Position numbers and translations under genes: made by a program. The notes beneath the pieces are model-generated. The model made no database searches. It was not told the origin of the DNA and saw only the letters and a program-made list of their open reading frames with translations. Shown here piece after piece: positions 1 through 64,000 of a DNA stretch of 64,000 nucleotides (position 1 is its first letter; each line of letters starts with the position of its first letter). Where the stretch lies: contig JADNRY010000034.1 of assembly GCA_015501585.1 (NCBI GenBank), forward strand, positions 1-64,000, read 5' to 3'. The DNA comes from Rhodocollybia butyracea (taxonomy: Eukaryota > Basidiomycota > Agaricomycetes > Agaricales > Omphalotaceae).

Positions 1-417
1 CACGAAAGACTACAGCGAGACGTCTTGCTCTCTAGAGGGAGTAGAAGCTCTGAGTCTCCGCGATATGTGCCAATGCCGAAAGATTTAGATGAATGAATCA
101 TCTGGCGAGGTGGCGACGAACCAGCAAACAGGCAGAAGCAGAAGGGAAAACGAAAACGCGCTAAATGACTTACCAGACATAGGAATATGTATTTGTGGTG
201 GCCAAGCTGTAGGAATACCTGTTTGAGATTGGCTGAGGTGGATGATGAACGAGAGGAAGCGAAGTCGATAGTGCGACTTGATCGTTGTGGTTAATCAACA
301 AACAATAAACTAAGCGCCCGATCGGAACCGGTTTCTACCGGGTTTACATACTGTTATCATTGATTTCCCATCGTTAGTTTCCTACTTCTTGCGATAGTTC
401 TCTTCAATCCTTAGAAT
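1..417. other. Gene-free left edge, upstream of the first KDZ gene
   Basis: No credible coding sequence on either strand. The stretch directly upstream of the ATG at 418 presumably contains the promoter and 5' leader of the KDZ gene. I saw no clear TATA box and no inverted repeat matching the 3' flank of that gene, so the ends of this KDZ element are not defined here. Confidence 0.5.
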
Positions 418-3400
418 ATGAACACTGGGCGAAATAAAACCAAGTTATTCCAATCTACCCTGCGTCCTAACGTGGCCACTACTATCACTTCTTCACAAGG
501 ACGAATTTCCCAAAGTTCGCGGTCGATTGCCGCTGATCTTGCACCATCCCTCCCTGAAGAAGATACAATAACCTACAATGCCGCAGCAGAAACCGAAGAT
601 TTCTCCCACATTTTGAACTCAACTCTATATATTGCACAAGATGCACCTTTGGACAACGTTACTTTCCAATTTTCCTACTTGGACAAAGCCCATTGGACCT
701 AAAACAGTACGTATATATATCATTGAGATAAAACTGTCATTTAATCGTATGACATCAGAAGCCTGAGATATATGCCTTCATGGCTGTTCAAGATGAATAT
801 CTGGATGATACGATCTATGTTGAAGGCCGAGGGTTGAATGGGGACAGCTGTGCAGGCTGTGAATCACCAAATCCTGCGTTTCGATGTGCTGATGAAGAAT
901 GTGTGGGATTGGGGATGAGATGTGAAAAGTGTATAGTCAAAGCACACCAACATCTGCCATTTCACTGGATAGAGGTCCGTTTGTGTTTGTGTCTTGTTAA
1001 CTATGGCTTAAGTTCTTTACCAGGAGTGGGATGGTGAGATGTTTTGGACACAAACCCTGAACAGCTTGGGTCTACACGTTCAGCTTGGCCACAAAGCTGG
1101 CTCCGTTTGCCTTTTCCCACAGCCAGCAAACATTTCTTTTGCTGTTCTGCACACGAACGGCATACATCAAGTGAATATTGATTTTTGTGGATGCCAGCCT
1201 GATCTTGTGCGGCGCACCCAGCTACTTCGGAGTCATTTGTGGCCAGCAACAGTTTTCTCTCCTCATTCAGCTTGTACTTTTATTTCTCTCCGCCAGTTTC
1301 ATACCTTCAACTGCATAGCCAAAATTCCTGCTTATGATTACTACAAAGGGTTAGAAACTATGACTGAAAATCGCACTCGAGAGAAGCCAAAGGTGAGCCT
1401 GAGACCTGCCTGTTGCACAAAGTGCTTGGTACAATTGATATTTTGAAGGATCTGTATCGAACACTGCTACAATGTATGGTGGAATGGAGACATCTTAAGA
1501 TGTGCAAGCGAGGAGGACGGGGACATGATCCTAGTGGTGTGGCAGGCACGAAGCCTGGACAATTAGCTTTAGAGTGCCCAGCCTGTCCTCAACCAGACCG
1601 AAACCCTCCTACAGACTGGCGTCACTGGCCAGCTGAACTTCAGTATGTTTTCATCTGGATAGTCAGGTTACTAAATGCTAAATGTAAATTTCCAGATATC
1701 TGTTCCAAAAATTTGTGGCTCTAGATGCAAACTTCCGACTTCGAAACAAACTTGTTTCATCCCAGGCTAGAAACCCTACTTTGGGAGATGGGTTTGCCTA
1801 TTTTGTTCCTTACAATGACTACATCGACTGGGTAAAGAGGTTTGTGGACCAGGCAGAGGTGAGGGAATCTTGTTTTGGGATCAAAGGAATATTCATATTT
1901 TTCATAGATCAGTTCATGCTCTGGCTTTGCTGCAATATTTCTTGCCAACTTGAAAAATATCAAAGGGCTTCGAACAACGGGAGTAGGAGGCTGTTGTTGC
2001 GGACGGCATGGTTTTTGGCTACCAAATGGAATGGGAGACCTTCAGAAAAGGCGAACGGTATGGATCTATTTACCTCAAAGTTTGAAGTAATGTAAATATT
2101 CAATTTTTTGTGTAGATATTGCAACATGGACTACATATTTGCTCAAGCTGTCAAAGGGCTTGATTGCATGATTATACTCTCATATGATATTGCCTGCCAG
2201 TGGGGACAGAAATTCTGGGTACGCCTTGAGGAACTCAAGGACAAGATTGATTTTCGCATCACTGAAGACAATCTTATATTTCTTGTTCCAAAATTCCATC
2301 TTCCAGTTCATCTGCCTAGCTGCCAGGCTCCATTCTCCTTCCACTTTACCCCAGGTTGTGGTGAGACTCATGGAGAAGTGATTGAAGAAAACTGGGCAGT
2401 TTCAAACAAAGCTGCCGGCCAGACTAAAGAAATGGGACCTGGTAATCGTGCTGTTACCTTGAATGATATATTTGGGCATCATAATTACCGCCTACTTCAA
2501 AACTTGGACAAGTTGTTGGGGCAACGGCTTCTAACAGCACTTCATCAGGCAAAGGAGCAGAGTCAGGGTTATGACAGGTTTCATGAAGGTCTAGAAATGA
2601 ATGTTGGGAAGGACGTGCTAGAAAAATGGAAAATTCTAGTAGAAGAGTGGGAAAAAGACCATCAAAAACCATGTCCCTATGAGACACCAAATGAAGGCAT
2701 GCTTTATTTTTTTGACGCTCAATATGAATTTTGACTTTCCGCTACTAGATAGAAATTCACTTAAGAAGGTTGAGATTCAGTTGGCAAAGGAAGAACATGA
2801 GGCAATGGTACGGGGTACCATGGTCCATACCTCTAGTGCCACAGTGTTTCTGGTGCTGGGTATTGACATTGAGCACCGGCAGCGGCACATTGAAGTAGAA
2901 CTGAAGATCAACTCACCCCTTACTCCCACCCAAACACTTGCTATTCAGAGGCAAAGATCACTTGTCTTGCGACATATTCAACAATTCTGTTTACTTCAGG
3001 GGACATTTATGCCACACTTACGGGATTTCCTGACTGCTGCCCAGCAATGCCATTTGGATGACCCTGATACCAATATGCCTGAGAAAATCAAGCTCTTTAT
3101 GCCATCAGAGCTTGATAACCATAGTGTACGGAACGCTGCATGTGCTGGCAAAATTTGGGAGCAGGAAGGTCAATTGCGGCAAGGTGAAGCAATAGATGCT
3201 CTGAACACTGTGCGACAAGGGTTACGAGCCCGTACCCTTACCAACAATTTAAAGCTGAAGAATGTAACAGGTCAGAGACATAATACTCAAGCTCAAGGGG
3301 TGTTACGACAGATTGATCTGGGCATTAACTCAAATAAAATACGGTACAGGTATGCCCGGAATGCTCTGTTTCGTTTATGGGGCCATGGTGATTGGGAGAA

Positions 3401-4066
3401 AAAAACTGCAGATACTGAAGGATGGTGATGTCCGTGGATTGAATGAGCGAGCATTAAACACAGAAGAACTGGCACAAGAAGAATTTCTTCGTGAAAGAGG
3501 GTTATTAAATGAGCTTCAGGGTGCTGGTTTTGCTTCACCAGGGGTTGCTGTGGTGGCTGGGGACACGGGAAAACGCACTCTGTCCTGGATCTGGTATGAC
3601 ATGTCAATTGACCCAGAGGACCCTGAATTTCAAGACGGTATGTGACATCCTTGGCAACTATAAGAATAATTACTCTGATACTTTGTTAGCATTACGTGTT
3701 GAGTGGTGCAAGGCACGTGCACAGTCACTTCGATGGAAAGAAGAAGTACTACTTCTTTGTGAAGAGATTCGGCAGATGAGAGAATTTTCACTCTGGAAAG
3801 CAAGATGGTGGAGAGATCAGATCGGAAGGCGGGAAGGAATATCAAAGGAGCTTGAGGAGGGAATGACAGCTTATGCGTTACAACATGCAGTTTTCGAGGA
3901 GAAGCGTGCTGAACTTGTAAGTGCAAGATGGGATTATCTTGTGGAACATGCAAAGGGGGTGAGACCAGATATTCCAAATCTGGGGGCACTACTAGAAGAT
4001 GTGCTAGATATAGGGAAAATAAATGAAGAAGATGAGGAAATTGCAGGAGAGATGGAGGGGATATAA
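418..4066 (+). pseudogene. KDZ-family transposase with CxC2 cysteine cluster, multi-exon, frameshifted
   Basis: DNA transposase of the Kyakuja-Dileera-Zisupton superfamily. Reconstructed exons: 418-~702, 759-974, 1024-1392, 1449-1642, 1696-1858, 1908-2057, 2116-2696, 2749-3637 and 3690-4066, nearly all with GT-AG borders and 45-60 bp introns. The N-terminal CxC2 region (SCAGCESPNPAFRC) runs into a zinc-binding stretch. The three acidic catalytic positions are visible: VALDANF near 1715, SYDIACQW near 2186 and HGEVIEENWA near 2370. A C-terminal helical tail closes the protein. Defects: an extra A in the run 2046-2049 (otherwise the family motif LQKGERY is restored), an extra A in the run 3399-3405 (between WEKK and LQILKDG), and a TAA at 700-702 before any good exon 1 donor. 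The 2697-2748 intron would be GC-AG. Without these indels the gene would be close to full family length, so it is either recently dead or damaged by homopolymer sequencing errors. Confidence 0.9.
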
Positions 4067-4165
4067 TGGTGGAAGATATGAATGCAGTCATCTGAAACAG
4101 GTACTGAATATGGTGCAAGGTTAGGTAATATGTAATCTCAATGATTAAATAAAATTTATCATTCC

Positions 4166-4725
4166 CCAGTCAAAGTAATGTGCACCTCAGAAGGGAGGTA
4201 CTTTTATTCCCCCCCAGTCAAAATAATAATACGCACCTCAGAAAGGGGATATTTTTATTCCCCTAGTCCAAGTAATACGCACCTCAGAAAGGGGTATTTT
4301 TATTCCCCCTAGTCCAAGTAATACGCACCTCAGAAAGGGGTATTTTTATTCCCCCTAGTCCAAGTAATACGCACCTCAGAAAGGGCATATTTTTATTCCC
4401 CCTAGTCCAAGTAATACGCACCTCAGAAAGGGGATATTTTTATTCCCCTAGTCAAAGTAATATGCACCTCAGAAAGGGGTATTTTTATTCCCACTAGTCA
4501 AAGTAATACGCACCTCAGAAAGGGCATATTTTTTATTCCCCCTAGTCAAAGTAATACGCACCTCAGAAAGGGCATATTTTTATTCCCCCTAGTCAAAGTA
4601 ATACGCACCTCAGAAAGGGGGTATTTTTATTCCCCCTAGTCAAAATACGCACCTCAGAAAGGGGGTATTTTTATTCCCCCTAGTCCAGGTAATACGTACC
4701 TCAGAAAGGCGATATTTTTATTCCC
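4166..4725. repeat. Tandem repeat, about 12 units of 44-50 bp
   Basis: Twelve head-to-tail units with consensus core AGTAATACGCACCTCAGAAA, then a G-run, TATTTTTATT and a C-run. The G-run and C-run of each unit can pair to form a small hairpin. Units differ by a few substitutions and in the length of the G and C runs. The array starts about 100 bp after the KDZ stop codon and ends just before the YR retroelement begins, so it may be part of the KDZ element's 3' end or an unrelated minisatellite. Confidence 0.9.
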
Positions 4726-4775
4726 CCAGTACTCACAACACAGTAGCTTACTGGCCTTAGTAAATTAGTCCCCAG

Positions 4776-6335
4776 AGTAACTACTGGGGGTATTTATATG
4801 TTGGACCTGCATTGGGTGCAAGTATAGAGTTTGCCGTGACCTCTCGTGAGACGGAAAGACCGCTAATGGCAATGTCTTCCCTTCTGTAAACTCTTTCATT
4901 ATGAAAGAAGACTTCCCGACTCGTTTAGACACCCCAGCAAAGTTCGCAGAAATGGTGAGCAACTCTCATCTCATACATTTACGCTCTTGTCGAGCATCTA
5001 CTCCCACATTTACACATTTACGCTCTTATTGAGCTACATTTACTTTCACATTTACCTCTTACACATTTACACATTTACGCTCTTATTGAGCTACATTTAC
5101 TTTCACATTTACCTCTTACACACTTACCCACACTTACACATCTACCCAGGTCGCTTGTGCCCCTCCAGGCACCCAAGGCCTCTCTCTCAATATTGAGAAG
5201 TTTCACCGAACAATTCCTGTACGCCCAGAACACAAGTTTGCTCTAGTCTTTGGTGACAACGGGGGTAACTTCTTTTTCGACCAGTGCATGTGTTTCGGCG
5301 CGGCTTCCGCTAGCAGCAACGCAGGGATGGTCAGTAACGCGGTCGTCGACATCTGGCGTGCTCGGAAAGTCAAACCAGTATCCAAATACGAGGATGACTA
5401 TAATATCTGGCGCATTCTCAATGCACTCGGCCTTTACGACTATGACAAAGCACTTGCTCTGCAACTCGTCGCGGACCTCAACATTCCTTGGCAACTTCTC
5501 AAATGCGATGAATTCTTCTCATCCATCGTGAAATTCCTCGGTTTTCTCTGGGACCTCGAAAAGAAGAGGGTCAGCCTCCAAGAGCTCAAACGCCTGAAAT
5601 ATCTTGCTCGAATCCGTCAATTCATTGCAGATTTCACAGGCAACTGAGCCCCGCTTGAACGTATACAGTCGGTGCACGGTACTCTATGCCATGTTGCCTT
5701 CATCTATCCAGAAGGACGTTCTCACCTCCCAGCTCTATCTAACTTCATGGCCTCCTTTAATGGCTCATTTGAAGAACACCGAGGCCGGTTTCCAACAACC
5801 AAAAGTTTTCGATGAGCTTCGTTGGTGGCTCACAACCCTCGAAGACCCATTTCACTATCGTGAACTCCGACCCAAAGGCCCTCTTCAGGACCTAGGTATC
5901 TACGTTGATGCTTCCACAAGCTGGGGCATTGGCATTATCTACCGCCGCCAGTGGATGGCTTTTCGCCTCCGCGCTGGCTGGAAGATTCCAGGTAGAGATA
6001 TTTGCTGGCTCGAGACTGTTGCAGTCGAGCTGCTCACCTATCTCCTCGAATCTGAAGGCTTTCATGACGCCTACATTCTCTTCCGCTCAGACAACCAAGG
6101 AACTATTGGAGCAGTCGACAAAGGCCGCAGCCCAAATTTCTGGATCAACTCTTCGGTCCGCCGCACTTTCGGGGTCCTAGGACCGCTCTTCATCCTTCCC
6201 AAAATGGAATATATCGAATCCAAACACAACCTGGCCGACCCAATCTCGCGTGGAGAACTCGGGTCCCCAGAGTTGAAGCTTACACTTACCTTTACGCTCC
6301 CCGACGAGCTCAATGACATTATTTCCTATGTTTGA
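4776..6335 (+). pseudogene. Reverse transcriptase-RNase H of the first YR retroelement
   Basis: RT fragments begin near 4805 (KYRVCRDLS, then SVNSFI and DFPTRLDTPAKFAEM), are interrupted by a putative intron at 4955-5149, and resume at 5150 with FALVFGDNGGNFFFDQCMCFG and the following RT thumb-like region. RNase H follows, with YVDASTSWGIG near 5900, the catalytic-type acidic stretch RSDNQGTIGAVD near 6090, and HNLADPISRG near 6230. Defects: TGA codons near 4850 and at 5645-5647 in the RT frame, and an extra T in the run near 5809 that shifts the frame. The open frame ends at 6335. A possible splice from a weak GT near 6330 to the AG at 6386 would lead into a linker exon (6387-6502), and GT 6503-AG 6551 into the recombinase. 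Non-functional as read. Confidence 0.8.
4955..5149 (+). other. Putative spliceosomal intron inside the RT, with internal tandem repeat
   Basis: The donor GTGAGC follows the codons for AKFAEM and the acceptor TACCCAG precedes codons for VACAPPGTQG; removing it keeps the RT frame. The intron contains two copies of a unit of about 55 bp (ACATTTACGCTCTTATTGAG and so on) and is rich in ACATTTAC/CTTACA. It is unusually long compared with the 45-70 bp introns of the host-type genes in this window. Confidence 0.7.
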
Positions 6336-6551
6336 GTAAATCTACTCCCACATTTACCTTACGCATTTACTCATTTCCCTTTACAGTTTTTGGAATAACT
6401 TTGCGCAAGCAAGTGCTTACGCGAACAGCGGTGTTCCATGCCCGCCGCCTGTTCAAAGTCCCGCTCCTTTACCCAACACTTACCGCCCTTCCTTTACAAT
6501 GGGTCAGACTATCCCACTTACTTACCCCTTACTTTTACTGACATGACATAG

Positions 6552-7969
6552 CTTTCGGAACTAGTAACCCACGCACACAAACAACACAGCTTGTTTCTTC
6601 AGCCATTCCTCGGTACAACTCCTCTGTGATGGCACCCAACCCATTACCGCTGGCACCAAACAAATTTAAGGTCATCCCTTTTCTGAGACCAACATTCGCC
6701 ACACAACCAACCTTATCCACTACTCCTAACCACCTCCCTTTCCTTCTCGCTACTAGACGAGTGAAGAAAGGTAATGAAATTGCACCAAGTTTCTACCGAC
6801 CCAGAGTCCGAGCTGTGGATCGCATGCACGCCTGGACCACACCATACTCACAGGAGAAACGCCTCACAGACTCAAATCCTTATCCCAAAGAAGTCTATGA
6901 AGCAGCTGAGCTCATCTGGAGCAAAGGCCTTGTTGACGTTACAAAATCCAACTACGGTGCCGGAGTATTGCGCTTCAACCAATACTGCGACAAGAGAAGG
7001 ATACCCGAAAGGCTTCGTATGCCCGTCGGTGACGTTCTTCTCTCAGGCTTTATAGGAGAACATGCTGGGAAGGTATCCGGCGACACTATCAAAGCATGGC
7101 TCTCCGGCATCCGCATGTGGCATATCTTACATGGTGCCCCGTGGTGCTGCAACGACTCTCCCAGAGTCACCTTAGCCAGAAGAGCAGCCAAAGTTGAAGG
7201 CTCAAGCAAACGCCGCCCTCAACGTGCTCCTATTACCATCGAGCACATGCAGAAATTACATGACTCCCTCGACTTCTCCATTCCTTTCCACTGTGCCATA
7301 TGGGCCCTCGCTCTTATCGCCTTTTGGGGTTGCCGAAGACTTGGAGAGCTCACCGTACCTTCAGCCGCAAAATTCAACCCAAAGTTCCATGCTATTAGAG
7401 GAACCATTATCAACCTCCTTTGCTCTCCATTCCGAAGAGGGAATTTTCACATACCCTGGACGAAGACTACAAAAGAGGTTGGTGCCGATGTCTCCTTTAC
7501 AGGGCGGGATGACGATCTATGCCCCTTCGACGCCATCATTCTCCACCAGAAATGCAACACCCAAGTCCCGGACAGCTTTTCCTTGTTTGCTTTCATGGAT
7601 GATAAAGGTGTTCCGCAACATATGGTAAAGAAGGTCTTCTTAAAGTTTGTCTTGGATATCTGGTCACGATTTGACTTAAAAGATATCCTTGGACACAGCT
7701 TCCGCATCGGCGGCGCTGTAGAACTCCTACTCATGGGTGTCCCTCCTCATATTGTTGCACAAACCGGCGGTTGGACCTCTTTAGCCTTCCTCCTCTACTG
7801 GCGCCGCATTGTCGATCTACTTCCCGCACACATTCATAAAGCCTACTCAGATAAACAATGGTCGAGCGCGCGCTCGGCCATGGACTCTTACCGTAAAACG
7901 AATAACATTACAACTTCTCAAATTGACGCTTGTGTAGCTGGTACTAATTTTCTTGCCAATGACCTTTAG
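6552..7969 (+). CDS. Tyrosine recombinase of the first YR retroelement
   Basis: Integrase of the phage-lambda/Cre fold that joins a circular DNA copy to the target instead of a DDE integrase. The coding start is inferred from the AG acceptor at 6550-6551; an internal ATG lies at 6629. An N-terminal SAM-like core-binding region runs from about 6900 to 7190. The catalytic domain shows the first Arg in GCRRLGEL (near 7330), the HxxR box in GHSFRIGG (near 7690), a Trp in GGWTS replacing the second His, and the candidate nucleophile Tyr in LLYWRR (near 7797). The stop codon is TAG at 7967. The frame is open with all expected catalytic positions, so this is the best-preserved gene of the element. 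Confidence 0.85.
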
Positions 7970-8123
7970 CCTTACCATTACCTTATGTAGCATATAATAC
8001 CAATTATCTTGACAACTCGCCCCGCTCAGTTTGGGGGTCATCTTACCCTCAACGTCGAGTACTCTGAGATTGAGCTTAGGCTCCTTTTGGAGTATACAGA
8101 GCACTCTCCATTTACGGGTGGGA

Positions 8124-8267
8124 GCGCCGGGCCAAGCCCAGGCAAATCACCTATTACTTACTCTCTTACAGGAGAGTACTTAACAGACTTAAGACTTCTA
8201 GCAGACGTCCGCACAATAGGACATCTGCGCCTTACTATTGGACGGTAACGCCGGTAGTCTATCTTAT
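8124..8267 (+). repeat. Direct repeat B1 of the first YR element
   Basis: A 144-bp sequence starting GCGCCGGGCCAAGCCC and ending GTCTATCTTAT, repeated at 8492-8635 with only one difference noticed (TAGC versus TCGC). It lies about 150 bp after the recombinase stop, the position of B1 in split-direct-repeat elements. Confidence 0.85.
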
Positions 8268-8491
8268 TCCGTGATAAGACGCGTAGGGTCTTATCTAAGG
8301 ATAAGATTAGCATAGGTGATGAAGCTGGCCGATATCGTGTGAACGATATCTTCTCTGCTTCCGGCTTTCATCGCATTCAACAAACCCGACAATTTTCGTT
8401 TCCCACCCACCCTCCCGAAAATCAACCCATACAGCAGCCAGAGACCTCTGGTCGCTCCATCTTGTACCGTCGCGTTTTTTTTCCCACCCAC

Positions 8492-8635
8492 GCGCCGGGC
8501 CAAGCCCAGGCAAATCACCTATTACTTACTCTCTTACAGGAGAGTACTTAACAGACTTAAGACTTCTCGCAGACGTCCGCACAATAGGACATCTGCGCCT
8601 TACTATTGGACGGTAACGCCGGTAGTCTATCTTAT
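8492..8635 (+). repeat. Direct repeat B2 of the first YR element
   Basis: Second copy of the 144-bp repeat, forming the right end of the element. The 8268-8491 spacer between the copies would be A2; its upstream partner A1 is not present because the element is truncated on the left. Confidence 0.8.
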
Positions 8636-8747
8636 CAAGTTCTCCATGTACATGGCAACCAATAATCGATCTTTATTATTGCCGTTTGCAAAAATAATGG
8701 TTTTAGAAAAAAAAAAAAAGTTCTAGTTCAGTCAGGCATGCAATGTA

Positions 8748-9305
8748 GTAGGGATCCGCACCGTAACCGTAACCCTAAAGAGATCCAAAAAGGCTCTTAC
8801 AGTACGGTTACGGGTATTATACGGCAAATTTACGGTATATGGCCATATAAATATTTCTTAGACCTAAAACTTGTCTTCTATACATCTATATTAGCTTTAA
8901 ATGTATGTTCAAGATGCCTATGTATATTCTTGTATAGCATCAGCACATAAATGGTCTCTGGCTTCAAACAGAGGACCATCTCAATGATAAGCATATAAAT
9001 TCCCACAATGAGCTGATCTGGGGAACAAAGCTTATACCAGTTTTTCCAGCACTGTGAGCTTAATTCAAAAAAGCAGATGGTTCTTTGCAGCTCAAATACC
9101 ATTGCCAGTAGCATTGACATGAATAAAAAAACAGTCTAGACAACCTCCTTGCCATCCATGGAATCTGAGTATTTTTACGGGCCGTATGGTACCCGTATAC
9201 GGCCGTACATATACGGTCAGTATACGGTATACGGCAGTACCGTAACCGTAACCGTAAACCAGCTTTGGGATCCTTATACGGTACGGTTGCAGTGCGGATC
9301 CCTAC
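8748..9305. mobile_element. Short inverted-repeat element (MITE-like), rich in CGTAACC/TATACGG motifs
   Basis: Ends are inverted copies: GTAGGGATCCGCACCGTAACC on the left and, read on the other strand, GTAGGGATCCGCACTGCAACC on the right (19 of 21 identical). Near both ends lie stacked CCGTAACC motifs and palindromic TATACGG/CCGTATA motifs. No coding capacity. A target duplication was not resolved because the left flank (TGTAGTAG) and the right flank (TTTGTAGTAG) are both low-complexity. Confidence 0.65.
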
Positions 9306-9949
9306 TTTGTAGTAGTAGCAATTTTCCTTTTCTGGACTTACCTAGCAGCTAGCCAGTTTCTTTACGTCATAGCACTGTCCTGGCAGTGTCCAGTGGGGTG
9401 CTGGATCTTCCTTTTTTGGAAATACCTGACTACCTGATGTAGTGCAGTGGCCTTGTATTTTTCCTTTTTTGGAAATAACTGACACAACAGAGAGTTGTGT
9501 TGGCTCCAGATCTTCCTTTTTTGGTAATACATCAGGAAAACTGCCTACACCAAATATTTGATAATTGCAACAAAGTTTTTGAAAATTCTTGGAAATTTTC
9601 AAAATTATCTAGATTACCCTCATTTTGTAGATTTGAAAAATAACACAGTCCCCTTGCAAACTTCCGTAATTTTTCATAGGTTTTTGTGACTTTTTCAAAT
9701 ATTAGAGAACACTATCAGAAATTATCGAGACTTTCTCAAGGCTTCACAAAAGTTCAAGCATATTATAATATCATTTTCAATGATTCTTCTACATTTACAA
9801 CATTCATCTCAACTTTTCACCCAATTCATAACAGTGTAAAGTGATTCTCATTAAAGCAATCCTAAGTAACAAGTCACATGGAAATGAGCGCAACACTACT
9901 AAACAAAAACATAAAGCAAGGATGCTAGTAGCAAGGAATTAATGAAGGT
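9306..9949. other. Gene-free AT-rich stretch with a short recurring motif
   Basis: No gene seen. The motif CTTCCTTTTTTGG(A/T)AATA recurs three times between 9405 and 9530, and a degenerate form occurs near 9330. Confidence 0.5.
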
Positions 9950-11063
9950 AGTCGACATGAAGGCGGATTCCAAGGGTAGGGAGACTTTCTGAAGGCCTCT
10001 GCAAACAACAGATCTATCTTGACAAGTAGAGAGCACAGTTCATCACCTTGGTGCACATGAACTCTCTCTGCTTTGTCCACACTCCAGTCCTGACAGGTAT
10101 AGAGCACAGTTCATCACCTTGGTGCACATGAACTCTCTCTGCTTTGTCCTCACTCCAGCATGCTTCAGTGTCTCTCTTTTGGCTTACAGACTATTTGAAC
10201 AAGCTGAACCCCAGCTTCAAAACACATTTTATCTCTTGTTAATATCATCCTTTGCTGTTGAGCTATTCACAGTTCGAGTTGCAGCCTACAATGTGACACA
10301 TCATTGTCACATGACTTTTGGGATATCATTCTGACAGGAATTTTGAGGAGAATCCAATGGAATTTTTGCCGAGGCCATTGGATGAGCCATTCACATCATA
10401 TGATCACTTTGATCCATTCAAAGTCTGACATCCTTGTATCAACTCCAGACAGTTTTTCTGTCAGTGGTTCTAGGACATGTCTGGTATCATTATGAGCGGT
10501 CTTTTAATGCGAATCCAATGGTGCAAAAATTATAGGATTTGAGTCACCGGTTCCCAAGATATCACAAGTTTAATATTTGACAGATGTTGGAGCAGTGTGT
10601 ATATTCAGTGGTTGGCTCCCACAGGTGCCAGAGTCCTGTGCAGAGGCCTGTGGTCGTCAGAAAAGCCTCTGAATCGCATTCCTGCTCCTTCCTTCCCTTC
10701 CCCCATCATATCCCTTGTCTTTGGTGGTTGGTAAGGACATCTGTCCCCTTTCTACAGCTCTGATAGCTCAAACATCATCTCTCAGCACTTCCTACATCTG
10801 CACAGACCTTAGCTCTGCTCACAAGAGTCTCAGATACAGGAATTGGTGTGCCTTTTTCTCTGATCTACTGATCTTTCACTGAACAGAGCCCATAATACAT
10901 CCATAGCAGATCTACACACATCTAGAACCTCTCAAGTTGACCTAGTTGTTAGATCTTGGATATCAGGGCTCTCAGTGCGCTCAGACTACCTATATTATCT
11001 ATGTACTATGTACTGATTGATATTTGGCTTAGATCTTGCTTGATCAAGCCAATTTTTTTGTCA
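9950..11063 (+). repeat. Split direct repeat A1
   Basis: A 1.11-kb repeat starting GTCGACATGAAGGCGGATTC and ending near AATTTTTTTGTCA, repeated almost identically at 14347-15459. It contains an internal duplicated segment (GAGCACAGTTCATCACCTTGG at about 10032 and 10095). As the 5' end of the element it should hold the promoter and leader of gag. Confidence 0.9.
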
Positions 11064-11105
11064 TCTCCCTGCTCATTCTTCACACATCTTCATATCAATT
11101 GTTTT

Positions 11106-12731
11106 ATGTCCAAAACTCGAGCTGGTTCTGTTTATCAAGGCCAACAGGCAGATCAAACTCATGATCCTGTGTCTCAGGCCACTTTATCACCTCAGGCTTC
11201 TTCTAGGTCACACATTAAGTCCAAGTTACCTCAATCTGTCCTCACTCCTTCCCAAGTCACCTCTGGTGGCTCCTCTCTGTCTAAACCTGCTCAGACCACC
11301 CACTTGGGCTCCTCACTGCACCACACACTTCAATATCCCTTCTCTGACCTTCCTGGTCCATCCAGAACCACTGCTCATTCCCAAGATAAGCCTATTCAGT
11401 CCAAATCACTCTTGGATCGAATCACCCCCTCTCCTATCACCTCTGACCATGCTGCAGAGGTTGAAGAGATCAGAGCAGCTTCTGAAGCAATGGACCAGGT
11501 CCTTGAACAGTTCAGAAATGAGGAGATTTCTGTCAAAGAAGCCTTTAGAGCCTTCCAAGACCATAGTGGAGGTAAACCTGATGTGGTCCATGACTATGTC
11601 CAGCAGATGTTACAGATCCAGAGGGAAGAAATTAATGTTAGAAAAGACAAGAGAGCTGCTGCTAAAGAGAAACAGAGACAGCAGTCAACTTCTGAGAGAA
11701 TTACAGCTCAGCAAGCTGCTCAGGCTGCAGCATGGGCTGCTATGGAAAGGGAACTTATTGAGAATGAAGCACTACTTGCTGCAGTCAATGGAGATTCTAT
11801 TGAGATTGAGAATGAACAACCAGGCTCTGGTATTGTTCCCACTATGGATCCATTCTTGGCTCAGCCTGCTGCAGCTTCTGGGTCAAAGGTGTCCTCTAGT
11901 CTTCCAGCTTCACTTCTGGAGGCTGCCCCTCACCTTGCTGCACTCACTACTACCTCTTCAATGTCACCTCATGTCCAGAAAACATGGGATCTCAGACTTC
12001 ACTTCACTCTGGACACCAATGTGGATTCTGTTCTTGGACTCCTTTCAGCTCAGTTCTTTTCTGATCCACTCCCTCACTCTTTGCTTCGTCTCATCATTAA
12101 GGACAAGTATGTGGACTTTGAGAAAGTTCATGCTGCTGTCAATGGAACCACTTTCTTCCATGATGATAGCAAGGATTTTGGTACAGAGTTCAAGTTGGTT
12201 AGAAAGGAGCAGTCTATTAAAAACCTCCCAGTCACTACTGAATCCCAGTGGCTTCGAGTTTTTGAGGCTTGGCTCATTCCTTTGCTTAAGATATATCCTC
12301 ACAGGCAGAATGAGCTTACTACTTATAAAGCTCAGATTCAAGAGCTGTTTAGAGTTGCCCCCACTGATCCATCTATGGGAATCAGAGTGGACAGAGAGGC
12401 TCGTCAAAAGGCTGCCAATACACCTTTTGACCTTGGTACATCTGAAGGGCTTAGGAACCTTGTGCTTAAGGAGATGCTCTCTGACACTTCTAGAAAGAGA
12501 GCAGCTCCTACTTCATCTCCCACTTCTGCCAAGTCATTTTCCAAGAGACATGATACACCTTGTATCCTCTGGAATAATGATAGGTGCTCAGACCCTTGTC
12601 AGAATAACAGAAAACATGGTTATTGCAGTGAGTGTGGTGAAGCTCACAGAGCCATCAACAACCAGTCATGCTACTCAAAACTCATTGAAAGACGTCAAAA
12701 TCAGGGTAGAGACCACAATTCAAGGTCCTAG
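11106..12731 (+). CDS. Gag-like protein of the Ngaro-like element
   Basis: An open frame of about 541 codons; the ATG at 11106 is chosen because it is the first Met beyond the A1 repeat. N-terminus: about 120 residues rich in Ser, Pro, Gln and Thr. A charged helical region (RKDKRAAAKEKQRQQ near 11645) of coiled-coil character follows, then a folded core (DTNVDSVLGLL to near PFDLGTS). The tail is Cys/His-rich (CILWNNDRCSDPC, then YCSECGEAHRAI near 12620), probably nucleic-acid binding and not a simple CCHC knuckle. This is the nucleocapsid-type protein of the element. The frame is intact, and gag-type proteins can in principle package RNA of a non-autonomous element. Confidence 0.75.
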   Translation: MSKTRAGSVYQGQQADQTHDPVSQATLSPQASSRSHIKSKLPQSVLTPSQVTSGGSSLSKPAQTTHLGSSLHHTLQYPFSDLPGPSRTTAHSQDKPIQSKSLLDRITPSPITSDHAAEVEEIRAASEAMDQVLEQFRNEEISVKEAFRAFQDHSGGKPDVVHDYVQQMLQIQREEINVRKDKRAAAKEKQRQQSTSERITAQQAAQAAAWAAMERELIENEALLAAVNGDSIEIENEQPGSGIVPTMDPFLAQPAAASGSKVSSSLPASLLEAAPHLAALTTTSSMSPHVQKTWDLRLHFTLDTNVDSVLGLLSAQFFSDPLPHSLLRLIIKDKYVDFEKVHAAVNGTTFFHDDSKDFGTEFKLVRKEQSIKNLPVTTESQWLRVFEAWLIPLLKIYPHRQNELTTYKAQIQELFRVAPTDPSMGIRVDREARQKAANTPFDLGTSEGLRNLVLKEMLSDTSRKRAAPTSSPTSAKSFSKRHDTPCILWNNDRCSDPCQNNRKHGYCSECGEAHRAINNQSCYSKLIERRQNQGRDHNSRS

Positions 12732-12906
12732 ATCACTAGCAGGCAGCAAGAGGACTGCTGATGCTGAACTAGCACCTCCACTTTGCTTCAGAAGCGGCTC
12801 TTTATGGTCTTCTTCATCTCATTCATTTCATTTTACTCCAGCCAGTATTACTTCCATCTATTCTGCACCACCTCTGCCATCTCTTCCTCTGCATCTTCTG
12901 AATAAT

Positions 12907-13200
12907 CCTCAGATGCAGTCAACTCTCAAAGCTATGGCTTCATATATTAAAGTTGACCTCAACTCACTCTCAGCAGGAGAATCATCTCACAATGTTATTC
13001 TCCTTGCTATTGCTGCTATTGTTCTCAAGACTGGGATAGATATTCAAGTCAGATATACTGCTAGCAAGTCTAACATCAAAGCAGACTTACTGTCTTGCTT
13101 TTTGCTTGATGATTACAAGCCTCAATTCCCTGCAAATTGTGTCCGCCTTTTTGAGCCCCCAAGAGAGCTACTGCCGGCACGATGGAGAGAGTCCTTTTAG
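12907..13200 (+). pseudogene. C-terminal RNase H remnant of the deleted pol
   Basis: In a frame different from gag, a stretch ending with VRYTASKSNIKADLLSC and FEPPRELLPARW resembles the end of the RT-RNase H protein of fungal YR retroelements, where a (N/K)xxAD(L/S)LSR motif is typical. The RT domain and most of RNase H are missing: the gag stop at 12731 and this remnant are under 200 bp apart. I infer an internal deletion of roughly 2 kb. Confidence 0.6.
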
Positions 13201-14192
13201 AAGCCTTGGGTGAGCAGAGTGGCCGGAATGGGCGCTCTGCTCGCCCCCCAATGGATATGAACAAGTTGGATGATCTTGTTATCTTCCTTCAATCTCATGC
13301 CATTGAAAAGTCTACTAAAAATAACTATTCAACTGGTGCTAAAGACTACATTCGCTTCTGCACTTCTCACAACCTCTCCTTGGACCCTACTCCATCTACA
13401 CTGTCTCGCTACATAGCCTACACATCCAAACATATTGCCTCTGGGCCTAAATATCTCACTGGAGCAAGACACTACTTGAAACAGCTTTACCCTCATTTTG
13501 ATGAATCAAGGTCTGACCCCTTGGTTCAAGCTACTATAAGAGGGTCTAAGAAAGTCAGGGCTGACCCTGTGAAGAGGAAACCACCTCTTAGACCCCACCA
13601 TATCATGAAATTCTATGAAAGGAGACACCTCTCTTACAATCATCTTCTGTTTGCTACTATCATTAGTTGTGCCTTCTATGGGTGTCACAGAATTGGAGAG
13701 CTCACAGTTCCAAATCAAAAATCACTTTTTGACTGGAGGAAGGTAATCAAAAGGGCATCACTCAAGCTTGAGTTGTTGCAAGCTGGTTATCATCTTCCAT
13801 ATCACAAGAGTGATCCATTCTATCAAGGAACTGAGATTCTCTTCTGTACCCAGAAACTTGCCAATCCTGTCTCTTTGCTACAGGAATACACCATTGCTAG
13901 AGACAGGCTTCATGGAGCTAGACCAGCTCTGTTTATCTGTGAAGATGGCTCTCTTCCATCTAGGTCTTGGTTTGAATCTATGTTTTATGCTGTCCTGAGT
14001 AGAGACTTTGGTGGACATTCAGCTAGAGCTGGTGGGGCCACATTTTACTCTGGGCTTGGTCTTGATGAGTCCATCATCATGGCTCTTGGGAGATGGTCTT
14101 CTACAGCATGGAAAATTTACATCAGAGATAACCCTGCTGTCCGGGCTGAGTTGCAGCTAGCAGCTATTAGACTTCACCAACAACACCTTTAA
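13182..14192 (+). CDS. Tyrosine recombinase of the Ngaro-like element
   Basis: Integrase of the YR superfamily, up to 336 residues (a second in-frame Met at 13251 could be the true start). The core-binding domain runs over about residues 25-130. Catalytic domain: the first Arg in GCHRIGELT (near 13681), the HxxR box in GGHSARAGG (near 14015), RW in GRWSS (near 14090) and the nucleophile candidate Tyr in WKIYIRDNP (near 14115). All expected positions are present and the frame is open. It begins 18 bases before the end of the RNase H remnant frame, matching the usual pol/YR overlap of Ngaro elements, and ends 70 bp before B1. Confidence 0.9.
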   Translation: MERVLLEALGEQSGRNGRSARPPMDMNKLDDLVIFLQSHAIEKSTKNNYSTGAKDYIRFCTSHNLSLDPTPSTLSRYIAYTSKHIASGPKYLTGARHYLKQLYPHFDESRSDPLVQATIRGSKKVRADPVKRKPPLRPHHIMKFYERRHLSYNHLLFATIISCAFYGCHRIGELTVPNQKSLFDWRKVIKRASLKLELLQAGYHLPYHKSDPFYQGTEILFCTQKLANPVSLLQEYTIARDRLHGARPALFICEDGSLPSRSWFESMFYAVLSRDFGGHSARAGGATFYSGLGLDESIIMALGRWSSTAWKIYIRDNPAVRAELQLAAIRLHQQHL

Positions 14193-14261
14193 CACTCCCC
14201 TTGCGTCTCATTCACATCTTTTTCACCACCATCCACCCCTCAACAACAATCCATAGCTTTT

Positions 14262-14346
14262 ATAGCTCTTCATGATCCGCTTAATTTATGGGCCTGGGGC
14301 CTGAGTTTTGGCTAACTTATTCATTACTGAGTGACAAAAGGCATAG
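14262..14346 (+). repeat. Split direct repeat B1
   Basis: An 85-bp sequence from ATAGCTCTTCATGATCCGC to ACAAAAGGCATAG, directly followed by A2. It is repeated at 15574-15658. Confidence 0.9.
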
Positions 14347-15459
14347 GTCGACATGAAGGCGGATTCCAAGGGTAGGGAGACTTTCTGAAGGCCTCTGCAA
14401 ACAACAGATCTATCTTGACAAGTAGAGAGCACAGTTCATCACCTTGGTGCACATGAACTCTCTCTGCTTTGTCCACACTCCAGTCCTGACAGGTATAGAG
14501 CACAGTTCATCACCTTGGTGCACATGAACTCTCTCTGCTTTGTCCTCACTCCAGCATGCTTCAGTGTCTCTCTTTTGGCTTACAGACTATTTGAACAAGC
14601 TGAACCCCAGCTTCAAAACACATTTTATCTCTTGTTAATATCATCCTTTGCTGTTGAGCTATTCACAGTTCGAGTTGCAGCCTACAATGTGACACATCAT
14701 TGTCACATGACTTTTGGGATATCATTCTGACAGGAATTTTGAGGAGAATCCAATGGAATTTTTGCCGAGGCCATTGGATGAGCCATTCACATCATATGAT
14801 CACTTTGATCCATTCAAAGTCTGACATCCTTGTATCAACTCCAGACAGTTTTTTCTGTCAGTGGTTCTAGGACATGTCTGGTATCATTATGAGCGGTCTT
14901 TTAATGCGAATCCAATGGTGCAAAAATTATAGGATTTGAGTCACCGGTTCCCAAGATATCACAAGTTTAATATTTGACAGATGTTGGAGCAGTGTGTATA
15001 TTCAGTGGTTGGCTCCCACAGGTGCCAGAGTCCTGTGCAGAGGCCTGTGGTCGTCAGAAAAGCCTCTGAATCGCATTCCTGCTCCTTCCTTCCCTTCCCC
15101 CATCATATCCCTTGTCTTTGGTGGTTGGTAAGGACATCTGTCCCCTTTCTACAGCTCTGATAGCTCAAACATCATCTCTCAGCACTTCCTACATCTGCAC
15201 AGACCTTAGCTCTGCTCACAAGAGTCTCAGATACAGGAATTGGTGTGCCTTTTTCTCTGATCTACTGATCTTTCACTGAACAGAGCCCATAATACATCCA
15301 TAGCAGATCTACACACATCTAGAACCTCTCAAGTTGACCTAGTTGTTAGATCTTGGATATCAGGGCTCTCAGTGCGCTCAGACTACCTATATTATCTATG
15401 TACTATGTACTGATTGATATTTGGCTTAGATCTTGCTTGATCAAGCCAATTTTTTGTCA
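14347..15459 (+). repeat. Split direct repeat A2
   Basis: Second copy of the 1.11-kb A repeat, sandwiched between B1 and B2. Between its end and B2 lie about 114 bp of sequence not found downstream of A1. Confidence 0.9.
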
Positions 15460-15573
15460 CCCTCCCTCCTCTCCCTTTATCTCTGTAATTGTACAAACCA
15501 ATGTATGTTCTATTTGTTTCTTCTTTAGCTCATTGTCTAGTATGCTTTTTTAGACCTACTCATGTAACAGTAC

Positions 15574-15658
15574 ATAGCTCTTCATGATCCGCTTAATTTA
15601 TGGGCCTGGGGCCTGAGTTTTGGCTAACTTATTCATTACTGAGTGACAAAAGGCATAG
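15574..15658 (+). repeat. Split direct repeat B2, right end of the Ngaro-like element
   Basis: Second copy of the 85-bp B repeat. Unrelated flanking sequence (GTACTTAGGCG) follows immediately. Confidence 0.9.
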
Positions 15659-16945
15659 GTACTTAGGCGAAGTGGTGATAGTGAGGCGAAGTAGTGGTAG
15701 TGAGGTAGTAAGGTGAAATAGGGTAGTAAGGTGCAGTGGTAGCGAGGCGAAGTAGTAGGCATTGAATGTATGTGACAGCGTGTGCCATAAATCTGAAAGC
15801 TTGTGAGTTTATATGATACATAATAGATGTATAAATACAGTCACGCACCAAACAGTTCTTTGGAACTCAGTTATCAATAAATACAGGATAGGTCAACAGA
15901 GCATACCTACGTGAAGAGTCAGTAATTGTCATAACCAACAAGTGAAACATACCTAGAAACAAACTACAGCCAGATAGTCAAATGAAAGGGAGAAAACATT
16001 GGACAGCGACTGTTGAGAGGGAGAGAACATTGAGTGATGGTGAGAGGCGGAAGGCAGCGCGAGAAGCTAAAGGCAACGCCGGGTGAGAATCCGGTGGGAA
16101 TCACTGTCAAGAAGCAAGTTACAAACGAGCACCGAGAGCTTTTTCAACATGGTTATCACGAGATCTTGAGGGCAGGGTCCGGCTGGCTCCCGCATAGCCT
16201 TATTAACGACAACAAAAGAGCCACGTCACCTGTCATGTATGGAACTGTGTTGATTTCTTCCCTTGTTTCTTCCTCGCTTTCTTCTTTCTTCCTCTCTGCT
16301 GCTGCTGCCATTCAAGCTTGTACTGTATGTTTGCTTGTGCTTCATCATGGATTTTACTTACCGCAATGTGTAGGCTTCTTTTATTTCAGTTGTTATTAGT
16401 AATATTTCATCTCGCATAGAGCATATTCTGAGTGTATTTGTCTTATTATGTCACGGCGGCAGCGATTGAAGACAACCGCGGTCCACAAGCTTTTCACGCA
16501 TCTCCGGGTTACATGATACCCTGTCTGTAAATTTTCAAGAATTCCGGAAAATTTTGCAAAGGCTGGAAAGCCTATCAATAACTTGTCAAAATTTGTCAAA
16601 AGCTGAATTCTATGTATTTTACCTTACATGAATTATCAAAGTTGTTCAAATTCATAGAATTATTCAAATTTATGTAAACTTAGTAGGCTTTTCGAGATCT
16701 TTTTTGAAATTATGACATATTTCGTGGAGGCAGTTTTCCTGATGGGAATCTTACTAGGATTTTTAATCTTTTGAGAATCTTTGTGAAAATTATTGAATAT
16801 TTCGGGTGGGCGGTTTTCCTGATGTACCTGGGCACAACTGTAGCAACTGAAAGCCATATGACGTGTCGACATCGTGCGGTTGTATATGGCCTGATCAAAA
16901 CTTTTTTTTCCCCCAAAAACCATTATTTTTACAAACGGCAATAAT
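15659..16945. other. Gene-free region with GTAGTGAGG-type low-complexity tract
   Basis: 15660-15755 is an imperfect purine-rich iteration (GGCGAAGTAGTGGTAGTGAG and relatives). 16510-16830 is AT-rich with AATTTTC/GAAAATT stretches. At 16893-16945 a sequence with AACCATTATTTTTACAAACGG matches, in inverted orientation, 8670-8715. No credible gene found. Confidence 0.5.
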
Positions 16946-17170
16946 TATTCCTCACCGTCATCTTAGTACAAGAGCCACGTAGCATATATGTATAACCCTC
17001 GTCACTCACAAAAAACTTGGATGGCGTACAGAGGTGTGATCTCCGCACGAGGGGAAAGATCTTTCAGGTAAGTTCATAAACTAAGTCATTTTCAGTATCC
17101 GCAATAAATTCTGAAGACTACCGTCCTGACAAACCCTCTCCAAAAGAACATCTTCAATGGAATATGGAAT
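16946..17170. repeat. Duplicated unit R1, left part
   Basis: Matches 21840-22060 with moderate divergence (shared stretches such as TATAACCCTCGTCACTCAC and TGGATGGCGTACAGAG). The unit continues at 20478 after the LTR element that interrupts it. No coding function could be assigned. Confidence 0.7.
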
Positions 17171-17425
17171 TGTAACGCCTCCGCCTCTCCATAATCACCA
17201 CTGACCGTATCCGGCGATACGGTCATACTAGACACCGCCGATAGACCAAACAGTCTATCTTATCTTTCTATTTATTATTAATTATATATAATAAATCCGT
17301 TACTATAAGTATTGTACGATTACTTAAGAGTCTAGTTAGTCTTTTACACCGTCGTACACACAATAGTATCCTATTTGTCGTGTTCACCGGTGTTCCTAAG
17401 GACTTTGCCCATAGGGCGCGTTATA
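17171..17425 (+). repeat. 5' LTR of the gag-only element
   Basis: A 255-bp LTR. It carries an AT-rich stretch (TATTTATTATTAATTATATA) that could serve as promoter core. It is followed by CTTTTTTGAACATC, similar to the sequence after the LTR of the nested element at 33848-35324 (CTTTTTTGAGCAACC on the other strand). Confidence 0.9.
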
Positions 17426-17726
17426 CTTTTTTGAACATCAAAAAATACTTTTGTGTGAATAACACAAAGCTATTAGTTTAACAAGCTAAAAACAGTTATA
17501 CTACCAAGTATAACAATCACTATTCCAACTCGCTTCAACAAGCTATACAAATCCGCTCCATTCTTCCTTATCGCTATATCATTTGCTTGTGCGCGATCGC
17601 GCACCTTCCATTCGTGGTGACGTGTCACCACAATCAATCTATTCAGTCGCATCAGCGACTCATTCCGTGCGTGCGTCTGAAGGACGGCACTACAGGCAGG
17701 ACAAAAGTCCACCTAATGAACAGTAT

Positions 17727-19883
17727 ATGACTATTCATAAGAAACGGCCTACCCGAGAGGGTTTAAGTGAGATTTCTTCTGCGCTACGAGATGTAGCGGC
17801 ATCACTCGACAAGAGTACGCAAGTACTCAATTGTATTCTCAATATAACTGAGAAATGGGATGCATCTAGCATCTGATCTAATGAAGAAAGATCTTCTTCA
17901 TCGAGAAACAGCAATAGAATCACTATTGCTGCACCCACACCGAGACGGCCTGCCGTCACACCGCCGGTATTGCACAATGCAGCACCATCTGTTCCTACCG
18001 AGGCAAACAACTTGGTACGCCAATGGCGTGAGACTGTGCCCAAGGCACCGTCAGTCCAACAATCACTGTTGGACGAACAGTATTCACAAGGGATGACCAA
18101 GTCACCCCGTCATGTTCCTGTATTCCGACAGGAATATGCACCAGTGTCAGTAACTATACCGACACCCATCTACACATCCCGCATGAGACAGAGTCCCAAT
18201 GCGGAGGCAGCGTCTCTGACACTGCGAGGTCCCAGGCCATTACCGGTGACCAAATCTTGCTCACCACAAAGCGCGGTGAACATTAAAAGTGAACCGAAGT
18301 TACCTCGTAACTTCAATCAGGTAGTAGCGATACCACCACAGGAAAGTACAATGTACTTCCCTACTGCAAGGGCGCCAATGGTACCCAATATTATTACACC
18401 TGTACCAAACACTACTGGAAATCATTCCAGTATGGGACCGCAACACGGTACCCTTCCGGTAGTTCCTACTACCATATCCATCGCCCCGGCGACACAAAGT
18501 GTTGCCCCTCCGGTAGTACACACTACCGTAAGACTGCCCAAATTGCCGCCCAGCAATGCGCCAGAGCCAAGTTCAATGCCAGTACCAACGGTATTGGCCG
18601 AGTTGCAACCACAGCCGCTTCCTTTGGGAGTAGCTAAAGATTGGATGAGTCGCATAGCGATTCAACGCCAACATAACACCAGTCTCCGAGATTTCGGATT
18701 CGCGCCATCTGGGCTTCCCGACCAAATGGTGGGATATAATGTCGACGGAATACCCGTTGATAAATTGACTACTCCCAGAGAAATCTGGGATCGATTTTAC
18801 ATTCCACCCGCTGAGTCCTTTCCAGGTCCAAGCAATAATGCCAGAGCGAAAGCGCCTAGCAAAAAATCCCGTGAAGGGGGGAGGAAGCACAAGAGTGCTA
18901 AATCCAAAGGCCGCAAACGCAGGCCATGGTCGGATGAATCATCTGACTCTAGTGATACCGAGTCAAATACTGACTCTTTGTCTGATGCCTCTTGGCTAGA
19001 CAAATTTGCTACCCGTAAGGGTAAAATTACTCCTAATGAGCGCCGTAAAATACTGCGTTCACTTGCATCTAAGATGCGAGAAACAACAGGTGACGACGAA
19101 CGTCGTTCCCGATGGAAACACAAGGTACACAAAGTGTACCATAAACAAATTCGAGATAAGGTAGGGAATCCTATCCCTCCCATTGAGAGCCGTAAAGCTC
19201 TTAAAGTTCCATCTCCGGAGGTCTATGACGGATCTCCGGATGTCGATGTCTTTGAGCGGTGGCTAATGTCACTTCTCCAATGGATGGTAGTCAACCGCAT
19301 GTGCGGTGACAATTACGATGCTACACAGACTGCCGTGCTTGGCATGTTTCTAAAGGACAAAGCCCTTGACTGGTATAACGACAAAGTCGCTGGTATACAC
19401 CGCACTGTCCTTAAGTGGACATTTGAAGGCGCCATCATTGGTGTCTTTGATCGTTGCATCCAAGCAACGACCATTCATCAAGCTGCACGGCAGTTTGACC
19501 TTATTGAGTATTCACCCGATATGGGTGTGAGGGATTATTATTCCTCACTTACACGATGGGCATCACGGATGCTCCAAACACCGGATGATGCAACAATGCG
19601 GAAACGGTTCATTGAGGGATTACCCTTCAATATTATCAGGCAACTCACGAACGAGGGGATCGTTCCGGAGTATGCCAAATTAGAAGTGATGGTCAGAGCC
19701 GTCACACGCATTGAGGACCACACGGCCCTCACTAAATATTATGTCTCTTCTAGGAATAGAGACGATGAACTTGAATCATCAGAACACCCCGATGAGTCGG
19801 ACACCGAGAACATTAAAAATGTTCTTGAGCCAATTGAGGAGGACACCTCCTTAAGTATCAGAAAGGATAAACCTTCCGAATGA
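17727..19883 (+). pseudogene. Gag-like protein of the gag-only LTR element, one in-frame stop
   Basis: The same frame runs from 17583 to 19883 and is broken once, by TGA at 17874-17876. The first in-frame ATG is 17727. N-terminal part: a helical segment (ISSALRDVAASLDKSTQVLN). Middle: a long Pro/Thr/Ser-rich linker, then a basic Arg/Lys/Ser-rich patch (residues encoded near 18850-18930). C-terminal part: the Ty3-type gag fold (PSPEVYDGSPDVDVFERWL near 19210, LKDKALDWYND near 19350, VRDYYSSLTRWA near 19530). No CCHC zinc knuckle was found. Either a recent nonsense change or a stop that is read through; the frame beyond it is otherwise clean for 2 kb. Confidence 0.8.
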
Positions 19884-20207
19884 TTTATTGGGTTATTCCG
19901 ACGCCCAGGTAATATGCCTTGGCATCACTACTTATCCTCAGCCCGGATTCTCACTGAGAATCCTCATTAAGCAATACTCGGAAACTTCCGAGTCTGCGCG
20001 TTGAACATTCGGACATTTCCGAATCAAATCATACTCTAGTGGTACGCCCCACTACTGTTTGATTCGGACAAGTCCGAAAATCTGATGCGCCGCATCAATT
20101 AAATCCCGTACTTGATGCGGGAGCATTCTATGTTAAACCAAATTAGAAATGGTTTGGATGGTGATGATGTCATTACCATTTTCGATTCACATCCCTGATG
20201 TTAATCT

Positions 20208-20219
20208 GGTGGGGGAGGG
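20208..20219 (+). promoter_or_regulatory. Polypurine tract of the gag-only element
   Basis: GGTGGGGGAGGG directly abuts the right LTR, the usual site where plus-strand DNA synthesis is primed in LTR retroelements. Confidence 0.7.
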
Positions 20220-20472
20220 TGTAACGCCTCCGCCTCTCCATAATCACCACTGACCGTATCCGGCGATATGGTCATCCTAGACACCGCCGATAGACCAAAC
20301 AGTCTATCTTATCTTTCTATTTATTATTAATTATATAATAAATCCGTTACTATAAGTATTGTACGATTACTTAAGAGTCTAGTTAGTCTTTTACACCGTC
20401 GTACACACAATAGTATCCTATTTGTTGTGTTCACCGGTGTTCCTAAGGACTTTGCCCATAGGGCGCATTATA
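20220..20472 (+). repeat. 3' LTR of the gag-only element
   Basis: 253 bp; differs from the 5' LTR by a TA dinucleotide in the AT-rich tract and a few substitutions. Followed by the second GGAAT target duplication at 20473-20477. Confidence 0.9.
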
Positions 20473-20477
20473 GGAAT

Positions 20478-21290
20478 GGAGAAAGCCGCTATCGCTACAG
20501 CCAAGAGGAACATGAACGTGAATGAAGAACGGACAGAGAGTAATACGACAGAGAGACTCCGAGTTCCAAAAGCATCACATTCTGACAGGATTTCCTCATT
20601 CGCCTTATTCTTGTTCCACTCTCACTCTTGCTCCACGTCTCGTTCCAAATCTGGCCAGTAAACAAAGCCAAACCAACACTGCGCAAGTGTAGATGGAAGA
20701 ACAGTACGGTGTTAACCCCCAGAAGCAAGGAGGCCAGTTACGTAGGAGGCGGCTATAACGATTGCCGAAATACTACATATTCAATGACAGAGCACATATT
20801 TAATTGGACCAGAGCCATCGAGCATTCTTGTTTTCCAAGCAATCACGCTGTAAGGCAATGCAACATGATCAACTCTCCTTTAATCCCCATCATTGTCGCT
20901 GTCTTCTCCTACGCTAAACCCATTCAGTCTTGTTCATTGCGTTAAATGGAGATTCATAGTTCACCGTTCTAAGGAAAGTTTACTTCTGGGTGGCATGGAT
21001 CGATCCTGGTTGGCTGAGTGATGGCTTGCCCAAGAAACAATACGTGCCACAGCTACATTGCCCATTATTGATGGTGGTAGGACCGGACTGCGTGAGAGAT
21101 AAGAGTCTTCTTCCCCGCTTTATTAACAAGTCTTTAAATCTCTGTGCCGTTTTCCTCCCGACAAGCCTCACTCATGTCGTGGTAGTATAGTCATGGTAGT
21201 ATAGTTCAAGGGAAAAAAAAACTCCGTGATTTCAGCGTGATGGGAGGTCCTTTGGGGTGAGTTTCATTAATCATGTTATTTATTGACCCA
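20478..21290. repeat. Duplicated unit R1, right part
   Basis: Continuation of unit R1 after the LTR insertion. It aligns in order with 22076-23130 (for example ACTCTCACTCTTGCTCCACG and CAGCTACATTGCCCAT in both). No open frame is conserved between the copies, so I do not call a gene. Confidence 0.65.
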
Positions 21291-21837
21291 CTATAGCACA
21301 GCGCCATCCTTGAAGTGGATGTAAATTTTGATCTACTTGCAGAATGGAACAAGCCCAATCCTGGTTGAATGACTGGGCGAGAGTATGGCAATAAGAACGG
21401 ATGGTGAATGAATGGAAAAAGAGAGCTGTGACATTGACGTTGAGATCTAGGAGATCTTGCGGCCGGGGTTTGGAACGTTCTTCCAGCCACGACTCGTGGG
21501 TCTAATGTCCAATTGACTCGCCCATGCCACGACGTCTGTGCCTTCTCCAGAGTCAAGAACATATGTTGATTTTCCAGGAACGCCTCTGTTGCAGTTGGCC
21601 ATTTCTGAATCATGTATTGCCGTGGTAGTTCTGAAGAGAGATAATCGATAAAAGTTTGTCTAGGCGACTGGACAAAGCTGGACAATCGAGACATCTCGAC
21701 AGTCCGAGAAAGGGTTGCATTGGCGCCCAGGCGCTTACCTTTTACGGATGTCAAGTTCAACCAACGTGTTTTCCTTTTCAGATTGGCAAGTTCTCCATGT
21801 ACACGGTAACCGATGATCAATCTTTAGATTTCCTCGC

Positions 21838-23130
21838 TGTCATCCTGGCCGTCATCCTAGTACAAGAGCCCCTTCACATGCATATCATATAACCCTCGTC
21901 ACTCACTGCAAGTACTCACGAGTCACGAAAAACCTTGGATGGCGTACAGAGATGTGAGCTCCGCATGATCAGAATCAGGTGTGTTCATAAACCAAGTCAT
22001 TCTCAGTAGATATCAGCAAATAAAATCCAAAGACTACCGTCATGAAGCTTCCTTCAGCCACAGACGTGAAAAAGATCTTATGGCTACAGCCAAAAGGAAG
22101 GTGAACGCGAATGAAGAAAGGATGGAGAGCAATATGAGAAAGAGACTCCGATCTCAGAAAAGGATCATCAAGGAAATGTTCTGACAGGATCTCCTTGTTC
22201 GCCTCATTCTCGTTCCCACTCTCACTCTTGCTCCACGTCTCGTTCAAAACCCGACCAGTCACAAACAAAACTGAACCAAATTTTGGCTCTTCCAGTCTTT
22301 TGGCACCAGAAACCATCACTGTGCAAAGTGTAGATGGAAGAACAGTGTGGTGTTAACCGCCGGAAGCAAGGAGATCAGCTAAGTAGGAGATGGTTGTGTG
22401 TTCTCAAGGACAAAGAGACATTTAGTGAGTTTCCAGTGGTGCTGAAATTTGTGATACTTTACTGAGTAGATTGAGACGTTTGCAGACTACATATTCAATG
22501 ACCGAGGGCATGTCTAGTCGGAAGCAACCATCTCGTTGAGATTATTGCTATCGAGCATCCTCGTGTTCCAGGCAACACGCTGTAATACACAATTGACTCG
22601 CCTTTTTCCCTCCTCATCGCCTCCTGCTCCTGCTCATCCTGTTCTGTCTTGTTCATTGAGCCGGATGGAAATTTAAAGATCCGCAGTTTGCTGTTTCAAT
22701 AGGTGTAAGAAAAGTGTTCTAGGTGAGAGATATTGATCCTGGCTGGCTGAATGATAGCCTGCGCAAGAAACAATACGAGCCGCAGCTACATTGCCCATAT
22801 CAATGGTGGTAGGAATGGACTCCATGAGAAATAAGATGTGTGCATCTGGATAAGGCTATACTCACTTTTTGACTCGGTCTTCTTCTCTGCTTTATGGACA
22901 AGTCTTTAAATTTCTGCACTGTCCTCCTCCCGACAAACCTCGCTCACGTAGTTGTAGTATCGTTCAAGGGAAAAGAAATCCTTTATATGGACTCCCATAA
23001 GTTTGCTCTCCTTGTCAACTCACAGAAAACATGGATGGCATAGGAACTGGTCGTGATGAGTACAGAGATGGGAACTCGGCGCGATGGGAAGGTCCATTCG
23101 GGTGCGTTCATCAACCAAGTATATTGTTTC
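21838..23130. repeat. Duplicated unit R2, uninterrupted copy
   Basis: Second copy of the roughly 1.2-kb unit. Because it has no LTR element inside, it gives the empty-site structure for R1. A more diverged third relative may lie at 30640-30900 (similar order of AAGCCGCTATCxCTAC, TCCTCATTCGC and TCTGCCTCGTTC-like pieces). Confidence 0.6.
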
Positions 23131-24155
23131 AGCGAATTGATTGACTGGCTATAGTTATATTCTACATGGGACGAGCCCCATCACCTCGGAAGCGATTATT
23201 GACGCAGCCAGAAAGGCCACGGGTGTCGAAAAGGATATTATGGTGGAATCTGGTCTGCAATGTTATCAGTTCCCTCTAAGGCTCTAACACGGCTCGCTCA
23301 AGAAGAACTTGAAAAATGGAGAAATTTGATTCAGAGGGTATAGAACTTGACTTGTATCTATAAAACCAACCACCTGGGGAAACTTCATTATAAGTCATTT
23401 CATCTTGCGAACCAGATTTTCTGTTTTTTCTTTGACTTGACGGTGTTGTTTGTTTCGCAAGGGCCGAAGGTACTTCCTTGTTAAACTTAATAATAGATAC
23501 CTTAGGTTTGGACCAGCAGTTGAAAACACATGAATTTTTGGATTTTTGGGGCAGCTAGTAGTTGTGAGTAGATGGAAGAGCCTTATGAGGCTGCTTGGCA
23601 CTTGAGTGGCTGAATATATGCATACTTTGAAACAAGATAAGCACAAAAAAAATCTGTTGCTCCTTCCATGTATTGTGTTAAGATAGCCATTTTAGGTCTG
23701 CCATAAACCTGCTTGATTTATAGTACTAAAAATCATACTATCAATGTACCACTATTGCGAATGGGCCCGCCTATAAGTATCTGCCCTTTCTGAGTCCTCT
23801 CTCATTGCTTTATTGCTATTTATTGCTTGCAGGTTTGCTCTCCTGATCTCTTGATGTCTCACTGTGTAATGCCTAGTTGCTTTCTGTTGGATGTAAACTA
23901 CAATTATGGCCCATGTGTGAAGAGGGCCTATAATCAAAGGGGTCCCTCATGACCAGGAACTTGGAAGTAGAGATTTGCAGAATTGAGACAAGATGACTGC
24001 TTTGTGAGATCCAACACTGTCTGATTCATTATTCCCCATAACCTATATATCAGTTGTACAGGAGTAGGGAAGAGGTTTGGATATAAGCACAAGCATAGGC
24101 TAGCATTCGCTAGATTCTGCTTATAACAGATACCCCCATTGTATCCCGGCGCCTC
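23131..24155. other. Gene-free region
   Basis: Short overlapping frames only. The piece 23540-23690 resembles 30430-30550 (GGGGCAGCTAGTxGT, CTTCCATGTATTGT/CCGTGTATTGTA), indicating an old dispersed repeat. I see no gene. Confidence 0.45.
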
Positions 24156-26565
24156 TCAAACTCCCGCCAATGTTTTTTGATATGATCTATTCACCCAAAG
24201 ACGACGGCCCCAATCCTCTTCAGCCTCATCTGCATCAAAAGGATCCTCAAGAGAATCCTTTATGAGACTATCAGCCAAAAAATCTGTCCAGCGAGCTATT
24301 ACTTTAAATGGAGGATTAGGAAATAACTGTGTCATTAGAAAAAATGGGTTTAAAATTTCAAATAATCTTTGACCAAGTTGGAATAGACTCTTACCTCGAG
24401 CCACTTCAGAACATTGTTTATGTCCCATGCATTACACTGTGAAAGTTGGCATGGGTGAAGGCTCTGAATATCATGAAGGAGTTTCTTGCAAGGCAAAGAT
24501 AGTCTGACAAAGACAGCCCAGCTGTAATTGTCCTGGATTTCTTGCCAGCTATATTATAGGGTTGTGAGGAATACAGTGTATTATCTGTAATGCTTTCACC
24601 AACCTCACATCCTTGAGCTTCCCAACATGGATATCCTTTCCTGTCTGGATACTTTGACGTGCCAAATCACAACATAATGACGGCCAGGGAAAACTCTCCC
24701 CAGTAAGTGATGGATCTTCTATGCAATCCCAAAGACTCTTCCGCTGTCCTCCATCTTTTCCAACAACCGAGCAAAAGGAAGAAATAATTGATCGAAGGTC
24801 GCTCCAGGAAGCACCTAACAGTAGTCGGACAACCCTGATTTCTGCATGTTCATTCTGTACATACACCAGGTTCATTAAGCGAAGAAAATGAAGAAGTCGG
24901 TGATGAGACTGTGATAAGATAAAATGCATCTCAATGGATAGTGAAGGGCTGAACCATGATTCTTTGACCTCTTCCTCCTCTTCCTCCCCTTCCACTATGA
25001 ATCCCATATATTCATGGTCTTCCCAAAGTTGTATCAGATCTTCAGGCACTGGATGAGTTTTCTTGGTGGATGTCAGGATCATCATGGAAAGAATGTGGAA
25101 TAAACTGACCTTCATCCAAGCTAACATTTTCTCCAGTGACCATTTGTGAAGGTCACAAATGTAGTCTGGATTAACACTTTGAATCAAAGGCAACAGCTCC
25201 GCAGAAGGAGGCAGTGAAGCAATGAGTTCCGGAAACTGGTCTAAGGACTCGGCCCTTGATGGATAGTAGATCAAGCATAGATTTCAACTCTTTAATGAAA
25301 GAGACATACTCTAAAAGATCCTCTTGATACCCACAATCAAGAAATCGTAGCATGGAACGAGCCAGGTCCATGCGATGGTGTAGACCACCAACATAGAAAT
25401 CTTGGGAACACTTTTGGTCACCTAGGAAATCATAAAAAGATGCATGGTGGCTGTAAATTGTATTCAGCCCATCTTGTGGCACCTTAAATATTGAATGAAG
25501 GCTGCGCAGAAATAAATGTGTATCCCCCATTTCAAGCCCAAGCAGTTCATCAAGCTTATTGGGAGAAAGATGCAAATTTACCAGAGCACACAGGATTGAA
25601 AGTAGTTTGGGGTGCTTGGCAATGGGAACAGTGGAAAGGATGTTGATGTAAAGCTGGTCAAGTGTATCAAATGCTGAATCAGATCCAGCTTCAAGTTGGT
25701 CCTTCATAATAATGGCAAGACGCTCTGTGGGGCGGTAGTTTTTGTCATCAATGAATTTTATGATTGTGGATGCATAGATAAAGTACCCAGATGACCTCCT
25801 CACAAGTCCATCCAGGACTTTGGGCAAAGGCCATGGAAGAGGGATGGTGGCCATGGTCTGACTGTGCTCACAATGAATTCGAGCAAACTCATCCAGAAAA
25901 TATGTTCGGACATCGTGAAACAACTGCTCTACATTAAATGGCTGGTAGACACCATCATAGACTGATGATTCAAACATCTCCTGAATATGTGCTTCCGGTC
26001 TGCTGGCAATAATAAATCGAAGAGGAAGGGAATGTTTTGTGAAGAGGTTTCTGATCACATGCAGAATTTCCAGTTGAACATCTTGGCCCTTGCACTCATC
26101 CAGACCATCAATGAGTATTGTCAGAGGGCTTTGATTGGGATGCTTGCAACAGGTTTGAGAGATCAGCTTTTGCAGCTGAGTCTTGATGGACTTCGCAACA
26201 ACAGATGGATCAACTTCCACCACTCGGGAAATTGGACCTTTCAGCCAAGGAACACTAATCGCAAGCTGATATGCAATGGCCACGAATAACACTCTTGCGT
26301 TGCCCCGTGTTTGATGGCCTCGTTTAAAAAAGAAGCAACCTCCGAGCCGGTCAGCCCTCTGCAGCTGGCGAGAGAGTGTTCGCATGATAGCAGACTTCCC
26401 TGCGCCGGCGGGTCCGAACAACCACAGAATGTGATGACTAGTGGGGTCTTTCAACCCCAACGACCATTTCTGTAGATCAATGAGCATTTGTGTCCGTGTT
26501 TCGGGATGGCATCTTGGTTGGGGAAACTCATCTGCTGAATCATGAAGGGCTTCCAATGCTGCCAC
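24156..26565 (-). pseudogene. NLR-like NACHT NTPase, multi-exon, two frameshifts
   Basis: STAND-type NTPase of the expanded fungal NLR-like family, thought to act in self/non-self recognition. The main open frame (26565 down to about 25250) begins with an exon lacking an ATG; an AG acceptor just upstream (near 26584) suggests a missing 5' exon. NACHT features: Walker A GPAGAGKSA, Walker B LTILIDGLDEC, and RFIIASRPEAH following it. Downstream is the helical region usual for this family. The frame continues as DQFPELIASLPPSAEL if one base is removed from the CCC run at 25253-25255, and again near 24560. A final intron (24327-24394, GTAAGAG...ACAG) joins NNVLKWLE to LFPNPPFKV. No WD40, ankyrin or TPR repeats are present, so the sensor part is short or absent. 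Confidence 0.8.
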
Positions 26566-28743
26566 CTTATGTAGTTTATCTATTGCTGTATTTGTTCATC
26601 AGGAAAAAATGACATGATTACATAGTTCTATGTAGCCCTGGTAGTAGTCATAGTTCTGTAGACAAGTCCCCCTTTACATAGTACTACATAGTTATGTGGA
26701 GTACATCAGCCATGGCCCTGTAGTGCTCTGTAGTCACCATAGCATAAGGCATGTCTCCATGTATCTGCCCACTATAAGTACTCTGTAGCATCCTTAGCAC
26801 AACATTGGCTGCAAGAAACTCAGATAATCAGGTGTCCTTGGCGGATGAGATGCTCAAAACAGACAAAGATAATGATACAATAAGATACAATTCAGCCAAA
26901 TTTAAAAAATACATGATTAGGTTCACGTGAACAAGAGACTCGTAGTACCGTGTACGCCGATACAAAAACCGCAAGAACTCCAAGTGCGTTGCTTTTGCAC
27001 ACTGCGCGTGTCATACATCACACAGAATCTACAAGGTAGTATGTTAGTGTTAGGTAGTGAAAAGAAGAAATGACGATACACACCTAACTCAATACCCTCC
27101 CTATACAAAGATTCTCGATTGCCACCTAATGAAATCACTCCAGCTTGAAAAGGCCAGTCTTGGAAAGGAATCTTGACATGTTGTACTTGCGAATCTTGGC
27201 GTTGAAGCTCGTTGCACTGCTGTCAAAAAAACCTTGAAGGGCGCTTGACCTTGAAGTTGCACCATTTAAGTAGACGGGTTGAGATAATCTTGGGCTTGAA
27301 GTTGCAGTAAAAAGTCTTGAAGGAGAACTTGAGCTTGAAGGAACACAGCTTGTCAGAGACGGCGACGCAACCGTGTTGGGAACAAGAAAAATACCCCAAA
27401 GAATAAGCAATCAGAACTATACAGTTACACGTGACCCAGCGCCAAACACTTAGCAAAACTTCAAGTTCAACCTAATATTTGTAACACACTTACTTACTTC
27501 TCAGTATTAAAATATGAGAGACCCTGAATAATATACTATTTCGTACAATAACAAAGTAAATTCAGTCAAAGTCTAATCGTAGCAGATCGTAGCAGTGTCG
27601 AAGAGTGGCATCAAATACTATGAGCATCAGTGCATCAAATACATAAGCTCCACTGATCCACAGGAACCATTCAGGAAGCTATCTATTTGCATATAGATCT
27701 ATGTAGAAATGGTTAGTCAACTACAAGTGCTTGTGGAGTTATGTGCAGGCACTACGAGGTGTTACACTAACTACAGAGCACTACAGAGACTTGCTTGAGA
27801 GCTATGACAGCTACATCATTCAAGTGTGTGTGTGCATGTAGTCATTCTGTTGTTTCCTGATGTTGTTTAATGTTGATAGGAGGAAAAGCCTCATTGTTTA
27901 GCGTACCTGTTTCACCTTGATGATTATGGCTCACAAATGTGCAATCATTAATAGTGGTTGGAGGTTGGTTGTAGTTGGGAGGCAGGTATTGATACGCCCC
28001 ATAATAATTTGGACTTAAAATGCCTAATTGGCCATGTTTCAGTATCACTGATACAGTCAGATTATGTGCAGTATGTTGTATTCTGATATTATCAATAGAG
28101 AACTGAGCACAGACACCAACTGACAATGATTCCTAATGGATTCTTGTTAGTACAACACAGTTGCACATGTTCCATACCTCAGAATATTAAAACCCAAGCT
28201 TTGTGTTGCATTATACAGTCCAAGTTTGGTTCAATGAAGTACAATTTGACATACATACGCAATGCCACCAATCAGAGCAAACTCCGTGTATGCCATAACA
28301 CAGTAAGGCATTGAATAAGCATTTTCGGTTGCAAGCAATCTAATTGTTTTGATTGTGCCACCAATGAGAGATAACTCCGCTCCGTGTGGCGGCATTGAGT
28401 ACTATATTCGGCTCCATGGAGGAGTGTGCCACCAATGATGATAGATGCCGTTGAAGTGTTGTGGTGGTTCCGTGTGGCACAATCCATATGTATTGCATTA
28501 TGAAGCACAAAAACATGCCGAACAAGTGTTTTAATTACATTGCACAGGTATAAAAGACATGAGAAGTCTACAAAGAAGGCAAGCACCCACCTCCCCAGGT
28601 TATACCACTCATTGCCAGAGTAGTGTGAAGGGTTCGCTTCGGCACCTAGCAGAGAACTTGTATTTATATTGCAAGAATAGCAGAGCAGAAACAGAATAGC
28701 ATTTGAAAGATTGTACTTGTAACAACAAAAGAAAATAAAGTTA
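26566..28743. other. Gene-free region with several degenerate short repeats
   Basis: 26600-26790 is rich in CATAGT/ACTACATAG and CTGTAG motifs. 27150-27480 is rich in CTTGAAG/TTGAAGTT. 28260-28480 has three degenerate copies of a GCCACCAATGAxAGATA motif. Open frames here are short, overlapping and lack family signatures. Confidence 0.45.
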
Positions 28744-29277
28744 GGGCCTGTTCGGCAACACGAATCTCAGATTTTTGTTTGGATTTTGCCAGGTATTGCC
28801 ACCATATAAAAAAGCCATCAAGCATTTGTAAGTATTACTCGGATCAGCCAGTTGAGCGCTCCGTGTAAACGCGCATGCTGTCACAGCCTGTCAGACGTTT
28901 CTTCCATGTTGAGGTCAACACCCCGCTCAATGCTCAGACATGCCCGCCGCTCTCAAATGTAGTTTTTACTTTAGGTTTCACTTGCTTAGACAATATAGAG
29001 GAATAAAATCGCTTTAACAATAATATACAATTACATTAAACTTGAAAGATGATGACCAGAACATGTTGGTCACTGTGTGGCATCATTGAGAGTGGTCGGA
29101 CGACTTGCGGGACAGCGAGAGGAACGTCCGACATGTCAGGGCAGGAGTTATGTCATTTTATGACATTTCCAGAGTCATGGCGACCGGCTAGCTGATCCGA
29201 ACATTTTATATAAGTCTTCAAAATCTTGCCTCTGGCAAAATCACACAAAATCCAGATTCGTGTTGCCGAACAGGCCC
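28744..29277. mobile_element. MITE, PIF/Harbinger type, TTA target duplication
   Basis: A 534-bp element with 24-bp perfect terminal inverted repeats starting GGGCCTGTTCGGCAACACGA and weaker matching further in. It is flanked by TTA at 28741-28743 and 29278-29280. GGGCC-type ends together with a TTA duplication are the classic mark of PIF/Harbinger (Tourist-like) elements. No coding capacity, so it would be moved by a transposase elsewhere in the genome. Confidence 0.85.
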
Positions 29278-29871
29278 TTATTTGTGCAGCTCAAGTAAAG
29301 TTATTCAGTTCAGCATAGTAAAGTTATTCTGCAGAAAGTAAAGTTATTGCACCCAAGTTCAGTGCAACTTAACAGATAAGACCTATCCCTTGTATTCTAA
29401 ACCCCTAAAAAGCATTTGTACTTTGAATTTTATATCTTTTTGTGCACCCTCCGAACTTGTGTTTGATTTTGAGTGTGTGTGTTGGTGTGTGTTTGGACTT
29501 GTTCTTACACCACTTTCGTGTGCAGCCCTGAGTCAGCATATCAGTATCTATCTGAACGCTTTGAATGCTGCTCTGTGCGCTGCTTGGATGAACTTTCTGT
29601 GTGCTGCTCAAGGAGATGAGAAGAGGTACACAAAGTCAATTGTCCCCGTGGCCTCGTTGGAACACCTATAGCGACTTTCGACATGTCTGAGGTCATTAGG
29701 GACTTTGATGAACTTTCTGCACCATTTGCGAGGTGACGAGAAGGTGCATCTGAACTTGATTGTCCCTGTGGCCCGGTCGGAACACCTATAATCTCATGAG
29801 TACATATACAACAGTGATATCATAAATGAAAAGCGCACGATAAGGGGCATACTGAGCACCCCCCTGGTCAC
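29278..29871. other. Gene-free region with duplicated segments
   Basis: 29295-29350 contains three copies of TAAAGTTATT. Two related stretches ending TTGTCCCxGTGGCCxxGT and GGAACACCTATA lie at 29638-29670 and 29758-29792. A 93-codon open frame at 29390 has no recognisable feature and is not called. Confidence 0.45.
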
Positions 29872-30004
29872 CTCTTTGAACTCCCGGCGTATGTACATTG
29901 GACGAGCTGGATGAACCAGTTTTCTCGATCCTCACGTCACCAGTCACGGCATAGAAGTTTCCTCCAATAACCTCAAAGCCTTGACTGTTTTCAAAAAAGG
30001 ACAT
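29872..30004 (-). pseudogene. Orphan first exon of an NLR-like gene
   Basis: An ATG at 30004 starts MSFFENSQGFEVIGGNFYAV and GDVRIEKTGSSS, which fits the N-terminal first exon typical of agaricomycete NACHT/NLR proteins (a short glycine-rich beta stretch of the form F-x-I-x-G-G-x-F-x-x-V-x-G-D). The exon ends in GAG followed by GTGACC, a possible donor. No NACHT domain follows on this strand within the next kilobases, so the rest of the gene has been lost or is spliced from very far away. Confidence 0.5.
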
Positions 30005-30938
30005 GGATGGAGGAAGGAAGACAAGCAAGAGTCTGGCAGTGCTTTTATTCAGTTTTGGGTTATTCCCACACTCCAATTGCAGCGCGCTACAGCTATTCCC
30101 GTAGCTTTGGGAACCCACAGGAAAGATGTGGACACAGGGCCAAGACAATGATAGACATCACGATTTCAATAGATGATATCACATCTAACAGACACAGCGC
30201 ATAAAAACAACAGAGATAGACAAGTACAAAGATATGGAGATCATCCGACGCGTCGTAACGCGTTTACAAAGCATGTATAAGGCTGTGAATGAGGACACCG
30301 GACACCAGTAAAAAACCTACTTATCACATGTGCCAAAAAGCTCTGCAATGCCTTGAGCGTATCCATGTTTTTTGAGGCATTGAGGCCTGAGGCCTGAGGT
30401 TCAGAACATTCCGATTCATTGGGTACTTATATGGGGCAGCTAGTTGTAGTGTCAAGAGTAGATAGAGGAGTAAGAGTGCTCGGCGGCTGACAGTGTCTGT
30501 ACTGAGAGAACATGAGCACAAAAGCCTTGTTCCGTGTATTGTAGTGCAGTCATAGTCTGGTCGTAGTACCAAGAGTTACGCGCATGGTGGCATTAGCGCC
30601 TTTCACGGCGGTCAAAGCTGTATTCAACTCAATATTCAATTTTTCTTTTCCTCTTTGTACTCGCTCTAAAGAAGCCTCCTTATGCTACAAACACAAAGAA
30701 GGCCGCTATCACTACCGTGCGCGTGAACACAAACAGAGAAGAGATAGAAAACTCAGAAAAAGCGTTCCTAGTCTCCTCATTCGCGGTGTCGGTCGAAGTC
30801 ACCTCTTTCACCCCTTCCCACTCAAGCTGCCGCTCTGCCTCGTTCAAAATCCCCAGGAACCAAGGCCGGGCAGCAGAAACAGTGTTGTTGATGGGAAGAA
30901 TAGGATGTTGTTGAAGTATAATGAACCACTTGAAGCAA
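30005..30938. other. Gene-free region
   Basis: Contains relatives of the dispersed sequences seen at 20.5-23.7 kb (see unit R2) but no gene I can support. Confidence 0.4.
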
Positions 30939-31157
30939 GGAGACCAGTGTTAGGATGGCGGTTATAGCTTTAGCTCGGCGTCCCGGGAAACCTGACACTC
31001 CTATCAAATGGACTGTTTACTAGAAGAGACGGATGGATACAGATGAAACGAGGAGACCAGTGTTAGGATGGCGGATATAGCTTTAGCTCGGCGTCCCGGG
31101 ATAACCAACACTCCCATCAAATAGACTGTTTACTCCAAGAGAAGGATGGATACCGAG
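30939..31157 (+). repeat. Tandem duplication of a 113-bp unit
   Basis: Two copies starting GGAGACCAGTGTTAGGATGG at 30939 and 31052, each including TTAGCTCGGCGTCCCGGG; they differ at about ten positions. Neither copy is coding. Confidence 0.8.
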
Positions 31158-33847
31158 GATCCAAAGGTGTCGTAAAGTCAGTACCATTAACTTTCTATCC
31201 CACTCCAACGTCTCACATCCCTGAATTCATTCCCATCGTTAGGCCTTTTATCATTGACCTCAAATTAACCAACGGTACCCACGTGAACAGTGATAATATC
31301 CCTGCTTCCAGGTACGTCAAACTCAACGCCAGTAGGGTGTTTTTTTCTCTTGTGTGCGATATCCTTTTTTTTCATGAACTTTCAGTGATAAAATGTAGTA
31401 CTTCAAATCACGGATATGTGCTTCTGCATGAGGATGCGTCGTAGAGTTCTATGTGGAGAGATCTCATTTATCCATTGTAAAGGCGTGAGTACAACTTGCT
31501 GAAATGGAGAGGAGTGGGTGTTAGTATATACAGAACACCTCATACACACATCCGTACGATCACGTTACCCTTTTCACTTACTATATATATTACTTAGGTG
31601 CCGTTAGCACACCTCAGTTGGAATACCACATCGACTGAGGTGAGCATCTCTTTTTAACCTTTTCTAGACATATAACTAACGATACCTTACAGTAACTTAC
31701 GGTACTCTATTGAGGTATCTAATATAGTCAGAATACCACATCGACTGAGTAACTTATGGTACTCTATTTAGGTTCAGTTTTTCTACAGGTTATGGGCCAA
31801 TTCTCTATGCTCTAAGAAGCAACGTGGATCTCTGCACCTATCTGTCAACCTTGGACTCTATCAGAAACACCAATCATACATCTTCTCCCACCTATTAACT
31901 CTCTATACCCAACACATCACCATGACTGTTTTAGCAACCGATGCAAGCAAACCTTCCATCAGTCCTATCTCCATCAATACATCTCTTTTCAACGAAAAAT
32001 CACTTGATAAGAACACTGACAACTGGCAGGAATGGTCATCCCACGTTGAGACAATTCTTAGCCTTTCTCAAGGTGCCGACGGCTACCTCAACGGAACTAT
32101 CATTCAAACCGACAAAGATGTTGAACCCTGTGCATACCGTAACTGGCTTGTAAATGACAAGGCCGTCCGCTCATTCATGTCCCTGAAGAACATTCCTTCA
32201 TTGACGCGACCTCCACCGCCGAGGCCGCTTGGAATGCTCTTAAAACCCGCCATGAGAAAGCTGGCCCTGTTAAGCAAGTTTTGCTTATACAGGAAGCTCT
32301 AGCCCTACACTATTCACACACTGAAAAGTTCTCTACCACAAGTTCCACTATCTCCGATCTCAATACCCGTATATGGGCCATGGGAACTCCCTCAGAACAG
32401 CTCTTCTTATGTATCCTCATGATCAATGCAATGACTGGAGTTTCAGGGCTCGAAACCACACGTGGACTAGTTGCGCAGGATCTTGCTAAATCCAAACCCA
32501 ATTCAACGGGAAAACCCACATATACCTCATCCGACATAAATGTTGCTCTTGACACTGCCCAATCTCTGGCTGATGCTGATGGGAAAGTGAATGACATTGC
32601 TCTTGTGGTACACGGATCGAGATCAACAGACCCCAAAACGTCGAAACCACGGGTGGTACGTTGTACTAATCCTCACTGTTCACGACCCAAATGTCATCAG
32701 GTCAAATACTGTGTCTTGCCAGGAGGCGGAATGGCAGGAAAGTCAATTGACGAATCCAAAGCTGCCCGTGCTCGTGACCGTAATGGAAAAAGCTCAAGCA
32801 ATACCTTCCCAAAGCCACCAGACTCTAAATCAAACTTTTCAATTGTGACAGACAAATCATCTGGACATGCATACATTGTTGATCTCAGTACAAACACCAT
32901 TCTCGGGAACGTACCACAGGGTAGTCAATCCACCCCTGTCCCTCCAAGCCGCCCAGAGTTTGCTGGCCTAGCCTCTGACCGTCTCGACAACATATTTGAT
33001 ACAACTGACCCTGGTAGGGTTGAATATGAGGGATGGCTGGCATTTGAGGACCTCAAGGCTACTGTAGACTGGAGCGAGAGGAGGGGAGATATAGACATTG
33101 CCGCAGTTGTGGTAGCCCCACCAGATCAATCAACTCGCACCAGACTCTCAACTACTGAATCACCATTCCTATGTGACACCGGTGCAACTGTACACATCAC
33201 ACCAGAATGGAACAACTTCATCACTCTACATCCTATTCCCCCCAGATTCGTCAAAGGCATAGGCGGGACATCTATCGCAGCTCATGGAATCGGAGACATT
33301 AAACTCCGAACAGGCCATGGAACCTATCTTATCCTTCATGATTGTCTATATATCCCCGAGTCAACTGTACGACTCATCTCAATTAGCACACTAGCTCAAC
33401 ACTCCAATGTCACAGCCCACTTTGACAAAGAGTCATGCTGGATTTCGAGGAATAATACTCGCGCCATAATTGCCCGTGGTACACTCTCATCCACTCGCCA
33501 TCTGTATACTCTCAACCTGACCTCTGCCGAGTTCAAACATGCATTTGTCGCCAAACAAATTCCCAGTCTAGAGACATGGCATCGACGTCTCGGCCACGCC
33601 AATTACCAGACTGTATATGATATGTCCCAGAAGGACACAGTCAAAGGTATGCCCATTGACCTCTCCTCTGCCCCTTCCAAATGCCAATCATGCATTCTCG
33701 GTAAACAGACAAAAACTCCGGTACCTACGAAGCGGGAGGAGGGGCATAGAGCTACGAGACGTCTAGAAAAAGTATGGGTGGACCTATCGGGACCAGAAGC
33801 TGTTCGTTCGTGCACGGGAAATAACTACATCATGAACATTGTTGATG

Positions 33848-35324
33848 TGTAAGAGCCCTGACTCTTAATGCCTCAGACCATGAGCAAGATCTCGTTCTAT
33901 TAGAGAAATAGACCAAAACAAGTATGTGGTACGAGGATAAGAGTAGACTAATTATGTAATATCGGCGCTAACGGCAATGAACGTGCCGTAGGCGTTACAC
34001 ATGCCCCCTAGATTGACCCCACAGGTCCATCTTACCCAAAAAAAAACAAAAGGGAAAGATGGAAAAGGGAAAACATAACAAAGAGAAACATACAGTCATC
34101 TAATAGGTAACATACAATGTAGTATGCTGGCAATTTCCATAAGTGCAGAAGAAGAGAGAGTGTCCTGTGAAAATCGCCGGATTCTCTGGATGCTGACACT
34201 AAGTCCAGATTGAGATGGTGGTGGCACATTGGAGACAGTAGATCTCCAGCGCCATGAATGGGAGCATTGATTGGGAGCACAAATATGGTGATGGGGAGTT
34301 TCAGTGGGTGAAGGTGATGGCATGAGTGTACCAGATTGGGATGGGCAACGACTTGAACGAAGCAAGAGCAAACCAAATGCACCATACATGTTGTGTTTGA
34401 CACGTTTACAAAGGCCTGTTGGTGGAACGGCAGTCACAGGGGCAACATAAGGCACAGGTGTACACTCGGTTGGAGTGTTTGAGAGATGAACACGAGCTGG
34501 CGGTGCTCCAGCTGTGTGTTCAAGCCCTGTGACATGTTTATCCATGAATACTTCGAGTTTCCGGCCTGCTTTCTGCAGTTCAGCCACCTCCCGTGCAAAC
34601 TCTGAGGTTGGTTGGAGTTGAAGTGAAGGGGAGTGGGTTTGGATGGTGAAACCAATGTCAGAGCATGTGGAGATGATTTCGACGTGTCTGACGCATTCGA
34701 AGCGAGTGTGGGAGTTGGTGATGAGGCAGTAGGAGTGGTCAAAGGTGATGGAGAACTCAGAGCAGGAGGTGGTGTTTGAGATTTGGACAGTTCCATCCCA
34801 AACTCTTCTCCCAGTCTCTTAATAGACTCTATCATCTGAAAACAGACCTCTGCCTGGAAACCTTCTTCCTTCACTGCCCAGCAACATCTTAATGTTGAAT
34901 CCTGCACCACTGCCTCTGCCAAATTCCTACCAGCCACTGAAAGACCATGTTGTTCCCAGAGCTGCTTAAAGTTGACTAGCAGCTGTTGAATTCCCTGGGA
35001 GGAGAAGTCCAGGATCCCAGAGATGTGTGAGAGAGGATCATGAGGGAACATAGAAAGGATTTGAGAAAGAAAAGAGTAAGCCAGAGCCATGACAGAGTCA
35101 TGGCTTGAGTTGTGCTGTTGTGTGGTCATATTGCTGTAATAGTCCTATTCAGGACAAGGTTGCTCAAAAAAGTGTAAGAGCCCTGACTCTTAATGCCTCA
35201 GACCATGAGCAAGATCTCGTTCTATTAGAGAAATAGACCGAAACGAGTATGTGGTACGAGGATAAGAGTAGACTAATTATGTAATATCGGCGCTAACGGC
35301 AATGAACATGCCGTAGGCGTTACA
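33848..35324 (-). mobile_element. Short gag-only LTR element nested in the Copia integrase
   Basis: A 1,477-bp element with 152-bp LTRs at 33848-33999 and 35173-35324 (about two differences seen), ends TGTAA...TTACA, and the target duplication TGATG at 33843-33847 and 35325-35329. Removing the element plus one TGATG rejoins the Copia integrase in frame (NIVDDYTS). It is oriented antisense to the host element: on the minus strand the LTR starts TGTAACGCC, like the element at 17171-20472, and is followed by CTTTTTTGAGCAACC. A purine-rich tract (CTAGGGGGCATG, minus strand) precedes its 3' LTR. Confidence 0.92.
34096..35129 (-). pseudogene. Gag-like protein of the nested short LTR element
   Basis: On the minus strand an ATG at 35129 opens a frame of about 170 residues: a helical N-terminal half (ALAYSFLSQILSMFPHDPLS, VNFKQLWEQHGLSVAGRN) and a Pro/Ser/Thr-rich linker. 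The protein appears to continue in a second frame (REVAELQKAGRKLEV) from about 34600 to 34096, implying a single-base shift. No enzymatic domain is present. By position it is the element's only protein, so I call it gag-like; the family is not otherwise recognised. Confidence 0.5.
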
Positions 35325-37920
35325 TGATGACTACACTAGTTAGCCTTGGACAATACCCCTTGTAAATAAAGATGATGCATTTGGCGAACTCCAAGCATGG
35401 GAACAAGCCCGCAAACTAGAAACCAGTCTCAAGGTTGGGATTTATCGAACCGATAACGGAGAACTAAAATCCGACGAAATGCGAGACTGGCTAAAAACCA
35501 GAGGTACGCAACAACAGTTTACCGCTCCCTACACATCTGCGCACATAGGCAAAGTAGAACAAATGCATTGCACTCTCATGAACAAGGCACGAACAATGTG
35601 TATTGATTCAAACTGCCCCGCTAATCTATGGGACGAGTTCTACCTAACCGCGTCACATCTACATGCTAAAACAATGACTTGTTCACTAAACAAACAAACA
35701 CCCTATGAGCTCTGGAACAACAAGAAACCCAATATCTCATACCTACGAGAGATTGGATGTAAAGCTTTCGTACTTGTCCAAAACAAACACAATCCAAAAA
35801 TCCATGAACGTTCACTGGAGTGTGTACTGATTGGCTACGAGCTAAAATCAAAAGCTTACCATTGCTACCACCGTGATTCCAAACAGGTTTTCAGCTCTTA
35901 TCACGTTGACTTTATTGAGAGCTTTCAGCTCCCTATGAAGCCACAGCTTGACAATATCGAAGCCCCAAAAGAAACCACGACCAAACCTAGCCAACGGCCT
36001 TCAGTTGAAGACACGGATGATGACGACGAGATACTCCCACCTGAACCTGTAGTTCTCCCACAGCCTCGACATTCTTCTAGAATTGAAAAACAACCAGATA
36101 TCAATGAAGCAAATCGAAAATGTGTTCAGAATGCTGTTGAACAATCTAAAGAAAGCGCTCAGCGTATCAAGGAAGCTAGAGAACAGCGGAGAAACCTCGT
36201 CCAAGCACTACGCAAAGCTATCCCTGAAATAGACCAGGCCGCCGAGGATGCGACAGCTTGCCAAGAGCTTGGTGATAATCCTGGAGAACAGTGGGATGAG
36301 GCGCAGAAACTTGAGGAAGCCCTCTCGGCAGTACTGAATGACGAAGGGAACTCCGATTTTGGCGACAAACCCAAGACATGGGCTGAAGCCATGTCAAGCA
36401 CTGATGCAGAACAGTGGACAGCGGCCTACAAAGATGAACTACAATCCCTTCGAGACATGGGAGTGTATAAACTCATACCTCGATCTGAAGTTCCAAAAGG
36501 ATGCAAAATCCGAAAAGGCCGTCCAGTTCTCAAGAAAAAACGAGATGAAAATGGAGTAGTCACTTGATTTAAAGTTCGTCTAGTATTCAAAGGTTTTGAA
36601 CAGATATACAGATGTGACTATACAAAAACAACCTCACCGACAGCATGCATGGAATCTTGGAGAGTACTATTGCACTTAGCAGCCAGCCTTGACTGGGATG
36701 CACAACAAATCGACGTCAAAACAGCTTTCCTCTACGGTCTTCTCCCAGATGATGAAGTTCAATATATGGAGCAACCAAACGGCTTTGAAGAACCTGGAAA
36801 AGAAAACCACGTCTGGATGTTACAGCGTGGATTATATGGGATGAAACAAGCGGGTCGTATCTGGAACCAAATGCTGAACGATGCGATGCTATAATGGGGC
36901 TTTACCCGCCTAAGCTGCGAGTCATGTATCTATTACCGAAAATCACCCACTGGAATAATCATCACAGCTGTTCATGTTGATGATTTTTTGACCATAGGAG
37001 ACACCACAGAAGAGAACGAGAGGTTGAAGGAGGAGATGAAGAAGAAGTGGACAATCTCAGCCCTTGGTGATGCGAGATTCTGTGTCGGTATTGCGATTTC
37101 ACAGGACCGAGGTAACAGGACAGTTGCACTATCCCAAATGGCATTAATAGACCGTATCATTGCACAATTTGGACAAACTGATGCTTACCCTGTTGACACC
37201 CCAACGGATGCAGGCCTGAAACTCCGTAAACCCGATTTGAATTCTGTATCTGAAGATGACTTACAGCAACTCAGAAATCTCCCATATCCTGCCCTCGTAG
37301 GCAGTCTAATATACCTGGCCATTGGCACTAGACCAGACATTGCATATGCCGTCCAACAATTATCCCAATTCCTTTCCTCGTACTCCTGGGTACACTGGAA
37401 CGCTGCAATCTGCGTGGTTCGTTACCTGAAGGGGACTCGAGATTTTAAATTAATCCTTGGCAGAGTCGGAATAATGCTGAAATTGCTTGGCTATACCGAC
37501 TCTGATTGGGCCAACTGTCTTGACACCTGACGCAGCAGTGGTGGTTACTGTTTTACCTTAGGATCAGGTCTTATTTCATGGTCAGCACGTAAACAGAAGA
37601 CAGTAGCAGCTTCCTTGTATGAAGCAGAGTATATGGCAGGATACGAGTCAGCAAAAGAGGCCATATGGCTTCGATCACTACTCCTTGGGATTGGCATACA
37701 ACAGGAGGAGCCAACTCCACTCTTATGTGACAATAACGCCACCATCGTCCTATCGGAAGATCCCGCACTACACTACCAAGTGAAACATGTGGACATCAAG
37801 TATCACTTTCTCTGCGAGCGCGTGCAATCCAAGGAACTTAACATGTCATATGTGCATACATCACAGAACGTCGCAGATGCCTTTACGAAGGCACTACCAA
37901 CAAAAACATTCCAATATCTA

Positions 37921-38261
37921 CATCAGGAAAAGCCGTTTTTGCCTAGGTGACCCCAGAGTGGCCTAAAGCAAACTAGGTGACCTATGAATCCTATGGCATC
38001 CTAGGAATTTGGGCTCGTCCCTTGCCAGTCAAGGCTCTTGAGGATTCCCTAGGGTATCTTAGGCAAACCCAGGTTTGCCCAGGTGTTGCCCAGGAGCACC
38101 TGGGCAAGCCTGGGCAAACCTAGGCTTGCCTAGGGAATCCTCAAGATCCTTGACTGGCAAGGGACAAGCCCAAATTCCTAGGATGCCATAGGATTCATAG
38201 GTCACCTAGTTTGCTTTAGGCCACTCTGGGGTCACCTAGGCAAAAACAGCTTTTCCTGATG
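37921..38261. mobile_element. Fold-back element FB-1, left copy
   Basis: A 341-bp hairpin element. Its ends are CATCAGGAAAAGC and GCTTTTCCTGATG, and most of its length is inverted-complementary around a centre near 38092. The inner part is rich in CCTAGG, TTTGCCCAGG and TTGCCTAGG. It sits at the end of the Copia RNase H coding sequence. No coding capacity. Confidence 0.85.
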
Positions 38262-38348
38262 TTCTAAGTGCACGCTAACTTGGTAACTCTCCGCAGTAAC
38301 ATCTGGACTATATCTCTGTGCTCATCCTAAAGCCTGAGCAGTTTACCA

Positions 38349-38689
38349 CATCAGGAAAAGCTGTTTTTGCCTAGGTGACCCCAGAGTGGCCTAAAGCAAA
38401 CTAGGTGACCTATGAATCCTATGGCATCCTAGGAATTTGGGCTTGTCCCTTGCCAGTCAAGGATCTTGAGGATTCCCTAGGCAAGCCTAGGTTTGCCCAG
38501 GCTTGCCCAGGTGCTCCTGGGCAACACCTGGGCAAACCTGGGTTTGCCTAAGATACCCTAGGGAATCCTCAAGAGCCTTGACTGGCAAGGGACGAGCCCA
38601 AATTCCTAGGATGCCATAGGATTCATAGGTCACCTAGTTTGCTTTAGGCCACTCTGGGGTCACCTAGGCAAAAACGGCTTTTCCTGATG
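38349..38689. mobile_element. Fold-back element FB-1, right copy (palindrome mirror)
   Basis: Exact mirror of 37921-38261 as part of the palindrome. The inverted Copia end follows from 38690. Confidence 0.85.
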
Positions 38690-39745
38690 TAGATATTGGA
38701 ATGTTTTTGTTGGTAGTGCCTTCGTAAAGGCATCTGCGACGTTCTGTGATGTATGCACATATGACATGTTAAGTTCCTTGGATTGCACGCGCTCGCAGAG
38801 AAAGTGATACTTGATGTCCACATGTTTCACTTGGTAGTGTAGTGCGGGATCTTCCGATAGGACGATGGTGGCGTTATTGTCACATAAGAGTGGAGTTGGC
38901 TCCTCCTGTTGTATGCCAATCCCAAGGAGTAGTGATCGAAGCCATATGGCCTCTTTTGCTGACTCGTATCCTGCCATATACTCTGCTTCATACAAGGAAG
39001 CTGCTACTGTCTTCTGTTTACGTGCTGACCATGAAATAAGACCTGATCCTAAGGTAAAACAGTAACCACCACTGCTGCGTCAGGTGTCAAGACAGTTGGC
39101 CCAATCAGAGTCGGTATAGCCAAGCAATTTCAGCATTATTCCGACTCTGCCAAGGATTAATTTAAAATCTCGAGTCCCCTTCAGGTAACGAACCACGCAG
39201 ATTGCAGCGTTCCAGTGTACCCAGGAGTACGAGGAAAGGAATTGGGATAATTGTTGGACGGCATATGCAATGTCTGGTCTAGTGCCAATGGCCAGGTATA
39301 TTAGACTGCCTACGAGGGCAGGATATGGGAGATTTCTGAGTTGCTGTAAGTCATCTTCAGATACAGAATTCAAATCGGGTTTACGGAGTTTCAGGCCTGC
39401 ATCCGTTGGGGTGTCAACAGGGTAAGCATCAGTTTGTCCAAATTGTGCAATGATACGGTCTATTAATGCCATTTGGGATAGTGCAACTGTCCTGTTACCT
39501 CGGTCCTGTGAAATCGCAATACCGACACAGAATCTCGCATCACCAAGGGCTGAGATTGTCCACTTCTTCTTCATCTCCTCCTTCAACCTCTCGTTCTCTT
39601 CTGTGGTGTCTCCTATGGTCAAAAAATCATCAACATGAACAGCTGTGATGATTATTCCAGTGGGTGATTTTCGGTAATAGATACATGACTCGCAGCTTAG
39701 GCGGGTAAAGCCCCATTATAGCATCGCATCGTTCAGCATTTGGTT

Positions 39746-39906
39746 CCAGTCAAGGCTCGTGAGGATTCCCTTGCCTAGGGAATCCTCACGAGCCTTGACT
39801 GGCAAGGGACAAGCCCAAATTCCTAGGATGCCATAGGATTCATAGGTCACCTAGTTTGCTTTAGGCCACTCTGGGGTCACCTAGGCAAAAACAGCTTTTC
39901 CTGATG
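39746..39906. mobile_element. Fold-back element FB-1, truncated third copy
   Basis: A right-hand half of the same element ending GCTTTTCCTGATG, with a shortened centre (CTCGTGAGGATTCCC, TTGCC, then the inverted match). The left half is lost at the palindrome edge, so this copy is the likely partner in the rearrangement that made the palindrome. Confidence 0.8.
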
Positions 39907-41754
39907 AAACTGTTAGCGCAATATATGGTCAGCGCGCAAAGATATGGCAGCAGACATCCATCAGTGCGCAAAAGATTTTGTTCTCAAAAAGTCATTACAC
40001 AGCATTGATTAGTCAAGAAAATTACTATATTTGGTAAGTTCTAGTCATAACTTAGCCATATGATTGCTTAATCTGGCTGTATTTGCTTCAAAGTATTAGT
40101 AGATCATGAGTGAGCAATGCAGTCACATGAAAAAACACAGCCACAGTATGAGGTCAGACTGCTTTGCCCAGTTTAAATAAGTAAATCATATCAGACTGAT
40201 ATGATATGATAGCGGATCTGCCCGTGGAATAGCTGTTTGATGTTTGGCTCGACGCTGGACTTGCTGAACGTTGAAATTTTGAAATGTTGAACGTTTGAAC
40301 CCGAAGCTCTCCACAAACACACTGTCCACGTATCCGGTATAGCTACCCTTCCTTGCTGTCCCATTCCGCATACCCAGCTGTATTTGCGCCTCCAAATCCA
40401 ATAGCCATAGAGGTACGGTCGTTCTCTCTACCTACGCTCCTTGACACCACAACGACTTCCTCTGCTCACAGCACCAACAACACCACATCCTATTGCTCCT
40501 ACTACTTCAAGCTTTAACTACAGCCACAGCTATAACTACAACATCTGCCTCTGCCTCTTGGACCTCTGCAACTACAACTACAACTACAACTACCACTCCA
40601 ACTCCCTCCGCTCATTCACCAAAGGCTCTTCCACACCCAAACAATCCCTGGGACCACATCCCCCGGCTCCTTCCCTCGCTGCATTCATACAGGGAGGCAG
40701 AGCATGTGCTTTCATTGTATTTGAGGTGGGATGGACAAGCAACATTGGGATATGGATTGATAGAGGTTGGAGTTTGTGTAAGAGTGTTTTGGTGCAGAGG
40801 ATTTCAATGAATGACAGTGCGAGTACGGCTTCTGGATCGGTTCTGGAGTCGATGCTGGCGCTGAGCACTGAGCGCTGAACGTTGAACATGAGAAGAAAGA
40901 GTTTTTGTATGTTGATTGACAAAAGTCATGTATCTAGTCAAATTCAGGAAGCTGAACGCTTCTCGTTCTCCCTCCCACTCGATCTTCATCTTAGGCCCCC
41001 CTCTGTCTTCCTCGAGCCCCACGTCTGCCGGTCCATCATTCATAAGCTCCTTTTTAACTTACGAATCTGTTCTAACTGTGCAGCTACTCCCTCTGTCAGT
41101 TGTTTCGCTGTGTTGCTTGCTTTCGTAGTACGAGATGTAGACTTCGGCAAGTTTGGACTGTAACATAATCGTCCACCATCATTCAGGAAAAGTATGTACA
41201 GTCTCCAACTACTCCCCAACACCCTTCAGCTCCAACAGCCCTTCCAACGTATCAGGTACATCCGCTTATCCCAGCACTGCTGCGCAGCTGCCTGTATATA
41301 TTCTGCCTTGCAACTCCAAAATCCGGGTTTGTTTAGCGTTGAGAATGAAGTCGGGGGGAGCAGAGGCTAGCAGTTGGTTAGAGCCCGGGTGGCTGAGAGA
41401 GCAAAGGGCAATGCGGAGGTTGGATACAGCAGGATGGGCAATAGGGTCCTTGGTTTGGGAGATTGTATGAGTGAAACGAGAATGGAGAAACATTTGTTCT
41501 GTGGATCGATCCATCAAACAAATGAATAGAATTACTTACTGCCATTAGCGCAGAAAGGGCCATACCTTTTCATTCGCCCTCCCCTTCTCCAGCTAATCAT
41601 CCGGAGTACATCAAATCACCAGCAGTCATGCATTCATGGCTTACTCTTCATCTACTTTAGTTTTTGATCAATGAAAAGAGTATTAGATGTTAAAGATGAG
41701 CAGGGCCAGTTCACGCGGTATATAAGTTCTCGTGGATAGTTGAACAAGTGTGCG
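39907..41754. other. Gene-free region with a CAACTA microsatellite
   Basis: 40569-40602 is a (CAACTA)n-like tract. Around 40255-40300 and 40855-40890 the motif TGAACGTTGAA recurs. Several overlapping frames of 80-145 codons exist but have skewed composition and no family signature. Confidence 0.45.
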
Positions 41755-43549
41755 CAAAGTAACTTGACTGCGTACTTTTGACGTACTTTTTCTATATAAT
41801 CAAGTAACTTGAAAGTTACTTGATTTTCCCATACTTGACAGGTACTTGACATGTACTTGATGCCGACAGTTCGGCACAGTTGATGCACTTGATCGTACTT
41901 GATGGCGTTTCCAACGAGTGGCTGAAATACTTATTATACATGCGCATTGTCAAATAAAAGGTGTCACTTGTTTTAAAGAGAGCTTATGGTACCGTACAGG
42001 TCATCCAGATGTTAAACGGGACAGTTACAGCCACTATAAGCCATAACTGTAGCTTGTACAATCAATGTAAAATATGGATACAGCACAAAGCCATATCCAG
42101 AGGGAGCAGCATATACACAATACAAATCTATCTGAGTACAGGCTCATATGAGACAGTAACCTACTTTTTCTGCCTACTATTCCCTCTCCTTACTCTGTCT
42201 GGTGTGACGTGTCTGGAAAGGGTGTCTGGTCACTGGTGAGGTTGCAACTCATTGACTCAGCTGCATCTATGGGCAGTGCCATCTGTTCACTGTCATCCCC
42301 AAGCCTTTAAAATCTTCTAATTCTCTCAGTTTCTTTGCTTTCCAAAGTTTCCACTTTGTCCACATAGCACAGGAAAGGAATACTCTGCCTTAGAAGATCA
42401 AAGTAGGTAGTGAGTGACAGGACTGAATGCACAATCCTCTATCCTTGAAGACCAAAAATGCAGTGTTATAAGGCTAGGGAGTGGTTTCTCCAAGAGCTGT
42501 AGATTCTGTTTTGAAAGGTGAGGGACCATCTTTAACACTCTCTCATGCCTTGTGCTTATGAGATGGAAAAGCTAGGTAGCAGTAGTATTTTACAGGGAGA
42601 GCTATACAGACTCTCCCCAGGGCTCCAGAAATGACAACAAGCAAGCAAACTGGCACAAACAAACAATCATGCGCGCGAGCAACAAATACACCAGGTATGG
42701 CAGCGGATAAGGTGGATACGTGCACGGCAGGGGCGGCAACATGCAATGAGCGCAGTTACAACAGGAATCGAGTAGGGCAAGGACAGCGACAGGTAGAACG
42801 GGTAAAGATGATCAGAGACGGAGAGCACAAAGTCTCATACACCCATAGTAGAGCAAATTATAATCTACCCCAGCTATGGAGTAAGTATATAGGTTGGCTA
42901 CTTATTTACATAAGTGGCAAAACGCCTGAGCAACAACTACATACAGAGTATATGTACTCTAACAAAAAAAAAACACACACAAATAGTGTCGTAGGTATCC
43001 GCCGCAGTGGGGACTCGGAGGCGTGAGGCTCCCACAGGAGATTGGAGATATGAGTGCTCTATTGCTCTTATGCTACTTGGCCTTTGTACCGAGTCTTATA
43101 TACTACGGTATGGGTACTCTATGAGGTATCTACCGGCCCCCGGGTCTGTAAGTACTTAGTAAGTATCTAAGTGAATAGATCAGTAAGCAACATCTGAGGA
43201 ATATCAGTGCCGGATTGACATGATGCTACAAACAAATAGATGAGGCTGGGTACAGCAATTACCACCAGGACAACTATTTATTCACACAGAATCAAAGTCA
43301 ATACTTATTGTCTTTGCCCACTCATGTGCTTACTATCCCTCAGTCACAGTACACAAAGTGTCTGCATAAGTTATAGCATGTATGGCAGTGCTCTTTACTT
43401 GTGCAGCAACAGTGAGAGGCAGTGGCAATGAGGTACAAGTGCCACAAGAATCCTAATAAGTATCTGTTAGGTATGGGAAAGTCAAGTTACTTAAAAGTTA
43501 CTTGATTATATTGAAAAAGTACATCAAAGTACGTAGACAAGTTACTTTG
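41755..43549. mobile_element. Element or remnant bounded by ~95-bp inverted repeats, ACTTGA-rich
   Basis: 41755-41850 (CAAAGTAACTTGACTGCGTA and onward) is inverted relative to 43455-43549 with roughly 80 percent identity, including ATATAATCAAGTAACTT in both. Just inside the left end, ACTTGA/GTACTTGAT is iterated several times. The interior has no recognisable gene; a 131-codon frame at 42631-43026 is basic and low-complexity. No target duplication was resolved, so the limits are tentative. Confidence 0.5.
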
Positions 43550-43656
43550 TCACCCACCAGAATCTCGGTGCATACAGAATCGAGTACCATGTAGCTACAT
43601 AGTTACATCCGAGCAACACACTATCCCCACATCACAATCATCCTCTCATCCAATCC

Positions 43657-45361
43657 TCAAACCAGCACCCAAAGCTTCAACGCATCCGGATGTCCACCCG
43701 CACTCCCATACATGGCCGACACGATCACTCTCACTCCCCGAAGCGTCGTGAACGCCTTCGCAGCAATCGCACTCAACAACACACCTGTCAGAACCAAAAT
43801 GAAGATCGACCCCGTTATGCCGAAGGCAATGATTCCAGGTACCGGCGTGCTGGGTTCGTCGCCCGGGGGAATGCCAGACTGGTCCGACTCCTTGTTAAGG
43901 AAGAAGACCATGAGGTTGAGAATCGTTAGGGAAGCCATGACGGCCATGCTAGTTATGGACAAGAATATTCTGCGTTCGTGTCAGTCAAGCTCAGTACTAA
44001 GGGAGGAATGACACGGATTCCAGAGCATACCCAATTATGATTGTCCAGAACTGTTGACTGGCGAATTTGACTTCTTTTTGCAAGGTGGCGCCCATTTGTA
44101 GGAGGACTTGTATAACGACAGGCAGGAGGAAGCCACAGCTGAAGAACGGGAAGCAGTAGCACATGAGGCCAACGTCGCCTCTCGTGGCACTATTTACAGC
44201 GAGGGTCAGTGACGGTATCAGGGGCATGAACGGAGCAATAGTGCTTACCTGAACACAGTCGAATACACCAGGCCTGCGCCAAGCGTTGATACCACAATGA
44301 GGGAATTCGAGAGAGTGCCCGTAAGTTGTAACATGACCTGCACCAGAATGAGCGATAAGTATATAAAGAAAATATTGCCAATTCTGACCTGGCACCAGTC
44401 GCGGAATCCTCTGAACGAAGTAAGCTCAGCCGTAGCCTGCGTGTTGAGTATATGAGCAAAATTGGTCAGATCCTCTTCAACGTCCCCGAGCTAACAGAAA
44501 TGAGAACGATCCAGTCAGCCATCTAGACAAGTTGAAAGAAAAAGCATCAAGTTACATGTGACTTGAGAAGACATGTCCTTTCAAAGCTGGCGCAATATTG
44601 GTCCAAGAGCTCGACGTCTTTTTCTGACAGCCTCCTTTCGGCTTCGGCTAGATATTCGGGGGTAGGAACCGCTTCCATAACCTGGTACCTTTTCATGTTG
44701 TTTACCAATGATGTGGAGACACCTAGATTTTGTGGGATGGTTTTCCCTGTCTAAGACTCACTAGCATAAGCACAGGGCCAACGAGTGCATGAGGGACAAC
44801 ATGCTCACTGATTGAAGAATGTTCGATACATGGTCCACTTCATCCTCCCACTGGGCAGGAGGTTCTGCCAGGCCGAGTCTGTCGCAGATCTCGTTGAGCT
44901 GAGCGATACGATGAGACCTGTACACGAGGAACTGCAGAGCACAATCATTCCTTCAAAACCAACGGCGCGGATACAACTAGTGTGATGAGACTCACAAGTT
45001 GCTTGATTCGCATCCTGACATCACTATACTTCTGAACTTGGTCACGAAACTGTTCATTCCTGAAGTATTCCTGGAAAGAAAAAAGTTTGCCAGTAAGAAA
45101 CATTTTACCCGTAATATCACCGAAGATACGAGATATGCACGTCCTTCTTGGTGAAAGCCAAAGAAGTAGTCGGGGCCAGGAGACGCTTCAAGCTTTGCGC
45201 GACTGAAAGCACAACCGGGCCACTCTCAGGAAAAGCATGAAAATTTAAAGGGAATTATACGCACAAGTAGATCCTCAGCTCAGTTTAAGATACTGTACTT
45301 GTGGCACTTCCACATCTCTGAATTGGACATACCAATGGCCTTGGTTTTTGTAGTCGGACAT
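43657..45361 (-). CDS. Nine-exon membrane protein, about 388 residues, function unknown
   Basis: The most intact host-type gene in the window. Exons (minus strand): 45361-45333, 45202-45121, 45070-44996, 44931-44809, 44750-44556, 44490-44389, 44337-44249, 44189-44031, 43969-43657. All introns are GT-AG and the total is exactly 389 codons including the stop. The second intron has an alternative donor at 45108, but that would make it only 38 bp. The N-terminal 200 residues are hydrophilic and helical (IAQLNEICDRLGLAEPPAQW, AERRLSEKDVELLDQYCASF). The C-terminal half has four hydrophobic stretches compatible with membrane spans: SNSLIVVSTLGAGLVY, a Cys-rich MCYCFPFFSCGFLLPVV, MASLTILNLMVFFL, and FGITGSIFILVLTGVLLS. 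No catalytic or transporter motif is recognised, so I assign no function. Confidence 0.8.
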
Positions 45362-46504
45362 TACGATTGAGATCTGAGACGGTGGAAGCTGGTATCAGCT
45401 GGGTCGAGGAGTCGAGGACTGCGCTGAGGCTTGAGGACTGTTATAACTCGAGTACATATAAGAAGGAAGGAATCTGTAGACTGTCAGTCAGGGTCCTAAT
45501 AATCCAGCTGTCAAACAAGAAAAGATCAAGATTCAAAATCCCATCTTGATGCCGGAAGCTTGGAGAAAAACACGCATGAACATAACTTATTCGCATTCAG
45601 TGTGGAATCCCGGAGGTTTGAAGCTTGAGCGCTTGTCTTTTCAGATTCTAAGCTCTCAAATATTCACTTCAGATGCGCCCCAGCCCAGCGTACATACAGC
45701 AACTGTAACTGTGGGAACTGTAACATCAAGCGCATCAAGCTACATATCAAGTAGTCCCCGATATCACTGATACACTTACCCTATGTATCCAGTGGGAGGA
45801 GAAAAGTTGCGTCGCTGTGTAGTTTCTAGTGACCACCCCCACCTCCCTCTAACAGCACTTGTTACAGATTCACATTTTTGAATTGAAGTCTACTAGTCCT
45901 CAAGCATGTTTAGTTATATCACTGCGCAAAATATGTTACTTTTAAGAAATGTACTACCGGTAATTTGTGTCGGTGAAGTTAGCAGCCCATGTGCTGGGAT
46001 TTCATCTCTGTTGATATCGCAATGAAACCAATCTCAGAAATACGTCCCCACTTATCACCCCCCTCTCTTGATCAATAAAAAACACTGCTGATTTGACATC
46101 GGTTCCAATCATTGCACGACTGAACTCCTGGGATTCTCACTATTCAAACGATTGGCCACTTCAACGTGTCCCCCCAGCGCGTTGTTCACGTTTTCACCGA
46201 TTGTCACGCCGTTGCCGTGGCTTCGCTTGTTGCTGTAGGTGCGATAGTACCGCCTAATAATTGGGACCGCGCATGTAATAAATTTCTTCCGTGTTTTCAT
46301 CAGTGCAGCCCATCTTGCAGAAGCTGGAAATAATCGTTGTATTCTAGGCGGTCTCACACTTTCGCGGCCAATTTCGACCAAATTTTACTACTGCCTCATT
46401 GCTGACTCGTTTGTTTCGCTATCAAAATCATCATTCATTACTTTAATTTCCTTCAAGCTTCTAGCTTCAGAATTCAAAATTAGACAGATCTCACATGACT
46501 GCGA
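45362..46504. other. Intergenic region between the membrane protein gene and the KDZ element
   Basis: Contains the presumed promoter of the membrane protein gene. No gene recognised; a 90-codon frame (46109-46381, minus) has no family signature. Confidence 0.4.
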
Positions 46505-46512
46505 CGGACTTG
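46505..46512. repeat. Left 8-bp target-site duplication of the 13-kb KDZ element
   Basis: CGGACTTG, found again at 59662-59669 directly outside the right end. Confidence 0.9.
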
Positions 46513-46700
46513 CACCTCATATGCCCGGTAAACCTATATAATAGTCATTGACATGGGGGGGGGGGGGGGGTGATGGGGTAGGTAGTTGTAATGGAGATCC
46601 GCTATCGTATGGTAGCGGTATAAAAGCGCAATATCTCGTTTGAACTTTGATGTGAGATATCTTTCGGGTAGGGTTTCCGATAGGCCCGGTACCGCCCCAC
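46513..46700 (+). repeat. Left terminal inverted repeat of the KDZ element
   Basis: Matches the reverse complement of 59486-59661. It contains a run of about 17 G near 46555 where the right copy has about 9, and a TATAAAAG box at 46619 reading inward. Confidence 0.85.
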
Positions 46701-46827
46701 GCCTAGGATCTCTCGGGTACCGGTACTGCCAATTACATCACTATGGGCGCCCTCCCCGCCCCCGGTCACTGTTATTCTGTATATAGATGGTAATTTATTG
46801 TCTATGGTATACAAAAGGTAAGGTTAT

Positions 46828-49800
46828 CTAATCCCCACATACCCGCAGCACAGTAACTAGCTCCACAAGTTCTTCTTCTTCTTCGTCAGGGTCTTCCTCT
46901 GCTGGCGGGGCGTCTTTGTTGTTGTCGTGATTGTTGGGGCTTGAGGGTGGGGTTTCGGTGGCCATCATACCCTGGATTTTCGAGTAGAGCGCGCCGCGAC
47001 CTGGTGTCAGGGACCCCGTGAAGCCATCCATCCTTGCCAACTTGTTCAGCCTTAGGATGTGCATATCCTTGCACCGCCCTCGTTCCCAGCCGTACTTCTG
47101 AATCTGTACAGCAAGCAGAGGGTCCATTTTCCTTACCTCTTCAGTTCAGTCACCCACATATTTGGTCTTATTAGTCTACACTTTTGTTACATTGACCTTA
47201 CTAAAAAGACTCAAAAACCTAGGCAAAACCCGGGCAGCTAGGTCATGACCTAGGTCAGGTTGGTCTTTTCCTGGGGTTGATAGGTCATGGCCTGGGGTGA
47301 GATAGGATATGGCCTAGGTGGGGCAGGGCATGGTCTAGGTGAGGGAGGGCATGGTCTAGGTGAGGGAGGGTATGGTCTGGGAGGAGGAGGGTATGGTTTA
47401 GGAGGGGGAGATATAGTCTAAGAGGTGTAGGGTGAGAGTGGAGGATGGTGAGATAGAGAATATAAACAAGAATGAAATATCATAGAATAATGACTTGAAA
47501 TTTTTAGAAACATATTGGGATTTTTTACATATCTGTAGATTATGACAAGATTAAGCTAAGTCACAGTGCCCTGTTCTGGGTGGTCAGGGAAGCATGGGAC
47601 TTACCTGACCTAGCTGATTTAGGTCATGACCTACTTTTTTAGGTCATGACCTACCTAACCTAGGTCATGACCTACCTGACCTAGGTCATGACCTGGGTGA
47701 ACTAGGTCATGACCTACCTAGCCTAGGTCATTTTAAATTGGCCTGGGTCATGACCTAGGCTAGGCAGGTCATGACCTAGTTCACCCAGGTCATGACCTAG
47801 GCCAGACCTAGGTTAGGTAGGTCATGACCTAGGGTAGGTAGGTCATGACCTAGGCTAGGTAGGTCATGACCTAGGCTAGGTAGGTCATGACCTAGTTCAC
47901 CCAGGTCATGACCTAGGCTAGGTAGGTCATGACCTAGGTCAGGTAGGTCATGACCTAGGTCAGGTAGGTCATGACCTAAATCAGCTAGGTCAGGTAAGTC
48001 CCATGCTTCCCTGACCACCCAGAACAGGGCACTGTGACTTAGCTTAATCTTGTCATAATCTACAGATATGTAAAAAATCCCAATATGTTTCTAAAAATTT
48101 CAAGTCATTATTCTATGATATTTCATTCTTGTTTATATTCTCTATCTCACCATCCTCCACTCTCACCCTACACCTCTTAGACTATATCTCCCCCTCCTAA
48201 GCCATACCCTCCTCCTCCTAGACCATACCCTCCCTCACCTAGACCATGCCCTGCCCCACCTAGGCCATATCCTATCTCACCCCAGGCCATGACCTACCAA
48301 TCCCAGGAAAAGACCAACCTGACCTAGGTCATGACCAATTTTTTAGGTCATGACCTAATTCCCAGGTCATGACCTAGCTGCCCGGGTTTTGCCTAGGTTT
48401 TTGGGTCTTTTTAGTAAGGTCAATGTAACAAAAGTGTAGACTAATAAGACCAAATATGTGGTTGCCTGAAGTGACCTCTTCAGCCTTGAGAGAGACATAC
48501 GCCGATTCCTCATGCATGTAAGTCACCAGTGAGCGGATTTCCTTGTTTAGACGCGTTATTTCTACCTCGGAGCCTACAAGCTTGTGGTACTGGTTAAGGG
48601 CTAGACAACCAGCTGGCTGGGCCCAGGGCTCACTGCAAATGTCGCGTCGAGCATCACGGAGAAGCTCAAAGTCAGAAAGGAAGGTGTAGTCAAGGACTTC
48701 CTCCCAGGTTAGCTGGGGACAGCCAAGCTCAGACGCAGCATCGTTATAGGAAGCGACGGCAGTACAGATGGCTTGGGATCGGGTCTTGAGGGCCTGAGCA
48801 ATGTGCTTTCGAAGTTTGTATCCTGCAAACAACGAAACAATCAGTTTGAATACTTGGAGCGATTAGCATGTAATGCATACCGGTACGAGACATATTGAGC
48901 TTGGTGAGTTCAAATAGCCAGGCTATGATGAGGCCCTCAAGTTTATCCAGCGCCCTCTGGAATTTTGCCGTGCTAACCAACTGTTTCGTTCGCTCCCACT
49001 CTGCTGAACCAGGGATCCACCGCGTTTTGATACCCAGTTGCATCTCCAGTACATGTACTTCTTTCTTGAGGTTGTCATGGTTTTTGATAGCATGTCGTCT
49101 TTGTGTTTCGAGACGGCGGGCTTGATCAGCGTTGGTAAATGCCTGTGAGATGTTGTCGGGGGTGTACTGGATCCATTCACGCGTCGCATTGGATAGCTTT
49201 AATCTAGTTGGATGGGTTAGTATCAAACACACAAGGTTTCTAACTGGGCACGTACTCTGAGTCATCCAGTTTCACCAGCTTCTTGAAATACTCCATCTGA
49301 AGGGTTTCCTCCAGCGGCTCCTTCTTAAGGCTGCTAAGATAGGCTTGTTCATCTGCGAGCCATTGGCGGAAGGTGTCGGTGGAAGGGATGCCCATGTCGT
49401 TCATTGTCTTCGCAAGTGCGTGTCGGGTCTGCTGGATCTCAAGTGCTTGCTTGTAGTTGTCGACGAGGAACTTGCTGAGTCGACTATACACTTCAAAGTT
49501 GTCATGGTGGTAACAATATCTTGCGATAGCTTGTCGCCGGTGGAAGACACTCATGTGTCGGGTGCTTGATGCCAACTCATTTGATTCAGAAAAGCACGGT
49601 TCACACTGCTCCAGGTGCTCTATCCCAATATCTGGCTTATATGTGGCAAGGTGACAGAGTTGGCATAGCCGCCCATGGGCATGGCCGTGGAACGCCCCGA
49701 CAAGTGAGGTGAACCCCAGTTCCTTTGCCTTTTCACCTAAAGGGCTGCGGGAAACGGTCGTGCCAAAGCCGCACCCAACGTCATAGCCCATAGCAATGTC

Positions 49801-51318
49801 TTTACCAATGACCTCTAGAAGCCGGTCAAGGACAGGGAGGGGATATTTAGACCTGGGGATGGAAACATTAGTGTTGTAGATGCAACTTTGAGCAGCGAGC
49901 ATGTACAATTCACCACTCCTCACCATATTGGCAATGAGGAGAACAAAGCTATGGCAACAGAGAGCCAGGAATACACCGGTCTCCTCATACACACCCCACA
50001 TCTTCGCAGTTACCTCCTTGCTTAAGTTCTTCCATTGCTCTTCACACGTATTTTCTTCACCATCTACTGCGACCTGGTCTCCAAACGCCGCCTTAATGGA
50101 TTCCTTTGACCAAGCATCTACTTCCTCGCGAGTAAGGTAGTAGTCCCCTCCCGCTACTCTTGTATCCTCAAACTCCTTTGACTTCTCTGGCGCCGGAACG
50201 TCGCCGCCATCTACGTTCTCCGTAGATTTGTTCCTTACCAGTCGCTTCAACGAATTGTTGCCGTCCCAAGTTCCTAGCATCTGGTAGTGCATAGATGGCT
50301 CTCCCTCTACATGGTACAGGCAGCAGGGGCAAGCGTTGGCCAAGCGCCAATTTGGGGAGTCATGGCCGAGGGCAGCCTGGACGCGGCCATGGATTCGAGA
50401 GAGCACATCGAGGTAGAGATCAAAGGCAATGGAGAATTGAACTTGTAGATAGGGCTTGAAAGGAACCCCTTGTATATCGCAAAGCGACTTAACAAAGGCT
50501 TTTATGGAAAGTCGAGGGCACCGGAGCAATTGTACATGATACACCTCAAGTGTTCGTGCTGTAACACCAATGGAGAGCAAGGAAAGGTGCCGTTTCTAAC
50601 GAGGCTACACGACCAGTAAGTGTCCCGTTCAACAGATTGAATTAACGAGTAATAAGAGCCTAAGGACTGATTAATGGAAAACCATAGATTGAGATAAGAC
50701 TGCTTACGAAAAACATCTACTACAATGACAGTCTGAGAGTTAATCTTGCCGTCCAACTCTGCTGGATTTCCCCCGCCTACACCTTCCTGTCCAAGCGCTG
50801 TGTACCACTCCGTATACGCGTCTGCCATCCCCTCTAGTTGCGTAGCAAAACGCTGGTTTCGCGGCTCAGTTCTATCGCGATGAGTCCGATATTCCTTGTA
50901 TTTCCTATGACAAGTCAATTGAGTAAGATCTAGTACCAAGGGTAGAAAACAACGCGCACCGCTTTCCCATATCTGTCTTGTAAAAGTTTCCAGCAATATC
51001 CTGCCAATCACCTGCGCTGCTGTCATCTATTGAAGCTGCCCCTTCAAGAACTTCTGTCATCTTGTGAGCGTCGTCTTCGTCAAACCCGCCAAGTTCATTG
51101 CCCTGCCATGCGTGAATTTCCTCCCAGAATTCCTCGTTGGGCCGTAGCGGTCCTACACGCGCCGCTTCCTGCACTTTGAGCTTGGTGATTTGGGTTTGGC
51201 TGGCTGTCTTAACTCCTTTGTTCTTCAGAAATTCAAGAATAGTGGAGCTTCCACTGGTGTAGTTCTGGCGGCGATGAGAGTTGGTCCTACTCGTGCCTTT
51301 GAGCTTTGAAGAGGTCAT
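46828..51318 (-). pseudogene. KDZ-family transposase (CxC1 type) of the 13-kb element
   Basis: Transposase expected to cut and join the element ends. ATG at 51318 (MTSSKLKGTSR). Exon 2 starts at 50904 and includes the first catalytic Asp in VIVVDVF, ending near 50708. The next exon carries DGNNSLKRL and the CPCCLYHVEG cluster, then the second Asp in MGYDVGCGFG (near 49780) and, after GAFHGHAHGRLCQLCH, the Glu region LEQCEPCFSESN (near 49610). A helical tail (TKLNMSRT, then GYKLRKHIAQALKTRSQ, ELLRDARRDI) leads to a last piece ending KLARMDGFTGSLTPGRG and an acidic tail (stop at 46828). Defects: a one-base loss near 50571 and a 1.3-kb fold-back insertion (47154-48461) between the last two coding pieces. 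Catalytic residues are intact. Confidence 0.88.
47154..48461. mobile_element. Fold-back element FB-2 with palindrome array, inserted in the KDZ gene
   Basis: A 1.3-kb near-perfect hairpin. Ends are CCACATATTTGGTC and its inverse; arms of over 500 bp pair (for example GTGCCCTGTTCTGGGTGGTC at 47567 and its inverse near 48025). The centre (about 47590-47990) and parts of the arms are an array in which the palindrome GGTCATGACC recurs about 15 to 20 times at 20-22 bp spacing, separated by TAGGCTAGG-like linkers. The 73-codon frame at 47797-48018 is a by-product of this array. No clear target duplication was found. Confidence 0.88.
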
Positions 51319-51621
51319 TGAGTTAAGTAAACGCTGACTCAATGAAGCGCCCAAAATCGAACATGTGACCCTGCATGCTTTGACTTAAGCTTTCACGGTC
51401 ACTTATGTTTACCACCACCAGCTTCTCATTTTCTTTCTGATTGGATAAAGTAAGTCCTTTTTGATTTCTCGACTCTCTGTGGTGCCTAAGATGTGCATGC
51501 CCTGTCACGTTCACCCCTGGATGCGGGAGGGCAGCGCGCTGAGCGGTGCTTGCACTTGCAAGGGGAACGGTTGCTGTTATAATAAAGTCGCTGACGTTTC
51601 CTGCTTCTTTAGTCTACTACA
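51319..51621. promoter_or_regulatory. Divergent promoter region between KDZ transposase and TET/JBP gene
   Basis: 303 bp separate the two start codons, which point away from each other, so both promoters must lie here. No strong TATA box; several CTTTGACT/AAGTCA-like motifs. Co-expression of transposase and dioxygenase would be the simple consequence. Confidence 0.55.
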
Positions 51622-52449
51622 ATGTCTACAACCTTTTCTCAAAAGGTATGTCTTGCGATGAACCTTGTACCAGAGCTAATTTCACTTTAGACGCGTTCCG
51701 GTTGCTCTTTTTTAGAAATTCTTTCTGAAGGTAACCCAAGCAATCTTGCTGTTCTCCAACTCGACATTGCGGTCGACATAGAGGACCTAGTGCGCAACGC
51801 AGTTGAAGCTGCCGACTCTGGAGAACTTGAAGAACTCCAGGTTTTTGCAACAACGGCACCCTCCTCCCCGCCAACTGCACTTCCTTCTGCGCCACCCAAT
51901 CTACTTAAACGTGCACGAACCCCCGAAGCGGAGGACAAACTCACCGAGCTCCCCTCCAAACGCACCTGTCAAACCAGCAGCAACAAAACCCCTAAAGCCC
52001 AGTCCTCCAATAACAGACGTCGCAATAAACGCCACGCCAAAAAGCGAGAAACACAAGGCCATCCACAAGGTGCTGGTAGAGCGTTTGAAAAGTACGTCCT
52101 TACCAGCAGTCCCATCGAAACGGGCTTTCAGGGCGAGGGGCTTCCAATTGCAGCGGGGGGCTGGGTTGCCACCAACGCCACCTATCACGGCGCAAAGGTG
52201 AAGCGAACTCTAGAGGACATGAAGGCAATGGGGTTCACCCATATCCCATGGAAGGGAAATGTTATGGCTCGATCAATAGTCTCGTCCAAACCTTCACAGT
52301 ACGTAACTCAGCAGTAAAAATGATAAGAGAAATTAATGAGATTATAGAGCAAGCCTTTCCGTTCGTTGAAACCGCTAGGCAAAAAATATATACTCAAACA
52401 ACTAGACTCAAGTAAAGTTAGTAACTAGTTTGTAATACAAAACTCACAG

Positions 52450-52860
52450 AAGTTATTATTTGGAGATAGCTCGACAAATAATAATATGATTACCCTCGGA
52501 GATAGCTCAACAAGCAGTAATATGAATCAGAACTAGTACTCGGAGATGGCTCAACAAGCAGTAGTGAGTGTGGTGTCTAGTACTCGGAGATAGCTCAACA
52601 AGTAATAGTGAGTGTGGTGTCTAGTACTCGGAGATAGCTCAACAAGTAATAGTGAGTGTGATGTCTAATACTTGGAGATAGCTCAACAAGTAATAGGAAG
52701 TTGCAACTCGGAGATAGCTCAACAAGTGGCAATTAAAGAAGTATTCACTAGGAGATAGCTCAACAGGTGAATGTTAGTGGATACAACTTGGAGTTAGCTC
52801 AACAAGATGTATAAATGTGTATTGTAGCTTGGAGATAGCTCAACAAGATACAATGAGTTG
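52450..52860 (+). repeat. Array of ten hairpins with constant apex and variable stems
   Basis: GGAGATAGCTCAAC (or a one-base variant) occurs ten times, starting at 52462, 52498, 52542, 52586, 52630, 52674, 52710, 52751, 52790 and 52831. Flanks differ from unit to unit but are self-complementary within most units: TTATTATTT/AAATAATAA, ATTCACT/AGGTGAAT, ATACAACTT/AAGATGTAT, ATTGTAGCTT/AAGATACAAT. Units 4 to 6 share nearly the same stem (CTAGTACT/AGTAATAG). The pairing in units with different sequence points to selection for, or a mechanism that makes, hairpins. Confidence 0.8.
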
Positions 52861-52984
52861 GTCTGGTGATTCACACAAGTGATAACAGCAAACAAGTGGG
52901 GGTTTGGATTTAAGAAAAATAATACGTCTACTGTACATTGGTAAATCTAGCCTCCTTATATACTGTCAAGTATGTATTATTTAG

Positions 52985-53151
52985 GAAATGCTGCGGAATG
53001 ATATCATAACTGTGGAGCTGGAATGATGTCATAACTGCGGAGCACTGGAATGATGTCATAACTGCGGAGCAGTAAGATGACATCATGACTGTGGAGCAGT
53101 AAAATGATGTCAGAACTGCGGAGCAGTAGAATGATGTCATGCAGTGACTGG
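52985..53151 (+). repeat. Second hairpin array, ACTGCGGAGCAGT units
   Basis: Five units of about 28 bp alternating ACTG(C/T)GGAGCAGT (stem ACTG/CAGT, apex CGGAG) with the partly palindromic ATGATGTCAT. The GGAG apex is shared with the array at 52450-52860. Confidence 0.75.
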
Positions 53152-54309
53152 TGTTCAATTATTCTAGTGAAACCGAAGTTGATTAACAGTATGTTCACGT
53201 GTGCAGCATTATGCCAAATAATGTAGAGAAAATGAGTAATGAATGTAAAATGTATATGATAAGTAGAAATCTTAATGATAGTAGTAGTAGTTGGTTAATA
53301 ATAATAGAAAAAGATATGTATATGCTTATAGTTTGGGTATGGGTCATAACAGGAAAGTGAGTGCTTTGGATTCCTCTGCATAGCCCCGCTCCCAATTTGA
53401 AGGACCCAGGGTTCCCGTATGCGCAGTTGATCAGCAAGATCGAGTCATGTTTGTCGCAGTGGGCCGACCTGACGACCCCTTGTATGTTGCAGACACCGAA
53501 CGCATGGCGGAGCTTATGATGGAGATGGGCACAAAGACCGACTGAGACAAGGAGGAGAAGCAGCACAGCCGTGGTCACTTTGCTTCCGCTAACTACAGCT
53601 GGTCTTATGGCAAAGGCCAGCCCAAACCCAAGCGCCTTGGAGGTGAAAGGCAAGAGATGATGAGAGAGTTTGTCAACAAATTGTGTACTCAACGCATGGC
53701 TGCCTTTCAAAGCGGTGAGTTCTCCACAGCGTAGTTACCTCGACATCCATTTAACGCATCCATAGCATCCTTTGCCCTATGGTTTCCGAAGAGTTATGCT
53801 GAATTTTGTAAAAGAAACTCCCAGCTCAAGGAGAAGGAGCCAACCTTTGACGGCAACATCAAAGGCAGCATCTATTCCTGCTGTACCGCCAACTGCACTA
53901 ACACTTGGACCTACATCCATCGCAATGGAAGGAACGCTGCTAGAGCCTGCTGTGCCATCAACGCTGGTGGACCGTTTGACCCGAAAAAGGGAGGACAGCT
54001 TATTATTTGGGATCTGAAACTTGTTATTGACTTTCCTGCCGGCTCAACAATCCTTCTTCCCTCAGCACTTTTCCGACACTCCAACATACCGACTCAACCA
54101 GGTGACAAGCGCGTTTCATTCACTCAGTACACTGCAGGCGGAATTCACCGATGGCTTGAGTACAGCCTGGAGGTAGGATGGAGGAGGAGTTTGCTATGCA
54201 AGACCCTGAAGGCTTTGAGCGGATGATGAAAGAAAGGCCAGAGCGTTGGCATAAGGCCCTACAGATGTTTAGTACCTTTGAAGAACTTAAATCTGGTGTC
54301 GTTGAATAA

Positions 54310-55327
54310 TTAGGTAGCAAAATATACGATACAAGTATTTCAACGAAAACCCCGATTCATACCTGAGTGGATTTTGAAATTATTGTCAACTCAACAAAAG
54401 TTGACTTTCTGCAAGTGGCACCCAGCAGTAAGTTCTGGAAAGTTCTGAAACTGTTCACGTCTGGATGAACACTCAATAGCATTGGAGTACTTAAATCATT
54501 CCCAGACCAAAGCAAAATGGTTCTTAGAGATATGTACGAGCAAAGTACATGAAGCAAGATCCTAACCGTACTTCCGTCCTACCAATTTTTCGACACTATA
54601 CCAACTCAAAAATTTTACCCTATGGGAACTAAAATTAAAATTGTACAACTATACTGGTAGAACATACTACCGTTAACGAATCTTCTCCAAGTTCAATTTT
54701 CATTTGACTAGAACGCAAGCAAGATTGAAAAATCGAAACTTGTACTGTCCAATCCCAAAGTATCTTACCTCGGATGGGCCTTAATTTTTTTCTCCGCTGT
54801 AAGTTAGACTATACAATCAATCTTGGCTACCAAGAACCTCTTACTTACAGGATCGTGGCTCATTAAATTTTGTGGAAAGAATTCTCACTTTTCACTATTT
54901 TTCCAAGTGAAACATCGCCATTTTGCATGGAAAAAAATCTCCGAAAATGATAAACTATCCCTTGGAGTCAACGCTACGGATTAATACCCAACAGAAAGTA
55001 GAATTCATGCAGAAAGAGTGCGCATTTTGAACGTGTGCCTGGGCGCCTAATACTCAAAAAAGGAAAAAGACATGACGATCACTTGTAATTTTTTGCTTCT
55101 GCCCAGTTCACCTTTGCGCACAGACTTTAAGAAAATAGATATTTAACATAAATTGAAGAAATTTGCGACATAACACTATATAAACATGTACAAAATAATG
55201 CATTACGGGATAAGATTTGGGCTGGGTGTCTCCATGATGCGAGAGGGGTGAGTGTTGGCCTTGTCATTCCAGTCCTCTTCAGCATTGGCCTCGGTGTTCC
55301 AGCCCTTCAAAGTCCCTCCACCCCATT
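54310..55327. other. Gene-free stretch inside the KDZ element
   Basis: AT-rich sequence between the convergent 3' ends of the dioxygenase gene and the minus-strand gene ending at 55328. No coding signature; should contain both terminators. Confidence 0.5.
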
Positions 55328-56521
55328 CTAAACTGACTTTGACTGCTTCGTGTCTGTGGGCTTATCAGCGCCAGCACTGAGTTGAACATTAAATTAGAAC
55401 TTACACTGAATCATATACAGCAGGCCTCAAGCCCTCAGTGACACTCCAATAAGGGCGGCCAGCACCGTTTCGAATCACATTAATAATGCCAGAGTCACGC
55501 GCAGCTTGCCATGCCTCTCGAGCCTTCTCCAAGCTGTAAAATCCCTTAAATACTAGCGTTGGATCAACCTAAACCATCTGTTTGACAGTCAACCTTTGTG
55601 TTTGTTAGAATTTCAAACGAGTGAAGACAAAGATATGAGACGTACCAGTTGGCATAAAAATGTGGTGTTTTTCCTGAATACACCACATACGCACTGAACT
55701 TTCCCTGTCGACCTGGTGTAGTGGGGGCAGCAGCAGCTGGAGATACAGGATAGATAGCTGGAGCAGCGGATCCCTGTCCACCTGCCACAGTACGAGAAGA
55801 GCCATGGCGAACAGGCGTTTGTGGGGGAGTAGCGATGGTGGAATACCTGGGAGGGGTAGCGATGGGTTGTGGGATAGAAATGGATTGGAGGAAGTGCTGT
55901 GGGTCCCGTAGAATACCGGGGTTGTGTTCGTTCTGCGTCATGTATAATCAGCGGCTTTCTCAACTGTATACAAGAAACACATACTGTTGCATATCCAGGT
56001 GTTTAACTAGCATTTCAAGAAGTTAGAAATGGGGTTATAGATTTAGGGTACTAGGTCATTCATACTTGATAACTCTTCCATCTTTGCAACGAGATTCTCT
56101 GTGAACCACAACTGAGCTGTTGAATCTGAAAGAATATGCTGTGACTCACCCTCTTCCGTATCACTGCCTCTATTAATCTCTCCTTCATCTTCCTCGCCGC
56201 TTGAGATCCATATGATGGAATTTGAGCCCTTACTAGCCTTGGCCTTTCCGTGTGGAGGATTGCCGTCTTGACGAGGGTAAATAGATAGGTAGAAAAATTA
56301 TGGGAAAAATTGATAGCATACTGTTCAAAGCCTTGACAATCTCGAGATTGCAGAGTCTTCGACCTACAACATGAGTGCTAAAGCATGATTCCACTTTATA
56401 ATTTCAGACATTAACTCACCCTCAGGTGTGCCTTTCAAAGGACTAATGTTTGTCTGTGTTCCTAGACAACAGTGTCAAGAAGCTACAAGAAATATATCAA
56501 GCGTCAAAACTTACCAGTCAT
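55328..56521 (-). CDS. Small protein with SUMO-interaction-like motif and RNase H1-N-like domain
   Basis: Multi-exon gene on the minus strand. ATG at 56521; exons 56521-56515, 56461-56420, 56363-56332, 56266-56066, 55932-~55643, about 55573-55394 and a last short exon ending at the TAG 55328-55330. Residues about 35-50 read SNSIIWISSGEEDEGE, a hydrophobic core followed by acids as in SUMO-interaction motifs. A Pro/Ala/Thr linker follows. The C-terminal part AYVVYSGKTPHFYANW and VFKGFYSLEKAREAWQAA resembles the N-terminal (viroplasmin-like) hybrid-binding domain of RNase H1, usually written VYxGxxPGIYxxW...FKGFxxxxEAxxA. No RNase H catalytic domain follows. The junction after ANW closes only with a weak GTCTCA donor. 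Role unknown; possibly nucleic-acid binding in service of the element. Confidence 0.65.
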
Positions 56522-57062
56522 TTCAAACTTGAGAGAAATGTGATAAGAGATTCAACTGAAGGGAAGATGATAGAGGGAGGGAACAAAGAATGTTGAATGA
56601 AAATCAATTTACTTATCAGTGCCAAGAAACAGTAGCTCGGGCCGCTCAGAAATCACGCAGCAATCACGTAGCAATCACTTCTTAACAACTCCTCCATCAA
56701 CGTGCAGTTTGATCCAGAATAGATATGAGCTGCTAAAGCTCTGTACTCTTACATTACCTGGGTAGCATTTGGACCAATGGACACCCTCTTCCATTTCTCA
56801 AAGACTCTCTTCAAATTTTCTTTCTTGCCTCTGCTGCTCATCTGTGTCATCTGTGTACACAATCTCTGCGACAATCGGACGCGACAGTCGGAATCAAATT
56901 CCTGGTGAACGCGAAACGCGAAACGCATGACCATCTGGAGGACGTGTTTAGTGTTTCGAGTTTTGTTTATTTGAAAAAGCTTGAAAAAGCTCGGTTCAAC
57001 CCTGAAGTTGGTAGGAACGCACCCTCTGAGCTCTCATCTTCGCACAAAACTTTCTCTTCAAA
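56522..57062. promoter_or_regulatory. Second divergent promoter region of the KDZ element
   Basis: 541 bp between two divergent start codons (56521 minus, 57063 plus). A 61-codon minus-strand frame here (56749-56934) has no recognisable signature and is not called. CTTGAAAAAGCTTGAAAAAGC-type short repeats occur at 56970. Confidence 0.45.
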
Positions 57063-58856
57063 ATGAACAACCAAAGCTTTTCACCCAGCGGTCTCAACGT
57101 CTCCCTTGGTCAAGGCCTCGAACCAGTTCCAGGCGAATTTGACTTCGACTTGAGTACTGACTTCAACATCGATCTCAGTGACCCCATGGTCGCTAACGCA
57201 TTCGAGTTTATGGACAATCCTTCTAAATATGGACTCAAAACTGGTAATTATACATGCTATTTTATTTTCTCAGTAATTGAATATCCGAATTTGTTGCAGA
57301 TGCTTCAAACAAATCTGCAGCACCTGCAGCACCTTTCCTGCCCCATGACTCGGGTTTGCCTGGCTCCAGCAACATTCCTGACCCTAGCTCCCCTCCCATC
57401 TCCAGCACTAAAGTCGGCAAGCAGGATGGCCATTCAGATGAAGGTTCGAGTGGGGCTACCGCTGGCGGGGCTTCTTATTGTCCTCTTTTCAACCCGCTTC
57501 CCATGCAGAATGAAACCCCCTCCTTCCCATGCAGACGGTTTGTGCATGTCCTCTGAAGCGCCACCTTGACCCGGTCCAGGCTCGTACCATGAATGAAGCC
57601 AAGGCAGCAAAACAGGCACTGGCTCTGCTGGTAAAGCAAGATGTTATCAGGCTCCTTGAAGACCACAAGGAGAGGGTAGCTAGTCTTGCCAACAAGCATT
57701 CCGTTACCCTCGACTACATCAAGCATCTCATTACAACGACATCGGGATTGAAGCATAAAAGGGCACCGGGCCAAATGCAAGCTCTTGTACATATTAAAGC
57801 ACAGGAGGTGAACGCCTGTGAGCCATTCCCTCTACTTCCCAACGGGATACTGTCTCACTTCAAAACAGCTCTTCCGGTTGGCAGCAAGCTGAAGGCTCCC
57901 GCTCTTCACAAGCTCGTCAATCTTGATGACGAACTACTGGAAATCTCTGATGAGAAACTGGAGCAAGCAAAACGAGAAGTTGATGAGAAGAGGCTGCTCT
58001 CCGCTTGTGGTGCTCGGCCCAACGTTGTATCAGCTGGAAAGGACTACTCATCTATGTCGCAGCTAATTCAAAAAGAGGTACGTCTCTACCACTGTAGCTC
58101 CAAGGTAAACTAACCTCATGATCTATAGTTCGACAGTCTCCATCTTCGGACAGGTGCAGTAGGCTTTGGCTTCCTTGCTCCAGCATCTAGCAATGACCGA
58201 GGACGCCCGATCTGGTTTGTTGCTGGAACAACAGCGTTGATTTTGTATGGAGGCAACTGAATACAACGATGTGGATCTTCTTGGGCAACTGGCGCTATGG
58301 GCAAGCACAAAAAACTCATGTACGTCTAGCGTTACAATTTCCGTTTGGGCAATCTCTCATTATTTATCTAGAGAAACCCTCTACAATACCCAATCTACAG
58401 TCTCAATGCTCATCCATCATTGCTTCAGGCCTGCGTAAGTCTATGTATTCACGTCCGTTGCCTGTTCTAATGCAATACTTAGGTTATACTCTCAACAACA
58501 AAACGGTAAAGATGAACTACAGCAATTACCATCAGGCAATCGTTGAGAAGTTCCATGTCCGCCTCATTGGCCTTCCCAACTTGGCGACCTTCAAGGATGT
58601 CAATGGGCCCATCAAACCTTTTGACATCAAGGACCTCCCGACGCTTGAAGCACTACACGCTGTGCTTGAGTCTGGCACCTGCCTCTGGGCTCGAATGTCG
58701 CAGGATGACATCACCGAGCACAGCGAATGGATGAAGACGCAGGTGATAGAGGAACGGTCAGTCCGCAGCAACAAAGGCCGGAAGCGTGGTCCTCGACCAC
58801 AAGCAGTGGAGAACAGTGATGGTGAAAACAAGGACCGCTCTCAAGACTTATCTTGA
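57063..58856 (+). pseudogene. Large conserved basidiomycete protein of unknown function, frameshifted
   Basis: Exon 1 57063-~57242 (acidic, Asp/Phe-rich N-terminus), intron to the AG near 57300, then a long exon. From 57585 it shows a helical region (EAKAAKQALALLVKQDVI, SVTLDYIKHLITTTSG), the motif NALVHxKAKEVN as MQALVHIKAQEVNACE, and a domain FDSLHLRTGAVGFGFLA ... DLLGQLALWASTKNS after a GTACGT-AG intron near 58078-58129. A last exon from about 58487 carries YHQAIVEKFHVRLIGLPN and LEALHAVLESGTCLWARMS. I recognise this layout from many agaricomycete predicted proteins, with no assigned function. Frame breaks fit a lost G near 58230 and a lost A in the A-run near 58310, plus one unresolved shift near 57520. 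Its presence inside the element suggests it is transposon cargo. Confidence 0.6.
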
Positions 58857-59485
58857 AAGCGTCGGCACACCAACGACACAAGCTCATCACGCAAACATCA
58901 GCATAACGAAGCTAATGGCACCAGAGCATTGGTCACAAAAAAGTCGGTTTCGAAGCGGCTTCCTCCTCAGCCCCGTAGCCGTGAGTTTATTGAGGACAGC
59001 GATGAAGAGCTTGACAAGGACGAGTAATGGCAGTGAGGAAACAGTATTAGTGATGGACACTGCGAGTTTCATATGCTACTTAAGTTGATTCAAGTCTAGA
59101 TATGGTACTAGTATGTAATACAGACTATATACTGCGTATACTATGTTTTCTGAATGCACAAGCATGAGAGAACAAGCAATAGTCATAAGACTAACACATA
59201 AGTACAAAGTTAGTAACAAACTGAAAGGGTAGAAAGGAGGGAAGTGACTGGGAGAGCATAAATAGACAGCAAGCAGGGGCAGGGGAGTGCCATGACCAGC
59301 GCTACCGGGTCTACCAAATACCAGAAAAATTTAGGTGGGCGGGGCGGGTATAGGGTCTATTATCTGAACGATTGCAGGCGGGAAGGGCGCGTATATGGCG
59401 GTATGGCGGTACCGGGTCTATCCGACTCTACCGGGAAGCTTACCCGAAAGATTACAGGCGGGAAGCGTGCGTATAGGGCGCTATG

Positions 59486-59661
59486 GCAGTACCGGGTCTA
59501 CCGGAAAACGTATCCGAAAGATATCTCACATCAAAGTTCATATGAGATATTGTGCTTTTATACCGCTACCGTACAATAGCGGATCTCCATTACAACTACC
59601 TACCCCATCACCCCCCCCCATGTCAATGACTATTATATAGGTTTACCGGGCATATGAGGTG
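59486..59661 (-). repeat. Right terminal inverted repeat of the KDZ element
   Basis: Reverse complement of 46513-46700. Inward of it (59285-59485) lie additional diverged copies of a GCGGGAAG/ACCGGGTCTA unit that the left end has only in part. Confidence 0.85.
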
Positions 59662-59669
59662 CGGACTTG
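59662..59669. repeat. Right 8-bp target-site duplication
   Basis: CGGACTTG, identical to 46505-46512. Confidence 0.9.
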
Positions 59670-59822
59670 CGACTGGTCTGACATCAATATCTCAATGCCG
59701 ATCTTCCCTCAATGGGTTTATGTACATGGTCACAATTATAAGAAACCTGCTATCGATGAGGATGGTTCAAGCTCGATTCCTCTGGCTATTTCATCCATAC
59801 TTCACAGTCTAATACTTTGACC

Positions 59823-62231
59823 ATGTCTAAATTCATAAAATTGAAAACGCCTTCGCTGCCAACTGTTCCGAAGATGCCAACTATGCTGTTCAAAAGTGGG
59901 AAAAAATACCCACATGCGCCGAAACTTTATTTCACACAGAAACTATATTTTGCGCAGAAACTTTATAGTGTGCGGGCCAAAACTTTTCCTCAAATTCCTT
60001 TTGTTGCATTTCCTTTCAGTAATAGCTCATTAGATGTACATTTACTGTGCATCTACTGTACATCTACTACTTAATTGTTATTATATAGTCCATAATACCC
60101 TCGTAAACTTAGTGAAAAGCTATCAAGGGAACCTGTACAGCCACAATGTACGTGAGCTCATGCTTTGGCCGGCCAAAGCGATCGAGCGTGCTCACATGAT
60201 TGCTTAACCGCACAGATCGAGTCAGCCTTCAGTGGCATGACCCGCTGACTCTTCACACTTTGGATAAGCTAGTTGTCTGAAATAGTGAATAAAGAATAGT
60301 AGATACTACTAAACATGGTATATCTCAATGACCAATAAGTATAGATAAAGCTTGGTAGGGGCTCGAGCCTCGGCCCTGCGCTCCCCAAGCCCTGTCTGCC
60401 ATCGAAGGTGAAGTTGCCAAAAAGACTGATTTTTGAATGTCACGCGACAATGAGCTATAAATCAAGCGGTGGTAAGACCGGCTTGAGCTACAGACTAAGC
60501 GGTGTAAGACCGACTTTCCAGAACGCGTAGTGAGAGCTGAAAAATATTGATGGGCTGGACTTCTATGAAGAGTTGGTGATAAGGCAAGTGATAAGCGCCA
60601 ATTCTCACGTCTGCCTATCTTATCCTCCAATAGGCGCCTTTGGCGGACCAATCTAATCCACTATCTTATGGCATCTTATCTAGCTAGTTATCTCGCACCT
60701 GACCTAGTCAGTTACATCACCACCATTGCCCGCTCGCTTTGGCTGGCCAAAGCATGAGCTCACGTACATTGTGGCTGTGCCCACTTCTCTTGATAGCTTT
60801 TCACTAAGTTTATGAGGGTATTATGGACTATATAATAACAATTAAGTAGTAGATGTACAGTAAATGTACATCTAATGAGCTAATACCAAAAGAAATGCAA
60901 TAAAAGAATTTTGACCAAAAGTTTTGGCGTGCGAACTATAAAGTTTCTGCGTGCGTGGGTATTTTTTCCCACTTTTGAACAGCATAGCCAACCCTTCCAT
61001 CTCTCCCGACTCCAACTCTTCCCTCTCTTCCAACTCTCCCTACCTTTTCCTCATCGGAATTGATCACTAACGTTGCTAGTGAAACCCGCGCTAGACTCAT
61101 GCGCAGCATGTCATCATTCAGCAACGGCTCGGAGGACAAGGAGGAAACGGAGGAAAAGGAGGAGTAAGTTCGCCTCTCTCTACGATATGCATCTGATCTT
61201 CATCTGCTTTTTTGCATAGGGAAAGCACCGAGCCCCCTGTCCTAGAGCCCGTCTACATTGTCCTACGACCTCTCAATCTCACGCAAGCACTGCAAGCACT
61301 ACTAAAAGGCGTCAGTCATGTTGTGAAAGACTTTGAATTTGAGAACTACCTCGTCCTCCAGCATTGGGGTGTCCTCATCGGAGACCAATACTACCACTTG
61401 CATATAGATGATACAACGCAGAAGATCTCGGTGTCGATGGTACCTTTTGTCCACCTAAAGGGGAACGAGTGACATACAATTAAGTTTCCAATTTGGAGGA
61501 CATGTATGGCGCATGAAGAAAGGATTGGCATTGGCACAATACTTTTCTTCCCAAGTCTACCGCACACCACCAATGATATATTGCATGTTTGTAGCTGTTG
61601 GTATCATCAAGGCGATGGGAAACTATAGCACAGAAACAGAGGTCAAGATCACAGACAAAGAAGGCAAACCCGTCACCTCGCCGGAGGATTGTGAGCGATA
61701 CAGAATGGATGGATGGTACCGCAAAACCCCTCTCAACTCACTCAGCCTCTTCAAAGGCAAATACAGCGCTGTGACAAACAACTGTATTCACTTCACAAGA
61801 CACTACATTTTCAATCAGATCCTGACAAGAAAGAAGGAGCTGAAGAATTTCAGTACAAATATTCAGTGGCTTGTGACGAAATGGCAGGACAAGGGGTGTA
61901 GGAGGGGTCCGGTTGCTAACCAAGTTCTTGGCCAGCCTTTTGTGTATCAATCTGTTCTCAATGACGCCACAGAAGGGAGCGAGAGTGGTATGTGAATTGT
62001 TTACTACCAATGATCATTTAAACTAACGAGTTCTTGGGGTATCCACAGCTCATCAAATTGCTCAGTCTATTTCTGAACATTGACTATAACCATACCCTTG
62101 ACAAGAAGCTTCTTAGTGATTCTGCCACTGCAAACGAAGCTCTTGAGGAAGTGTCAGATGCAACTATTGAAGAGCTTGAAGTGCCGGAAGAATCTAAGGA
62201 GGCCTATGTTGAAGTGGTGGAGGCTGTTTAG
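59823..62231 (+). CDS. LRAT/NlpC-P60-like papain-fold protein, interrupted by a MITE
   Basis: ATG at 59823 (MSKFIKLKTPSLPTVPKMP). Exon 1 is split by a 1.1-kb element at 59882-60986; without it and one duplicated GCCAAC the frame continues in a LPSLPTPTLPSLPT repeat and an acidic stretch to the donor at 61164. Exon 2 starts at 61220. His in LQHWGVLIGDQYYHL (near 61355) and Cys in VTNNCIHFTRHY (near 61785) are spaced like the catalytic His and Cys of LRAT-type circularly permuted papain-fold proteins, which may act as acyltransferases or thioesterases; the substrate is unknown. One extra G in the run 61460-61463 breaks the frame between VPFVHLKG and QFGGHVW. The last junction (GTATGT near 61989 to AG 62048) is followed by an acidic C-terminus (LEEVSDATIEELEVPEESKE) only after another one-base shift. 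Confidence 0.6.
59882..60986. mobile_element. 1.1-kb inverted-repeat element in exon 1 of the LRAT-like gene, 6-bp TSD
   Basis: Ends TATGCTGTTCAAAAGTGGG and its inverse; arms of about 250-300 bp pair (for example GATGTACATTTACTGT near 60033 and its inverse near 60850). Target duplication GCCAAC at 59876-59881 and 60987-60992. No coding capacity. Removing the element and one GCCAAC restores the reading frame of the host gene. Confidence 0.88.
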
Positions 62232-64000
62232 GAGCTAAGTACCAAGTTTTAAAACTACTCTGGGCATCGAAGGAAAAGATAATTTTAAATGTAGTAGTAA
62301 TATAGGACACTGAAGGCTTTTGTCCGCTTGATATGTACCTAATTTGAGGAATGGGAAGCAGGATGGCCAAAGCAGTATATTAGGCGCTAGGCAAATCTAA
62401 TCGCAGAATAATCTCCCGCACATGTGTGAGTGGGTGTCTGGTTACCTGGTATCAGTTTGACTGATGAGAAATTTTCTCCTTCATCTCTGGTGTGTTCTAT
62501 GTGCAATGTAGCAAAGAAGTATGCAAGATGATCTCGCCATATGCTTCCGCTATTAGAAAGCTCTTGTAACAGAAGCGGAAGATTATCAAGTACGGCGCGC
62601 AGGAGTCTTTTCCAGTCTTTCAGTTCTATTCACAGGTGCCGTGCTTTCTTTACTAAAGCACGACTGATTCTTTTTCATGGATAACTGTACCCCGCCACTA
62701 CTTCCGGTCGAATCACGGACAAAATCGAGCCCTGCATGCCGTCGACGCAGCAGTTCTTTGCGATTGAACTCTTCTGACTTCCCGTCCTACGTTCCTCACC
62801 GGTACCAATCATCCCATCCGTACTAAAGGGAGCTGGGATGTGACATTGATGATGCGCAATGTGAAAGTGAGCTTGGATTGTGAGCACAGACCTTCGGTTA
62901 TTCAATGTATGTCCATTCCTTTGCTTTCATGAGTCGGCCGGAACGCTACCACTGAAGTACTGAACCTGCCAACCATGCTTTCAAGCTAGTTTATCTTCTG
63001 GATAATGGCTGCCGCATGTCCTAGACGACGCTCAGAAGTGTGTTTTGCATCCAACCGCACCGTGCGGTAGGAGGAAACTACAACGTCTACGTCTGCTCGG
63101 TTCCGCTCAGTACTGCTTGCAGCCCAACAAAGTTCCCTCGGGGCAATAGCGGACAGCTCCGAGAAGCATCGTTTTAGACCTTTCTCTCTATGCCCTGCTA
63201 TCGTGGCTCGTCAATGCTAGTGCACTTACAACGGACGTATAACTCTCTCTCCAAGTTACCAACATCTTAGCTCGTTCAACCTTGTTGCTATAGAACGTCG
63301 CTCTTGGAGCTCCCTCATCCCAGTATCTTGTTGTTGTGACTTACCAACAATCCACGTTCAACATTCAACTCTCGAACCTATTCATATGCATCCGATCTGA
63401 TTCCTCCCGATACTACCCAACTAGCGCGACTCTTCTCTTCGACATCGCTCACTACTGCACTCACATAACTTGAACATTGTATCCACCATTCAATTCAGAA
63501 CATGGATCATAGAATCGCACTTTCATACTCGCAGAGTAATCGATTCAGTTCGATGACGAAGGGCTTCAAGGTCGGCTCATGACGTCCCTCCCAACGTTTC
63601 TGCTCTCTAATTTCAAATATGAACGAGATGTCGTGCATTTACTAGATTGGTGTCTATTCCGTGGACCCATTAACCTCCGAACTAACAGCAACATGGAAGT
63701 AGCACTGAAAGTCACTGTGGTCGGCAATACCAATTCTTACCACCATTTGTGTGGTTTTTTTTTTTTTTTGTTTGCATGCGCGAGACGCACCAAAGATGTC
63801 CCATTATTTGTCGCCTGTGTTAAGATTTCACCATCAACGATTGTGCTAAGAGTTCTGGGATTTTCGCAGTACATTTACCAAGCAAAAGGGAATGTTCAGC
63901 GCCAGTGCCCCTTCCTATGTCACGAAGAACATCTCCGAATTGTATAAAATTGGTATGAGATGATATGCGATGGACCTGCCTATCCAGCGTCTCCTCTTGT
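62232..64000. other. Gene-free right edge
   Basis: No gene I can support. A 122-codon plus-strand frame at 63579-63947 contains a poly-T tract and no family signature. 63050-63500 is C/T-rich and could be the upstream region of a gene beyond the window. Confidence 0.4.

Follow-up and report, generated by a model that had tools for sequence, protein, structure and literature searches.

The window analysed here, bases 1 to 64,000 of contig C650 of the Rhodocollybia butyracea genome (95.6 Mb in 1,381 contigs), very probably holds a decayed KDZ DNA transposon of about 10.7 kb with a fixed four-gene set, terminal inverted repeats of about 180 bp and 8-bp target-site duplications (Table 1). The genome contains seven full-length copies in total, and purifying selection on each gene supports the view that all four are true cargo. 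Because one genome offers seven copies with defined ends in three subfamilies, together with empty sites and a measure of selection for each gene, the cargo question becomes answerable for every gene. Resistance of DNA transposons to silencing now also has to be considered for an RNase-H1-N protein and for a conserved protein without known function, and why one element keeps a DNA-base dioxygenase together with an RNA-DNA-hybrid-binding domain becomes directly testable.

Table 1. Features of the window element and positions of the other full-length copies. Positions without a contig name are those of the window.
Feature	Position	Strand	Description
KDZ transposon	46513..59661	.	13,149 bp, 10,713 bp without two nested insertions; defined by ends, duplication, empty sites and six further full-length copies
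Left target-site duplication CGGACTTG	46505..46512	+	Perfect 8 bp flanking the C650 window element
Right target-site duplication CGGACTTG	59662..59669	+	Perfect 8 bp flanking the C650 window element
Left terminal inverted repeat	46513..46696	+	184 bp; 90% identity to right end over 184 columns
Right terminal inverted repeat	59485..59661	-	177 bp
KDZ transposase gene	46821..51318	-	Seven exons mapped from C676; split by nested insertion 1; broken in window copy
Nested insertion 1	47135..48473	.	1,339-bp fold-back repeat in last transposase exon; flanked by ACCTCTTCAG
Gap between divergent transposase and TET-like start codons	51319..51621	.	303 bp, from exon maps; possible shared promoter of the two genes
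TET/JBP-fold dioxygenase gene	51622..54309	+	Four exons mapped from C676; split by nested insertion 2; broken; HxD aspartate replaced
Nested insertion 2	52255..53351	.	1,097 bp at end of TET-like exon 2; TG...CA ends, 5-bp duplication GGAAA
RNase-H1-N (Cauli_VI) protein gene (gene 3)	55203..55863	-	Three exons; one stop and lost start codon in window copy
Gap between divergent gene 3 and gene 4 starts	55864..57062	.	1.2 kb, from exon maps; possible shared promoter of the two genes
Gene 4, conserved protein of unknown function	57063..59024	+	Seven exons, from P0063 map; broken in window copy
Full-length copy	C1090:7545-18500		Subfamily A
Full-length copy	C676:25038-35789		Subfamily A
Full-length copy	C905:9025-19808		Subfamily B
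Full-length copy	C837:16461-27224		Subfamily B
Full-length copy	C74:4695-15474		Subfamily B
Full-length copy	C716:579015-589559		Subfamily C; own related ends, perfect duplication ACCATTAA

Ends, insertion site and decay of the window copy

An earlier note on this DNA, made from its letters alone, had described a complete 13.1-kb element with inverted ends of about 180 bp and a perfect 8-bp duplication. The ends and the duplication were found where it had placed them, and CACCTCATATGCCCGG is read inward at both the left and the right terminus. The word complete applies to these ends and not to the genes, all four of which are broken, nor to the size, because two younger nested insertions make up 2,436 of the 13,149 bp. 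The mobile unit is therefore about 10.7 kb, and nothing indicates that the 13.1-kb form ever transposed.

The same note had proposed comparison with an empty site in another strain; empty sites were found within this genome. The left flank of the window element has three genome matches: the window itself, C1194 and C1227. The latter two are unoccupied, are 75-76% identical to the joined window flanks over 480-483 columns, and run across the insertion point with a single CGGACTTG. They are paralogous repeats of the same genome, not alleles from another strain, and because they hold one CGGACTTG they show precise insertion at the window locus with an 8-bp duplication. A genome search with the end sequence, likewise proposed, returned paired ends that were either full-length copies or short fold-back elements. 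The 14-base terminus CACCTCATATGCCC has 63 exact occurrences in the whole 95.6 Mb versus 2 for a reversed control, a frequency that exceeds chance. Forty of the 63 make up 20 inward-facing pairs by hand count, 6 at 10.7-13.1 kb and 14 at approximately 2.1-2.4 kb; the other 23 are without an exact partner among those 63, and some of them have a partner with one mismatch.

Both nested blocks are extra in the window copy alone, being absent from the five aligned copies. The C716 copy was aligned after the two blocks were excluded, and its length of 10,545 bp leaves no room for either. Nested insertion 1 shows 86% identity to its own reverse complement, has a duplication of 7-10 bp (the range being set by assignment of CAG) and is a dispersed repeat (40 of 348 candidates scored). 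Nested insertion 2 is also dispersed (40 of 383 candidates scored), occurs in same-strand pairs 5.5 and 6.2 kb apart, and is probably a solo LTR. These two unrelated repeats are later arrivals in the window copy. Stops or frame-breaking length changes are found in its transposase, TET-like gene and gene 4. The underlying exon maps of three genes were made by comparing the C676 and C905 copies and then mapping to the window, and that of gene 4 by placing the database protein P0063 exactly on C676 and then on the window. By these maps, none of the seven full-length copies is intact in all four genes.

A divergent TET/JBP gene in a KDZ element

The transposase matches PF18758 in the window frame (E 1.3e-63) and in the C676 model (E 9.3e-71, positions 1-217, 238.4 bits against a cut-off of 26.6), upholding the earlier identification of this gene. 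By this domain, the window element is assigned to the KDZ superfamily. Fungal TET/JBP genes were until recently reported mainly as neighbours of KDZ transposases. Complete TET-bearing Kyakuja, Zisupton and other elements were delimited in December 2025 (Kojima 2025, PMC12730594), and because such elements are already described there, a complete TET-bearing KDZ element is not new. On a limited literature comparison, what is apparently new is the set of four genes together with the constraint measured on it, a group of TET proteins that matches neither the AG nor the PE type on two marks, and fold-back dependents with common ends. The main text of that paper does not contain RNase H, Rhodocollybia or Lentinula.

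Among the elements described in PMC12730594, the TET-bearing Zisupton elements of Agaricomycetes likewise combine a KDZ transposase, an internal TET/JBP-fold gene and 8-bp duplications; their TET genes are reported as AG or PE type, whereas that of the window family fits neither on two marks. The earlier note had linked 8-bp duplications to Zisupton-type KDZ elements. Perfect 8-bp duplications flank five of seven full-length copies and 16 of 20 short elements, which fits Zisupton but also Dileera: target duplications are 8 bp in both Zisupton and Dileera (PMC12730594), and this length therefore does not separate the two. TET-bearing Kyakuja elements of Agaricomycetes also belong to the KDZ superfamily and carry CA...TG termini and a TET/JBP gene, but have 7-bp duplications and no inverted repeats (PMC12730594). 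The 8-bp duplications and 157-184-bp inverted repeats of the window family do not fit a Kyakuja assignment. The TET-bearing IS3EU elements of Pucciniales resemble the window element in being DNA transposons with a TET/JBP gene and a further conserved gene in kept order; they differ in transposase superfamily, in their 6-bp duplications, in having an alpha-kinase as the extra gene and in fungal class (PMC12730594).

The product of gene 2 is predicted from structure modelling to have a divergent TET/JBP variant of the 2OG-Fe(II) dioxygenase fold. A model of the homologue P0001 (mean pLDDT 81.1) ranked chains of CcTet, NgTET1, TET2 and CMD1 above FTO and AlkB-type enzymes. The iron-binding HxD/E...H residues are kept in 40, 39 and 40 of 41 homologues, and the third HxD position holds D in 39, N in 2 and E in none. 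In profile searches, the TET-like protein of C676 has no Pfam Tet_JBP match, four of five scanned homologues match Tet_JBP below the cut-off (best 26.6 bits versus 34.9), and PF12851 is listed in the precomputed annotation of homologue P0010. CcTet of Coprinopsis cinerea (7vpn, 7w5p, 8jkk) was recovered neither with a single protein (E up to 1) nor with a 41-sequence profile (E up to 10), and its identity to the window-family protein is approximately 12-13% over the structural alignment. The gene product labelled a DNA-base dioxygenase in the earlier note is a TET/JBP-fold enzyme, but a divergent one. PE-type TET proteins replace HxD by HxE, and AG-type proteins are close relatives of CcTet (PMC12730594). 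HxE in 0 of 41 homologues speaks against the PE type, and the lack of recognisable sequence similarity to CcTet (E up to 10) against the AG type; judged by these two marks, the group fits neither Agaricomycete type. The HxD aspartate is kept in C676, C905, C837, C74 and C716 and lost in C650 and C1090. Since both of the latter lack it, the loss (window 53766-54309, and C1090) may be older than the C650-C1090 split.

Escape from methylation silencing has been proposed for transposon-borne TET genes (PMC12730594), and by that proposal the TET/JBP-fold enzyme would oxidise methylated bases on element DNA, so that silencing is resisted. That the protein instead leaves cytosine-methylation silencing alone, and has a different base or RNA as its substrate or a function for the host, is rather unlikely, though the distance from CcTet noted above speaks for it. 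In addition, FTO and AlkB-type enzymes are the next structural matches after the TET and CMD1 chains, and CcTet itself also oxidises 6mA (PMC12730594). By simple counting, assuming no gap, positions +5 and +11 after the first His are Asn and Cys in 41 of 41 homologues, where CcTet has Gly331 and Asp337 (PMC12730594).

Four genes under purifying selection

The earlier note had proposed four genes in two divergent pairs moving as one unit. All seven full-length copies, with the window copy belonging to subfamily A, carry transposase(-), TET-like(+), RNase-H1-N(-) and gene 4(+) in this order and orientation, and purifying selection extends across the three subfamilies, so the proposal has gained strength. 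The six copies outside the window span 10,545-10,956 bp, and subfamilies A and B (C650 versus C905) share 52-84% identity in 400-column blocks. No case of the four genes together without such ends was seen among copies whose ends were read.

Between subfamilies, five A-B, A-C and B-C pairs gave omega values of 0.12-0.16 for the transposase, 0.08-0.10 for the TET-like gene and 0.14-0.24 for gene 4; RNase-H1-N gave 0.09-0.14 in four such pairs, the fifth being saturated. Shifted frames of between-subfamily pairs yielded pN/pS of 0.90-2.42, and the bootstrap upper limit of pN/pS was at most 0.48 in eight of eight tests (C676-C905, C905-C716). The score behind the maps of three genes favours synonymous differences between C676 and C905; omega for these two copies is lowered as a result, with less effect on other pairs. 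Within subfamily A, C676-C1090 gave 0.14-0.19. Recent pairs point to weak or no constraint: the two decayed copies C650 and C1090 gave 0.41-0.80, and C905-C837 gave 0.05, 0.48, 0.32 and 0.62, with few differences. Because purifying selection acts on each gene between subfamilies, all four look like cargo.

The RNase H1-N-like part of the earlier gene 3 label proved sound, with PF01693 above its cut-off in the C676 protein (E 3e-10, 40.6 bits versus 21). With all 34 candidates scored, a genome search with this protein gave 27 matches. They fall at 10 loci, namely the seven full-length copies plus C307, C1115 and C523, and each of the 10 has a TET-like match no more than about 1.1 kb away. Gene 4 gave 42 matches (43 of 43 candidates scored); all eight loci with E < 1e-10 are in cassette order with RNase-H1-N. 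C1115 has genes 1 to 3 but of gene 4 just the start, and C307 has neither gene 4 nor a transposase within the 10 kb read. Ends were not found for the cassette-gene loci C1115, C523 and C307 or for a distant family, C620/C650b. As a separate observation, a fold-back lies between RNase-H1-N and gene 4 at C523, and a large fold-back adjoins the RNase-H1-N gene on each of two contigs (C523:80227-85196 and C307:579-5013).

It is very unlikely that RNase-H1-N and gene 4 are chance passengers in an element served by its transposase alone or by the transposase and the TET-like gene. KDZ matches (144) and TET-like matches (97, taken from the best 90 of 241 candidates) are indeed far more numerous in the genome than the 27 RNase-H1-N and 42 gene 4 matches above, and other KDZ elements therefore manage without close relatives of RNase-H1-N and gene 4; the third gene of the distant family is only doubtfully related to RNase-H1-N. 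Both genes are nevertheless present in seven of seven full-length copies, and their omega of 0.09-0.24 lies near that of the transposase and is seen in frame only. By hand count, at least 14 cases have a KDZ and a TET-like gene no more than 6 kb apart, all 14 divergent (from the same best 90 of 241 TET candidates), and many listed matches to either gene fall outside such pairs.

That the block is a duplicated segment with inverted-repeat flanks has a negligible probability compared with transposition: C837 and C74 do share a right flank (99.6% over 226 bp), their left flanks differ and neither is bordered by a matching duplication, but the other five full-length copies carry perfect 8-bp duplications that differ from one another, the two empty sites contradict segment duplication for the window copy, and C837 differs from C905 mainly in gene 4. 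The C837 copy has a mosaic look, with 95.7-97.9% identity to C905 across gene 4 and at least 99% in most other blocks, a pattern that fits recombination or misassembly between near-identical copies.

Weak gene 4 matches lie at C637, C520, C620, C650:325-335k and C902, and two of these five loci were fetched. C620:867-10597 and C650:325065-334904 (C650b) are 97.5% identical copies of the distant KDZ family. Their genes are arranged and oriented as in the window element, and identity to the window family in matched stretches is 34-52% for the transposase, 38-40% for the TET-like gene and 29-32% for gene 4. An oppositely oriented frame at the RNase-H1-N position shows 22-25% identity (best E 7e-6 in C620 and 0.02 in C650b, searching 20 kb) and no Pfam match; it is read here as a putative divergent RNase-H1-N homologue, though a doubtful one. 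The C650b copy sits on the window's own contig, outside the window.

Short fold-back elements and a proposed mode of action

Twenty short elements of 2,010-3,606 bp carry ends of the window family and explain many of the remaining end-sequence copies. The four without perfect 8-bp duplications are on C243, C1216, C235 and C240. In the short elements, a fold-back of about 1.1 kb that has no gene model forms the inner core. With 40 of 68 candidates scored, this core occurs at 40 loci, the ends being checked in 20 only. Arm identity within one element is 74.9-97.6% in 19 short elements (including L019 on C447 and L025 on C547), and left arms of eight chosen elements are approximately 67-85% identical to one another, with one close pair at 96.6%. 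Arms match better within than between elements in most families; the exception is C301, with 74.9% within and up to 84.5% between elements. Sharing of the ends suggests that they may work in trans on short elements.

A plant-virus protein with an RNase-H1-N domain works by binding RNA-DNA hybrids or double-stranded RNA. In the mechanism that we propose, the KDZ transposase would bind the inverted repeats and cut and paste the element, and the short fold-back elements with the same ends would borrow it. Alongside the TET/JBP-fold enzyme, the RNase-H1-N protein would bind RNA-DNA hybrids or double-stranded RNA in the same anti-silencing task, the gene 4 product may be a nuclear DNA-binding accessory, and each divergent gene pair would be driven from a shared promoter. 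A bolder extension, to which we give a low probability, envisages a two-layer anti-silencing module. The TET protein outside the AG and PE types would remove or mask methylation, the RNase-H1-N protein would bind RNA-DNA hybrids or double-stranded RNA, and the gene 4 product would be the DNA-binding guide of both. The module would have been with the KDZ transposase since before the present families split. One source of the double-stranded RNA that it has to counter would be the fold-back dependents, in which the two hairpin arms of a single element match at up to 97.6%.

Two short elements, C1216:14758-16868 and C15:2382-4508, have the common left flank GTTCCCCA, which is on both sides in C15 only. 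Elsewhere in the window, a search at E 1e-5 gave no match to the TET-like gene or to gene 4 outside 46500-59700. A second KDZ transposase piece lies at 1908-2734 on the + strand, and frames at 5598-7969 look by eye like a tyrosine recombinase and an RNase H domain, a combination found in DIRS-like elements.
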